NCBI RefSeq assembly: GCF_018143015.1 | Contig: NC_054755.1 | Span: forward strand, 14,638,778-14,702,777 | DNA from: Lytechinus variegatus | Taxonomy: Eukaryota > Echinodermata > Echinoidea > Temnopleuroida > Toxopneustidae | Length of the DNA stretch: 64,000 nt | Direction: 5' to 3' | Notes under the pieces: model-generated | The model's input: the letters and a program-made list of their open reading frames with translations, nothing else | What the model was told of the DNA's origin: nothing | Databases searched by the model: none | Program-made: the position numbers and the translations under genes | Shown: positions 1-64,000 of the stretch, piece by piece | Numbering within the stretch: the stretch's first letter is position 1 | Layout of the letters: every line of letters starts with the position of its first letter

Positions 1-455
1 GGGGGGGGGGCCGCACCCCACACCCCATTTATCGACGGTTTATTCCAATTCATCCGATTGTCAACTCGTCTAGTACCAGTTGGTCCACCATCAGTTTTCC
101 ACTCACCACATGTTCTACTTTCATTTAGTCTAGTGCCATTTCGTCTGATAATCAGTTGGTCCAATAGCCATTCAGTCCACATACCATTTGGTGTAATTAA
201 AGTGTTAAGTTTGCAAAATGAATGAAAAGAAAACGGGTATTAGACCAAATGGTTATTAGACGAAATGGTAATAGACGAACTGGTGATTAGACGAAGTGAT
301 GATTGGACCAAATGTCTATTGGACCAAATGGATGTTAGACGAAATGTTGATGGACGGAATGACATTAGACTAAATGAAGGTAGACCACGTGGTGAGTGGA
401 CGAATTGGCAATTTACCTTAGGGACGGCCCTATATACTGTGAACTCACTGTAGCA
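1..455. repeat. Foldback-like minisatellite array (TTAGACCAAATGG units)
   Basis: From about 235 to 415 the plus strand carries a degenerate tandem array of roughly 15-18-bp units of the form ATTAGACGAAATGGT or TTGGACCAAATG. From about 50 to 190 the same unit occurs in reverse complement (for example CCATTTCGTCTGATAATC). The two blocks are separated by about 45 bp, so the segment can fold back on itself. Apparent reading frames across it simply translate the repeat and are not genes. The window opens with a G-run. This looks like a small foldback or MITE-type repeat; its family is not recognised. Confidence 0.7.
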
Positions 456-1207
456 CACATCGGGGGAAAATGTGTTCTTACCAGAAGGGAAACGTGAAAG
501 AAATTCGAACTTGTTGACGTGCACCATTTTGTACAAAATATGGCATGTAATAATTCCTGAATATCGCAAAAAAATTATAGGATCTTTATAATTTTGACAT
601 GGTTATATCGTTTGTTTCCAGAGACGATTGTCCTTGTTGATTTTTTAAGAAGTGAAAAGGGCTATGTAAGGGAGGAGGAAAACTAGGGGGGGGGGGCGGA
701 AGGAGAGCATTCAGGATCTTGCAACTTTATAATACAAATATAATTCAAGTGAAAAAAGAGGTCACATTGCATTTCGGTCGTCTTAGCCAACTATTACAAA
801 TTTCCTGGCACAGCCGCTATTTGCCTCTCTCTTACTCCAATTTTTCATACTGTACTATTGTAGATTGCAGTTGGTAATTTTTGCGTGAATTATTAAATTA
901 TTTACTAATTTTGTAAGTATATGTTTTTGTAATCTATTCTTGTTGTCTCGTTGTAGTAATTTGATTCATCACAAGTTACATTTGTTCCACTGCTTCTGGG
1001 TAAAAAAAAGAAAGATTAAACGGAGGAAAGAGCGAGGGAGAGAGAGTTTGTATGTGTGTGTTTTTTGTGGGGGGGGGGTCTCCGAGGCAAATGTTGGAAC
1101 TATGCAATTTTTGTAAGTTTAAATAATCGATTGTTTGGAACTAGCCTTTTGTCATGTAAAACGCAATACAGATATACGGACATATCAGACGAAATTCACT
1201 GTCAGAT
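456..1207. other. Non-coding, no recognised feature
   Basis: AT-rich sequence with short poly-G runs near 688 and 1070 and a GA-rich patch near 1020-1050. No coding region, RNA gene or clear repeat is seen. Confidence 0.5.
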
Positions 1208-1500
1208 ATGACGCCGTACAATCCTCTTGCAAATTGTGAATGTTACAATAAACAGTTTGGTATTACGTGGTGCTACCACTTGACCGAAGGTCCGCGAGAC
1301 CGAGGGTCCGCGAGACCGAGGGCCCGCGAGACCGAAGGCCCGCGAGACCGAGGGTCCGCGAAACCGAGGGCCCGCGAGACCGAGGGCCCGCGAGACCGAA
1401 GGCCCGCGAGACCGACTTTTTTTCCTTCATCAGGTGACGAGTGGTTTAAAGGGCCTCGTTGAAGCGGCGTATGCCTGTTTTCGGAGGGGGGGGGGGGTAG
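1208..1500 (+). repeat. 16-bp GC-rich minisatellite (GGTCCGCGAGACCGAG), copy 1
   Basis: From 1287 to 1413 there are about eight near-perfect 16-bp units CCGCGAGACCGAGGGT or close variants. The array is followed by a conserved flank (poly-T, CTTCATC, then GTGGTTTAAAGG and a TGAAGCGGCGTA-like stretch) that is also present next to the inverted copy at 7.8-8.0 kb. Array plus flank therefore travel together as one dispersed element. The frames open across it exist because a 16-bp GC-rich repeat lacks stops. Confidence 0.8.
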
Positions 1501-1665
1501 AGCCAAAACATTTCCCGGTAGTGGGCTGTAGTGAGCACGCGAATCGTGCGAAACACTTATACTGAAAGGGCTCTCTTATGGGGGGGGGGGGGGGTGTTTC
1601 CGGTACTTACAGTAGAAACTTACGTTGCCTAATCGGACACTACTTAATCATTACCTCTACTCATT

Positions 1666-2272
1666 TAAAGGTTAAGTCCACCTCAGAACAATGTTGATTT
1701 GAATCAATAGAGAAAAATCAGACAAGCACAATGCTGAAGATTTCATCAAAATCGGATGTAAAATAAGAAAGTTATGACATTTCAAAGTTTCGATTATTTT
1801 TAACAAAATAGTTATATGAACGAGCCAGTTACATCCAAATGAGAGAGTTGATGATGTCACTCACTCACTATTTCTTTTGTTTTTTATTGTTTGAATTATA
1901 CAATATTTCAATTTTTACGAATTTGACGATTAGGACCTCCTTGCCTGAAGCACAAAATGTTAAAATAATGGAATTCCACGTGTTCAGGGAGGAATGAAAC
2001 TTCATTTCACATGACAATGACGAGAAAATAGAAATATTTCATATTTCAAACAATAAAAAATAAAAGAAATAGTGAGTGAATGACGTCATCGACTCTCATT
2101 TGGATGTAGCTGGCTCGTTCATATAACTGTTTTTGTGAAATGAAGTGAAATTTTGAAATGTCATAACTTTCTTATTTTACATCCGATTTTGATGAAATTT
2201 TCAGTGTTATACTTGTTGAATTTTTCTCTTTTTATTCAAATCAAGTTTTTGTTGGGGTGGACTTGTCCTTTA
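1666..2272. mobile_element. Long-inverted-repeat MITE, family A copy 1
   Basis: The left end begins TTAAAGGTTAAGTCCACC and the right end is its reverse complement, GGTGGACTTGTCCTTTAA. Inverted arms of about 170-190 bp share the signature TCATCAAAATCGGATGTAAA. The centre includes CTCACTCACTATTTCTTTTG and its inverted partner. There is no coding capacity. Other copies lie at 26.66, 53.46 and 57.62 kb. The terminal TTAA cannot be split with certainty into target duplication and terminus, so TA- and TTAA-duplicating superfamilies both remain possible. Confidence 0.85.
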
Positions 2273-2426
2273 ACGTTTATTTTTATGGTAATTCTGCTTC
2301 ATGATCTTGTGCATTTAATGTTTAACAAGAAAACTGGAAATATTATGGAAATACATACACCTGGAACATTGAACATTCATGCTTATTTCCCTAGAATACG
2401 GTGAATACATAATGAAAAAAGTTCGT

Positions 2427-2691
2427 CATGCAGCCATAGGCGGCGGAAGCGGGGTGGACGGGGGGACGTGTCCCCCCCTAAATTTTAGGTGGGGGGGACG
2501 GTCCCCCCTAAATTTTTGTTTGATAACCTTTTTTTTTGCTTGTGTGTTGTCCCCCCCCCCCTAAAATTTAGGTTGATAACCTTTTTTTTTTTTTTTTTTT
2601 TGCTTGTCAAATTTTGTTTACAGGTGTCCATACGAAAATTTCAGGTGGACACCCCCTAATTTTTTTGGCTTCCGCCGCCAATGCATGCAGC
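2427..2691. mobile_element. hAT-type MITE with perfect 8-bp target duplication
   Basis: The element spans 2435-2683 (249 bp). It starts CATAGGCGGCGGAAGC and ends GCTTCCGCCGCCAATG, giving about 16-bp terminal inverted repeats. It is flanked on both sides by CATGCAGC (2427-2434 and 2684-2691), an exact 8-bp duplication diagnostic of hAT transposition. The interior is runs of G, C and T around GTCCCCCCTAAATTT with no coding capacity, so an autonomous hAT must have moved it. The exact target duplication suggests a fairly young insertion. Confidence 0.9.
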
Positions 2692-2752
2692 TGGCAGAAA
2701 AGGGGGCAGAAAGCGAAGGGAAGCATGCGCGAGCTCCAATTTCAATTTTTCT

Positions 2753-2833
2753 GTCTGGCAGAAGGGCGTTAGCTTGAGCGCTCTCTATGTGAATTGTACA
2801 GTGTGAGCGGGAGTTAACGCCCTTCTGGCAGAC
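2753..2833. repeat. 81-bp element with 19-bp terminal inverted repeats
   Basis: Starts GTCTGGCAGAAGGGCGTTA and ends with the exact reverse complement TAACGCCCTTCTGGCAGAC, with 43 bp between the repeats. It could be a very short MITE or a hairpin end of a larger repeat. The first half also contains an AGCGC palindrome. No target duplication was recognised. Confidence 0.6.
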
Positions 2834-4234
2834 TCACGACGAAATTAACATTCATGATATGTACAATCCCACTTGACCAATGGCATGCACCTGAGAACGG
2901 GCACATCTTTCATTTTATCTTTCATTTTATCTTCTGACAAACTGGCTCAAGAATTAGACGCATGTGTCAAAGCCGGGATTGGGAGGGGCTCGTTCTAGTT
3001 GCTCATGGCCATATCACAAAATCAAAGTAAATGTGGCATCTATATATCTTGGCGTTGTTGAAGGAAGCAATGTCAGGGACGAGCAACAACAAATGTTTTC
3101 CAAGTTGAGGATGGGGCTCGTCCACATAGGATGAGGGTAAGTATTCTGTATAAAGTTCCATTAAAAGATAACATGCCACATGGCCTCAGTCCCCCACCTT
3201 TCTGGGTAATCCCACAGATGATGACAGATCGACGTGATATACAAGAACTAAAAGATGCGGATCGATTGCGTCATTACATAGCCAGAGGGGTCGGGGTATC
3301 CCCCCAAGAAAAAAACACACATTAATTCTTCAACCGGGCTGGAGACAACAAAAAATACAACACAAAACAAAAGCAAACAAAGTGAGAGCAAGCGGGGAAG
3401 GGATTGTCGATGTTTCGAAAGGGTGGGTGAGCAGAGCGGGGATGGCCGCACCCTATCGAGAGAAGCCCCCTCCCACCCCTTCTCCAGTTATCGCGACAGG
3501 ATGGCTTGAGAGCGGGGAGAACATTCCATGCTAAGACTCCCCAAAAGCATGAAAAGTAACACTACACATGGCACTTTTTCTATATATTTTATTGGAGTTT
3601 TTGAATAGTTTGCCCCAGAGTATTCAAGAACACGGTTTTCATTTCGTAAAAGATATGAAAACTCTCTTGATTAATGAAGTTTGATGATTGACATGAGTTT
3701 GGGGGAAAAAAATAAAAAGAAAGTTGTTTTAGTAGAGTAGATACATTGCACTTTGATCCTTTTGGGGAAACCATTCTCGACTAGCACTTTTGCTAACTTT
3801 TGGTTCTCCCTTAAACAGCATTTCTTTTGGTGCAAAATCACCCAAACCATTAATAATTTATGTTCATGCATACGATCAATTTTTATGGTGATTTGCTTCT
3901 TGTCAGGTGAAACTGCATCAAGACTCTTGTATTATATGCTGATATCATGGGGTATCACATTGTGTTCTTATATAGACTATGCTTATGTTACGAACTGCAT
4001 TTATATGATTCATGTTATACAAACACATTCTTGTAAATATGTATTATACATAATAATTATATTCATTCATGTAAATATGTTAATGTTAATAAACTCAACT
4101 CAAGATAAATTAATAAACACCTATTCATGGGAACTAGGGAGGGGACTTGTCTCGAAAGGGTGTGTTGAGTACACCGGCGTAAATCCACTTTGAGGAGTGG
4201 GGGATGATCGAGTTTTATCCTCCCCCCCCCCCCC
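2834..4234. other. Non-coding, no recognised feature
   Basis: Moderately AT-rich sequence. Short open frames show no family motifs, codon pattern or splice context. A short C-rich stretch lies at 4220-4234, just before the next element. Confidence 0.5.
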
Positions 4235-5912
4235 CATAGGCGGATCCAGGGGGGCGAGGGGCCCGGCTCCCCCTCCTATTGGCGGAGCAAAAAAGAAAAA
4301 AAAAAGAGTAGGAAGACGAGTGAATAAAATAAGAGGAGAGGAAGACTTGAAAAAAAAAAATCGCTCGCGCTTCGCGCTCGCATTGCCTGTCAGGCGATTC
4401 ACATATCTTGTTCAACATGGAGCTTAAATATCAAGTTTGGAAGTCAATATACAAAACATATTTCTCCTTGGAAATCGAACTTTCATTAATTTGTGTGATT
4501 TACAAATTGATGACTAAAAAGTGCTCTGCTGTAAAAATGTCAGTTTTATTGTCTAAATATTCACATTTTTTACTCGCGCTGCGCGCTCGCGAAATTGATT
4601 TATCAGGTACCTATTATTTTCATGCATTCCCTAAAGTTTTCAAAATATCCTTTTTCAGGTCTGATTGTCAAAACATATCAGCTAGCGCTGCCATGCTTGC
4701 ATTTTGATTTGCGAGGTATTTCTGTCTCAACAAACTACTTAAAATCCCCTTTTCATGGCAGAAAATTTCGGCTCCCGATTTGCGCTCGCATTAATGGTTA
4801 AAAATATATCAACTGATTACTGAAGCTTCGCGCTCACCTTTATTTCATACTAAAAGTTGTATTTAGAATGCCTAGATTCTATGGCCCGTATTCTGAAGTC
4901 GGGTTTAATTTAAACTCAGGTTTAAAGTTGTGGTTTAAGTATGGGTAGCCAATTGTTACATAAATCACTAACAGTATATAATAGTTCGGCTCATTTGGCC
5001 TCAAATCATTCATAATTATCTAGGAATTATTAATAGATGATTGTCTTCACCATCGATGAATCAGGAAAGAGCACAGTAAATATAAAAAAACATACATCTT
5101 AATAAAATTTTTGACACTTTCGGCTTCCCATAATTTTAGCACAGAGTTAGACCATGGTCTAAGTTAAACCTGAGTTCAGAATACGGGCCTATGTCTAAAT
5201 CTGAAATACGCGCGCGCATGTTCATTCAGTTATCAAGTTTCAGATCACAATATCAAAAACTTTCTGCTCGCCCTTGGTGCTCGAATTATTAATATAAGAA
5301 TATCCCCTCTTACTCATCCTTTTCATTATTTACAAAACATGAATAGTGTTCCGTTCTAGGTCTAAAACTAGAATTTTTCCGCTCACGCTTCGCGCTCGCA
5401 TCAATTGTTTAGTTATGTAGGTATCCTTTCATGATTACAAAAAATAATTTTCCATTCTTTATGTAGAAATGTCAAAATTTTTTCTGCTCGTAATTCGCGC
5501 TCGCCTTATTTGATTGTTGAAATATGTAACAACTTTATGGCTAACTGCAAGCAGTCTTTAACAGGTAGGCCTACATTTCCGATCATTTCAAAACGTGTAT
5601 AAACAATTTCTGCTCGCGCTTCGCGTTCGTAGTAATTATTGCAGGCACATTTTTTTTTCAGAATGTTCAAATTTTAGGAAAAAATACATACAATTAAAAA
5701 AAAAATTTGCTCGCGCTTCGCGCTCGTATTATTGAATAAGGATTATGATATTATATATTTACGTTGATTTAAAGAATAAAGATAAGAAGTGACTCATAGG
5801 ACTACCCCCTTCAAAGAAACAAACAAAAAATCATCTTTGAGCGGCCGATCGGGGAAAATATGGATGAAAAAAATTCAGGGACCCCTAATGGCGAAGGCTG
5901 GATCCGCCCCTG
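4235..5912 (+). mobile_element. hAT-like non-autonomous element packed with GCTCGCGCTTCGCGCTCG repeats, copy 1
   Basis: The termini are CATAGGCGGATCCAGG (left) and GGCTGGATCCGCCCCTG (right), a hAT-style imperfect inverted pair. The interior has no coding capacity but repeats a GC palindrome, CGCTCGCGCTTCGCGCTCG, about every 100-130 bp (near 4361, 4574, 5390, 5490, 5615 and 5708) in an AT-rich background. The flanking 8 bases (cccccccc and ccccctct) are compatible with a decayed target duplication but are low complexity. An inverted copy of almost equal length lies at 48778-50443. A separate MITE is nested at 4883-5189. Confidence 0.75.
4883..5189. mobile_element. MITE with GGCCCGTATTCTGAA termini, family C copy 1
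   Basis: Begins GGCCCGTATTCTGAAGTC and ends GAGTTCAGAATACGGGCC. Both flanks read TAT, consistent with a 3-bp target duplication. Subterminal inverted pieces (GGTTTAAAGTTGTGGTTTAA against the TAGACC...GGTCTAAGTTAAACC side) extend the pairing. It sits inside the hAT-like element, so it inserted later. A 3-bp duplication and GG..CC ends suggest a PIF/Harbinger-type mover, but neither duplication (TAT here, ATT in copy 2) is the usual TWA, so this is tentative. Confidence 0.75.
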
Positions 5913-7240
5913 CCCCCTCTATACACACATTTGAATATCTATTTAGCGAGCGGTCGAAGCGAACGAGCCATAAAGAACCAATTTTCTCGCTTTTAATCAC
6001 ATTTCATAATATAAATTTTAAAATATTACGAGGGGGCGAAGCGAGCGACCCAAAATAACCACTGTTTTGGTTTTCAATCGCATTTTCAAATAGAAATTTT
6101 GAAGTACGTTTTTTTTACTAATTACTTGAAATATATTTTATTCCCTAAAAAGTGTGTGTGGGGGGTATTTGTACACGCCAACCGCCCACTCCTAAAAAGT
6201 GAGTGTGTGGGGGCGGGGTTATATCCCCCATCCCCCGGGATTTACGCCAAGGGTTGAGTATTCTGATGTACTGGCCAGCCTTTTTTTTATATAGAAGATT
6301 TTTTTTAAGTAGATTTTTTTTTGCTTCTTTGAATGTTGTTCCCCGGTGTGGCCTTATACAGCATTCGCCAGGGTTAAACATTATTTTGAAAGAAATTCAA
6401 ATATAACATGGGGTGGCACTTGGAGGTGAGCGTAGAAGCAAAGGAGAAAAAAGATTATGTAGACAATGGAGAAACTCATAATATTAATATTGAGGCATAA
6501 GCGTCCCCTTCCCATTCGTAGTGTAAATGCATCAGATAATAAAAAGAGTCTTCTGACGGTTTAAATGCCACATATTTCTGAAGCTCGTTCGCTTTGCTCC
6601 CCTCATTAATATATTTCGCTTCAGCATCTCATAATATTTTTATAGCCTTTTAAAGGGCCTAGTTCAGGGTTTTAAAAAATATAATTGTTGCAGTTGTCGA
6701 TGCTTTGCTCGCATATCATGTAAGCTTCATCTGCCCCTTGTTAATAGTGCACTCCAGCCCCTCCCCCAATTTGGCCTAATACAGCATTTACAAAGAAAGA
6801 AATCGATACATTTTAATTGCCACATACTATTAAAATCAGCCCTTGACTATAGAGATTTCGATAATTCTACTCCCAACTTTAAATTGAGAGAAAAGAAAAC
6901 TGTTTATAAATATCTTAGTTTGAGTTTACCGTGCACTTTCAGTGGTCAATTGCCAAATTTCCTGGGTGAGATGTGTTACGCATTAAAATGTTAAAAATTA
7001 TTATGAAAAGCATTTTTACAAACTATTCCCAGTCTAATGATACTCCGGCAGAAGCTGAAATGTTATCTATATAAAAAAATGATGTTAAAAAGGGAATCTG
7101 TTAAAGAATAGTTGAGTGAATGAATGAATAAATAAATGAACAATTTATTACACCCTCGTAGCCAAAAAAAAAAACGCCACCCCCCCCCCCAAAAAAAAGG
7201 GGGAAACGTGAGCGAGAAAATACAAATGTATAGGAGAACG
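5913..7240. other. Repeat-derived non-coding sequence
   Basis: Contains weakened variants of the GC-palindrome repeat (GAGCGGTCGAAGCGAACGAG near 5946, GGGGCGAAGCGAGCGACC near 6031) and G/C-rich runs near 6160-6240. No gene was recognised. Confidence 0.5.
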
Positions 7241-7795
7241 TAAGACGAGCGAGAGCAGACAAGGAACAGTTCAAGGGACCGTCGCAGCTTCTCCCTCCTT
7301 GCACCCCCCCCCCCCCCCGGGAACGCGTTTTGCGCGCTCAGTAAGTGTTTCACACACGCTTCGCGTGCTGACTACCGCCCCCTTAACTAAATCCTAGCTT
7401 TGCCACTAATTTTAGACTTAGTTAACGGGAAGTTTTTTGTTGTGCCCCTCCCCATTTCAGGCAGAAAACGTAATAAGAGCGGATGCAGACTAGTGAACGA
7501 TTCAAAGAAACGTCGGGGGTTCCGCAATTCGAAATTTGTCCCCCCCCCCCTCCGTTAACAGGCAGAGGATGGATTAAGATGAGCGAGAGCAGCTAAGGAA
7601 CAATTTAAAGAAACGTCGGACCTTCCTCTTATCTCGCGGGGGGGGGGGGTAGGTACACTCCCCTCCCTGCACCCCCCCCCCCCGGAACGCGCTTCCCGTG
7701 CTCACTTCTGCCACCTAAACTGAAATCCTAGCAATTAATTCTAGACGGAATTACTCGGAAATATTTGGCTCTCCCCCCCTTCCCGCCCCCTCTGA
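7241..7795. repeat. Degenerate local tandem repeat with C-runs
   Basis: The string GAGCGAGAGCAG..AAGGAACA recurs at about 7248, 7473 (diverged) and 7581. Each is followed by a C-run, and two of them then continue as CGGGAACGCG..TGCGCGCTCA and CCTAGC..TTAATTCTAGAC blocks. It is an old tandem duplication of a few hundred bases without coding potential. Confidence 0.55.
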
Positions 7796-7799
7796 TAAC

Positions 7800-8020
7800 A
7801 AGTACGTGTTACGCCGCTGCAACGAGGCGCCTTAAACCACTCGACCGCGGCAACCGATGAAGGGAAAAAAAGTCGGTCTCGCGGACCTTCGGCCTCGCCG
7901 GCCTTCGGTCTCGCGGACCCTCGGTCTCGCGAACCTTCGGTCTAGCGGACCCTCGGTCTCGCGGACCCTTGGTCTAGCGGACCCTCGGTCTCGCGGACCT
8001 TCGGTCTAGCGGGCTGTCAC
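7800..8020 (-). repeat. 16-bp GC-rich minisatellite, inverted copy 2
   Basis: Reverse complement of the element at 1208-1500. The flank TTACGCCGCTGCAACGAGGC..CCTTAAACCACTCG precedes poly-A and then about eight TCGGTCTCGCGGACCC units. Shared flank and array show the two are copies of one dispersed element in opposite orientation, about 6.4 kb apart. Confidence 0.75.
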
Positions 8021-8039
8021 CGGTATTACATCATATTTG

Positions 8040-9060
8040 TTTAGAACTGCAATTTTAAGTCAAATTTTGTGGCGGCGTCAACATCAAATCTTAACCTGAG
8101 CTTAAGTTTTTTAAATGACATCATAACTTAGAAAGTATATAGACCTAGTTCATGAAACTTGGCCATAAGGTTAATCAAGTATTACTGAACATCCTATAAA
8201 AGTTTCATGTCACATGACCAAGGTCAAATGTCATTTAGGGTCAATGAACTTAGACCTTGTTGGGGGAATCAACATCAAAATCTTAACCTGAGGTTAAGTT
8301 TTTGAAATGTCATCATAACTTAGAAAATATATGGACCTAGTTCGTTAAACTTGGACATAAGGTTAATCAAGTATCACCAAACATCCTGCATGAGTTTCAC
8401 GTCACATGACCAAGGTCAAAGGTCATTTAGGGTCAATGAACTATGGCCGATTGGGGGTATCTGTTGAATTACAATCAAAACTTTAAAAGTTTTTGGATCT
8501 GATTCATGAAACTTGGACATAATAGTAATCAAGTATCACTGAACATCCTGCGCAAGTTTCAGGTCACATGATCAAGGTCAAAGGTCATTTAGGGTCAATG
8601 AACTTTGGCCGAATTGGGGGTATTTGTTGAATTACCATCATAACTTTAAAAGTATGTTGGTCTAGTTCATAAAACTTGGACATAAGAGTAATCAAGTATC
8701 ACTGAAGATCCTGTGCGCATTTTAGGTCACATGACCAAGGTCAAAGGTCAATGAACTTTGACCATAATGGGGGTATCTGTTGAATTACCATCATAACTTC
8801 GCAAGTTTATTGATCTGACTTTTAAAACTTGGACATAAGAGTAATCAAGTATCACTGAATATCTTGTGCAAGTTTCAGGTCACATGATCAAGGTCAATGG
8901 TCATATGAGGTCAATGAACTTTGGCCACATTGGGGATATTTGTTGAATTACCATCCTATCTCTGTAAAGTGTATTGGTCTAGTTCATGAAACGTGGAAAT
9001 AAGAGTAACCAAGTATCACTGAACATCTTGTGCGAGTTATAATAGTTTTCAAAGTCAGCA
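8040..9060 (+). repeat. ~160-190-bp tandem repeat with AGGTCAAAGGTCA boxes
   Basis: About five units, marked by CATGACCAAGGTCAAAGGTC at positions starting near 8221, 8413, 8575, 8738 and 8891 (spacing 192, 162, 163 and 153 bp). Each also contains AACTTGGACATAAG..TAATCAAGTATCACTGAA and GGGTCAATGAACTTTGG. Units 2-4 hold a perfect direct repeat of AGGTCA with a 1-base spacer. The array ends in a distinctive tail (TTTTCAAAGTCAGCACTGCT) that recurs inverted near 35.54 kb with a degraded unit, so this is the end of a dispersed repeat family. Confidence 0.8.
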
Positions 9061-9090
9061 CTGCTGCTATGTTGAATCGCGTGATGAAGG

Positions 9091-9637
9091 TGAGACGGCC
9101 AGAGGCATTTCACTTGTTTTCGTTATATATGACTCATGCCAAAAACAGTAATCGATATATTATGATTGTTATGCGAATGATATGACTGTAGAAGAAAACA
9201 AAAAATCAATTCAAATCAAATGAGGGTCGTGTCTGCAAAGACTAGCAAAAGTAAATGTGAATCTCAGTTTTCAACCTGCTTGAACAGTATATAGCACGGA
9301 GGACTTTCAGTCACTTCCCAAATTGATTTTTGGACTTGCAACGCAATAATAAAATCTGATTTATCTAAGGCCGTCCTTAATACTAATAGACAGGTCTAAT
9401 TGAAATAGATTGTTATTCACAATGAACAAGAAGTATGTAACGATTAATTTCAGTGTTTACAATATCTGATTTTTCTGGGAACAGCCATATTTTCCACTTC
9501 TTTTAAATAAACAAAAAGCAATGTACAAAATACAGACTCCTATCGTCATATAACACAAACCAGATCACTGTCGGATCGGTTCAGGGGGACAGCCGGCCCA
9601 TGCCCCCCCCCCCTGTGAGAGGCACAATGATCATTTT
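9091..9637. other. Non-coding, no recognised feature
   Basis: AT-rich single-copy-looking sequence upstream of the Penelope-like element, with a C-run near 9603. No gene or repeat was recognised. Confidence 0.45.
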
Positions 9638-9686
9638 TAATCGCTAGAGGGTATTCATTTGTCTCGCAATCTACTATGGTCAACAA

Positions 9687-9776
9687 GGAAATTCGTGATC
9701 ACTCTCGCAAAAAGTGTTCACTGGCTTTCTAGGAAATTCGTGATCACTCTCGCAAAAAGTGTTCACTAGCTTACAA
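9687..9776. repeat. 45-bp tandem duplication inside Penelope arm
   Basis: GGAAATTCGTGATCACTCTC begins at 9687 and again at 9732, giving two units of 45 bp that differ mainly at their ends (ACTGGCTTTCTA against ACTAGCTTACAA). The same duplication is present inverted in the right arm (about 11814-11903), so it predates the arm inversion. The unit border carries the stem III and stem I side of the hammerhead-like fold. Confidence 0.8.
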
Positions 9777-9819
9777 GTTCACGAGCTTTCGAGTGCCGCT
9801 GCAACTCTTTATCAAGTGA
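9763..9819 (-). ncRNA. Hammerhead-ribozyme-like fold in Penelope arm (left)
   Basis: Read on the minus strand: stem I strand TCAC, core TTGATAA(A), stem II GAGT..ACTC with a GC-GC extension, GAAA, a short stem III GCT..AGC, then CTA and the closing stem I strand GTGA. This is the order of a type I hammerhead, with predicted cleavage after CTA. The usual core CTGANGA is replaced by TTGATAA, which would swap the C3-G8 pair for U-A, and there is one extra A before stem II. Hammerheads are known in Penelope-like element arms, which raises the prior. Activity is unknown. Confidence 0.5.
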
Positions 9820-10005
9820 CAAAGAATGTCCGATATCGTACTCTATTTATACTAATCTCCAAGACCGTACGCACAAACGCGAGAACAATGGGTGGGCACT
9901 GATCCGTTGTGTGATTGGTCAGGAGTTATGCAAATAAGCCGGGGGTATATGCAAATACGCCGTGGGTCGGCAATATGCAAATGAGACCAAAAATTGGCGG
10001 GCTCG

Positions 10006-10743
10006 CTAGTTTCCCGTGGGCGGGGGTTGACTAGCTGAGCGGTCCCTCGATCGGGGCCGGGAACGATCGGGTCGGCGTGCACTGCCAGGTAAGGGGGTAT
10101 TGTGCTGTCGGATGGTTCGCATCCAGAAATCGGGGATGTCGATCCCGCTGTCTCTGTTGAAGTTGTTAGGACAAAGACGTATACTAATAGCCTCCTTAAT
10201 CCTGCGTGTATACCAATGTCTTTCTTTGGCAATGCAATGTACACCCTCCCAATCTGGGTGGTGTTGCTTCTCCCAAGCATGTTCTGCCACCGCGGACGTG
10301 TCGGTTCGCTGTAACCGAACATCGCGCTTGTGTTCAGAAATGCGTGCAACTATCGGTCGGGCTGTCTCTCCGATGTAAGACCCGTCACATCCCTGGCAAG
10401 GAATGTTGTATACTACGCCATCACGTCTGTGATCAGGGATAGGGTCTTTGGGGCGTACAAGCTGTTTGCGTAAGGTGGTGTCCGAGCGGAAAACCGTTCG
10501 GATACCGTGACCTTCTAATCGGCGTTTAAGTTGTTGTGAAAGGCCATCTATGTATGGCAAGACTGTACAAGTCTTGAAAACCTTCTGATCCCTTGGTGGT
10601 TGTTTTTTCTTGAAAGTGTTCTTGATAAAACGGCGTGGGTAATAGCCGTTGCTGTATAATGCGCCACGTATGTGTGCTCTTTCCTTCGGGAGTTCAGGCG
10701 GCCCGGGTGAGTTATGATACGTGCTGCTCTGTCGAACAGACAT
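10006..10743 (-). pseudogene. Penelope-like GIY-YIG endonuclease domain (broken element)
   Basis: C-terminal part of the element. The segment VVYNIPCQGC..SYIGETARPI..RISEHKRDV matches the GIY-YIG nuclease pattern used by Penelope-like elements, including the CxxC found just before the YIG half and the catalytic Arg in the following helix. Later residues (AEHAWEKQHHPDWEG) match the conserved H..H segment. This domain nicks target DNA for target-primed reverse transcription. It reaches almost to the left arm at 9857. Confidence 0.88.
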
Positions 10744-10782
10744 TTAACAAGACCCTTCTTGACCGATTTGTCGTGATGAGAA

Positions 10783-11725
10783 TCATATGGTATAAGCCAC
10801 TCCGTATTGGTCTGTATGAGTGGGCTTGCGGTAGACAGAGGTGGAAAGTTTCCCGCCCTCGTGTCTTTGGACTAGCGTATCAAGGAATGCTAATTTCCCT
10901 CCTTGTTCAGTCTCCAGAGTGAACTGGATGGACGGTTGCTGGCTGTTCATGTATGCGAGTAGGCTGTCTGCTTCGGAATTATTTACAATTATGAAAGTGT
11001 CATCGACGTATCTCTTCCACACCCGCGGGCGGCATGTGGAAGGACACTTGGGCAAAGCGTTCTGTTCAAATCCTTCCATATATAGGTTAGCCACAACCGC
11101 TGAGACTGGGCTACCCATTGCTGCTCCTTCTGTTTGCTCATAGAAAGAGCCTCTGTACAGAAAATATGTGGATCTGAGGACGAACTCGAGGAGTTCGGCT
11201 ATTTGTTCAGGCATAAGTGTGGTACGTTCTGATAATGTGGGGTCGGATTGCATGCGTTGCAGGGCCGTACTGCATGCGCCCTCTATCGGTACGTTAGTGA
11301 AGAGGGAGACTACATCAAAAGAGATCATGGATTCTTGTTCGTTAATTGTCTGCTCCGATGTGAATTCAGCGAATTCACTGGAGTTGGTAACCGTGTGTTC
11401 TGAGCAGTTAGTGAGAGGGGACAGGATGTCCGCCAGGTACTTTGATAGGTTATAGGCAAAAGAACCTATGCATGAAACTATTGGTCTGAGAGGTATCCCG
11501 GGTTTGTGTATTTTGGGCAACCCGTATATTCTAGGTGGCTGTTTCTGTATGGGCTTTATCTTTTTGTATGTAGCCTCATCTAGAACTTTGTCTTTCTTTA
11601 GTGCCAGTAACGTACTGGTCAGTTTGCGACACATTCGATCTGTGGGGTCTTTCTTTAGCATTTTATACGGACCAGAGCTCAGAAGCTCGGTCATTTTGTC
11701 TTCGTAGGAGGTACTATCTAGAATG
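10783..11725 (-). pseudogene. Penelope-like reverse transcriptase domain (broken element)
   Basis: The minus strand encodes a PLE reverse transcriptase region. Recognisable blocks in order are PRIYGLPKIHKPGIPLRPIV (fingers), SFDVVSLFTNVP (catalytic motif A), GAAMGSPVSAVVANLYME (motif B) and RYVDDTFIIV (YVDD catalytic motif C), then KLAFLDTLV and YRKPTHTDQY. These are characteristic of Penelope-type rather than LINE or LTR reverse transcriptases. The sequence runs straight from the inverted arm into the fingers region, so the family's N-terminal part is absent. The GIY-YIG domain follows downstream on the same strand. Confidence 0.9.
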
Positions 11726-11769
11726 ATTAGAGATTAGTATAAATAGAGTGCGATATCGGACATTCTTTG

Positions 11770-11826
11770 TCACTTGATAAATAGTTGCAGCGGCACTCGA
11801 AAGCTCGTGAACTTGTAAGCTAGTGA
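11770..11826 (+). ncRNA. Hammerhead-ribozyme-like fold in Penelope arm (right)
   Basis: Partner of the left fold, in the inverted arm and therefore on the plus strand: TCAC (11770-11773), core TTGATAA (11774-11780), stem II, GAAA (11799-11802), stem III GCT..AGC, CTA, and GTGA (11823-11826). The stem II base next to the core differs from the left copy, which weakens the closing pair. It lies antisense to the reverse transcriptase. Confidence 0.45.
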
Positions 11827-11952
11827 ACACTTTTTGCGAGAGTGATCACGAATTTCCTAGAAAGCCAGTGAACACTTTTTGCGAGAGTGATCACGAATTT
11901 CCTTGTTGACCATAGTAGATTGCGAGACAAATGAATACCCTCTAGCGATTAT

Positions 11953-12640
11953 AGTAGTTGAGGTTAAAACTTTAAATCTGTAGATGTCCGTCTCTTTGTC
12001 TATATTCTATATGTCCAATCTTTGTAAGTATGTGTCTCTCTAGTAATCAGGAAGTCTTAATTTATAGCTTTGGGGTGTAACAATTTTAGGTTTAAGTGAT
12101 CTGAACTTTCTCTGATTGGTCTACAGGTAACTGTCTATCAATCTTTCTCTGGTATAAGGGGTGTGGTGATGCTCTGTGCAAGTGACTGGGCTGGAAGTAC
12201 AATTCATACTTCTTAGAACTTTTGTTCCTTGAAGTTAGCCGACGTCACTGAGGGTTGGTCTTTTATGGTCAGGGTTTAGGAGTTGAATGGTAATGGGGGT
12301 TTTGGGATACTTAGATGACGTTGGGGGAGTTTGTAAATAAGTATAGGTGAATGACTGAAAGTATAACAGGTAGTTAAACTACATACTTCGTAACATTACA
12401 ACATACCCTGCAACACCACAAAAAATGAGATAGAGGTTGGAGAGGTCGGACGTGTTTTAAAAGTGCTCTGACATTTTGTGCAATTTTACCGTGTTTCCTG
12501 ACATTTTGTGAAAACGTTTTATATGGTTGCATCAGAAACTGGATAGTGAATATCAAGGATATACTCATTTTTCATTTGGATTACTTATTTGGATACTATC
12601 AAACATTTTTAACTTGAAATTTTGATCATTTTGGAGAAGA
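11953..12640. other. Non-coding, possible LINE 5' region at its end
   Basis: No coding or RNA gene is seen. The last few hundred bases may be the 5' untranslated region of the LINE whose first open frame starts at 12804, but the LINE's 5' boundary could not be fixed because no target duplication was recognised. Confidence 0.4.
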
Positions 12641-12803
12641 AAGTGTCAATAGACTTCTAAAACTAGCATCATTTACGCGTCATTGCCTAGCAACTCATCA
12701 TTAAACGCATACTGGCTTGGATGGAACGCATCACTGGTATCTCTTTGCGCAACCATTCTTTGTGCGCTTTATTCTGATTGTTTCATGTAATTGTGACGTC
12801 ACG

Positions 12804-13595
12804 ATGTCTGGGAAGAGAAAGTCGTCGAAAAACAACTCTGGTGATAACGAAGAGACGAATGAGAGCTATCTTCTATCACTGATCAAGAATGAGCTAGGGA
12901 AACTTTCCAATTCCTTGAATGCTAAGTTGACCGTCTTGGAGAAGTCTATCGACAGTATACGAGAGGGACAAAGTAGCATTGTCAACTCGCTGTCGTTCCT
13001 CAACGAGAAATTTGAGGAAATGAAGTTGAAGGCCGAGAAGATAGAAAAGGAAAACAGAGAACTGAAGGAACAAAACATCTGTCTTCAGAAGAGATTCAGT
13101 GAGTTGACCTTCCAGCTTAACGAACTTGACCAGTACCACAGAAGAGTCAACTTGGAGGTGGCAGGTGTACCAGAACGACAGGGCGAGGTTCCTGAAAGGA
13201 TCGTACTTAATATCGCGAAACACATCAGCCCTGAGCTTGCAGCATCCGACTTCGATGTGGTTCATCGGCTGGGTTCCAAACGCCAAGCTGATAACAAAGC
13301 CCGCCCAATCATCGTGCGATTCACCACAAGACGAGCTCGGAACATCATGTACGATGGGAGGAGGAAGCTGAAGACTCTCTCCACAAAGGATCTTGGATAC
13401 AACAACGATGGCAAGATCTACCTCAATGAAAACTTGATCGCTTCCACTAAGGAGCTAATGAAAGATGTCAAAAAGGCCCGCCGAGATGCCGGATACAAGT
13501 TCCTGTGGACCCAGAATGGCCGAATCTATGTAAGGAAGGATGAGAAGTGTCAACCCATCATCATTCATTCCAGAGAGGACTTTTCTAAGCTGTAG
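12804..13595 (+). CDS. LINE ORF1 protein (coiled coil + RNA-binding region)
   Basis: A 263-aa protein starting at MSGKRKSSKN; the frame is open further upstream but without a good ATG. Residues 1-20 are basic to acidic and disordered. Residues about 20-110 form a long coiled coil (KLTVLEKSID..KIEKENRELKEQ) expected to trimerise. From about residue 110 comes the RRM-like core DQYHRRVNLEVAGVPER and then a C-terminal domain with VVHRLGSKRQ and ARPIIVRFTTRRARNIMY, typical of L1-ORF1p-like (Transposase_22-type) chaperones. It would bind LINE RNA in ribonucleoprotein particles. The frame is intact, which suggests a young copy. Confidence 0.88.
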   Translation: MSGKRKSSKNNSGDNEETNESYLLSLIKNELGKLSNSLNAKLTVLEKSIDSIREGQSSIVNSLSFLNEKFEEMKLKAEKIEKENRELKEQNICLQKRFSELTFQLNELDQYHRRVNLEVAGVPERQGEVPERIVLNIAKHISPELAASDFDVVHRLGSKRQADNKARPIIVRFTTRRARNIMYDGRRKLKTLSTKDLGYNNDGKIYLNENLIASTKELMKDVKKARRDAGYKFLWTQNGRIYVRKDEKCQPIIIHSREDFSKL

Positions 13596-13964
13596 AAGGA
13601 CTATCCATGTTTTTCCATTTTCCAGTATTCTTTTTATTTCTTATGAAATTCACGTCACAAAATTTTTCGCATCGATCAATATTTGTGTTATTTTCCGTGG
13701 TATATTTTGCATTCTTTCACTGCCCTTTCAATAATGTTTCAATACCAGACATTTCATGGAGGTCATTTTACTTATTTTTGTGTGCAAATATTCTTCATCG
13801 ACCGTTAATAATTGTATCAAATAATCTTTATTTTGTTAACTATTACAACTGCAGTATTTTTCAAACTCGAATTTGGGGTCATGACGGTATCAAATCTAAA
13901 AGATGCTTTATATGCTCAGCTTACAAAGATTTTGATTTAAAATGGCAATATATTCTATTTCATA

Positions 13965-15725
13965 ATGGTGGATAATATGCGTGATTTCCCATTTTATCAT
14001 CTGAATAATGATGATTTCTTATTACTAAATCATCCAAGTCAGGATAAAAGCAATATGATCTCAAATCATCATACTCCATTTGATAGATTTTCTACTGATA
14101 TTCTTACAAATAATTTTGATGAACTTCAAGTTGAATTCGATATTCATGATAAAGCATACAATCTTTCCTCTTCTTCATATTATACAGAAAATTCATTCAA
14201 AGACTATGCTAAATTGATTGGAGAAGATGATGTTTTTATTTTGCATTTGAATATAAGAAGCGCTAACCAAAACTTCGAGAAATTACGATTATTATTAGAA
14301 AATACACAATTTGCCAATCCCCCAATCATTGCTCTTACTGAAACTTGGTTCACGGAAACACTGAATTCCTTATGCACAATCCCGAATTATGATATTGTTA
14401 TAAACAATAGGAAAAATAAAATTGGAGGTGGACTAGCATTATATATTCCGTCTTCATTTGATTATGCAATTAGACATGAATTTGAATATATGAATGATAT
14501 CATCGAATCCTTATTTGTAGAAGTAAAACTTCAAAAAGATAAGAAAACTCTAATAGGTGTCATCTACAGACCTCCTCAAACTTCTTGTATAGAAGATTTT
14601 TTACTTGCTACTAATGAACTTTTGCAAAACGGAGAATTGATAAATAACAATTGTATCATCACTGGTGATTTCAATATTAATCTCTTGACCAGTAATCACT
14701 CTGCAACAAACGATTTCCTTGAATTGATGTTAACTTCTACTTTTTTGCCGATTATTTCTAGACCAACCCGTATTACTGATCATTCTGCTACGCTTATAGA
14801 TAATATATTCTGTAACTCTCACCCTCTTCCGAAAGCTGGCATTGTAACGACAGACATATCCGATCATTTTCTTATTTTTACCCATATCCAAACAATGCAA
14901 TCACTCGCAAAAATGGAAAAGAAATATAGGATCTGTCGTAACTTTAGTGACAAAAATATTGAACGCCTCCAAGAAGATTTAAGCTCTGTTGATTGGTCTG
15001 ACGTTTATAACTCGAAAGAGAATGTCGATGACTCATTTGACATATTTTTGAAATATTTCAATGATTGCTTAGATTCTTGTGTTCCTTTAAAGAAATATCG
15101 AAATTACGACTATAAACGTGTTCCAAAGCTACCATGGGTTTCAAAAGTGATGTTAAGGTCTATCAATCGGAAAAATAATCTGTATGTTTCTTATATATCA
15201 AATCCAAATGATGTTTCACGGAATAGATACACGTCTTATAAAAATACCTTAACAACTACTCTCCGAATAGCAAAAAAGAGGTTTTATTCAGAAAAATTAC
15301 AATCATATAAAAACGACCTTAAAAATACATGGAAAACAATAAATGGGGCTCTAAACAAAATTAACAAATCTAGTGCTGTTAATAAATTATGTGTAGATGG
15401 AAATATGGTTGAAGATACTCATTCTATAGCAAATGAATTTAATTCATATTTCTCTCAAATTGGACCAAAGTTAGCTGGAAATATTATCCCTGTAGAAAAT
15501 TCGTTTAAGGACTTTTTGGACAAACAAAATGATAATTCAATATTTCTTACTCCAGTTCATAGAGAAGAATTACTTGAGATTGTATTTAATTTGAAAGCAG
15601 GAAAGACACCCGGATATGATGGCATTACAAATAAAGTATTGAAAAACATTATACATTCTCTTGCTGATCCCTGCTTCATATATTTAATTTATTATTGCAG
15701 CTTGGCCAGGTCCCAAAGAAGATGA
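13965..15725 (+). CDS. LINE ORF2 part 1: APE endonuclease and start of reverse transcriptase
   Basis: The frame opens at MVDNMRDFPF. An exonuclease-endonuclease-phosphatase domain is seen from about residue 85: LHLNIRSANQNFEKL, IIALTETWF (catalytic Glu), GGGLALYIPSS, LIGVIYRPP, ITGDFNINLL (catalytic Asp/Asn) and DISDHFLIF (catalytic Asp-His). This domain nicks target DNA. A linker follows, then the first reverse transcriptase block KAGKTPGYDGITNKVLKNI near the end. The frame stops at 15725, while the reverse transcriptase continues in another frame from about 15695. One frame change therefore interrupts ORF2, most simply a single-base deletion in this copy. Confidence 0.88.
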   Translation: MVDNMRDFPFYHLNNDDFLLLNHPSQDKSNMISNHHTPFDRFSTDILTNNFDELQVEFDIHDKAYNLSSSSYYTENSFKDYAKLIGEDDVFILHLNIRSANQNFEKLRLLLENTQFANPPIIALTETWFTETLNSLCTIPNYDIVINNRKNKIGGGLALYIPSSFDYAIRHEFEYMNDIIESLFVEVKLQKDKKTLIGVIYRPPQTSCIEDFLLATNELLQNGELINNNCIITGDFNINLLTSNHSATNDFLELMLTSTFLPIISRPTRITDHSATLIDNIFCNSHPLPKAGIVTTDISDHFLIFTHIQTMQSLAKMEKKYRICRNFSDKNIERLQEDLSSVDWSDVYNSKENVDDSFDIFLKYFNDCLDSCVPLKKYRNYDYKRVPKLPWVSKVMLRSINRKNNLYVSYISNPNDVSRNRYTSYKNTLTTTLRIAKKRFYSEKLQSYKNDLKNTWKTINGALNKINKSSAVNKLCVDGNMVEDTHSIANEFNSYFSQIGPKLAGNIIPVENSFKDFLDKQNDNSIFLTPVHREELLEIVFNLKAGKTPGYDGITNKVLKNIIHSLADPCFIYLIYYCSLARSQRR

Positions 15726-17077
15726 AAATAGCTAAAGTTATACCCATTTTCAAGAAGGGGGACCAATTAATTACTAGTAATTATCGCCCAATATCTTTGT
15801 TAACTTCGTTCTCAAAAATTCTTGAAAGGATCATTTATAAAAGGACAGTTGCTTTCCTTAAGAAATATAGTATTATATGTGATAATCAATTTGGTTTTAG
15901 AGAAAAACATAATACAACTCATGCTATATTGACATTAATAAATAAAATATCTACTTCTTTTGATAATTCTGATCATACTGTAGGATTATTCCTTGACTTC
16001 TCAAAAGCGTTTGACACAATAGATCATGAAATACTGTTATGTAAGCTATCAAATTACGGTATCAGAGGGACAGCTTTACAATGGTTTAGGAGTTATCTTA
16101 CTGATAGAGTTCAGTTTGTTACAGTAAATGAATCAGAATCTCCAACAAGGCCAGTTTCCTGTGGAATTCCACAAGGTAGTATTCTTGGCCCCTTGTTATT
16201 TATACTTTATGTTAATGATATGAAAAATTCATCTCATGTTCTCTCATTTATTCTCTTTGCTGATGATTCCAATATTTTCTATACACACCATGATCCACAT
16301 GTACTTGTGAGCACTATGAATACAGAATTTAAAAAAGTAACAAACTGGATTAAAGCCAACAAATTGTCACTGAATCTGCAAAAAACTAATTATATGCTTT
16401 TTAGTCATTCATTGAAACATCTACCGCATCAAATACTTTTAGATAATACTGAAATCAAAGAAGTGCAAACAACAAAATTTTTAGGTCTTACTATTGATAA
16501 CAAGCTTACGTGGAACGCTCATATCAACAATACTTGCAAAACTGTGTCAAGAAATATTGGAGTCATCAATAAGCTTAAATACGTCCTACCAGCACAGGCG
16601 CTATCCATGTTGTATTGTGCATTAATTCTACCATATCTTAATTATGGAATTCTGGCATGGGGTAATGCCTCTCAAACGAGACTAAATAAAGTCTTGCTAC
16701 TTCAGAAAAAAGTACTGAGAATAATATGCAATATGTCCTTTAGAGCTCATACGGATGAATTGTTTCGTCAGAAACGTATCCTTAAAATCAATGACCTGTA
16801 CCGCTTGCAACTATTCCAATTCATGTATCAGCTAGATAGAAATAGTGTACCTAATGTCCTACAAATGAAATTTATGAGAAACAATACTTTACATTCATAT
16901 AATACGAGACAATCAAATGACTATCACTTACCTAAAAGTAAAACAGTATTTTCTAGCAAAACTGTATTTTTCACAGGACCAAAACTCTGGAATTCTCTGG
17001 ACAGAGAAATGAAAGAGGCAGCTAATCTTATACGATTTAAATTACTCATCAAAAAATTTCTCCTGAATTCTTATTGA
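15695..17077 (+). CDS. LINE ORF2 part 2: reverse transcriptase
   Basis: Continues the reverse transcriptase in a shifted frame: KKMKIAKVIPIFKKGDQ and NYRPISLLTSFSKILERIIY (fingers), QFGFREKHNTTHAI, FLDFSKAFDTIDHEILL (motif A catalytic Asp), GIPQGSILGPLLFILYVND (motif B), FADDSNIFY (FADD motif C), LSLNLQKTNYMLF and FLGLTIDNKLTWNAHI, then a C-terminal region with KVLRIICNMSFRAHTDELF and TGPKLWNSL typical of Jockey/CR1 LINEs. The domain runs to a natural stop. The overlap with part 1 is only about 30 bases, and no codon start fits, so it is one protein broken once rather than a third ORF. Confidence 0.9.
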   Translation: MQLGQVPKKMKIAKVIPIFKKGDQLITSNYRPISLLTSFSKILERIIYKRTVAFLKKYSIICDNQFGFREKHNTTHAILTLINKISTSFDNSDHTVGLFLDFSKAFDTIDHEILLCKLSNYGIRGTALQWFRSYLTDRVQFVTVNESESPTRPVSCGIPQGSILGPLLFILYVNDMKNSSHVLSFILFADDSNIFYTHHDPHVLVSTMNTEFKKVTNWIKANKLSLNLQKTNYMLFSHSLKHLPHQILLDNTEIKEVQTTKFLGLTIDNKLTWNAHINNTCKTVSRNIGVINKLKYVLPAQALSMLYCALILPYLNYGILAWGNASQTRLNKVLLLQKKVLRIICNMSFRAHTDELFRQKRILKINDLYRLQLFQFMYQLDRNSVPNVLQMKFMRNNTLHSYNTRQSNDYHLPKSKTVFSSKTVFFTGPKLWNSLDREMKEAANLIRFKLLIKKFLLNSY

Positions 17078-17426
17078 TTCAATCTAATATTTGTGAACTT
17101 CATACTTATCCACGGTAGTATTGATTATTTTTTAAAGTCAATATTTAATTTTGTATATAGTGTAAATACATTTGTTTTACAGTGTTTATATCTATATAAT
17201 TTTATAGAATTTTGCTGATTATTTTACTCTATTTGTATCATAATTATTACCCTTGTATAAAGTTTTGATAGGGGGTCTACATTTTACAAGCTCTGCTTTT
17301 TAGTAGGCCCCTCCACTTTTTTCATTTCATTGCTACGTTTCAATCCTGCATATGTTATGCATTTTTTTTTTTTTCATTGAAAACATGATTACGAAATGTA
17401 CTTTGATGATTGTGGAATATGAATAT

Positions 17427-17452
17427 ATCAATAAATAAATAAATAAATAAAA
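17427..17452 (+). repeat. (AATA)n 3' tail of the LINE
   Basis: Several AATA units after ATATATCAATAAATAAATAA mark the 3' end of the LINE. Sequence after 17452 is the downstream flank of the minus-strand sulfotransferase-like gene. Confidence 0.85.
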
Positions 17453-17541
17453 TCAGTGTGGCTGCTTCTTATACCCCTTGCAACCCCGTATGTCAGAGCC
17501 ATGAAAAACCGTTACAAAAGGCATTTTGGTTAATATGATGT

Positions 17542-20500
17542 TCATATCTTGTGTTTGTTAATTTCCTCGAAGTATGGCATGGATGCTTCAGCAAGCTTGA
17601 TGACATCTGGTGCCAGACTGCCCCGACACGGAGTTGGCTTAGGTGGTAGAAAACCACTTGAGCTAATTGCCGTTTCATAGAAGGTGTCAAAGCCATCTTT
17701 CGATGCCTTAAAATCTAGAGAGGCTTCCCATTGAAGAAGGGCATCACTGTACGGAAGACCGGTCAGGTGACAGAACTTCTTCAGCACCTCAGCAGGTTTG
17801 GCCAACAGATCATCAGTGTTGATGACGACCGCGTTGGGATCTACGTTGCCACGAATATACTTCCAGATATCATGAATGCCTCTAAAGAACTCACCGGCAT
17901 TTAAGACAGGATCATCCTTTTCCAGATTAAATGTCTTCACAGATTCACTAGTCAACAAACCAGTTTTCAGCAGATGGATGGTCATCGCTTTCTTGTAGGA
18001 GGTCAAAACTTTGTACGGATCTCGAATTAGGAAGACATGTTTAAAACCTGCTGGCAAGTAATCTCTTGATTTCTCATCAGGAAAAGCGAAGTAGCCCTCC
18101 TTAACCAATACGCATTTACTTGCGGACGATTCTATTTTCCGTTTCACATTGCCATACCTATAGAGAAAGAAGAGTGGCGACATAAAGATCTTGTAAATTA
18201 AAAACTACATTGTAAAAAAGGGGGGAGGTGTTAAAGTTGACATAAGTGGTGTCCCTAGAGGACCGCACCCAAGCTGCGGTTAGCGGTGATAAAATTACCC
18301 CCTGACTGATCATACCACCGTAGAGTGTATAAATATGCAACCGAGCATGTTGTATTAATATCAATAGGTGTTTTAACAAACAACAATATTTATAACACCG
18401 TAGTCGAATGACTGGTGTTGCCTTCTACTATGTTTGTCATGCGCTAATCGACACCCTGTTTTTTGTATGTACCCTTGAAATATAGACGCAGTGATACCCT
18501 TCTACTTTTTGTCACCTTCCGTACCGTTTTCACCATCTTCCTTCTCGTATTGATTCTCGCTTGACCTTTCTACACTATACCATTTCTGTTTGGAGGCGTA
18601 GCGGGGCAAACATTTTGAGGGGTTGAGTTTCAACGTGGTGCAGTATTTTTGGAAAGAGTTTCAAGAAGTTGAATGGAGCAAGTCACAAAATAATCAACAT
18701 TTTTTTAACATGCATAGTTTGACTTTGCGAATGAAAAAATGTTTACGTTCTCACCAGCTGGTAACTTTCAGGATTTCAGATTTTATCAAAAGTTGAGGTG
18801 ACAATTTGTCAAAACTTACAAGCTCGTTGGTTTTGATAGTCAGAGAAGATGTCTGACTGTCACTAAGGCAATTGCCGGATACGATAGACTATGTCGTACA
18901 AAAAAATTCGACGAGTATTTTTGTGAAACGCTCCCCATGAGACTAATCGATTTCTCCGAGCCAGGTATCGATAAATTCACTCTAAATCCCGAAATATCTC
19001 CACAACTTCTAAACCGTCGCTTTGACGTCACACGCCACCTTTCGCAAACCTCTACAACGCGACATTAGAGTCCGGTATTACAAAGGTTAACGATTAATCA
19101 TAGACTTGATTTTCTAAATTACTTGTACATTATAGTCAATACAATCGAACTTTGTGTTACAGGCTCTATACATTTGTAGATCTTGCTTTTCGTGTGCAAA
19201 ATTCTTTCATACTATACCAGCACGCCATGCCATTTGCCTGCCTGAGCTCGCGGCGGGACTGTAATATCATGACTATCATGACTCCAGCTGGCTGGAGACA
19301 TGCGAAATGTAGAATATGACATGGATAAGAAAGTGGATTTTCAAACAAATCGAGTGCATATTGAGGAAAAACTTACTGAATTCAGACTTAGATATAAATC
19401 ATTACAGTCCATCTAATCGATGTTGCATCTAATGTGGATTATTGGTGGATTACTGGCAATAGATTCCATGGGTCAGATCACCTCTCCAACCGAAACCTTT
19501 TTGCATGCGTTGATATGTACTCGGCATTATGTATTTACTTTCCCCCTAAATGTGTGATTAGATTCAAATTTTCGGGGGAACCACTTCCTTTGACGAGTAG
19601 ATACCAGGCGCGACCATGGGGTTTCAAAAAGCACCATAAACAAGGGAAGCAAGTCTTTTCCAGATTATGAAAATGCATCCCTTAACAAGAAGTTGGCTTG
19701 TGAAACCCTACAAGTACTGGAAATATACCCCTCTTTTCAGTATTTCAAACATCGTTTTTGAAACCCTAATAACATTACATAGGCCTACACGTAACGTACT
19801 ATGCACTCTTTCCCTGGTCGTGGTATCCACTCTCCAATGGAAGTGGCCCCCCAGGCGGCCTCTCGAGCTCTGAAAGGAACCAAATGTAGCTCTGGAGAGT
19901 CGTCCTAAATCGGATATATCGCTGTTACCATAGTATTTTGCACACGAACCGCAGATTGATGTTTCCGTTGCAGATGTGAAAGCTAAACAAAATCCTCATG
20001 TCACATAATTTAAGTTGCAGGACAGCCTTTTACGACGGGCCCAAAAGTCTCTTCCAAAATCATTTACCGTCGTAAAAAAACGTTTGCGTTCTCTAACAAA
20101 AGGTCGGGACTGATACGTCTTGACGCATTCGTAAAAGTCTGAAACATGTCCACAGTCGCGTTGACGTCTCTAAGACGTCTCCAGTAGATGCAGCCACGTG
20201 TCAGAAACAGAAAATGTCCGCATCTGATGGAGACGTCTCGGGGGCAAACAGTCTTTAAAAAATCGAATATGTTCAGAATTCTTTCAACTAATCGGGGACT
20301 TCTTAATTTTCAGAGGACATTTCTGCAAGTAGCAAAAGCGAACGTTGTCACAGCAAAAAATGTGTCGTAAACCGGCTTAGGACTTAGGGGGACTGTTCCA
20401 ACACCATAAACATTTTTATACTTCGGTGTTAACTTTACAGTGTTAATTCAACAACCAAGAGTGCTATTGCAACAATATTTGGTGTTACGATGTATTTTTC

Positions 20501-20848
20501 ACACCACAGGCTCTGGACCTCTGGTGTCCTTTTAACACCCCAGAACTAATTCCAATCCCTGTGGAATACTTACATCAATTGATCTGGTTGAACTGTGCCG
20601 CCTCCGAGCAACGGCTGAAGGATATCGGCTGCATGCCGAGCCTTCTCTTCATTTCCCTTATACTCCATTGGCAAATTTTCACCAGTAACTAGCTGATATT
20701 GCTTCCTGGCTGTGCTGCAGGTTGTGAAGCATTCAAACCAGACTTTCATACCATCGATGGCACTCAGACATTTAGTCAAAGCCGTAGAGACGGTTCTTGG
20801 AACAACCCACAAGAACAAGCGAACATGTTTCCAATCTGTACCTTCCAT
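17542..20848 (-). CDS. P-loop sulfotransferase-like protein, gene 1 (two exons)
   Basis: Exon 1 is 20848-20574 and exon 2 is 18157-17542. Donor ATTGAT|GTAAGT and acceptor TTTCTCTATAG|GTATGG join in phase 2 to give 296 aa starting MEGTDWKHVR. A 5' phosphosulfate-binding-type loop VVPRTVSTALTKCL lies at about residues 15-28, and a 3' phosphate-binding segment HVFLIRDPYKVLTSYKKA lies after the junction. Conserved tail blocks are INTDDLLAKPAEVLKKFCHL and GLPYSDALLQW. The RTxSTAL loop with Arg instead of the usual PKSGTT is like a divergent sulfotransferase superfamily branch also seen fused to or named as aminotransferase-like proteins. No membrane segment or signal peptide is evident, so a cytosolic enzyme is likely. 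Substrate unknown. A LINE ends 90 bp past the stop. Confidence 0.85.
18158..20573 (-). other. Intron of sulfotransferase-like gene 1
   Basis: A 2,416-bp GT-AG intron. It holds no further coding blocks. Between about 20,395 and 20,545 there is a patch with repeated GGTGTTAA/AACACC motifs that resembles the palindromic repeat at 58.05-58.25 kb. The intron is nearly six times longer than the matching intron of gene 2, which is 432 bp. Confidence 0.75.
20395..20545. repeat. Short AACACC/GGTGTT inverted repeat
   Basis: Starts near CCAACACCATAAAC and ends near GGTGTCCTTTTAACACC, with internal GGTGTTAACTTTACAGTGTT. It is in the style of the 58-kb palindromic repeat but the match is loose. It lies close to the donor site of gene 1. 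Confidence 0.4.
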
Positions 20849-20879
20849 TTTGATTTATAAACTGCTGCACTGAGTGTTA

Positions 20880-22310
20880 TTTTATGCACCATGGAAATAA
20901 CAGTGCGGAAATGAGGTCTACGCTCTTAGTTTTTATTAGTAAAGCAGGGGCAAAGATTTGTCAAACTGGCCGTAAAAATTCGTCGCGCCATTATGACGAT
21001 CACTTTATGTCAATTGACAAAGCATTAAGTAGTTTGACAAAAAGGCTATTTCGCTATCTATCTATTTCGCTCGGAATGCTACGTGTTTAGGGTAAAATAT
21101 TTGCGAGGGTACAAAAATGTTTTATAAAGGATGTACTTTTTGCCCCAACAGTCAACACTACGAGTGTAGAGTCCGATTTGCGCGAGGGTGTGGGAAGTGT
21201 GGTCGTACTAAACCAAATGATGTAAGTAAAAGTAAAACCGACAACCGACGTCCGTGACATAACTATTAAAATACTTGTACATGTACTTGTTTAGGGGTTC
21301 AATTCAGGGAATACTTGCCAAGCTAGAGTATCGTTTCGTTTCCTAAACTTGTTAAAGAGAAATTCCAGTAGTTGCAGTTAACACTGATTTCATGAGAAAG
21401 TCTGTAAAACAAGGCTTAATTGCCAGTATATCATCGAGGATCTAGATCTGGTACAGTTACATTAACTGGACTTTGTGAAATCTTGAAATCTACGCTGAAA
21501 AATGTTCACACCGAAAATCCCCAACACAGATAAGCGCACGTGGGACAATGTATAATTATTGCTTAGGGCGTCGGGCCCGACGCCCTACCCGAATCCCGTG
21601 CTTATTTGCTGATTTCTCAGCAATTACACAATTTCTTCCAGAATCCTTTGGCACATGCGTTTTATTTATACAAACAGACACTTTAGTGGTCATTTCATTG
21701 GATTCTGTACGAACTCATTTTGATATCGTTACCAAAACTAGCATTTACCTTTAAGGGAAGGGTTTCACGCCAATGACTTGTTAAGGCGGTTTTCCACTAG
21801 GGCGCGGAATAGACCAGGAAGGGTTGCGGAAGCAACTTCTGTGATTTCGGCATGCTGTCCGCAACCAAAAGATTATGCAAATGATCTTGTCCTAGGATAC
21901 GACCAGGACTGTCTGTGTATTGTCGTAGGACATTCCTGGGACTGTCCGAGGACAAGATTATCTAAATAAATTTGTCGACGTTCGGCGCGGACAGCATGCA
22001 GATCGTATTAGGGCAGAACCGGAGATATTTAGGACAACGTCACGAATGGTAAATTCAAGGACGACGACAATCAGGATAATTTTCGGACAACTTGCGAATA
22101 CTCCAAGAAAATTATCGTTCATATATTTTTTTATGAATTTAGGGGTGTTATTTGGGGTTTGGGTAGCTTTTTTTTTAAAAGAAACCTTGATTTTGTTACT
22201 AAATCCGAATTAGGAGCAAGCGAAAATGAAGTAATTCATCATGAAAGTATGCTATTTTTATACATTTTTCAATTACAAAGACTATATAGGATTTTCTTTT
22301 AATTCAAATC
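20880..22310. other. Upstream region of gene 1, no feature recognised
   Basis: About 1.4 kb 5' of the gene 1 start codon with no coding evidence. It should contain the promoter, but no reliable TATA or initiator element was identified. Around 21,880-22,080 there are repeated CCTAGGACGA..AGGACA-like strings that may be an old repeat. Confidence 0.4.
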
Positions 22311-22319
22311 AAATTGCAT

Positions 22320-24120
22320 ACATTGGTGGAAATCCCAGGGGGACAGGGGGACGCGTACCCTCACTTTTTGGAAGGGAGGAGGGCATTTGATATCAAATGC
22401 CCCCCACCCACAAACACACACTTTTTGGAACGAGCAAATTAGAAAAAATGGAAAGAGAGGAAAATGAAGAGAATAGATAAGAGGAAATGAAGAGGGAAAA
22501 TAAAAGGAGAAAGACGAGTGAATAAAATAAGATGAGGGGGGGGGGGAGGGATTTCATGACAATATTTTAATTTTTCGCTCGCTTTGTGCTCGCATTGCCT
22601 AATCTATGAGATACATAACTTGCTCAATAGACTTATATTGAGCTTAAAATATCAAGTTTTGAAGTAAATATAACAAATATTTCTCGGACAATGAGTTTTC
22701 AATTTGTTTCATTTACAAATCGATTTTATAGTTTTCTGTAAAATGACTATATTTTATGGTCTAAATATCAAAATTTTCCGCTCGCGCTGCGCACTAGCAT
22801 TATTTGATTTGCCAATAGTATCAGCTAAAGCTGCGCACTTGCATTTTGATTGGGGAGTTATGTATACCTATATCAATTGTAACACATTATTTTAAACTCT
22901 TCTTTCATGACAGTTTATCAAAATTTTCGGATCACAATTTTCGCTCGCATTATTTTTGTTAAAAGTATATTAACCCATGCATCCCATTCATGATTCCAAA
23001 ATGTCAATTTTTCTGACCTTGATATCAATTTCGCGCCCTCATTTGGCTAATTAGATTAATAAGTAAGATAATAATATTTTCAGGATTTCCTAAAAATCGT
23101 TGTCCATCTTTTTACGGAACGGAATATCGACAAGTTTCATCTCTCGACAAAAAACAAAATTGTCCTTAAAATGTTTCGGTCGCAACTCAAAATATATGTA
23201 TTCATAAAAAATATCAACTTGCGCTTCGCACTCGCATCATTTATTAAGCGCGATCCATATCAAATTCGTAATTGCGCTTAAATTAATTTTTTTAGATCGA
23301 AAAATAGAATATCTTTAGCTCGCGCATCGCGCTCTTATTATTGATATTATAATAAAGAATGTAATTAGAATGTCCAGATTCTAGGTTTGAATCTAAACAC
23401 ATGCACGCATGTTTATATAAATACGAATCTTGTTCCAGTTTCAGATTAGATTATCAAATTATTAATAGGAATGTTATCCATTTATCCAATTATCCACCCT
23501 ATTCCTGATTTACAAAACGTGAGATGTCGAATTTCGTTTCGGCTCGCGCTTCGCGCTCACATCAAGTGTATAAAGTCATATACCCCTATCCTGTTCGCGA
23601 TTTTAAAAGGCGCTTGGAATGCCCTGTATTTAGGTGGGAATGTAAAAAAATGTTCAGCTCGCGCTTCGCGCTCACATTATTTGATTGTTGAAATATGTAG
23701 ACTAAAAACAATTGTGTTTGTCGGTGTAATGTAGTATTCACTTTTGAAAGCAGATTTTGTGCGTTTTTATACTTGACAATAAATTATCTCGGATCTAAGG
23801 TAACTTTAAAAAGACTGCATAATGTTCATAGCAAAGTCGAGGCTCCCTTTATAACATTACTTTCTAATAATTTTTCCACAAACTAATACATAATTATATT
23901 AAAAAAGAGAAAGAAAACGGGAAGTTAGGATGCAAATTGCATTCGACAGGCACATACGGACCAAGGGGCGAGGTGGTCTTGCTTCCCCCTTTAAAAAAGT
24001 ACAAACAGGAAAAAATAAGTGAAATGGAAAGGGAAACTTTAAAAAATTTATGGTGGAAAAAAACAAAGGAGGGGGGTGCCGTCCTCTCCATGCTGCTGGC
24101 TTACCCCTCCCAGTATTAAA
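22320..24120 (+). repeat. Degraded copy of the GCGCTTCGCGC-palindrome element
   Basis: The series CGCTCGCTTTGTGCTCGC (about 22576), CGCTCGCGCTGCGCACTAGC (22781), TTGCGCTTCGCACTCGC (23220), CTCGCGCATCGCGCTC (23320), GCTCGCGCTTCGCGCTCAC (23542 and 23659) lies in AT-rich spacers that align with copy 1, for example CATAACTTGCTC near 22615 against CATATCTTGTTC near 4400. Clear hAT-type ends were not found, so this copy is older or rearranged. No coding capacity. Confidence 0.7.
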
Positions 24121-24720
24121 GACATATACAAACAGCACAAAAGAAATTGGAACAACAAAGGAGATGAATGACATAAGATGAAATAGAATCAAGTAGGAAA
24201 AAAATCGCGATAATGAACAGAAAATAATTGGCCGAGACTATGAATGTGTAAGATTAGCAATATCAGTTTAAATTTTTGGACGAAATTGTGAATCCAGTGT
24301 CTAATCGCCTTTGCCTCCTCTTGTACCAATTAAAATATAAACAAAAAAGAAAATGTAAATGGGCAATTCCAGGAGGCCGAATCCGTTCGCTACGCCCTAT
24401 TGGCTGCGTAAAAAGGGAAAATGGAAGAACAAAAGAAAAGTGGAAAAGAGGAAGAAGAGTGAAGAAATAGACAGACGGGGAGAATATCAGCGTTTCATCT
24501 CGGTCAATTTGTAAAAATTAATGGTTCATTTCGCTCTTCATGCCTTTAATAGTTTAATTAAGAATATTATGCACGCTGTTCATTTTTACGAAAAATACTT
24601 AGGTCTTTTTGTCTTTTCTTTTTCGTCCTTGATGTTTGAAAGAAGTTCGCGCTTCGCGCCCTTTTTTATGTTTATGAGAAACATGTTCTGTGCACGACTT
24701 TTTTCAAGAAGGCCTTTTTT
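24121..24720. other. Repeat-derived non-coding sequence
   Basis: Includes GGCCGAATCCGTTCGCTACGCC near 24373 and CGCGCTTCGCGCCC near 24648, further remnants of the GC-palindrome family. Nothing else was recognised. Confidence 0.45.
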
Positions 24721-24724
24721 TAAG

Positions 24725-25085
24725 CGTCGTGGGGTAGTGGTTCTGACTCCCGCCTTGTAAACGGAGAGTCGTGTGTTCGATTCCCACCGCGGTCTATATA
24801 CCGTCCTTTGGCAAGACGTATTGCACACCTTGCCACTCTCGACCCAGGTGCTAAATGGGTACCCGGTTGGACGCGAAAGTTATTGTATGCTTGAATTTGC
24901 CAGCGCCATTTCGAGGCTACGATGAATGCAAGGAATGCTTCCCAGGGTGTGGAAATTGTGCACTTTTCATGCGGGATTGAAATGAATCCTGGGGTAATAA
25001 TATGCTGTGAATCGTTTTGAGCCGTTCTGAGAAAAGCGATATTTATAAGCTTATAATCATTTATTATTATTATTTCTTATTATTA
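24725..25085 (+). mobile_element. tRNA-derived SINE with ATT tail
   Basis: The 5' head GTCGTGGGGTAGTGGTTCTG has an A-box-like TAGTGGTTCTGAC, and about 40 bp further comes a B box, GTTCGATTCCC, as in an RNA polymerase III tRNA promoter. The body includes GGTGCTAAATGGGTACCCGG and ends ATATTTATAAGCTTATAATC followed by ATTATTATT. The tRNA-like head is degenerate and continuous with a non-tRNA body, so this is a SINE and not a tRNA gene. Confidence 0.8.
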
Positions 25086-25689
25086 ACATCTAATTCACGA
25101 TCAAACAAAGTGCTTAAAATGCAATAGGAATATAAACTTGAATTTCAGTTTGAAATCTATACCTGTATTATTAATTTTGTTATGATATTTGTCCTATTCG
25201 TAAAGTCAAGCGCTGCCTGTACAGTCCTTTTTTCAGTCGAGTACATCGTTGCATGAAACGTCTTTTCATGTTCAGTACAGAACGAAATAATCTGCTCGCA
25301 CCATTGCCAGCTTAACTATTGCAAGAAATATTTAAAAAGTCCACTTTTCGGATCAGTAGAAAATGCTTGAAATATTCCTGTAACACCCCCCCCCCCCAAA
25401 AAAAAAAAAGAATCAGCTCGTGCTTCGCGCTCGCGTAATATATTTAAAACAAAGAAATTTTAATTCCTCAGGTTTGTTTAGTGATATACTAATTAGGCCC
25501 CTTTACCCCGTACTTCCTTACTTGTCTTGTATTATCCCGTTGCCCCATCTTGTCTTGTCTCAGTACCAGGTTATGATCTTACAAGACATGATAGACAAGA
25601 TGGGAGAAGAGGAGGTGGTGTTTGCATGTATATAAACCGTAACATTGAGTATACTCTAAGGAGTGATCTTATTGATAACTCATTTTTCA

Positions 25690-25995
25690 ACTCAATTCAA
25701 TTCAATTCTTTTATTTCATTTCCATTCAAAACATAATACAACGTAATATAAAACAATACAAATCAAATACAATTTTACAGAAGGGCATTCTTACTTCGTA
25801 AAAAAAAAACATTATAATATAGAGCATAAATGGATATGGAAATGGAAATGAGGGGATCCACTAAAAAGCAAAGCTTGTAAAATTGTGGATCTCCTTGGAA
25901 AAGAAGAAATTATAATCGACTTACTATATCCGTACATGCATGTATTACAGGAAAGAAAAAGAGAAAAAGAAATCATATTGACGGAAACATAAGAA
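25690..25995 (-). mobile_element. 3' end of a second LINE inserted in the old LINE
   Basis: On the minus strand this reads a LINE 3' untranslated region: CACAATTTTACAAGCTTTGC and TTTTTAGTGGATCCCC match the 3' region of the 12.6-17.45 kb LINE. It ends in a tail of AATTG units, seen on the plus strand as CAATTCAATTCAATTC at about 25,690-25,710. It separates two halves of the host LINE's endonuclease. It is a strongly 5'-truncated insertion of the same or a sister family. Confidence 0.7.
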
Positions 25996-26003
25996 CTGAA
26001 CAA

Positions 26004-26555
26004 ATGCAAAGCTTTTCACACAACTTGGAAGCAACTTGGATCGAATTTTCTCCTGACAAGGATAATAAATTAATTGTCGGTTGTCTATATAGGCCTCCTG
26101 ATGCCAACGGCGTATACTCAGAAAAAATACTAGATACAATAGAGAAAATAAGAAATGTGAATGAAGAACTGATTCTCGTTGGTGATACAAATATTGATTT
26201 TAGAAATAATGATTTACAACCCAATAATCTTATCGCTAATATTGAAAACTTATTTCTCCTCACCCAACTGGTTGATAAACCAACAAGGGTTACTCTTACG
26301 TCATCGAAATGCATTGATCATATTCTGAGTTCGATTCCAAATAAACATAGTAAGTGTGATGTAGCAAACATTTCACTAAGTGACCATTACTTGATATATA
26401 CATGTGTCAATTTTAAGAAACAAACTAAGGATCATACCGTCAGGCGTTTTAGAGATTATAAACATTTTAATGAATCTGATTTTATCGAAAGGTTGAAAAA
26501 TACCAAGTGTTTCGATGTTATCGGTAATAATGTATTAAAGGACTTGTGTGTTTAG
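26004..26555 (+). pseudogene. LINE endonuclease fragment
   Basis: Encodes ATWIEFSPDKDNKLIVGCLY, RPPDANGVYSEKIL, ELILVGDTNIDF, CIDHILSSIPNKHSK and ISLSDHYLIYTCV, the second half of an APE-type endonuclease including the GDTNID and SDH catalytic blocks. The first half (GGGVCMYINRN) lies at about 25.61-25.65 kb, separated by an inserted LINE 3' end. After a stop near 26553, the linker AWIQWKDAFLEISNEFAP continues until the MITE insertion at 26.66 kb. Confidence 0.82.
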
Positions 26556-26661
26556 ACAGCATGGATACAATGGAAGGATGCTTTTCTAGAAATAAGTAAT
26601 GAATTTGCTCCAATGAAAGAAGCAAGAATGAAAAAGCGATTTAATCCCTGGGTAACCCCAG

Positions 26662-27254
26662 ACAAGTCAAACCCCCCAAAAAACTTGATTTGAATAAAAA
26701 GAGAAAAATTCAACAAGCATAACACTCACAATTTCATCAAAATCGGATGGAAAATAAGAAAATTATGGCATTTTAAAGTTTCGCTTCATTTCACAAAACA
26801 GTTATATGCGCATCTCGGTCGGTATGCAAATGAGGAACTGATGACATCACTCACTCACTATTTCTTTTGTATTTTATTATATGAAATATGAAATATTTTT
26901 CATTTTCTTGTCATTGTCATGTGAAATGAAGTTTCATTCCTCCCTGAACACGTGGAATTCCATTATTTTAACATTTTGTTCTTCAAGCAAGGAGGTCATA
27001 ATCGTCAAATTCGTAAAAATTGAAATATTGTATAATTCAAACAATAAAAAACAAAAGAAACAGTGAGTTAGTGAGATCATCGACTCTCTCATCTGGCTCG
27101 TTCATATAACTATTTTGTTAAAAATAAGCGAAACTTTGAAATGTCATAACTTTCTTATTTTACATCCAATTTTGATGAATTTTCAGTATTGTGCTTGTCT
27201 GATTTTTCTCTATTGATTCAAATCAACATTTTTCTGAGGTGGACTTGACCTTTA
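26662..27254. mobile_element. Family A MITE, copy 2, inserted in a LINE
   Basis: The left end is degenerate (GACAAGTCAAACCCCCC) and the right end reads GAGGTGGACTTGACCTTTAA. It shows the same inverted arms and centre as copy 1, with TCATCAAAATCGGATGGAAA and its partner. It interrupts the linker of the old LINE between NPWVTP and LIHRRDYLKR, so the insertion is later than the LINE. Confidence 0.82.
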
Positions 27255-27568
27255 ATCTTATTCATAGGAGAGATTATTTGAAACGTAAATTTTATACTTC
27301 TAAATGTCAAGAAACTCGAAATGAATATCGGAGAATAAGAAACAAAATTACTTGTATGATAAGGGAAAAGAAAAAAGAGTACTACAATAATATATCTCAT
27401 GAACACAATAATGATCCTAAAAAACTATGGAATGAGTTACAAGCTGTAACAGGCAACAATAAATATGAGAATAACACATGTGAGGTTGACTGTGATGAAA
27501 TGAACAATCATTTTGCAAACATTGGTAAAATGATAGCAAACACTTTTCCTGAAAAAAGATTTGAATGA
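27239..27568 (+). pseudogene. LINE linker between endonuclease and reverse transcriptase
   Basis: Immediately after the MITE the LINE frame resumes with LIHRRDYLKRKFYTSKCQET, RRIRNKITCMIREKKKEYYN and KKLWNELQAVTG, the basic linker typical between endonuclease and reverse transcriptase in Jockey/CR1 LINEs, and continues to MNNHFANIGKMIANTF. The first few residues of this frame come from MITE sequence. Confidence 0.75.
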
Positions 27569-27661
27569 AAACATCCTGAATGTGTTTATTCTTTTGATTT
27601 TAGAAATGTTGAGATAAACAAAATTTTAAAACATCTTACTCACCTTGACAAAAGCAGTAAG

Positions 27662-28875
27662 GTGGATGTTTTAGGCCTAGATACAAAATTATTAAATATC
27701 GCAGCACCATACATATGTGATTCTCTAACCCTAATCTACAATAAAAGTTTATCTTCTGGCGAAATACCCGACGACTGGAAAATAGCACGAACAACCCCGG
27801 TTTATAAAGGCAAGGGTTCAAAGAAAGATAAAAAAAATTACAGGCCTATTTCTGTTGTGAGCCATGTTGCTAAGATCATCGAAAAAGAGGTTCAATCCCA
27901 ACTATTGAAATACTTAAATGAAAATGACATGATCAATGTCGACCAGTCGGCCTTTTTACCTAATCACTCTACCTCTACTAGTCTACATCGTATACTTGAT
28001 GATTTTTATGAAGCCATAAATGAGAGTGAAAAGGTAGCTGCTTGTTTCTTAGATATTTCCAAATGCTTTGATTGCATCGATTATGATTTACGGATTTATA
28101 AATTAGAAAAGTATGGTATACGTAGCAATCAGCTTAAATGGTTTCAGAGTTATATTGCTAATAGAAAGCAAACTGTACAACATCAAGGTAAACGATCACA
28201 GATGAGGAACCTTACTATAGGTATTCCCCAGGGTAGTGCCCTTGGCCCCACCTTTTCCTTATCTTCATTAATGATATTTCGGAGTATGTTACAAATGGTT
28301 CATGCAATATATTCGCTGATGATGTGGTTGTTTATGTTAGTGGAAAAAATAATACCGATGCAAATGCAAAATTACAGGCAAATATGGTTGAAATCAATAA
28401 ACGGTATGTTAATAACAGACTTCGAATTAATAAAAATAAAACTAAGGTGATGCTATTAAAATCAAAATCCTTAAATGAACTTAATGTTTATATTGAAGGG
28501 CACAAGATTGAGCAAGTCAATAACATCAAATATCTTGGACTCATGATTGATGATAAGTTGAAATGGAATGCTCACACTAATATTCTATGTAAATCAGTCG
28601 CATACAAAGTCCATATTCTTGCCAAAGTTAGTTAATTTGTTAACTCTAACTTATTGAATATATTGTATAAATCCACAATTCAACCATGCTATGATTACGC
28701 ATGTTCTGTATGTTCTGTATGGGGAGTTTACAAAAAGAAATTGTTGAGAATACAAAAAAGAGCAGCACGAATTGTCACGAAAAACTTTGATTATGAGGAG
28801 TACTTATCTATTAAATACTCAATCCTCTTCTACCTATTCTGGTTTACTGTCTTTTTCAGGACTACACGCATTTAA
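27662..28875 (+). pseudogene. LINE reverse transcriptase (dead copy)
   Basis: Blocks in order: WKIARTTPVYKGKGSKKDKK, NYRPISVVSHVAKIIEKEV, ACFLDISKCFDCIDYDL (motif A), IGIPQGSALGPTF (motif B), then in another frame the NIFADDVVVYVSGKNN block (motif C) at about 28.30-28.35 kb, LRINKNKTKVMLLKSKS and IKYLGLMIDDKLKWNAHT, and finally LLNILYKSTIQPCYDYACSV and LLRIQKRAARIVTKNFDYEE at 28654-28875. At least one frame change, between motifs B and C, and a stop near 28635 interrupt it. Confidence 0.85.
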
Positions 28876-29061
28876 ACATAAAAATTACTCGACTATCAAC
28901 TGTTCACTTCCTCCCCTATCAATTTCACTTCTTCCTCTATCCACTTTTGCGAAAACTCCACATGGTGTACCGATAACCATATCCGCTATTGGAATATAAT
29001 TGTTTCTTCTAATATTTGATAATGTTACATAATGTACATTATGAACTGCGGTAGTTTGTCA

Positions 29062-29624
29062 AAGGGATGGTCCGGGCTGAAAGTATTCATAATTTAATAA
29101 ATAGAGTAGAATTCACTGAGCAAAATGTAGAAAATTTCATCAAAATCGGATAACAAATGACATATTTATTGAATTTAAAAGCTTAGCAATATTTTGTGAA
29201 AACAGTCATCATGAATATTCATTAGGTGGGCTGATGATGTCGCATCTCCACTTGTTCTTTTGTATTTTATTTTATGAAAATAGGTTTGTTCAAATTTTTT
29301 CCTCCAAGAACTAGAAAAATTGGATTGACGACTGATTTAGTGCACTATATATATTTATTGCTCTAACTTATTTCATTATAAGGGAGACATATTATTCACA
29401 GAAGTATGAAATAATGAAAAAAAAATGATTTTATGTAATAACATAAGAAAACAGAAAGTGGAGATGTGACATCATCAGCCCACCTAATGAATATTCATGA
29501 CGACTGTTTTCACAAAATATTGCTAAATTTTGTTATCCGATTTTAATGAAATTTTCGGCATTTTGCTCAGTGAATTCTACTTTACGTATTAAGTTATAAA
29601 TATTTTCAGCCTGGATCATCCCTT
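29062..29624. mobile_element. Long-inverted-repeat MITE, family B copy 1
   Basis: Left end AAAGGGATGGTCCGGGCTGA, right end TCAGCCTGGATCATCCCTT. The inverted arms run about 210 bp and share TTCATCAAAATCGGATAAC, TATTTTGTGAAAACAGTCAT, GAATATTCATTAGGTGGGCT and GGAGATG with their reverse complements. No coding capacity. A 5'-shortened copy lies at 60.83-61.26 kb and a diverged half at 46.3 kb. It shares the short TTTCATCAAAATCGGAT block with family A, hinting at a common mover or ancestor. Confidence 0.82.
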
Positions 29625-30330
29625 GAATCAGTTCATGATCATTTACAAACGAATATTTCTTGGAATTTGATAATCATCATTTCCTAGTTATGGTCACATT
29701 TTCCCCAGAAAATATGTAAAGAAAAAAGAAGATTTTGAAGGGGTCATCTAAAAGTGCTTCCCGGCCATACAAAACATGCAAAGGAAACACATAAATCGAG
29801 TAATGAATGTTTTAAACTTTAATGATTTTCAGAAAAGTCAGAAATGATTTAAATTGTTAGACAATTAAGCTTGACATATTTCTTTTTCCTTCAGTTACAA
29901 AATATGAAATGTATTGCCCATGCATGGATAATCAGGGACTATCTCCAATGCTGATGCCAGAAGTGATTTGCATAGAATGGGTATTTAAGTGCTTATCGAC
30001 GTCTGCCACGTCAGAACAATATGACATTTTGAACTTGAAAAGACATTCATTAGAATTTATTTTGTTTCTGTTGTTGCGCTTCTTCTGCTTAATACACTCC
30101 TTAGTTCTGACAGGAATTACTTGAAACTTATGATGATTGTGCTTTCTCGCGTCGTCCGTGTATGTAAATGTACATATAAATATTACTGAAAGGATATTGC
30201 ATGAAAAAATGTAATTTCTGGTATTTTGAGTCAATACAGGAAATTTAATTGATCAGACACAAAAAACACATTCCGAAGCGATCGTTTTGAGCGTAGATTT
30301 CATAGGTTCTCATAGATTGTGAGTATAGTC
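29625..30330. other. Non-coding, no recognised feature
   Basis: AT-rich sequence with no gene or repeat that could be named. A frame on each strand near 29.9-30.2 kb has no family motif. Confidence 0.45.
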
Positions 30331-30443
30331 TTTCGTAGTGAATTCTAGTCTTTTGTAGTGAATTCTATATATGTTTCAATTTCAAGAAATTTATTTTTGA
30401 ATGCTCTTATTTTTACACAAAGTCCTTAGGGGGGGGGGGGAGT

Positions 30444-32657
30444 TGTTGCACACACAAATGTAATAACGCCCACAAATGTAATAACAGTTTACCCACAAAT
30501 GTAATAACGCCCACAAATGTAATAACACTTTACCCACAAATGTAATAATTTTTGATCGCCCACAAATGTAATAATGACTTTACCCACAAATGTAATAAAT
30601 TTGAAGGGATTTTGGGCGAATCCGTTCTAAACTAAAATCCTACAGTAATGCGTTCATATAGCACAAAAGTGCAAAGTCTTTTTTTCAGACCGGGTTAATA
30701 AAACATCAAAGTACAAGTCCAAAGTCTTTCTTCCAGACCCGGTTGTTTCAAAAATTATAATATAAATCCAAAGTCTTTTTTCCAGACCCGGTTGTTTAAA
30801 AAAATATAATAAAAATCCAAAGTCTTTTTTCCAGACCCGGTTGTTTCAAGAATTTTAATAAGTCCAAAGTCTTTTTCCTGACCCAGATATTTAAAAAATA
30901 ATGATATTCCTGTGGAAAAAATGGGAATCGAGCTTAGTTTTTTCTCCAGACCCAGTTATTCAAAACTGGTGGAATTAATGTCTTTGTTGTTGTTTCAACT
31001 TATACGGTGTATATTGTGAATATATGCACTAAGAGTAAATTGAGAATCAAGCGTAGTCTTTTCTCCAGACCCGGTTACCTGTTATTTAAACATTATGAAT
31101 AACAGTTTAAAAACAGTATAAAGACCCCATAATCTTAATAATGCTGGATATAGCGTAGTCTTTCAGCCCGACCATTTTTTTCTTAAAAAAACGCTAATAG
31201 TAAGAATTAAAAAAAATCAAAGTCTGAGACCAAACAAACCTTCAACCTAAGAACCTGTTTTAAAAGAGGTTCAGAGTGTTGTCTTTATTCCAGACCTAAA
31301 ACAGTTACGAAAAAAATCTTCTAACATAAGACCTTACATTCTTATTCTCGTGGAATAACACGAGTTTTAAAACTTACTCTTTCCTCCAGACCCGGCTATT
31401 AAAAAAAAGTAACTGAAAAACTTCGAATCTAAGACCAAATTTCCAAAGTTTCACCCGGTAAAAATATGTCTTTTTTAAAAAATAATACTACTACCCCTAC
31501 AAAACATTGTAATAACGCGTGGGTAAAGCAGACATCCTTTCTCCAGACTTGGTTACTATTTGAAAAATAAAATAGTTTTTACAAATATTCTAAAACGAAT
31601 ACCCAATAATCTAATTACCGTGGAACAACATGAAGACCGATTGTCGAAGATCGACTTTCCTCCAGACACAATTATTTCAGGAGTAAAAAATCAATAAAAC
31701 TCAACCCCCAACAACGAATCTAAGAACCAACAATCCTCCAAATTAAGACCATGCATGTAGAAAAGCACATGTTTAGAGCGTTGTCTTTGTTCCAGACCCG
31801 GTGATTTAAAAATGATTTAAACAATCCTAAAAACAAAAGACTCATATTCTTATTCTTGTGGAATAACACGAGTATTATGCTCAGTCTTTCGTCTGGACCC
31901 GGTTATTTAAAAGAAAAAGAAATATTGAAAAAAAATGACAGCTGAGACCAATCTTCAAAATTAAACCCACTTAAAATGCTTGGGCTTAGATTGTTGTCTT
32001 TACCCCTCACCGACGTATATTATAACTTTTGAAACGACCGGGTCTGAAAAAAAAGACTTTGGACTTGCATTATAATTTTTGAATTAACCGGGTCTGGAAA
32101 AAAGACTTTGGACGTATATTATAATTTTGAAACAACCGGGTGGGTGTTTCATAAAGCTGTTCGTAAAGTTACGAACAACTTTACGCACGACTGGAACCTG
32201 TTCTTAGGTCACAAGGGATATCACATAGCACAAGAAAGGATCACCAGTCGTGCGTAAAGTCATTCGTATCTTACGAACAGCTTTATGAAACACCCACCGG
32301 GTCTGGTAAAAATACTTTTGACGTATATTATAATTTTGAAAAACCGGGTCTGGAAAAAGACTTGGACTTGTACTGTAATATTTCATTAACCGGGTCTGGA
32401 AAAAAGACTTTGAACTTTTGTGCTATATGAACGCATTACTATAGGATATTAGTTTAGAACGAATTCGCCAAAATCACTTCAAAGTTATTACATTTTTAGG
32501 TAAAGTCATTATTACATTTGTGGGTAAAGTGCATTATTACATTTGTGGGTAAAGTGTTATTACATTTGTGGGCGTTATTACATTTGTGGGTAAAGTGTTA
32601 TTACATTTGTGGGCGTTATTACATTTGTAGGCGATTATTACATTTGTGGGTGTAACA
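30444..32657. mobile_element. Foldback element with terminal CCCACAAATGTAATAA arrays
   Basis: The ends form an inverted pair, TGTTGCACACACAAATG and CATTTGTGGGTGTAACA. The outer ~150-190 bp on each side is an array of CCCACAAATGTAATAA units, left in one orientation (30450-30600) and right inverted (32490-32650). Next inside are TAATGCGTTCATATAGCACA and its inverted partner. The interior is then a series of 45-100-bp units carrying TCCAGACCCGGTT: forward from about 30,690 to 31,925 and reversed from about 32,035 to 32,400. No coding capacity. The structure matches foldback-type transposons. A MITE at 32142-32295 is nested in the right arm. Confidence 0.85.
32142..32295. mobile_element. 154-bp MITE (GGGTGTTTCATAAAGCTGTT) nested in foldback arm
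   Basis: Begins GGGTGTTTCATAAAGCTGTT and ends AACAGCTTTATGAAACACCC, with further inverted pieces CGTAAAGTTACGAAC and CTTTACGCACGACTGG against CCAGTCGTGCGTAAAG. The interrupted foldback unit reads ACCGGGT on both sides, so either a 7-bp duplication with an 11-bp terminus or a 3-bp CGG duplication with a 13-bp terminus applies. The TTTCATAAAG terminus is common among PIF/Harbinger-type MITEs, which would favour the 3-bp reading. Confidence 0.8.
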
Positions 32658-32696
32658 GGGGTCCAACACCCTCTCCCGCTCGATCGCTTTGGTATC

Positions 32697-32950
32697 TTAT
32701 GCTGTCAAAATTTGTGACAGCATGGCGAGTTCTGTACGAAATAAATTTCGCAACTTTCCCTTTTCCATTCTCTTTCTGCGCTTTATTGGGGTTACCCAAC
32801 CGCGATGCGAGCGATCAATATCTTCTTTGGAGATCTCCAATCCCAGTTGATCACGTGCTATTTTGCAGATGAGGTCATCCGTGTCTTCGTTTCTCTGCTC
32901 TTCGACGCCAAAGAACTGCAAGCAGTTTCTGCGCGAGTATTGCTCCAAAT
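32697..32950 (-). pseudogene. LINE ORF1 fragment
   Basis: The minus strand encodes LEQYSRRNCLQFFGVEEQRN, EDTDDLICKIARDQLGLEIS and KEDIDRSHRGW, the RNA-binding core of L1-ORF1p-like LINE proteins (EQYSRRNCLRIFGV type). It starts after the coiled coil and fades after DRSHR, where a frame change is likely. No reverse transcriptase lies next to it, so it is an orphan piece. It is a different family from the ORF1 at 12.8 kb. Confidence 0.75.
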
Positions 32951-33833
32951 CCTATGTTGATAAGCGAAAATTATTAATTGTTATTTGTTGATCTTCGATT
33001 ATAGAAATCATTGTGTTTTTTTTAAATTGTATCCATAGATCAACGTAACCTAGAGCATAATATTAATTTGGAGATGTCAAACAATTCCTAAGATCAAGTG
33101 ATTACAAATTGTAGTTTGCTCTTCCAAAATGGCATGGCTCGTGGAAGCAATTGCCACATCGCATTCGTATAATGCTTCAAATGCCGATTGTGTTTCGAAA
33201 TCGCTTTAAAACCCATTTGCTTAAATTTGCCTGTCAGTATATAGTTTCCCTTCATCTGATCATTGTTATGATTGTTGTTCTCTAAATCCTTTGTCAATTC
33301 ACTCTTCATATAGGCCTATTTTTTCCTTGCCTCAATTTTTGCGCTTTAGAAATACTCTAACAACTATTTATTATTATTATTATACAGCTTCGCTTTAAAT
33401 CGAACAAAAGACCCAATCGACCTGATCCATTCCACAATTAATTTCTGACAGAAGTCTTAATGTCAGATTACACTACGTGCATCTTAGCTAGAGAACACCC
33501 AGGACCGAAAATCCAATTCAAACTAGATTTATTCAAAAGTTTTAGCTCAGTTATAAATTGTGATATCTACACTAGTATACAATAACTGATTTCACTCAAA
33601 AGAGTCCATAATAAAGAGAAGAAAACATTTCACTCCGCGACAAGCCTTGACGCCATCACTGTGTATTACTCCGGGTGAATGCACGCTATTGTGTGTCGCC
33701 TACGAGGTCACTTCCATGAATAATGATGTGTACTGATCTCATTGGTAATAGGAGTTCTATAGACGTGTAATGGCTGGGTAATGGCACATCTACCCATGTT
33801 TGGGCCCATGTTCAAGGACACACTGAATGGAAA
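32951..33833. other. Upstream region of gene 2, no feature recognised
   Basis: About 880 bp before the gene 2 start codon without coding evidence. It should include the promoter and 5' untranslated region. No reliable core promoter element or upstream exon could be identified. A short TTA repeat lies near 33370. Confidence 0.4.
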
Positions 33834-35183
33834 ATGGCAGATCACCAAAATTCACCAGTCAAGATTTTGGCCTGGGTTTTACCAAGAACAATATCGACAG
33901 CGTTAACCAAGTGTTTAAGTAGCTTGGAAGACATAGAGATTTGTTTCGAACTATTCTTGTACTCGAGTTTTGTGAGGAAGGTATACGAGGCGCAGACTGG
34001 TGACGACATGCCTATGAACTACGAGGGGAATGAGGAAAAGGTACGAGAAGCAATAAAGCGTTATGGCAGTCTAATAAACACTGATCTGGTTCCCGAAAGA
34101 GTTGTGTAAGTATGAACAGTTTTACATGTTGGGGGCGATGGAACCCCCACCCCCAAAAAGAACAAGAAAAACCCGAAGGGGTAATAGAAAGAAAAGGAAA
34201 AAATAGGGTGAAGTATGATATTATTTTCTGAATCATATATAAGATCTTATCACAAAGTTTTTTTTAAATAAATAATAGTTTATTTTTCCCTCGATTTCCT
34301 CGCTCGCAGCTTACATGTATTTGAATAGAAATTTTGCAGATTGCAGATTGGTTTTATTACTCATCGAAAATTAAAAATCAACTGTAATTTATAAGTTGAA
34401 AAGCGTACATCTAATCGATTAGAATTGAAATCTTTGACATTTAGCAAAATAATGTGTTTAGGAGATCATTTGATCAAAATAGTAACCTTGATGTGTATAT
34501 AAATGTAGGTGTAACTTATTCAATAATCCTGTTACAGGTATAGTGACGTGAACAAGGCAATCCAATCATCGGAGAAGAAGTACATCTTCGTCAAGGAAGC
34601 CTACATGGCATTTCCAGATGACAAATCCCGTCAATACTTACCAACAGGATTCAGGCATGTTTTCCTCATCAGAGAGCCTTACAGACTGTTGGCATCCTAC
34701 AGGGACGCCCTCTACCGGCATATGACGAACGTCGGCATGCGGTCAGGTGACTCGGTCGACAAAGAGGCCTTTGACATGGAACACGACGACCCGATTACAA
34801 ATACGAGCGAGTTCTACAGAAAGAACTTAGAATTCTTCAAGTACGTCCGTGACAACCTAGATCCCAACCCGATCGTCATCAACACTGATGATCTATTGGC
34901 CAACCCTGCTGAGATGCTGAAGAAGTTCTGTCACTTGACAGGTCTTCCGTACAGTGATTCCCTTCTTAAATGGGATGAATCTTCGGACATCACCAAGACC
35001 TGGAAGACAGCGAGCGAGGATATCATTAACTTGTCAATAGCCTTTTATGAAACTGCGGTATTTTCTGGAGGGTTTCATCCACCAAAACCCGCTGCTCCAA
35101 TCGAGAAGATTACACCAGATGTAATAAAATTAGCCAATGCTTCCATGCCATACTATCAGGAATTAAATGAGTATAAGATATAA
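33834..35183 (+). CDS. P-loop sulfotransferase-like protein, gene 2 (two exons)
   Basis: Exon 1 is 33834-34105 and exon 2 is 34538-35183. Donor GAGTTGT|GTAAGT and acceptor CCTGTTACAG|GTATAG join in phase 2 to give 305 aa starting MADHQNSPVK. Blocks: VLPRTISTALTKCLSSLEDI (phosphosulfate-binding-type loop), MPMNYEGNEEKVREA, KYIFVKEAYMAFPDDKSRQY, HVFLIREPYRLLASYRDA (3' phosphate-binding type), IVINTDDLLANPAEMLKKFC and ITPDVIKLANASMPYYQELN. It is collinear with gene 1 and has the same intron position and phase. Both are complete from ATG to stop. Sulfuryl transfer from PAPS is the family's usual reaction, but the acceptor cannot be told and the Lys-to-Arg change in the loop leaves activity to be shown. 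Confidence 0.87.
34106..34537 (+). other. Intron of sulfotransferase-like gene 2
   Basis: A 432-bp GT-AG intron with donor GTAAGTATG and a pyrimidine-poor acceptor ATAATCCTGTTACAG. It interrupts the coding sequence after the second base of a Val codon, at the position homologous to the intron of gene 1. Confidence 0.85.
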
Positions 35184-35489
35184 AATACAAATAATATCCT
35201 TTGGGGGTTAAACACGAGGTATACCTTTAGAACAGTGTTAAAATTCTTGTGACTGTTTCAAAGGGAGTAAGCGTATGTATTATTCGAGCAAATGGTGCGT
35301 TTTGTATGTTTTACTACATATATACCTAGTGATGTAGACCCTTGTTAATTCATTGAAATTGTGAGAAAAAAATCCTTAAAAAACATAAATCTTAAAGCTT
35401 TTCGACATGCACTGATCATGCTGATCGGAGTAAAATTGCATGAATGACTTAGTCCGCTAGAGCAAAACATTATATAATACAAGTGGAGC
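35184..35489 (+). other. 3' flank of gene 2
   Basis: Holds the presumed 3' untranslated region. No canonical AATAAA was seen close to the stop codon, so the polyadenylation site is not assigned. Confidence 0.4.
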
Positions 35490-35720
35490 GCCTCTGACAG
35501 TCTCGCCTGCATAACGTGATTTGGCAGCAGTGCTGACTTTGAAAACTACTATAAAGTAATTATTCACAACAAAAACACTTTTCATATAATGATAAAATAC
35601 TATGTTCATTGACCCTAAATGACATTGACATTGATCATATGACCTAAGACTTGTCAGTGATACTTGATTACCCCTATTTCCACATAATTATCATAAACTA
35701 TATCCACAAACTTTCAAGGT
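35490..35720 (-). repeat. End fragment of the AGGTCA tandem-repeat family
   Basis: Read in reverse complement it gives GTAGTTTTCAAAGTCAGCAC, then TGCTGCCAAATCACG and AGGCGAGACTGTCAGAGGCG, matching the tail of the array at 9.04-9.11 kb. One degraded repeat unit (inverse of GGTCATATGATCAATGTCAA) follows. The giant foldback structure begins directly at its edge. Confidence 0.7.
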
Positions 35721-37978
35721 ATGATAGTCCAGGATAGAAGAGGCATAACCTTGTTTTTTTTATATATACAATATTTGTTGATGGTTTCTTGTCAATTCGA
35801 GGGTGCTGATTACGAATCTGGATGATGCCACACGTGTAACCTTGAGCATTTTCCGCAAATTGGCAAAATCCAATATGGCCGCCAAAATATGCAAATTACC
35901 CATAAAAATCCTAAAATTGTCCGCACATTAGCTACGAAATGCATGAAATTGGGTGGCAGGAGTGAGATACTCCCTGAAAAAATAATTTTTGACAAAATAT
36001 TTATTTTCCTGATATTCAAAATGGTCGCCATAGTCCATTGTATACTCTATTATATACAATATAAATAGGGAAAACTAGCTTTCACAAAAATGAGCACTAA
36101 ACTGCAACAAATCCCGATGTATGAATGACGTGATATATGCAAATCATCATTAATAACGAAATATATCATTTATTATGTCATATATGGGAACATTGCTGTA
36201 TTTTGATATCTAAAATAGCCGCCACTGGCCCAAACAGTATTGCGTACAATGGCAATGGGGGCAAAAAAAATCACAAGAGTGATCACTAAAATGCATATTA
36301 TTAAGATTAAATGAGTGGAATACTGACTAAAAACATAATTGTGTACGAAATATATTATTAAGATACCATGTATGTGATGAATGTTATATTTTGATATTCA
36401 AAATGGCAGCCAAAGGCCCTAAAGGTATTATGCACAATGAGAAAGAGGAGCAAAGAAATTACAAGAGTGAGCACTAAAATGCATATATATGTGATAAATT
36501 AATGGGATATTGTCTAAAAACGTATTTTGTAACGAAATATATCATTCAGGTTTAAAGTTTGTGTTAAATACTGTATTTTGACTTTCAAAATGGCCACCAT
36601 AGACATTAACTGTAGTATGTACAATGCAAAGTGGGAAACCAATATTCACAGGAGTGAGCACCATAAAGGCACTTAATAGTGATCTATGAGTAAAATATTG
36701 TCCGAAAGCATAATTTAAGATATATCATTATTCTGCCAGTTAGGTGATAAATACTGTTATTGGAAAGTCAAAATGGCCGCTACAAGCCCTTACGGTATTA
36801 TGCACAATGTGAATGGGAACAAATCATTTCAACAGAATTAGCCAAAATTGCTTAGCCAAATTGTGATGTATGAGTGAAATATTGTCTGAAAATATGATTT
36901 ATAACAAAATATATCATATATCATTTAGTCAAGGTGATTAATACTGATTTCAACATTCAAAATGGCTGCCATATTCCCTTTTTGTGAATATTATTTGTCT
37001 TCACTCAAAACTGTATATTATACGATCAGGGCCTATGGTGGCCATTTTCAATTTAAGAAAGCAGCATTTATCACCTTAATTACACAACATTATGATATAT
37101 CTCGTTAGAAACTATGGTTTTGACAACATTTTCACCCTTACATCACAATTCACAATTATATGCAATATTTAGAGTCAAGCAAAGCCAAATTCTGTCAAAA
37201 TTATATGTCCCATGTTACAATGTAGACAATACTTTTAGGACCTATGGCAGCCATTTTGGATTTCAAAGGACAACATTTATTACCTCCACGACCATTATGT
37301 GATGTATTTAGTTAGAAATCATGTTTAAGACAATATTTTTACTCGTACATCAGAGTTATATGCATTTATGATTCTCACTCTTGTGAAAATTAGTTTCCCT
37401 ATTCAAATCCTTACTATAATTTGGCTAATCTTGTGTGTCCTTCCGTTTGTTTGAAGCAGCTTTTCTCCGTGGTTTCCACTCAATAGAGCTGGATTTTTTT
37501 TCTAAACATGGTTAAATTGTTCACAGATTGTCATGAGGGGGGTTGTTTGTGGTATTTTGGTCGCATTATTTAATTTTTTTTTTACAATTCGTAACTTTTT
37601 GGCATTCCTTTTCGCAGCCCTGAGTATAGCTTCGAAGTTCCCAGTCCCTTTTATCTCTCTCGGGTCAGCGAAATACAAAGCATGCGATCATGCCGACTGT
37701 CATGCACTGGCTGCATGCATATATGCATGTGTGCGCGCTGCTGAAACGTAAAACATACCGTAATCGGCCGATGTCCTCAGTGGTTACCGTACCGGCGAGT
37801 CAAAGCACAAAATGTGGGCAGTTGTCACAAAGAGGTTAACCCTATTCTGACTTAGCTATTTGAAAACAAGTGTTGACTGGGGGTTTAATTGCTGGGGGTG
37901 AGGGTCTACATCTTGGGCTACCGGCCTGCTACTCAACGCTCCAAAATCAAACTGTGCCAGTGCTCTGCTGTTGTATAC

Positions 37979-40077
37979 AGTTCAGTGCATGGGCGCCGGA
38001 AGCGGGGGGGCAGGGGGGCACTTGCCCCCCCCCCAAATAAAATTTTTTGGGGGGCAAAACGAGATTTTGCCCCCCCAACGTGCCCCCCTGAAAGATGAAA
38101 AATGATAAATTATTTAAGGACAAAAGTAAATGAAGGCACTTTTCTGCCTGAAAATTGTCATTTCCATTGTCAAAAATGAAAATTTTTTGCCCCTGACGGG
38201 GCAAATACATTATCATAGTAAGCCTCGCGTCTTTTGACGAACAGTTCATCTGTGAAACATAGCTTTGATAAGCCCCTTTTCCATCTTATTACAGTGTGAT
38301 AACGTTTAACCTTTTAATGAATACATTTCTGACTAAAAGCGAATGGCAAATTGATAGTGGTCCACCAATGATTAGGTTTATAATTCTATGATGCTGGCTG
38401 TGTCGTCTAACAAACGCGCGGTCGCCCAGAAACGCTCAGACCGGACCCGATATAACTAACGCGCGTGAACACTAGTTACTCGAGCAAGATATGGAATCTA
38501 TGTCATAGCTGTCAAGCCCAGAAACCATAACATCTCGAGAAACTTGTTTCAATTATTTCATTTTCAACTAAATATAAATTGAGTTAATACAGTGATAACA
38601 AGAGAGCGTTGTTGGCTCAGTCGGTAACGCGTCTGCCCGTCGAAGTCGAACCAAAGATCGTAGGTTCGAGTCCACCCTGGGCGGATGACTGAAGTCAGTG
38701 CGTTGTGTGTAAACGTCTCTCCCATGTTTCATAGATGCAGGCTATGTTACAATGGAAAACACTCCGTCCCTCGGATAGGACGTTAAATGGAGGCCCCGTG
38801 TAGAGGAGAGTCACCACCTTTGCACGTTAAGAACCCACTGCACTATTCGTATAAGAGTAGGGGGAAACCAGTGTCGAGGCCCACCTGCATCCCCCCCCCA
38901 ATCAGTTATATCGGGAGGAGAGACTTGTGGATCATAGTGATTCAGTTTGCTTTTCGCCTCCCAGGAACAGGTGACGCCAAACAAATAATAATAACAATTC
39001 AGTGCCCTTAAGAAAATACCAAGGTCATTTCAACTCAATATAGACATGTTATCAGAAAATTACACTCAGAATAATCATGTGTAGAGGATTATAATTTATA
39101 ATTTGTAAAAATGGTGAATCCCACTCGAAAGCAACTTAGAGATAATGTTTAGACATGAAAAAAATAAAATCATCTGTGAAAGTGTCTTCTTGACCGGACT
39201 CATATTATCCGAGATATGAATAAAAATGTAAAGAATATAAAAGAAAAAAAATAAGCGTTACAGTAGTGCTCTACTATAAAAAAAATCTTAAGATATTTTC
39301 ACAGCCCCGTATTTTCCTCTATTCCTTTTCCTTTTCATTGGCATGATTGGAAGGCGTTTTGTCTGATACTATTTCAGCTCATATATAGCACTTATGTATT
39401 TTAGATTCCAAAACTTCTTCCCATTACCTGTTACTAATCAGATCGAGATGGCAGCTATGTTCTCTGGTTCATCCCAGCTTTTGTTATTCATGGACGTTTG
39501 CAAAAATAAAAAACCAACAACAACCCGGGAGTGGGTGGGGCTGCAAGACCTAAATTTTCGAAGAAACGTAAGAGCGAGGGGATTTGTGATGGGGGAGCTT
39601 TTGCATTTTCTAGAATGAAATTGAAGGATTTCGTGCACACTTTTGGTGAATTTTGTGAATTTTGCCCTCTCGATCGGCGGCCCCCGGCTGCGTACAGTCA
39701 TGTTTGTCATCTTAAAGTCTTTAAAAGGCCTATATTACACTGGTTTGAAACAATTTCGTTTGCAATAAGGCTCGTAATTTGCTGGAACTGCGACCCTGGT
39801 CATGAAGAAACACCAGGCTGGGTCAGAAGGGAGGAAACAGAAGGAGCGAAAAGAACTCCAAGACTGTTTAATTTTCAAGAAATTTATTTTTGAATGCACT
39901 TAGAAACGCAACTTTTATACTCCATTTTTACACAAAATCCTTACCGTGTGGGGGGGGGGGGTCCCATAGCCTCTCCCGCTCGATCGCTTCGGTATCTCAC
40001 GCTGTCAAAAATATTGTGCCCCCTTCGGGATTTTGCCCCCCAAAACTGAAAGTGTTCCGGCGCGCCTGAGTTCAGTG
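37979..40077. mobile_element. 2.1-kb hAT-like element with target duplication
   Basis: The element is 37988-40068. Termini CATGGGCGCCGGAA and TTCCGGCGCGCCTG form an inverted pair, and AGTTCAGTG occurs on both sides (37979-37987 and 40069-40077), giving an 8-9-bp duplication as for hAT. G- and C-runs lie next to both ends (GGGGCACTTGCCCCCC left, GGATTTTGCCCCCCAAAA right). There is no transposase. A SINE is nested at 38606-38998. A second copy of the host sequence at 40.6-41.1 kb has an uninterrupted AGTTCAGTGCATGG, which confirms the insertion. Confidence 0.85.
38606..38998 (+). mobile_element. tRNA-derived SINE with AATAATAAT tail
   Basis: The head has A box TTGGCTCAGTCGGTAACGCG and, 38 bp later, B box AGGTTCGAGTCC. 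The body includes TCGGATAGGACGTTAAATGG, CACGTTAAGAACCC and GGGGGAAACCAGTGTCGAGG, and the end is CCAAACAAATAATAATAACA. The block around GGACGTTAAATGG..CACGTTAAGAACC resembles a widely conserved central SINE domain (possibly the Nin-DC domain, named from memory). Nested within the hAT-like element. Confidence 0.82.
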
Positions 40078-41160
40078 CATGGTATCTTGAAGTAAGATGT
40101 AATATTTATATTGAATGATTGATGCCGCAGTAAATCTAAATTCCAACACATGATGAAATTGTTTGGTTGAGTCAGATAATCAACTCAGTGCTAAGTTCCA
40201 AAACCCAAAATTAAAATTGTCTTAAATAGATTTGCTATTAACCCTTTTATTTAAAGGCAAATTTGATCAGATTTTCTTCTGCAAATTGGCAACACTGGCA
40301 TTTTTTCTTTTTTTTGCTACACACATTCAATAAAATTAATGTCTCTAAAATTCATTTACAAATAAATTAACTATATTTAAACATTATGTTTGCCAATTCA
40401 TATGTAAAACTTTATTTCTGTGTGATTCTATTAAACATAAAAACCTGTGAGGTAAAGTAAGAGTTTGAACACTTTATATATACACTATTACAACTACTAC
40501 TTTTAATAATAATAACAATGATACTATTACTACTATTTTTTTTTTTTTTTTGGGGGGGGGGGCGGCGGGCGAAAATATGTCCCCCCCCCCTTTCCGGCGC
40601 CTATATGCTGGGGGTAAGGGTCTAGATCTAATGTTTCTGCCCAGTTTCATTAATACATCCTTTATATTTAATCCTGTATTTTAACAGATTCAGCTACCTG
40701 CCACTCAATGCTCCAAGGCCAATCTGTGCCAGTGCTCTGTTGCACACAGTTCAGTGCATGGTTAGTATTTTGACGTAAGACATGATATTTATATTGAATG
40801 ATTAACGCCGCAGTAAATCTAAATTCCATCATGTGATAAAGTTGTTTGGTTGAGTCTGAAAATCAACTCAGTGCTAAGTTCCAAAACCCAAAATTAAAAA
40901 TTTCTTAATAGATTTGCTATTAACCCTTTCATTTAAGGGCAAATTGGCGGGCAAATTTGATCAGATTTTCTTCGGAACATTGGTAACACTGGCATTTTCT
41001 TTCTTTGCTACACACATTCAACAAAATTAATGTCTCTCTAAAATTCATTTACAAATATAAATTAACTATATTTAGTATTATGTTCGCCAATTCATATGTT
41101 AAACTTTATTTCTGTGTGATTAACAAAATACTAATGTAGTGTGATCGTAATAAACAAGCA

Positions 41161-41700
41161 TTGGTAAAATGATTTTACAGACTGTCTCACTCATTTTATC
41201 ACCCCCCCCCCCTTTCTCTCACTGTCACTTCTTTTCGACATCCTGCCATACTTATATATGATTGAGCAACCTTTAATTTAAAAAGTACAAACAACCGCAG
41301 TCTAATGTACATTGTAAGGTACATGTGCAATGTACTTACATATTATTTCTGACCCAATACATGTAATCATAACATATCTATATCACAATAATTGCCTCTT
41401 GACTGCTTACTGAATACACCGTGTTCTAATACATTTTTCCATTTTATAGTTAGATTTAATTGGATTTCACTCTGTAATGATTATTGAAGTTCTTCCTCCA
41501 GTTCAACCCAAGATGCTTAACTTAATTGAACCTCCTATCTATATTGAAAGAGAAGTCTGCTATGAATCAGTTGTCTAAATATATTTCATCAATAAACTGC
41601 TTGGCTTTCAGTGTGAATAGGCAGTCTAGCTGTACATACAAGATTGTCACCCCCTCCCCCACACACTTTGATAAAGAAAAATGACTCCTACCCCCTGTGC
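41161..41700. other. Non-coding, no recognised feature
   Basis: AT-rich sequence with C-runs near 41202 and 41650, lying in the DNA that splits the foldback right arm. No gene was seen. Confidence 0.4.
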
Positions 41701-42824
41701 TGCCACGGGTAATTGCTGCTAGTGTTTCATAATTTAGTTAGGGCCTGTAGAGTTTATTTTTAATGTAAAAATACAGTATAGATCTATCACCTATATGGCA
41801 GAAGAAATGTTATAATTTACTTTTTAAAAATGTTTTCAAATAACATTTTACTCATACAACAGGATTATATGGATGTCATAGTCAAGCAAATCCAAATTTT
41901 TACAAAATTATATGTCCCAATTCACATTGTAGATAATACTGTTAGGGCCTATAGGGGCTATTATGAATGTCATAATACAGCATTTATCTCATGCATGACA
42001 AAAGAAATGATATGTCTTGCTATAATACATGTTGTTAGGCAATGTTTTACTCGTAGATCACAATTATTTGCATATTATGTTTCTTACTCATGTGAGAATT
42101 AGTTTCTCCATTCGAATTGTACACGATAGATATAGGGCCTATGGCGGCCATTTTGAATGTCAAAATACCGCATTTAACAAAAATTGCATATTAACAATTA
42201 TGATTTTACCAGTATTCCACTCGTTTATCTTAATAGTATGTATTTTAGTGCTCACTCTTGTCATTTTTTTGCCCCGGCCGTACCATTGTACATGGTACCC
42301 TTTTGGCCAGTGGTGGCTATTTTAGACATCAAAATGCAGCAATGTTCCCATATATGACATAATAAATGATATATCTCGTTAGTAATGATGATTTGCATAC
42401 ATTACTTCTTTCATACATCGCGATTTTTTGCAGTTTAGTGCTCATTTTTGCGGAAATTAGTTTTCCCTATTCATATTGTACGTAATAGAGTATACAATGG
42501 CTTATGGCGGCCATTTTGAATATCAAGAAAATAAATAGTTTGTCAAAAATTATTTTTTCAGAGTGTATTTCACTCTTGCCACACAATCTCATGCATTTCA
42601 TAGCCAATGTGCGGACAATTTTATGATTTTCATGGCTAATTTGCATATTTTGGCGGCCCTATTCAATTTTGCCAATTTGCGGAAAATGCTCAAGGTTACA
42701 CGAGTGGCATCATCCAGATTCGTAATCAGCACCCTCGAATTGACAAGAAACCATCAAAAAATATTGTATATATAAGAAAACAAGGTTTGGTCAATTATCT
42801 ATGGGGCCTATCCTGGACTATAAC

Positions 42825-43100
42825 CCAGCATTGACAAATTACTGCTCTCCAATGGGACTGAACAGATCCAGTAGTAATCCCTCTCTATGCCCATATGAAA
42901 AAAAAATTGCTGAGATATGCACCGTTGATTTTATATGAATATTTTTCCAACCACTACGGTACGGGTCTTAAAGGGGATTCCCGAAATAACCGGATCCTAT
43001 TAGTTGTGTGCGTCCTTGGTGTAGTCTTTGATACCCACTTGGAATCACAAAACAACAATGTTTGCAAATCCGCTTATTTTATGATCTATAATTTGAGACG
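42825..43100. other. Non-coding; possible 5' part of next LINE fragment
   Basis: Around 43000-43110 a GVVFDTHLES and ICKSAYFMIYNLRRIRK-like reading precedes the next LINE block and is typical of the region just before SKLDYC in L2/CR1-type LINEs. Confidence 0.5.
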
Positions 43101-43680
43101 TATCCGTAAATTTTTTGATTAAGACATCATGAAAACTATTGTTCATACTTGTATCAAAAGTAAATTGGATTATTGTACCCGACTCTCGAATAAGCCTGAA
43201 ACTGCAGAGAGTGCAAAACACATGTGCACGTTTAATACGTCGTCTTCCCAAATTCTCTCCTGTCACCCCATTATTGAGAGAATTACACTGGCTACCTGTC
43301 CGACAAAGAATCACATTTAAGATCCTAATGATAGTTTTTAAAGATCTTATAATGGCCAAGCCCCAAGTTATATCTCAGATCTCTTGAAATTGAAATCCCG
43401 ATCTCATGACCATCACCTACGTAGCTCACAAGATACACTCACACTGCAAGTATCCCCCACACAAGACTAAGAGATAGGTCATTTCTGATGTCAGCCCCAC
43501 GACTATGGAACAAACTTCCCCTCAACATTAGGAATTCAACAAATTTACATAATTTCAAGTTAAAATTAAAAACCTATCTATTCCAAGAATATGCATAGCA
43601 CCTAGGAAGCTCTTGCAGAGCAATAGAATATATAGAAATAGTTTTTGCGCTATATAAATGCATATTATTATAATTAGTAT
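43000..43680 (+). pseudogene. 3' end of an L2/CR1-type LINE (dead)
   Basis: The plus strand in shifting frames gives GVVFDTHLES, IRKFFD, TIVHTCIKSKLDYC, LQRVQNTCARLIRRLPKFSP, VTPLLRELHWLPVRQRITFK, ILMIVFKDL, then APRLWNKLPLNI-like and NLHNFKLKLKTYLFQEYA. This is the conserved C-terminal region after the reverse transcriptase core. The 3' end runs TTTTGCGCTATATAAATGCA followed by ATTATTATAATTA, an L2-like tail. At least three frame changes. The 5' part of the element is absent. Confidence 0.82.
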
Positions 43681-43794
43681 TAGCTGTGGTGGCTGTCTCA
43701 GTAAACAATTATTTTTTTTTAACAAGTGCACACCTCGTTATCAATAATGCATATAGCATTTCCATTAATTTGAAAGCAAGATAAAAGAGCATTG

Positions 43795-43905
43795 TAGATT
43801 AAATGCCTTGCTCACGGGCATAGGTGCCGCGGCCGGGGATCGAACCCCGGACTTTCAACATGTTCAATGTATAGCCAGGCGCCTTAGACCAATTAGTTTA
43901 AATTT
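43795..43905 (-). mobile_element. tRNA-like SINE head (partial)
   Basis: On the minus strand: AATTGGTCTAAGGCGCCTGG (A-box region), then GGGGTTCGATCCCCGG (B box), followed by CGGCACCTATGCCCGTGAGC. The T arm is well formed but the acceptor stem is not, and it continues into non-tRNA sequence. A SINE fragment is more likely than a working tRNA gene. Confidence 0.6.
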
Positions 43906-44153
43906 GTCCCCGATATCTAGCGCCCTTTCTCGATAATATTTAATTCTTTTGCCCTTGAAAACATGTCTATCCAAATTATTTATTGTGTATCAGAGAGTCA
44001 GAGAGATACAAAATAAGATTATATCAGCCATTTCTGCTTTAGAAGTAGTTTCATATAACAAAAAATAGTGATCTATTTTTGCCACTTTTATTCAGTGAAT
44101 GAAAGTGGCAAAAACAAATCACCTTTTTAATCAAAATAGATTGGATTCATTCC

Positions 44154-44381
44154 AGTTTAGTTGCAAAAGGGGTTAGGTCCACGATGATAATTTTTAAAAG
44201 AATATATAGAAAAAATTGAAGACAGGTAGATTTCTTTTATACTCAATTTTATGTTCACATGATAGGGTAGTACATCACGACAATTTAGTTTCTCATGAGA
44301 GCATTGCAGTAAGTGAGAATAAAAAACATGGTTTTTCTCTTAATGGTAAAAAGTGGATCTAACCCCTTTTGCAACTAAACT
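44154..44381. mobile_element. 228-bp MITE with AGTTTAGTTGCAAAAGGGG ends, family D
   Basis: Begins AGTTTAGTTGCAAAAGGGGT and ends CCCCTTTTGCAACTAAACT, with the terminal repeat extending inward as TAGGTCCAC against GTGGATCTA. No coding capacity. Related sequence occurs at 54.34-54.74 kb with TGGATCTAGCCCCTTTTGC and the same internal text (GAACATAAAATTTAGTATAA against TACTCAATTTTATGTTC). No clear target duplication. Confidence 0.75.
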
Positions 44382-44504
44382 CTTCATACATGTCATATGT
44401 AAAAGAAAAAAGTTACTTTTTCAGCATCAGTTACACCACGGACAAAGTCAAACCAGATCATCATGAGCCATTGGCCCGTATTCTGAACTCAGGTTTGAAA
44501 TTTT

Positions 44505-45195
44505 ACCCCTTTTTAAAATTTCTCCTTGTATGCTATCTGCTTTTAAATTGTCAATTTTATAACTTATTTATCAAAGTTACTTAGTTTGATTCTAGTCACA
44601 TGTTTTTGAAGTGATTTCCTTTATTTCTATGATATTCTTCGTCTTTTAAACTGTTTTTTTTTATTTTAATCTAGGTTTTTAATTTTGTTTCAATTCATTA
44701 AATGTGATAATAATAACAATAAACAGTTCTTGTATAGCGCATATCACAATTATGAATAATGTCTCTATGCGCTTCCAAAGGACTTGGATATTAATACCCC
44801 AGCTGTAGCTTGGCTGCCGTATTTACTATGATTACAGCGCACACGCATTTCAAGGAATAAATTCCTGCCAGATACCCATTCACTTCACCTGGGTTGAGTG
44901 CAGCACAATGTGGATAAATTTCTTGCTGAAGGAAATTACGCCATGGCTGGGATTCGAACCCACAACCCCCTGTTTCAAAGTCCGGAGACTAATCCACTGG
45001 GCCACAACGCTCCACAGCATTGATATGTCATTTAATTTCGATTGTGTATTGTACTTTTTGATATATTAATTGTATTTCATTTATTTTGTAAATCTTTCTT
45101 TGTCTACAGGGCTCTTTTGTAAAGCAGGCCTTTAGTTTCTGATAGGACTACCCTGTTTTTAAATAAAACTAACTTAATAAATAAATAAAATAAAC
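44505..45195 (+). mobile_element. LINE 3' end nested in family C MITE
   Basis: Ends with GGGCTCTTTTGTAAAGCAGGCC, then GACTACCCTGTTTTTAAATA and a tail ACTTAATAAATAAATAAA. The pattern (GGGCTC..TTGTAAAGCAGGCC then an AATA tail) parallels the 3' untranslated region of the 12.6-17.45 kb LINE. It is strongly 5'-truncated, with no protein region, and is split by a SINE at 44706-45013. Confidence 0.65.
44706..45013 (-). mobile_element. tRNA-derived SINE, family S1 copy 1
   Basis: On the minus strand: GGAGCGTTGTGGCCCAGTGG (A-box region), GTGGGTTCGAATCCC (B box), AATTTCCTTCAGCAAGAAAT, then GTGCTGCACTCAACCCAGGT, TGAATGGGTATCTGGCAGGA, and an end TATGCGCTATACAAGAACTG with TTATTGTTATTATT. Copies lie at 58977-59271 and 62663-62922. 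The tail resembles the L2-type LINE tail at 43.65 kb. Confidence 0.85.
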
Positions 45196-45463
45196 CCTGG
45201 TTTAAAGTTGTGGTTTAACTATGGAGAGCCAGTCAGGGTAAAAATCTCTAAGAGTACACATGCAATTTATTTATTCATATGACGCCCAAATTGTCTGAGA
45301 ATGATAACTGAATTATTTTAAAGTATTTTTCTTCACAATGAAAGCAAAAGGACTCATGAACTAGAGAGTAAACATAAGCAGAATTTTGAATTTATGTTTC
45401 CCCATAATTTTAGCACAGAGTTAGACCGTGGTCTAAGTTAAACCTGACTACTGAATACGGGCC

Positions 45464-46300
45464 ATTGTGTCTATAATCAGCACCTAAAATCGTTCAGCCA
45501 CCCTAAAAAAAAGAAGATAAAAATATACGAAGTCACCGTTGCTGGCGTACTACCAATGTGAAAATCGGTTAGGATCAAATTTCGTATCTTTATTTTAATT
45601 ATTCATTTAAATTTCCTTATAGACAGGATAGCAATTGTATATTATCCAGTCATTAAAGGGTTTGACCCATAGCTAATCTCATCAGAATTTATTATACTGC
45701 AGCGTATTTCAGAAAAGTGCCCCCCCCCAAAAAAAAAAAAAACACAAAAGTTAACAAAATTTAAATAACTTTAAGCAATAGCAATTAGCATAACGCTAGC
45801 AATATGCTTGTTTGATTTGTTTGTGTGTTGTTTCAAATCAACGGATGTTGGGGTGGAATTGTGGGTTAATTGACGAAACAAAATTATGACTTTATAATGC
45901 ATTAAGCATTAGCCTACTTGTCCAGGGACCTTGGCCTAGTCGCTATTGGATTGATATGTCTTGTATAAACACATTTTAGGATTACTCTTTATTAATAATA
46001 ATATCATCGAAATTAATACAATAAAAGTCCCCCAAATCATTCAAAATTTGACAAAAATATAATGCAGTTACTGAATTTTGAAGCATATTTTTTTAACAGC
46101 TTTATCATGTGTTTGTCGTCGTGAATATGCAATATGCAATAGATGGGTTGACTATGTAATGTCCCCATTTTCATTTTTTTTGTAACACTAAATCGAAAAT
46201 CATTTCATATTTGCATACATGAGTGTAAAAATGTATCCCCTAAAAAAATCAGGAATGATTTTCTAACATATTAAATTAATAGGTCAACCATATTTCGTAT
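45464..46300. other. Non-coding, no recognised feature
   Basis: AT-rich sequence with a C-run followed by an A-run at 45720. No gene or named repeat. Confidence 0.45.
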
Positions 46301-46460
46301 TCTTTGACTTTGCCAAATTTGAGTAAACATAATTTCATAAAATGTAATACGAAAAAACAAGTGGAGATAGGACATCATCATCTCCCTCATTACATATTCA
46401 TGAAGACATATATAAAACTCTTTCATCGAAATAATGCAAATTTTGGAGAAATAGAATTCT
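46300..46460. repeat. Diverged half of family B-type MITE
   Basis: ACAAGTGGAGATAGGACATC followed by ATCTCCCTCATTACATATTC and ATGAAGACATATATAAAACT parallels the family B arm (ACAAGTGGAGATG..ACATCATCAGCCCACCTAATG..). Only this half is recognisable. Confidence 0.5.
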
Positions 46461-46464
46461 ATAC

Positions 46465-48070
46465 GTGTCCTACGGGACATTTAGAGAACATTTTACAGAT
46501 TTTAGAAAAGAAAAACACAAAATATTCCAGTAACCAAAGGTGATCATCAAGTTTTACCAGAGTGTTGGGACTTGAATTCACATCCAGTATACAGAGTTAA
46601 AATAGTAATGTGTCGTACGGGACGCCGAAAGGTGGCCTTTGTGGACACCTCAAGTTTGTACTTTAAAGTCTATGTGTTGGAAAAATAATTTCCATAAAAA
46701 GTAAACTCAAATTGATATTTAATTATCCAAGAACAAACACATATATGAAAGAGAGCAAAAGAAAAAACATTCATAATAAATAAAGCAGAATTTTCGAGAA
46801 CATTGTGGCGCACGGGACCCTCGAAATGTGTCGCACGGACATTTCTAAATTGAAGCCAAACTCTCTTTATGTCTCTTTGACTTCTTCAATCACTTTATTT
46901 AGCTGATAGTAATTATAATATCATCAAACTAAAGACATCTATTATGTTAGAAACCGCTGTTGGCTGAAGATTTCTGTCAATACATCATAAACAAAGTACT
47001 GTGTCGTCCGGAACACTTGTGTGTCGTACGGGAAACTTGCGTGTTGTCCTGGAGAGCCTGTATAAAATAATGAACTTTTTATCAATCAGCAAGGGAGCAT
47101 TGATCCTAAATACTTCCGTTTTAATGAAAAGTCTTAAGTAGTAACTCAGGAGAATATCATTAAGAAAACCTCATTCTATCCGTTATATTTACAATTGGGA
47201 GCACATATATCATGATTTTTAATAATGGGAAATGTACAATGGTTCCCAGCATTTTTAAGAGCTAAGAAGTTAAATTTTAATGAATTAAGTGATGATTTCC
47301 AATACACTATTTAAACAATGAATGAATGAAATTGTGTTTGTGTAAATTTGTTATGATTTTTCGTATAAAATATACTTGTATATATATATATATATGATAC
47401 ATGTTATATTTTTTTGTAACGAAATGCGATTTTACTTTTAAAAAAATTCTGCATTTCATGAAACCATATGGTTTGTCTTATTTTTTTCCAGATTTGTTTA
47501 ACAACTTGAGAAAAGTAAGGAGATTCAATATTGTATGTAACAAAATTAGTGATCATCAAAGGAGGTCCAAATAGATGACTGACATGTATGTATATATTTA
47601 TATATATTAATAATTTCAAAATTATATGCAAGAGGAAATCATCTTCATTGCTAGAAAGAAATAATTATAAAGGTTTTCTTTTCATGCTCAATGACAAAGA
47701 AATTAACCAGCTCTGACCAGTGAAAATCAGCAGTTTAGCCGAAGAAATTCACAAAAGAATAGGCCTACAAGAAGTCAATTAAAATCTTTAGAATCACCTA
47801 TTTCATGCTCTATGCAGATGATCAAAATACTTATTTAGTTCACTTACTGTCAAATCAATTACTTAATTTAAAATAGGCATACTATTTATAGTTTCTGAAT
47901 CCAAATCCTGCACTGAAATACAGTACATATTGTGTGCCGTACGGGGCAACAAAATTATGATAAATCGATCACCCATGGGTCAAAGATAGAGAAACTGATT
48001 TTGTAAGATTACATCATCAAAAATAAAAGTGTAGGAAAAACTTATATTTTCATGTGTCGTATGGGACATT
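46465..48070 (+). repeat. Dispersed GTGTCGTACGGGAC motif cluster
   Basis: Variants of GTGTCGTACGGGAC occur on the plus strand at about 46465, 46610, 46805, 46828, 47001, 47021, 47041, 47934 and 48054, always in the same orientation, in AT-rich DNA that is otherwise free of CpG. The spacing is irregular. No flanking terminal repeat was found and no gene lies in the interval. Confidence 0.65.
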
Positions 48071-48777
48071 GCTAAAAATATGTTCTGAAAAATGAGAGCT
48101 GTCCCTATTATGGATCATGAAAATGTAGATATTATTTGATCGCCGCTAATGATAATCACGATATGTGGAGAGTGGTGAATTGATTTTTGATTTCTCAGAA
48201 CTGTCAAAATATCGTAATCCTGTGTGTTTTTTGTCTTTGTAATAATTTACTTTTATTTTCTTAGTAGAAAGTTTCTTATTTTACATGAGTTGAAAAAAGA
48301 TGCAAGAAAGGAAGAGCCTTTGAATGACTCATGTATTATTCACGCAACTGGTATGTGGTAAAATGGGTTTATGGTTTCAGCTTGGCACGGGGTATTCCCC
48401 TAATACGTCATTGCTTTATATTACAACTTTATTTGTTGAGGACTTTGCCTTTCAAATGTGTATTCTCTGGTGATATTGTATTGACCAAAAAATTTATGTA
48501 ATGATTTGTAGGTCTTTTGCTAAATAATAGAAACATTTGAAATTTGAATGAAAATAAGCGAATGAGTGAATGAATGCTGAATTCACCAATAGATCGAGTG
48601 AAAACTAAGGGAAATAAAGTTTCCTATATACAAAAGAACCAAAAGATATCAAGAAAGGGGGACTGAGTAAAAAAAAATCAGTTATTTGATGCTTGTATGA
48701 TGACGTCATAGTAATGGAGGATTAGCCAACGAAATAAGTTGCCAAGATGCGTCTACGCGGAAGAGATATATACTTAT
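48071..48777. other. Non-coding, no recognised feature
   Basis: AT-rich sequence without coding evidence, ending at the hAT-like element. Confidence 0.45.
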
Positions 48778-50443
48778 CAGGGGCGGATCCAGCCTTCGCC
48801 AATAGGGGGAGGGGGCGAAATTTTTTTCATCCACATTTTCTGCGATCGGCCGCTCGAAGTTGATTTTTGTTTGTTTCTTTGAAGGGGTAGTCCTAAAAGT
48901 AACTTCTAAGCTTTATTTTTTTTTATAAATCAACATAAAAATATAATGACCTCATAAATCTTATTTAGAAAGTGCGAGCGCGAAGCGAAAGCAATGTTTT
49001 TTTTAATTTAATGTATTTTGTCCTAAAATTTAAACATTCTGGACAATGTCGATACTAAACGAGATGTGTATCCAGCTAAATAATTACTGTGAGCGCGAAG
49101 CGCCGGCAGAAATTATTAATATACGTTTTGATCTGATCAAAATAATTATCTGTTAACAGCTGCTTGCAGTTAGCCATGAAGACGTTACATAATTATTTCA
49201 ACAATCAAATAATGCAAGCGCGAAGTGCGAGCTGGAAATATTTACATTTCTACTTGAAGAATGGAATTTTTTTAGCACTTTTTGTAATCGTGAAAAGGAT
49301 AAATATATAACTAAACTGTTGATCCGAGTGAAAAGCAAGAGCAGAAAAATCAGAAATTTAAACCTAAACAATAGGACACTCGATTCATGTTTTGTAAATC
49401 ATGAAAATCATGAGTAATTGGAAATCTTCCTACATTTATAATGCAAGCGCAAAGCCCCAGGAGAAAATTTTTGATATTGTGATCTGAAACTGGATAATGA
49501 TTTAAACTGTTGAATAGAGAACAAGCTCTTTATCTGAATAAACATGCGCGCGCGTGTTTCATATTTCGACCTAGAACCTGAGCATTCTAAATGCTTTTTT
49601 TATCATGAAAATCAATAAAGCGAGCGCGATGCGCGAGCTTAAAATATTTGATATCCCAATCTAAAAAATAGTGAATTTATAAGCTCTATATTTCAAGCAC
49701 TTTTTAGGAAAATTGTGATATTCCATTCTGAAAAAAGACAATTTGGTTATTAAATTGATATCTTATTTATTAATCTAATAATCCTAATGAGAGCTAGACA
49801 TTTGTTGATATTATGGCCTGAAAACTGGACCTTTAAAGCATTTTTTTCAATATCATAAATAAGATGTATGCGTTGATAAAATTTAACAAAAGATTGAACA
49901 ATCAATGCGAACGCAGATCGCGAGCCGATATCTTTGATAAACTGTCATGAAATTGGGATTTTAAATAGTTTGTTATAAAATCGATATTGAGATATACATA
50001 ACTCACCAATCAAATTCTGCGATCGCGCAGCGCGAGACGGAAATGTTATTATTGAGCCCATAAAACAGAAATTTCTGCAGAGCACTTTTTAAAAATCGAT
50101 TTGTAAATAAAAAAGTAATGAAAGTACGATTTCCGAGCTGAAATATGTTTTGTATATTGACTTCAAAAATTTATATTTTAAGCTCCATATCGAGCAAGAT
50201 ATGTAAATCACCTAAAAGGAAATGAGAGCGCGAAGCGCGAGCGAAAATTTTATAAAGTGCACGTTAAATATTTTGTATTATTATTTTCCAAGTCTTCCCC
50301 TCATCTTATTTTATTCCCTCATGTTCCTCCTCTTATGTTTCCCCTTCTTTTTTCCCCTCTTTTTTTTCTCCCTCAGTTTTTTTCTTTTTTTGCCCCGCCA
50401 ACAGGGAGGGGGGGGGGGCTCGAGCCCCCAGGATCCGCCTATG
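48778..50443 (-). mobile_element. hAT-like GC-palindrome element, copy 2 (inverted)
   Basis: Starts CAGGGGCGGATCCAGCC and ends GGATCCGCCTATG, the same termini as copy 1 in reverse. Length 1,666 bp against 1,678 bp in copy 1. Palindromes such as GAGCGCGAAGCGCGAGCG (about 50225), GAGCGCGAAGCGCCGGC (49092), CAAGCGCGAAGTGCGAGC (49213) and GAGCGCGATGCGCGAGC (49622) recur in AT-rich spacers. The flanking 8 bases do not match, so the target duplication has decayed or been lost. No coding capacity. Confidence 0.75.
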
Positions 50444-52330
50444 CTCATAAATATATTTCAAACTAGCAAAATAGCACGTCGAGAAGTTGACACCTATTTC
50501 AAAATTGTTTTAAGCATAATGAAACAAGGATAAAGAAAAGACTACGAACGGTTTTTGGCTGGTTTTCAAGTTTTACCTCGTTTATGACGTCACGTATACA
50601 AATATGGTACATGTATCAATTTACCCTAGAAGCAACTGGAAGCAATTGCCAACGTTCTAAATCGCACGTTAATAGTCTAAAGTCTGTGCTATTGCTGGAA
50701 ATCCAACGTCATAAAACATAGGCATCCAAATACTGGTGTGCAGAGGCGGGGGCGGAGGGCTTGGAGGAATTAACCCCTCCCCACCCTTAGTTCAACTAAT
50801 AATAAAAATAATAGATAGAGGAAAGGGGCGAAATATGATATAAATGTCAAGATCGCATTAAAACATCATTTCAAAAGGTCAACATTTTCGCTCGCCGCGC
50901 TTACTCGCAACACTGAAACTTTAAACAAAACAAACTTTTCCTCCATTCTATGCCATGTTCTGACTCTTGAAAATCTTTTGATCTTTGCCCAACTGCACCC
51001 AAATCTAAATTTTGCCATGATTTTGAACATTTGTTATGACAGCCTATTTTCGCAGGCAGGGGGGGGGGGCATGTGCCGCGAATGCTAATTTCAGGGGGCG
51101 CAAAAAAGGGGGTGAAGAAAAAACTGCAAAGGAATAAAGGAAAGGAAATGAAATACCACTGATGGTATTGATAACCCTATCCTATGCATGGTATCACCAC
51201 GGTAATGCAGTTTCCAACTCATTTAGAAAATTAATCTTGCATGTTTTTTTAACCAGGGATAAGTATTCGTGCCAACTTTTGATTAGAGATAAACTTATTC
51301 TCTTCAAGACTAGCTACCAGTCAAGCAGTCCTTACATAATTCTTTTTTAATTGCAAATATAACTTTTCATCTCTTGCTGCGGGTTTGTTAATACAATTTT
51401 ACTCTATTAATTTTTAAAAACAGTTCTGAAAAACATATTTTTTTTCAGGTTTGATTGTTAAAGCCTGTCATCACGCGCTTGATAAGGGAGATACAAACCC
51501 TCTTCATTCATGTTTACAAAGATCAATAAAATGTCCCTATTGAAGTGAGGATCTAAAAAATGCTTGCGCTTCGTGCTCGCATCACAACGATTAAATACGT
51601 TTGATTTTCACGAATTCATACAAATAGCGCTTAAAACTTTCCCGCTTCAGGTAAGTTTAACAAAGATTTCAGCTCACCCCTCGTGCTTGCTGACGTACAG
51701 AGGGGGAGGGGGCGCCTTGACACCATGCGCCCCTACAAGTTTCACGACCAAAAAAGGGAGAATAATTGAGAAAAGGAAAGGGAAAATGGTAGAATTTGAT
51801 AACTTTTTTATAAATAGTATGTAAACATCAATCACAAAATTACATTTTTATTATAAAGCTCGCTCACTCGCAGCTTTATAGAAATGTTGTTGTACGCCAT
51901 GTCGGGCACCCATCAATTTATTTTGGGGTTCACAATGCTACTGTGTACACTGCTACAGTAAAAACAATCCTTCGATATGGACCATGTTAAATGAGTAATA
52001 ACGGATATCACATAAGGGGAGAGGCGCTGCATAAATCTAAATATAAACTTTATTGAGGAATACATCATAGGGATTGTAGCCGGGAGAGGAGGGCAATATG
52101 AATACACCCTGCTGTGCGAGCGAAACAGATACCAAATTCAAAGTCATACGGACAGTCCAGCCCGCACAGATCACTTCAGTTTCTCGTGATATCGATTAGT
52201 GTCGTCTGCCAAGCCTGCCTTGTGATAACGAACGACTTATACTCATCCTTCTTCAAAATTTATCGTAAAAATACGATCGTTTGGAATATATAACAAGGGT
52301 TTCACCAGCAGCAAGTAAAACGAATGTGAA
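50444..52330. other. Repeat-derived non-coding sequence
   Basis: Contains remnants of GC-palindrome repeats (TCGCTCGCCGCGCTTACTCGC near 50889, GCTTGCGCTTCGTGCTCGC near 51562) and G-runs near 50750, 51060 and 51705. No gene was recognised. Confidence 0.45.
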
Positions 52331-53457
52331 AGAACTAGAGTTATACAGCAGCAAAGGTAAGTGCACGGATATTTCTTTTGTTATAATTTTCCGGGCCCCA
52401 GTTCAATATGGGATGGTAAATATTTGAAAATGATTAGTTTATACATAAGCACGCTATAAATGTGCGATAAACATTTCGTCTTGATTACCTCCCATTCAGG
52501 GATTAATGTTTTTATATCGCTTACATAATATGTATTTCATCTGTATGTCACGGAATATTATTTCATTTAAATGCCTTCTTGTTCCCCTCTATTTCCTCTT
52601 TCTCCATTTCCGGCATTTTATTTGGTCCCTTTCTTCATCTTCTCTTATTGACTCTTTCATGTTTTGTTTTGTTTTTTAACAATCTTTCTTTTTCTTCTCT
52701 CTTTCATCTCTTTCCTCTTCTCTCTTCTGTTTTCTTCCTGTCTATTAGCTCTTATTTATTTATCTTATGATTAATTGTTACGTTACGTTTGGTCAGTATC
52801 TACATACATGTACTGTGGCATTGTCATAATTTGGCGCTTTTTGCCTTTTGTTGTGATTTTTTACGATTATACCTCCTTGAAATAGGGTCATGCCCAAATA
52901 ATGAAAATGTTCTCATTCTGCTTTTATTTTAGTTCATATATTGTCTTCCTTATAAATCTGTATCTTGCTCAATCAAGAATCGTCTTTAACTGTATTTCAG
53001 CTTACATATCCTAAAAAGTTATCTGTTATCTACACTAGCATTGTTTCCATTTTAGGGTAGGCCTATACTAGTTTCCGGTTGCATGGGTTGGATGGAAAGT
53101 AAAACGAATATATTGAATTGTCACAAAGGCATCAGGAAGCAGAATAGAGAGTTATGTTTCCGTTATAATTTGGTTTTCCTGAAGTTTCAATAATATAGAC
53201 CGATATCATGTTCTGTACCGAGGCTGTTGAATCAAAGTCCATGTATATTTTGTTCGACTTGCAATGAGTATGGTCCTTGCGTTGTACTTTTCCTTCTTTG
53301 TTTAAAGAGTATATCAAAATAGTACGAGAGTAATAGTAGCGTAGTAGAAACCAGTAGGAGCCTATATACAAGTAATCACAATCATTGAAATATGATCTAC
53401 AAAAAGTTTGAGTTAATAATTCACTCCTAGGAATGAGGAATGAATAAATTTCACTAC
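52331..53457. other. Non-coding; pyrimidine-rich patch
   Basis: From about 52560 to 52745 the plus strand is strongly C/T-rich (CCCCTCTATTTCCTCTTTCT and similar). Otherwise unique-looking, with no coding evidence. Confidence 0.45.
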
Positions 53458-53952
53458 TTTAAAGGTCAAGTCCACCTCAGAAAAATGTTGATTTGAATCA
53501 ATAGAGAAAAATCAGACAAGCACAATGCTGAAAATTTCATCAAAATCGGATGTAAAATAAGAAAGTAATGACTTTTCAAAGTTTCGCTTATTTTCAACGA
53601 AGTAGTTATATGAACGAGCCAGTTACATCCAAATGAGAGAGTCGATCATGTCACTCACTCACTCACTCACTCACTATTTCTTTTGTTTTTTATTGTTTGA
53701 ATGATACAATATTTCAATTTTTACGAATTTGACGATTAGGACCTCCTTGCCTGAAGCACAAAATGTTAAAATAATGGAATTCCATGTGTTCAGGGAGGAA
53801 TGAAACTTCATTCCACGTGACAATGACGAGAAAATGAAAATATCTCATATTTCATATAATAAATTACAAAAGAAATAGTGAGTGAGTGACGTCATCAACT
53901 CTCTCATTTGGATGTAACTGGCTCGTTCATATAACTATTTTGTTGAAAATAA
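53458..53952. mobile_element. Family A MITE, copy 3 (right end lost)
   Basis: Begins TTTAAAGGTCAAGTCCACCT and follows copy 1 through the centre, which has a short CACT expansion (ACTCACTCACTCACTCACTA). It breaks off after GTTCATATAACTATTTTGTT, where a different inverted-repeat sequence starts, so the outer ~140 bp of the right arm is missing. Confidence 0.8.
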
Positions 53953-53959
53953 CTTTTAT

Positions 53960-54100
53960 TTGTTGAGTGAATTTCACCCTCTTCAAGATTACTTTTCTCC
54001 GAAACTTTCATATTTTTACTCTAAATTCACTCCAAAATGAGTGATATTTCTGTGACATCAATACGATGGGGAGTGAAAATTCACTCTTTCTTTTAGAGAA
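53960..54100. repeat. Short GAGTGAATTTCAC inverted-repeat element
   Basis: GAGTGAATTTCACCCTC near the left and GGGAGTGAAAATTCACTC near the right form an inverted pair around TTACTCTAAATTCACTCCAA. Located exactly where family A copy 3 stops. Confidence 0.5.
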
Positions 54101-54339
54101 CGAACTGGACAAAGAAATAGACTTTGTGCAATTTCAAATAGCATAGATAATCATGACATTATTGATAGAAACTTACCAAAATAAAATCCTGTATCAATTT
54201 CAGATTCCATGTAAAGTACGTTGTTGCTTTGCTAATGTGTGAAACTGTGTTGTTGTTTTTATGAGAAAATTAAATATCTGTCAGAGGATGTAGACCAGGT
54301 AGAACGCGACTGGGACAGGGGGAGACCGCTCTCTAATAT

Positions 54340-54740
54340 TTGAAGATCCACTTTAGACCATTCCAAGAAAATCAAACTTTTTATTCTCCCAAATCGCAAT
54401 ATTCTTATGCGACATTAAATTGTCATTATACTATCCTACCATGATTGTGAACATAAAATTTAGTATAAAAGAAATCTAACTGTCTTCATATTTTTTAAAT
54501 TCGTTTTTCCCCCAAAAAAATTACCTGAGTGGATCTAGCCCCTTTTGCAAACAAACTGAAATGGATCTAAGTCCTATTGAAAAAAATTCTTCTTTGCCAT
54601 TTTCGTTCACCTTCTAACGGGAATTTCAACTTTTCTTCGGTACCATTATATAGAGCTACTCAAAATTTATACATTGAGACAAAAAATATAATTTGACGAA
54701 AAATGGATCTATCCCTTTTGCAAATGAGCTTTTCATTTGT
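54340..54740. repeat. Family D-related repeat
   Basis: Contains TGGATCTAGCCCCTTTTGCA (54530) and TGGATCTATCCCTTTTGCAA (54704), plus an internal part that aligns in reverse with the MITE at 44154-44381. It appears to be two overlapping or tandem degraded copies. Confidence 0.6.
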
Positions 54741-55069
54741 CAATATTAATCAAAGAAAAAAAAACAGATAAAGAGGAAAGAGGGAGACAAAAGTGGAGAG
54801 AGAGACGAAAAAGAGAGAAACTCTTTATTACCCGTTTTATTCCAAAGCGAGATAAATTCAAGGTCGACTCACCTGTTGCCCCCTCCCCCTATAGAAATAG
54901 GGAGGCAGCGCCCATGTATGCAAGTGGAATAGACAAGCCGTGGTATGTGTGACATGACTTGTTGATTGTGTCATCTGGTTGGTGGATTCTGAACTGGTTT
55001 GTGCCGCCATGATATTCCGTGAACTGTTTTAATATGATAATAAATCATTATGGAAAACCCCGAGTTAGA

Positions 55070-55510
55070 GAGAGGGGGTGTGTGAGTGTGTGAGGGTGTG
55101 TGTGATTGAGGGTGGTAGGATGTGTAATGATGTGTGCGTATGTGTGGGAGAGAGGGGGGAACGGGGGAAGAGAGAGAGAGAAAGAGGGAGGGAGAGAGAG
55201 AGAGAGAGAAAGGGGGGGGGGGAGATGAAAGAGAAATAGGGGGAGGTAGAGGTTTTGATATGGGAAGTTTGGCATGTTTGGTAAAATTAGGTAAAATTGA
55301 CGTCATTTTTTTTCGGAATCCTCGATTGCACAGAGCTACATAACCCCAGACATTTCTTTATTTCTATCTTATTCCTCTTTTTTCTTTTCAATTTTCTCAC
55401 TCTTTTTTTCCATACAGGAGGATGCGTGTGTGCGTGCGTGTGAGGGTGTATGTGGGGGAGGGTGAATGTGTGTTTGTATATGTGCGAGAGACACAGAGAG
55501 AGATAGAATC
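55070..55510. repeat. GT/GA-rich microsatellite tracts
   Basis: From 55072 to 55150 GTGTGTGAG-type units, from 55150 to 55250 a purine-only GA/G tract ending in a G-run, and from about 55420 to 55505 GTGTGCGTGC-type units then GAGAGACACAGAGAGAGA. Frames open across these tracts are composition artefacts. Confidence 0.8.
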
Positions 55511-57622
55511 TACAAAAAATAAAATTCACTAAACAACGATATCGAAAGAAGGGGACGGGACGGAATTTTCCAAATATATTGGGAGGCATTTTACAAAGAC
55601 ATTACTGATCTAATTATATTAGTTGTCATGATTGAATAACAATTTGTATGATATGCGAATAGGGCCGTTGTTGAAGTCAGTTCTGAAACCGGCAATGCTA
55701 CCCTTTGTAAATAAAACTACAAATAAAAAAATAAAGAGCTACAATATTACCAATATTGAATCACCCTTATTGTCACTGTTTGTATGACGAACAATAAACA
55801 AATATGTACATGTAGATAACCTTTTATCAAAGATTCACCAGATATTTTTTGTCAATGTTATGCAAATACTAGAATGGCATGATATGATTGCAAATCTCGT
55901 ATCAGAGTTCTGATAACGGATATAAATATTGCTGCATTCCAACAAACAAGGCTTTTACCATGCAGTGTAAAACCATTATTGGAATTGCTTGCCTTTCCAT
56001 CTGAAGTACAGCGTGAATCATGTTTATAAACATGACGCCATTGAAAACAAAAGAATGCCTATAGTATGTGTGTCAATAATGTCAATCAAATTCATTGTCA
56101 TCTGTGTATGTTTAGTTTTGTTTGTTATTGCCTTTCAGTATTAGTCAATAATTATCAGTAAATTAGACAACGTACTAGTTTCTCTACTTACAAGAAATAC
56201 AGATATTACCCTGTTAATGCGAAACTGCATTTTACCCTCATTCTTTGCCAGGAACGCCAGAAGCGCAATATTGACATAAGCATTCGATTTATTGACTTGA
56301 ATTGAATCATTTTGTTGTTTCTGCCCTGCTTGAACAATGTAATATTTCCTAGTCCTGCATGGGTTGTGTTTTAATTTGTTATCCAATGAATTAAATACAT
56401 TTGTCTCGCTAAACTAGTCCTTTACTGCCATTCATCCAATAAAGTGATGTAAAACATTCCCAAGAATAAGTTTTGAAGTATCCATCACCACCTTGTTCAC
56501 GTCTTGTTGATTGTTAATCAATGTGTTATCTCGGGTATTATCTATATAGTATCTCGGGTACACATTGGTTATAATATTTGAATTGATATTAGTGCTACTT
56601 TGAAAAAAAAAGTATGGGGAGGAATGATATTTTGTAATGTCAATATAACACAGGATTAATGTTCTTTGTAATCTTTTGTTATGATAACTTTCTGTTTAAT
56701 AACCTGATAATTCCATCTCGTTTATTATTTATGTATTTATCTTCGAGATAGCCTGCAGAGCCCTTTGAAGATTAAAGCAGATGATGTTTTTTCCTTCTAT
56801 TAGGTACATAATAATGTTATTTTTCTTGTTGATTTTATTTCATACACGTCCAAAACAAGATATAATACTGATTGGGCAAGAAAATACGAAATAAATAAAT
56901 GTTAAACTATACAACCTTAAAAGCGCGTCATTTTAACAACAGCTTGTTAGATTTTTTTTAAAACCTTTTTTAACGACATGTTTAAAACTAAACAACCTTT
57001 TTTTAGAGTGATGGACTTGAACAACCTGCTTAAGATTATATTCTGCGTTTTTATATCGTATTTATCTAAAAAAAAAAAAGCCTTACTTTATCCGTATACC
57101 CGCATGAGGTTTGCAGGTTCATACGAAGTCAATGCTACATCCGCCATCCACTTCCTTTCATTAATTTGATAATGAACGTATATTGTGAATCAACCAAACA
57201 AACACTATGAATGAACTTGAAATCGTTCTGGTATGCAGTCAGGTGTAAAACGGTGACTCATAATTCAATCATTCTGTCAATATAAGGTCCGTGTCATCAT
57301 GTGTTTATTCATTTCATCGAAATAGGTGTAGTATTGTTTAATCGAGATAATCATGACAACTGATTATGACGTAGAAATTATGAGCAATTAATGACTGCTG
57401 TGATAATGCATTTGTGTGTTGGTGGGTGGGGGATTAATGGTCGAGTGTCCATTTCAGTGAATGTGCAAACCAATGTGAAAACTGATTTATTTAGATCTAA
57501 TTGTAAATTTGTGCATCTTCGGCTGTTGAGCCCCATCTTCATGTTTCCTTTAGGCTCCCATCCCATCTACTTCCACAAACGTTTAGTGGGTCCTGAATAT
57601 TACAAGAAAGTATCTTTAAGTA
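55511..57622. other. Non-coding, unique-looking sequence
   Basis: About 2.1 kb, AT-rich, with no terminal repeats, no RNA polymerase III boxes and no coding evidence. It could be host intergenic DNA or part of an intron; nothing decides. Confidence 0.45.
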
Positions 57623-58040
57623 GTTAAAGTTCAAGTCCACCCCAGAAAAAAATTTGATTTTAATAAATAGAGTAAAATCATAATAGCATAACGCTGAAAA
57701 TTTAATCAAAATCGGATGTAAAATAAGAAAGTTATGGCATTTTTAAAATTTCGCCTATTTTTCACAAAACAGTGACATGCAAATGAGGCAGTTGATTATG
57801 TCCATCACTCATTATTTCTTTTACTTTTTATTGTTTGAATTATACCATATTTCATATTTTTTTTAAGATTTGGCAATTAGAACCAACTTGACTGAACCAG
57901 TATCAAACAATACTAATTTCACATGTTCGGAGAGAAATTGATAGTTGTTTCACTTGAAATAAGGAGAAAATTAGAATCTTTCATTTTTCATATTTCATAT
58001 AATGAAATACAAAAGAAATGGTGAGTGGATGACGTCATTG
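57623..58040. mobile_element. Family A MITE, copy 4 (right end lost)
   Basis: Begins GTTAAAGTTCAAGTCCACCC, then TTTAATCAAAATCGGATGTA and the family centre. It is the most diverged of the four copies. It breaks off after GAGTGGATGACGTCATTGGT, where a GGTGTTGAAACAACACC repeat starts. Confidence 0.75.
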
Positions 58041-58041
58041 G

Positions 58042-58250
58042 TGAAAGAAAGGTGTTGAAACAACACCCCTCTTTGGCTTTATAGGCTAACATCAGATAGG
58101 CAATAAACAACACTTATCGGTGTTAAACCAATATCATGAATGTCGGTTTGATTCTTAACCGGTGTTGCTTCAACACTGGTGTTTTCCGATAGAGATACAG
58201 TATGTAGGCTGGTGTTAAATAAACACCGGTGTTTTTGCAGTGTATAAATA
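58042..58250. repeat. GGTGTTGAAACAACACC palindromic repeat
   Basis: Opens with AGGTGTTGAAACAACACCCC and closes with TGGTGTTAAATAAACACCGG, with internal GGTGTTAAACC and AACCGGTGTTGCTTCAACAC. Multiple GGTGTT and AACACC copies make it highly foldable. It lies at the break of family A copy 4. Confidence 0.6.
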
Positions 58251-58975
58251 TAAAGCTGCAGATCCTACCCCAAGTTTACATTTTCTTGTTCCTAAGTATT
58301 ATGATTCCTATATTTGACTTGAATTTCACTGTATCCTGTGGCTATGACCCAAGACAATGCCGTGTCATGTCAAAACTGAATGGGAGCATCAAAGAGTATT
58401 GAGAATGAATTTTGCGGAAATTTGTTGATTTGAGAATTTTACCGGTTTCCTTCCTGTCGGATGTAGCTACTGTCACACTAAGGAAAACGGATCTAAACCG
58501 ATCAGTGGTATCTCATTTAATACAATGTTCCTTGTCGGTCTGAAGTCGGGTTAACCGGTGTGAGGGCAGCACGGGGATAAAGAGTCAACTATACGCACTC
58601 CCATGCAGATTCATTTAAAGCTATTCGTCCAATAAAAACACACAAAAAAGGCGAAAAGAATGGAAAAGGGTGAAAAAGGACCGATTGAGTTACAGCTTAT
58701 CAAAATTTCTGTCACTCCTCGCTCCTTATAAATGATGACTTAACGCTTCTCCATCCTTTCATTTATTGAATTTTGAAATGAAATTTATTTCCATTAAAAA
58801 ACAAATAAAAAAAACATGGGAAATTGACAAATTGATACTCAGCATCACCAATCATGGTGCTGTTGGTCTATCGAGGGGTCCTCACCATTGCTCAAAAAAA
58901 AATTACACAAATATAAATTATACATGATATAAAAATGAAATACCAAGACAACATGAGATCAGGCTAATGGGTCAT
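58251..58975. other. Non-coding, no recognised feature
   Basis: No gene recognised. A stretch near 58770-58920 (TTGAAATGAAATTTATTTCC, AAAAAACAAATAAAAAAAAC, AAATTGACAAATTG) resembles an inverted LINE 3' end, but the match is too weak to name. Confidence 0.4.
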
Positions 58976-58976
58976 G

Positions 58977-59271
58977 ATGATAATATTTATAGTTGCTTAT
59001 ATAGCACTTAATACTTACTTTGTCAGAAGTCTCTAAGCGCTCTACAGTATATGCAGCATAATTACCCTGGCTTTAGCAGTGCAGCTGAACATTACGCGCG
59101 CTGCGTTTCAAGGAATGAATTCCTGCCAGGTACCCATTTACCTCACCTGGGTTGAGTGCAGCACATTGCGGATCAATTTCTTGCTGAAGTAAATTACGCC
59201 ATGGTTGGGATTCGAACCCGCGACCCTCTGTTTCAGAGTCCGGAGACTAATCCACTGGGCCACAATGCTCC
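58977..59271 (-). mobile_element. tRNA-derived SINE, family S1 copy 2
   Basis: On the minus strand: GAGCATTGTGGCCCAGTGGA, CGCGGGTTCGAATCCC (B box), GTGCTGCACTCAACCCAGGT, AATGGGTACCTGGCAGGAAT, ending GTGCTATATAAGCAACTATA. It matches copies at 44.7 and 62.7 kb. The reading frames that cross it are artefacts. Confidence 0.85.
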
Positions 59272-59494
59272 ACTGGGTCATAACACCCAGCCCAGAGGTG
59301 TGAGTGGTCACAAATATAAAGATCTGGAAAAAAAGCTGAAGAGTGTTGAAAAAGTCTGAAATAGAAAAAGTTCCCATACTTTTTGTACAGAGGAAAGCCA
59401 AAAATAAGCTGAAATTAAGCTGCAAATCAAAACAAAAATATCTGAAATCAGATAATAATCTGAACTCTCACACCCCTGACCCAGCCCCTCCATC
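59272..59494. other. Short unique sequence between SINE and hAT element
   Basis: Contains GTCTGAAATAGAAAAAGTTC and AAAATATCTGAAATCAGATA. No feature recognised. Confidence 0.4.
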
Positions 59495-60275
59495 CCCTAT
59501 GTCAGTGCTTCTCAAACGGTTGGCCGCGAGAAGCTCTAGAGGAAGAAAAAATGGCGAAAAACTATCATGATTATAGCATGTTTCACAGACCTGGACGGAC
59601 AGCCCGAATATGTATGTTTGATCGGTCTACGTGGGTCAAACAAAGGTAAAGCATGCCTTTTGCATGTTGCAATATGATGGTTTTGATCTAACTTTGATGT
59701 GAACCTCATCATGTATGCATATTGTGTATAATTAGGTTAATTGTCGCCCATTTTCCGAACCTTTGTGAATGCAGTTAGTTCTTGAATTGTTTGTTTTCGA
59801 ATTTGCTTCAGGGCTTTGTGTTCAAATTTCACGAAAACATACTTTCATCAAAATTGACCTTTTTATTTTAAGCGATTTAAAAGGGCGAGTGAGGAAACAA
59901 ATAAAAAAAATCTCTGAATGTAACTGTAAGAAAACATGACCCTGAATATATCAAAGTTAGATTCATCATGCCTGGCAGTGATGCAAAGCCATATTAAAGC
60001 AATGTGTGTCGAATGTTGAAGGTATTCAGTATTCTTGTTATTAAGTTGTTATGTTATGTTGTCATGGTTGTACATGTTTGGAGGAGGTGCTCAAAGCAGG
60101 CCGGGCTACTGAAAGTTATACGCACAAATATGTTCATAATAATCATTGTCTATCTTTGAGTCGAGACAACTAGTCATATCGCTTTCTTACAATTTTGGTA
60201 GGTGGGCCTCGAAAAAAAATTGAGAGTCAAAGTGGTCCTCGAGTAAAAAAAAGGTTGAGAAGCGCTGCCCTATGT
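59495..60275. mobile_element. Charlie-type hAT element with perfect 8-bp target duplication
   Basis: The element is 59503-60267 (765 bp), starting CAGTGCTTCTCAAACGGTTG and ending AAGGTTGAGAAGCGCTG, the classic CAGTG-TTCTCAA hAT-Charlie terminus. The 8 bases CCCTATGT occur on both sides (59495-59502 and 60268-60275). There is no transposase coding region, so it is non-autonomous. The intact duplication indicates little decay since insertion. Confidence 0.92.
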
Positions 60276-60832
60276 TAACATACCCTACACTTTTATAGTA
60301 CTAAAAACACACAGACTATGTAAGTCAGAGACTATGTAAGATGTTATTACATAATTAGAATAACTAAAAGAAACATAATATTAGCTTTAGAGTGTAGGCA
60401 ACAAATGCACCCTTGATTTCTTAGAATAGACCCCACCCCCACCCCCCCCCGCACACACACAACAAATAAATGCAACGACTAATTTGTGATTTTTGAAACT
60501 CAAGTAATTTTGCATGCGATTTTCTTTAAACAACAGTTGAAAGGTTCATATTTGAACAAACTTACATGTTGGTTAAAAATATTTCCTTATCCATCAGTCC
60601 ACACGACATGTCCTATGGTAATATTAACAATTTTCATTGTTTGAATTAATCTTCGAGGGCCCTTCTGCATATCTTCGCTGTTATTGTTAACAAAAAAAAA
60701 CTCGGGTTATTTCACAAAGGTAATTATCCTGGATTTACATGTATTATCAAAGTGTATTCTTATGTCATATACCCATTCATCGTATATCCATGCCTAATGT
60801 AACCAAAGATCATATACCCATTCGTCCTTAAA
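60276..60832. other. Non-coding; start of CCATACGTCC-like array
   Basis: Unique-looking sequence with a C-run near 60440. From about 60590 words such as CCATCAGTCCACACGACATG and ATACCCATTCATCGTATATC begin a loose array that continues after the MITE at 60833-61256. Confidence 0.5.
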
Positions 60833-61256
60833 AGATGGGCTGATGATGTCACATTCCCACTTTCCGTTTTCTTATGTTACTACATAAAATCATATTTTTT
60901 TCATTATTTCATACTTGTGTGAATAATATGTCTCCCTCATATATGCAATAAGTTGCAGCAATAAATATCTAATGCACTAAATCATTGTTAATCCAATTTT
61001 TCTAGTTCTTGGAGGAAAAAAATTGAATAAACCTAATTTCATGCAATAAAATACAAAAGAACAAGTGGAGATGTAACATCATCAGCCCACCTAATGAATA
61101 TTTATGATGACTGTTTTCACAAAATATTGCTAAACTTTAAAATACAATAACTTTGTTATTTTGTTATCCGATTTTGATGAAATTTTCGGCATTTTGCTAA
61201 GTAAATTCTACTCTACGTATTAAGCTATAAATACTTTCAGCCTGGACCATCCCTTT
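60833..61256. mobile_element. Family B MITE, copy 2 (left end lost)
   Basis: Starts within the left arm at GATGGGCTGATGATGTCACA and runs to the right terminus TCAGCCTGGACCATCCCTTT. The central part and right arm match 29062-29624. The outer ~165 bp of the left arm is missing. Confidence 0.8.
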
Positions 61257-61470
61257 AATTCATCTCTATATACACCATACATTATAGTCCCTTATCCATA
61301 CGTCCTATATGCATAGTCCTATATCCATACGTCTTATGTCCACTTCCCTGTACGTTTTATATTCATATAAGCTTTATTCATACATGTATACCCATCAGCC
61401 CATACGACCTGTCCTATACACATACGTCATCTCTAAGTCCAACACACGTTACATCTTTACGTCCAAATCG
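61257..61470. repeat. Loose TATCCATACGTCC array
   Basis: Variants of CCATACGTCCTATA recur about every 15-25 bp (near 61297, 61322, 61346, 61387, 61410 and 61430). The same type of word precedes the MITE at 60589-60830. It is a degenerate minisatellite interrupted by the MITE. Confidence 0.6.
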
Positions 61471-61552
61471 TGGTGAGTTTGGTGGTGATTTTGTTTTATC
61501 CTGATCGCTAAGAAAACATTAATGTAGGCAAGTAACCGGAAGATCAAAGGTT

Positions 61553-61685
61553 TAAAGGTCTTCTCCGAGGGACCTGGTTATGAGGACCATACCAACGGGC
61601 TTGATCGCACCAAGGTGTGGGGATCAAACCCGTGTAACCCACCGGACTCGGACACCCCCCTCTATACCGACTGAACTATCATGCC
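61553..61685 (-). mobile_element. tRNA-like SINE head
   Basis: On the minus strand: GAGGCATGATAGTTCAGTCG (A box TAGTTCAGTCGG), GGTTACACGGGTTTGATCCC (B box), then CACCTTGGTGCGATCAAGCC. The length between boxes is close to that of a tRNA, but the stems do not close. A SINE or tRNA pseudogene. Confidence 0.6.
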
Positions 61686-62660
61686 TCCTTTGTGTCTAAT
61701 ACAATTAGGTTAGTCCTATATCTGTAATCCATAGTCATGTATCCACATTTCATTCTATCTGAGAACTCATGGTCGTCTAAAACTACCAGCTCCTGGTAAG
61801 ATGTATTCATGCGTTGAGATTGAGGGGAGGCTGGGGGTGAACATGGTGAAGTACATGGATACCACAAATTGTCAAGGCCAAGAAATATGGAAGAAAAAGG
61901 AAAGCAAAGTGATGCAATAAGATATTATTTTCAGAATATTAAGTAAGAAATGAAAAAGGTCAATATTTTGGCTCGCTCGTTTCGCCCCCTAGCACCTTTT
62001 AATAAAGTTTTCCCCTAGCGCCATGTTTACCCCTCATTTTTATAGCTTATTACGCTACATTGATTGATTTACATGAACAAATATTCCAAATTCTTGCTCC
62101 AGTTTTCGTGATTGATCAATGCGAGATTGATGCTGACATGAATATAATACCTTGACGTATTACCACTGTCATCGTCATATCTTCATATACATTTTATCTG
62201 ACAGCGCCAAGAGTCAGCCATAATGTCCTATTTTCTGCTAAAATGTATTTTTCAAAATCATATGTTCATGACTTCAGATTGAGAAAACGGAAAGGATCAT
62301 TGTTCATGTTTATATTTGATCTGATAAAGGGTTCTTCAGAGAAGTGAAATTGTAAAGTTCATTTCCCATACATGCGTCAAGAAATATAAAATATTGCTCT
62401 GTAATAAAAGAAGACCCATAAAAACAACCTTCATCATGATCACACTATGCTTACTAGAAGAAACTAAATTTAGTGAAAACATAATCATTGATAATTGAGC
62501 GCTGTAAGAAACATATTTCTTCACTTTTGCGTAACACAAAATTTGAAACAATCTTTAAGTGGAAGATGACTCGGGCCTAGAAGGTTTTAAATAATGACTG
62601 ATGCGAAATTATACCGCAATTTATAAAATAAAGAAATGCACATTCAATCGACAATAATTC
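61686..62660. other. Non-coding, no recognised feature
   Basis: AT-rich, with no coding evidence. GGCTCGCTCGTTTCGCCCCC near 61971 is a trace of the GC-palindrome repeat type. Confidence 0.45.
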
Positions 62661-62662
62661 AA

Positions 62663-62922
62663 GGAGCGTTGTGGTCAAGTGCTTCTCGTCTTTTAAAAAG
62701 AGGGTCGTAGGTTCGAATCCCAGCCATGTTGCAATTTCCTTCAGTGAGAAATTTACCCACATTGTGCTGCACTCAACCCAGGTGAAATGAATGGGTACCA
62801 GGCAGTATTAATTGCTTGAGTGCAGCACGAGCCTTGAATCGCAGCCTGCAGCTGTTGCAGCAGATAATAGCCGGGCAATAAAGTGCGCCATTGAATACGC
62901 AACTAGATAATCAGCGCCTCAT
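62663..62922 (+). mobile_element. tRNA-derived SINE, family S1 copy 3
   Basis: GGAGCGTTGTGGTCAAGTGC (A-box region), GTAGGTTCGAATCCCAGCC (B box), CAATTTCCTTCAGTGAGAAA, GTGCTGCACTCAACCCAGGT and AATGGGTACCAGGCAG. The 3' part ends near CAGCGCCTCATATATTC. It is the sense-strand copy of the family seen inverted at 44.7 and 59.0 kb. Confidence 0.83.
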
Positions 62923-63470
62923 ATATTCTCTACCTTTACATTATCATTATAAGCAACATTTTCCTATCATTTTTTGCAGAAGAATAGTTGGCTCAATTTT
63001 TTTCAAGGTGTGGACAGTTGATGCAGTCATACTGTGAGTAATTGGGTCTATAGCTATCAGACTATGAAATAAACACCCGACCATGACATGAAAATCATCA
63101 AGCATCACTTCATAAATCACAAGCCGCGTCATGTCCACCTAATATCATACGATCTACTTCACAACATTAATTAACCAGGGCGGGGGGGGGGGGGGGGGTA
63201 CGTAAAATTCTCTTATTTATTCTTATGCCTGTAACGGGCATTTAAATGACATGAGTGGATTTTTATCCTCCAGACAATGTGAGATATATGATTAGTCTGT
63301 GATCAGTTATTTGATATATCCATTTCATCTTGAAGGAAAATTTTCAACATTTTTTTATGATAAGGAAAAAATGGTTATGCATGTATAGGGATTGAGAAGA
63401 AGGAGTAAAGATAACGATAGATGATAACAGAATAAGGGGAGGGGAGCTGTGCGTTTGTTGTTACGCTAGG
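62923..63470. other. Non-coding, G-run
   Basis: Contains a G-run at 63182-63198. No gene or repeat recognised. Confidence 0.4.
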
Positions 63471-63471
63471 G

Positions 63472-64000
63472 CACTGGCGTACAGATAGGGGGGGGGGGGA
63501 GGGTCCGAGTGAGGACATGGCCATGAAATCAAAAGTTTCATGACAAAGGAAAAAAAAGGAAGAGAAACTGAAAGGGATGACATTTATGTTATTTCACTAA
63601 TTTTGAATGTAATTTTTTTATGTTAAAGAATGAATTTTGTTATCGAAAGATTATTTTTGATAACTTTAATCCATACGCTATGTCTGTTCCCGCGTGTTTC
63701 ATGATGTCACTGAGTGCAGGGGCAGATCCAATATTCATCCATTTCCACCCCCCTCGAAATATGTTAGAAATTGGTCATACACGCCATCCAGATTTGCCAA
63801 AGAGTCTTTAACATTAAAATTATTGTTTTTAAGAAAAATCACCACTATTCTACAGCGTATTCTACGGACAGATTTTCATGGCATTTAAATAATCATGCGT
63901 ATAATTGAACCTTAGTTTTTAATAAGAGATGGATTTAGACGTCATGTCACGTGAATATCTTGTAAATGTTCATTGCATGGGTGATACTGATATGCTGGCT
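63472..64000. repeat. Possible hAT-type element ends (CACTGGCGTACAGATAGGGG and CAGGGGCAGATCC)
   Basis: CACTGGCGTACAGATAGGGGG at 63472 and CAGGGGCAGATCCAATATTC at 63718 look like the G-rich first ends of hAT-type MITEs. No matching right end was found before the window closes, so limits are unknown. Confidence 0.4.

Follow-up and report, generated by a model that had tools for sequence, protein, structure and literature searches.

A Penelope-type hammerhead motif with a known, rare core exchange, U3-A8, in two Penelope-like element families of Lytechinus variegatus

The stretch of Lytechinus variegatus DNA analysed here (64,000 nucleotides, contig NC_054755.1, positions 14,638,778 to 14,702,777; hereafter the window) carries, in two inverted arms, the order TCAC-TTGATAA-..-GAAA-..-GTGA (minus strand 9819-9763; plus strand 11770-11826). 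The stems, GAAA, U4, G5, A6, A9 and a UH of a hammerhead ribozyme are present, and the C3-G8 pair is replaced by a U3-A8 pair through the TTGATAA core of both arms, as an earlier note on this DNA had observed. Few features of hammerheads are as conserved as the 3-8 pair, and G8 participates in catalysis. The questions raised by this locus are whether the motif is a hammerhead by descent, at which site it would cut, and whether its core belongs to a functional or to a decayed ribozyme.

The two arms bound a copy of a Penelope-like element (PLE) on the minus strand at 9638-11952, which consists of a reverse transcriptase (RT) fragment, a C-terminal part and the inverted terminal-repeat arms. The RT fragment (10783..11694, minus strand, 303 aa) matched Pfam RVT_1 with an E value of 3.8e-09, in line with the assignment to PLEs made in the earlier note. 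The C-terminal part (10006..10743, minus strand) lies in a different frame from the RT. By eye we take it to be GIY-YIG-like; a Pfam search of this part gave no match, GIY-YIG included. RVT_1 and inverted terminal repeats are present among the PLE features, and GIY-YIG is recognised by eye only. Arm 1 (9638..9862, minus strand) is the 3′ terminal repeat of the element and is sense to the ORFs, whereas arm 2 (11727..11951, plus strand) is an inverted copy that joins the element near 11727/11728 and is antisense to them, so that the motif occurs once in each orientation relative to the RT, as had been claimed. Because the arms form a 225-nt inverted repeat that is 99% complementary, they count as duplicates of a single sequence rather than as independent evidence. 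A longer copy of the same family (family A), L033, contains an 830-codon frame, the N-terminal part of which is missing from the window copy. Positions 9638-11728 aligned to L033 in a single 2091-nt stretch (98%), and 11727-11952 aligned in reverse to its 3′ repeat (226 nt, 96%). From these matches we conclude that the window copy is 5′-truncated and broken in frame, and that an inverted repeat end caps it where the 5′ part is missing. Elsewhere in the window, frames at 12717-17077 and 26004-28450 (plus strand) resemble ORFs of non-LTR retrotransposons (endonuclease and RT by eye), and two look-alike frames at 17542-18183 (minus strand) and 34548-35183 (plus strand) resemble sulfotransferases, also by eye.

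In arm 1 the motif can be read at 9779..9819 (minus strand) as TCAC-TTGATAA-A-GAGT-loop-ACTC-GAAA-GCTC^GTGA, with a stem III of two pairs and no loop (A15.1-U16.1 and G15.2-C16.2) and a predicted cut after CUC, between 9783 and 9782. The register in the earlier note (9763..9819, minus strand) has instead a 4-bp stem III, AGCU/AGCU, closed by a 12-nt loop, and a cut after CUA at 9767/9766. This second site (AGCTA^GTGA) is 16 nt downstream of the CUC site, and arm 1 parses in both registers. A strict parser without a spacer failed to detect the motif, and one extra A was therefore recognised between the core and stem II (TTGATAA-A-GAGT..ACTC); the stem II order given previously had overlooked it. 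The second copy, in arm 2 (11770..11810, plus strand), is antisense to the ORFs and has its predicted cut at 11806/11807. Here the first stem II pair is lost, with U.C in place of G-C (T for the first G), and no parse with a 4-bp stem II was obtained in this arm; G occupies that place in 41 of 42 family A copies. The claim of folds in both arms thus holds for the order of the motif but not for two independent intact folds, since the arms are duplicates and stem II of arm 2 is damaged. Two 45-nt tandem units (9686..9775, minus strand; arm 2 counterpart at 11812-11901) each contain an imperfect copy of the ribozyme 3′ strand, AAGCTAGTGAAC and AAGCCAGTGAAC. One enzyme strand is followed by three candidate substrate strands, the third of which has CCA; under the NUH rule, CCA is not cleavable.

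Related elements were sought with the window RT in its own genome (all whole-genome searches covered the 870-Mb assembly in 33 contigs). The 130 scored matches were 39 to 100% identical and fell into groups: the element's own family mostly above 79%, others at about 60-67% and about 42-49%, and one match at 39%. At all 11 loci examined from families B and C (RT identity 62-65%), the terminal repeat carries a canonical hammerhead, CTGACGA-A-..-GAAACGTC, and at 10 of these loci (L054 included) it lies 3′ of the RT. At another 17 loci the sequence 3′ of more distantly related RTs was examined; CTGANGA..GAAA was present in 15 of them, and no hammerhead was found in L071 or L076. Canonical cores in the PLE layout gave 965 matches over the genome, compared with 27 for a backward control. 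Because sister PLE families carry canonical hammerheads in their terminal repeats, in the same layout, we consider the window motif a hammerhead by descent, and its type I order, as the earlier note had given it, was upheld. By comparison with these families the homologous register is the one with a loopless stem III and CUC, and the H, B and C sequences compared showed no second substrate strand. The previously proposed stem III and CTA cut can be parsed in arm 1, but they do not correspond to the homologous site, and CUA is at most a second site peculiar to family A.

The position of the hammerhead relative to the ORF varies. The ORF stop lies within the hammerhead at the B and C loci examined, the ORF of L083 (family H, described below) ends at the TGA of the core, and that of L033 ends 192 nt upstream of the hammerhead. 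In L051, L056 and L083 (families B, C and H), coding sequence and ribozyme thus share bases. A further hammerhead-like sequence, CTGAAGA-A-GACG..CGTC-GAAAATTC-GAGG with an AATT palindrome, occurs in L005 around position 421 (minus strand) outside any known element context. Viral contigs contained no relative of the RT; a loose stem II filter retained 17 of 116 pattern matches in them, and by eye none of the 17 had stems I and III.

We found 515 genome copies of the family A 41-mer at up to 3 mismatches, and the backward control gave 0. When copies with otherwise exact flanks were considered, one had C3, five had a changed A8 (3 G, 1 T, 1 C) and none had C3-G8. U3-A8 cores preceding GAAACGTC gave 62 matches in the genome versus 78 for the backward control, so most of these matches are what chance would be expected to produce. 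Five of the 62 nonetheless form a second family, H, with TTGACAA-A-GTTG..CAAC-GAAACGTC (CAAT in one copy). Four of the five lie near RT matches that are 63-65% identical to the RT of family A, and stem I is kept in four of the five, the partial copy L084 beginning at the core. Families A and H have U3-A8 and stem I in common; stem II differs between them at three of its four pairs and stem III at its second pair, every difference being compensated. When 320-nt stretches of the two were compared (flanks of 150 and 129 nt), the only low-E match was the 44-nt hammerhead (5e-6; the next E value was 0.28).

A nine-sequence alignment, which has L005 as row X and omits the stem II loops as well as a single stem III loop base of family D, had 98.0% of its 99 pair cells paired, and 9 of its 11 pairs had changed on both sides. 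None of 500 shuffles reached this pairing or covariation, and one reached the number of doubly changed pairs; sliding the partners reduced pairing to 20-59%. Thus the stems are kept in related arms. The covariation of positions 3 and 8 that the earlier note had proposed to look for was also present: the pair is C-G in seven sequences, U-A in two and mismatched in none. The RT tree had 15 rows, of which three were A and one was H (L097 and L098 were labelled C3-G8 by family, not from their hammerheads). A branch with support of 94/99, present in 95% of 200 bootstrap trees, had A and H together on one side; H was represented by a single long-branched row whose placement the program called unsure, and the partial copy L084 was left out. 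Since A and H share one side of this branch, a single exchange suffices, and the U-A state is probably one event rather than repeated covariation. These comparisons suggest one exchange of C3-G8 for U3-A8 followed by compensated change in the A/H lineage. All related sequences came from a single genome.

Variation among family A copies, which were chosen by similarity, was low within the motif: minor letters made up 3 of 1745 inside it versus 97 of 7730 outside, and 0 of 41 sites inside had shared variants versus 10 of 184 outside. This contrast is mostly due to outside sites that vary among subfamilies.

Upstream of the motif is a TATA box, TATAAATAG, at 9843..9851 (minus strand), 32 nt from stem I (arm 2: 11738-11746, plus strand). 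A survey that included L033, L083, L051, L056 and L061 showed that families A, H, B, C and D2 each have one or more copies with a TATA box 31-33 nt before stem I; the E, F and D copies examined lacked it, as did two of three H copies. Its placement is as if transcription began at the ribozyme. A cluster of transcription starts was considered and rejected, the 5′ ends of family A copies being scattered.

How readily such a layout arises by chance was gauged with a parser that demanded GAAA, UH, four or more pairs in each of stems I and II, and Watson-Crick pairing between 3 and 8. In 600 dinucleotide-shuffled windows, read on both strands, it returned 67 parses in the closed register and 4 in the loopless one; 65 of the windows yielded at least one parse in either register (an earlier shuffle run had given 1 parse in 40 windows). 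The Rfam scan of the window and arms gave no hammerhead match. The covariance-model search proposed in the earlier note was thus negative, but RF00163 and RF00008 found nothing over the whole genome either (73 and 68 candidates scored) or in control genomes. As the models are silent genome-wide despite the 965 canonical PLE layouts, their silence carries little weight. An explanation by chance resemblance, to which the shuffled parses and the Rfam result would lend themselves, is in our view hardly credible: the layout is shared with the canonical hammerheads, the motif sits in a terminal repeat and covaries, and both the A-H match and the nine-sequence alignment contradict it. Strong evidence for a hammerhead by descent comes from the loopless register and from homology. 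Because of the 67 closed parses in shuffled windows, the closed register alone is weak evidence.

The closed register could nevertheless be the working form in family A, as a monomeric type I ribozyme with a 4-bp stem III that cuts after CUA on a duplicated substrate strand. The CUA site pairs perfectly, AGCT+H+GTGA was found there in 41 of 44 family A copies (versus NUH at the CUC site in 44 of 44), and the two registers had equal best energies when enforced (-10.3 kcal/mol each). In the free ensemble of a 70-nt family A RNA with both sites, stem I had a probability of 0.001 at CUC and 0.57-0.99 at CUA; the active stem II was below 0.01 in this RNA, and so were stems II and III of the closed register in the free ensemble. 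Set against the homologous CUC site and the lack of a visible second substrate strand in the H, B and C sequences, these figures leave the closed register as the working form unlikely. We are similarly doubtful that family A has two cut sites, the ancestral dimer-dependent CUC and a CUA with closed stem III derived from duplication of the substrate strand; if it does, the second site would free the ribozyme from dimerisation.

Alternatively, the family A motif could be a relic, its activity having been lost with the core change while the family spread without it. Insertion by the Anolis element PAc in vitro, in the experiments given in PMC11167929, proceeded whatever the hammerhead mutations, a result consistent with this explanation. 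Family A RNA also folded no better than shuffled sequences (z of 0.01 for 49 nt, 0.10 for 70 nt and 0.38 for arm 2), in contrast to canonical family C RNA (z of -2.09). Moreover, hammerheads with unpaired or wobble 3-8 combinations exist in the genome, so decay of the core does happen: the single-change cores C3.A8 and U3.G8 gave 50 and 88 matches, with backward controls of 35 and 38. By eye, however, these lists look like a mixture of chance matches and dispersed members of C-G families, and no family fixed for C3.A8 or U3.G8 was recognised in them. A and H, by contrast, both have U3-A8 and retained their helices through compensated changes, which makes loss of function an improbable account.

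We therefore favour, as likely, a PLE-type minimal type I hammerhead of the terminal repeat in which C3-G8 was exchanged, probably once, for U3-A8. Both features of that type, a reduced stem III and a location in a PLE terminal repeat, were found, and the palindromic AGCU of stem III is compatible with dimer cleavage. In tandem intact elements, a transcript spanning a pair of terminal repeats would contain two hammerheads that could pair via the self-complementary stem III. Each would then cut after CUC, directly before the 3′ strand of stem I, and we infer a role in processing to unit-length RNA. By analogy with published work on other hammerheads, U3-A8 may be expected to support activity in these elements. 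In the truncated, frame-broken copy of the window the motif would be a passenger. If this reading is correct, families A and H, with their compensated helices, would constitute a natural experiment on the 3-8 pair for which the C3-G8 relatives in the same genome would serve as controls. Hammerhead searches tied to CUGANGA miss such high-copy hammerheads.

De la Pena and Flores reportedly described in 2001 an extra nucleotide in the core of a viroid hammerhead, placed after A9. Our sequences resemble that case in one additional nucleotide before stem II and differ from it in that the extra A or C is present in every sequence listed, and by eye in family D as well. Minimal type I hammerheads of PLEs are said to have been described by Cervera and De la Pena in 2014 and by Lunse et al. 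in 2017. The passages on PLE hammerheads in PMC7761336, PMC6155905 and PMC7229834 portray them as minimal type I ribozymes, usually without helix III, that possibly cleave as dimers and have no known role. As outlined there (PMC7761336, PMC6155905), they are like the motif studied here in terminal-repeat location, type I order, reduced stem III and tandem copies, but have C3-G8 rather than U3-A8. Family A has an AGCU palindrome with a CUC site, whereas the other full families have ACGU with GUC.

The hammerhead of Anolis PAc (Poseidon) bears on the 3-8 pair directly. According to the sections of PMC11167929 that concern it, C3G and G8C each abolish activity and the double mutant partly restores it, cutting occurs only with the protein, and hammerhead mutants are without effect on insertion in vitro. 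The PAc ORF begins at stem II, so that the cut falls 26 bp within it (PMC11167929), whereas in L033 the predicted cut precedes the first Met by about 120 nt.

The exchange itself is already known. The section of Perreault et al. (2011, PMC3088659) on this pair reports several natural hammerheads in which C3 and G8 have covaried to U3 and A8 and, citing Przybilski and Hammann 2007, describes U3-A8 ribozymes as active in vitro. The earlier note's description of a less described variant core therefore does not hold for the core as such, but no PLE family or clade fixed for U3-A8 was found in the literature searched, whose reach stopped short of the main PLE-hammerhead papers, so that absence from print is not proven. 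The compensated exchange in families A and H is the same as that of the natural hammerheads in Perreault et al. (PMC3088659), whose U3-A8 section names no PLEs; here it is found in two PLE families, one of which has hundreds of copies.
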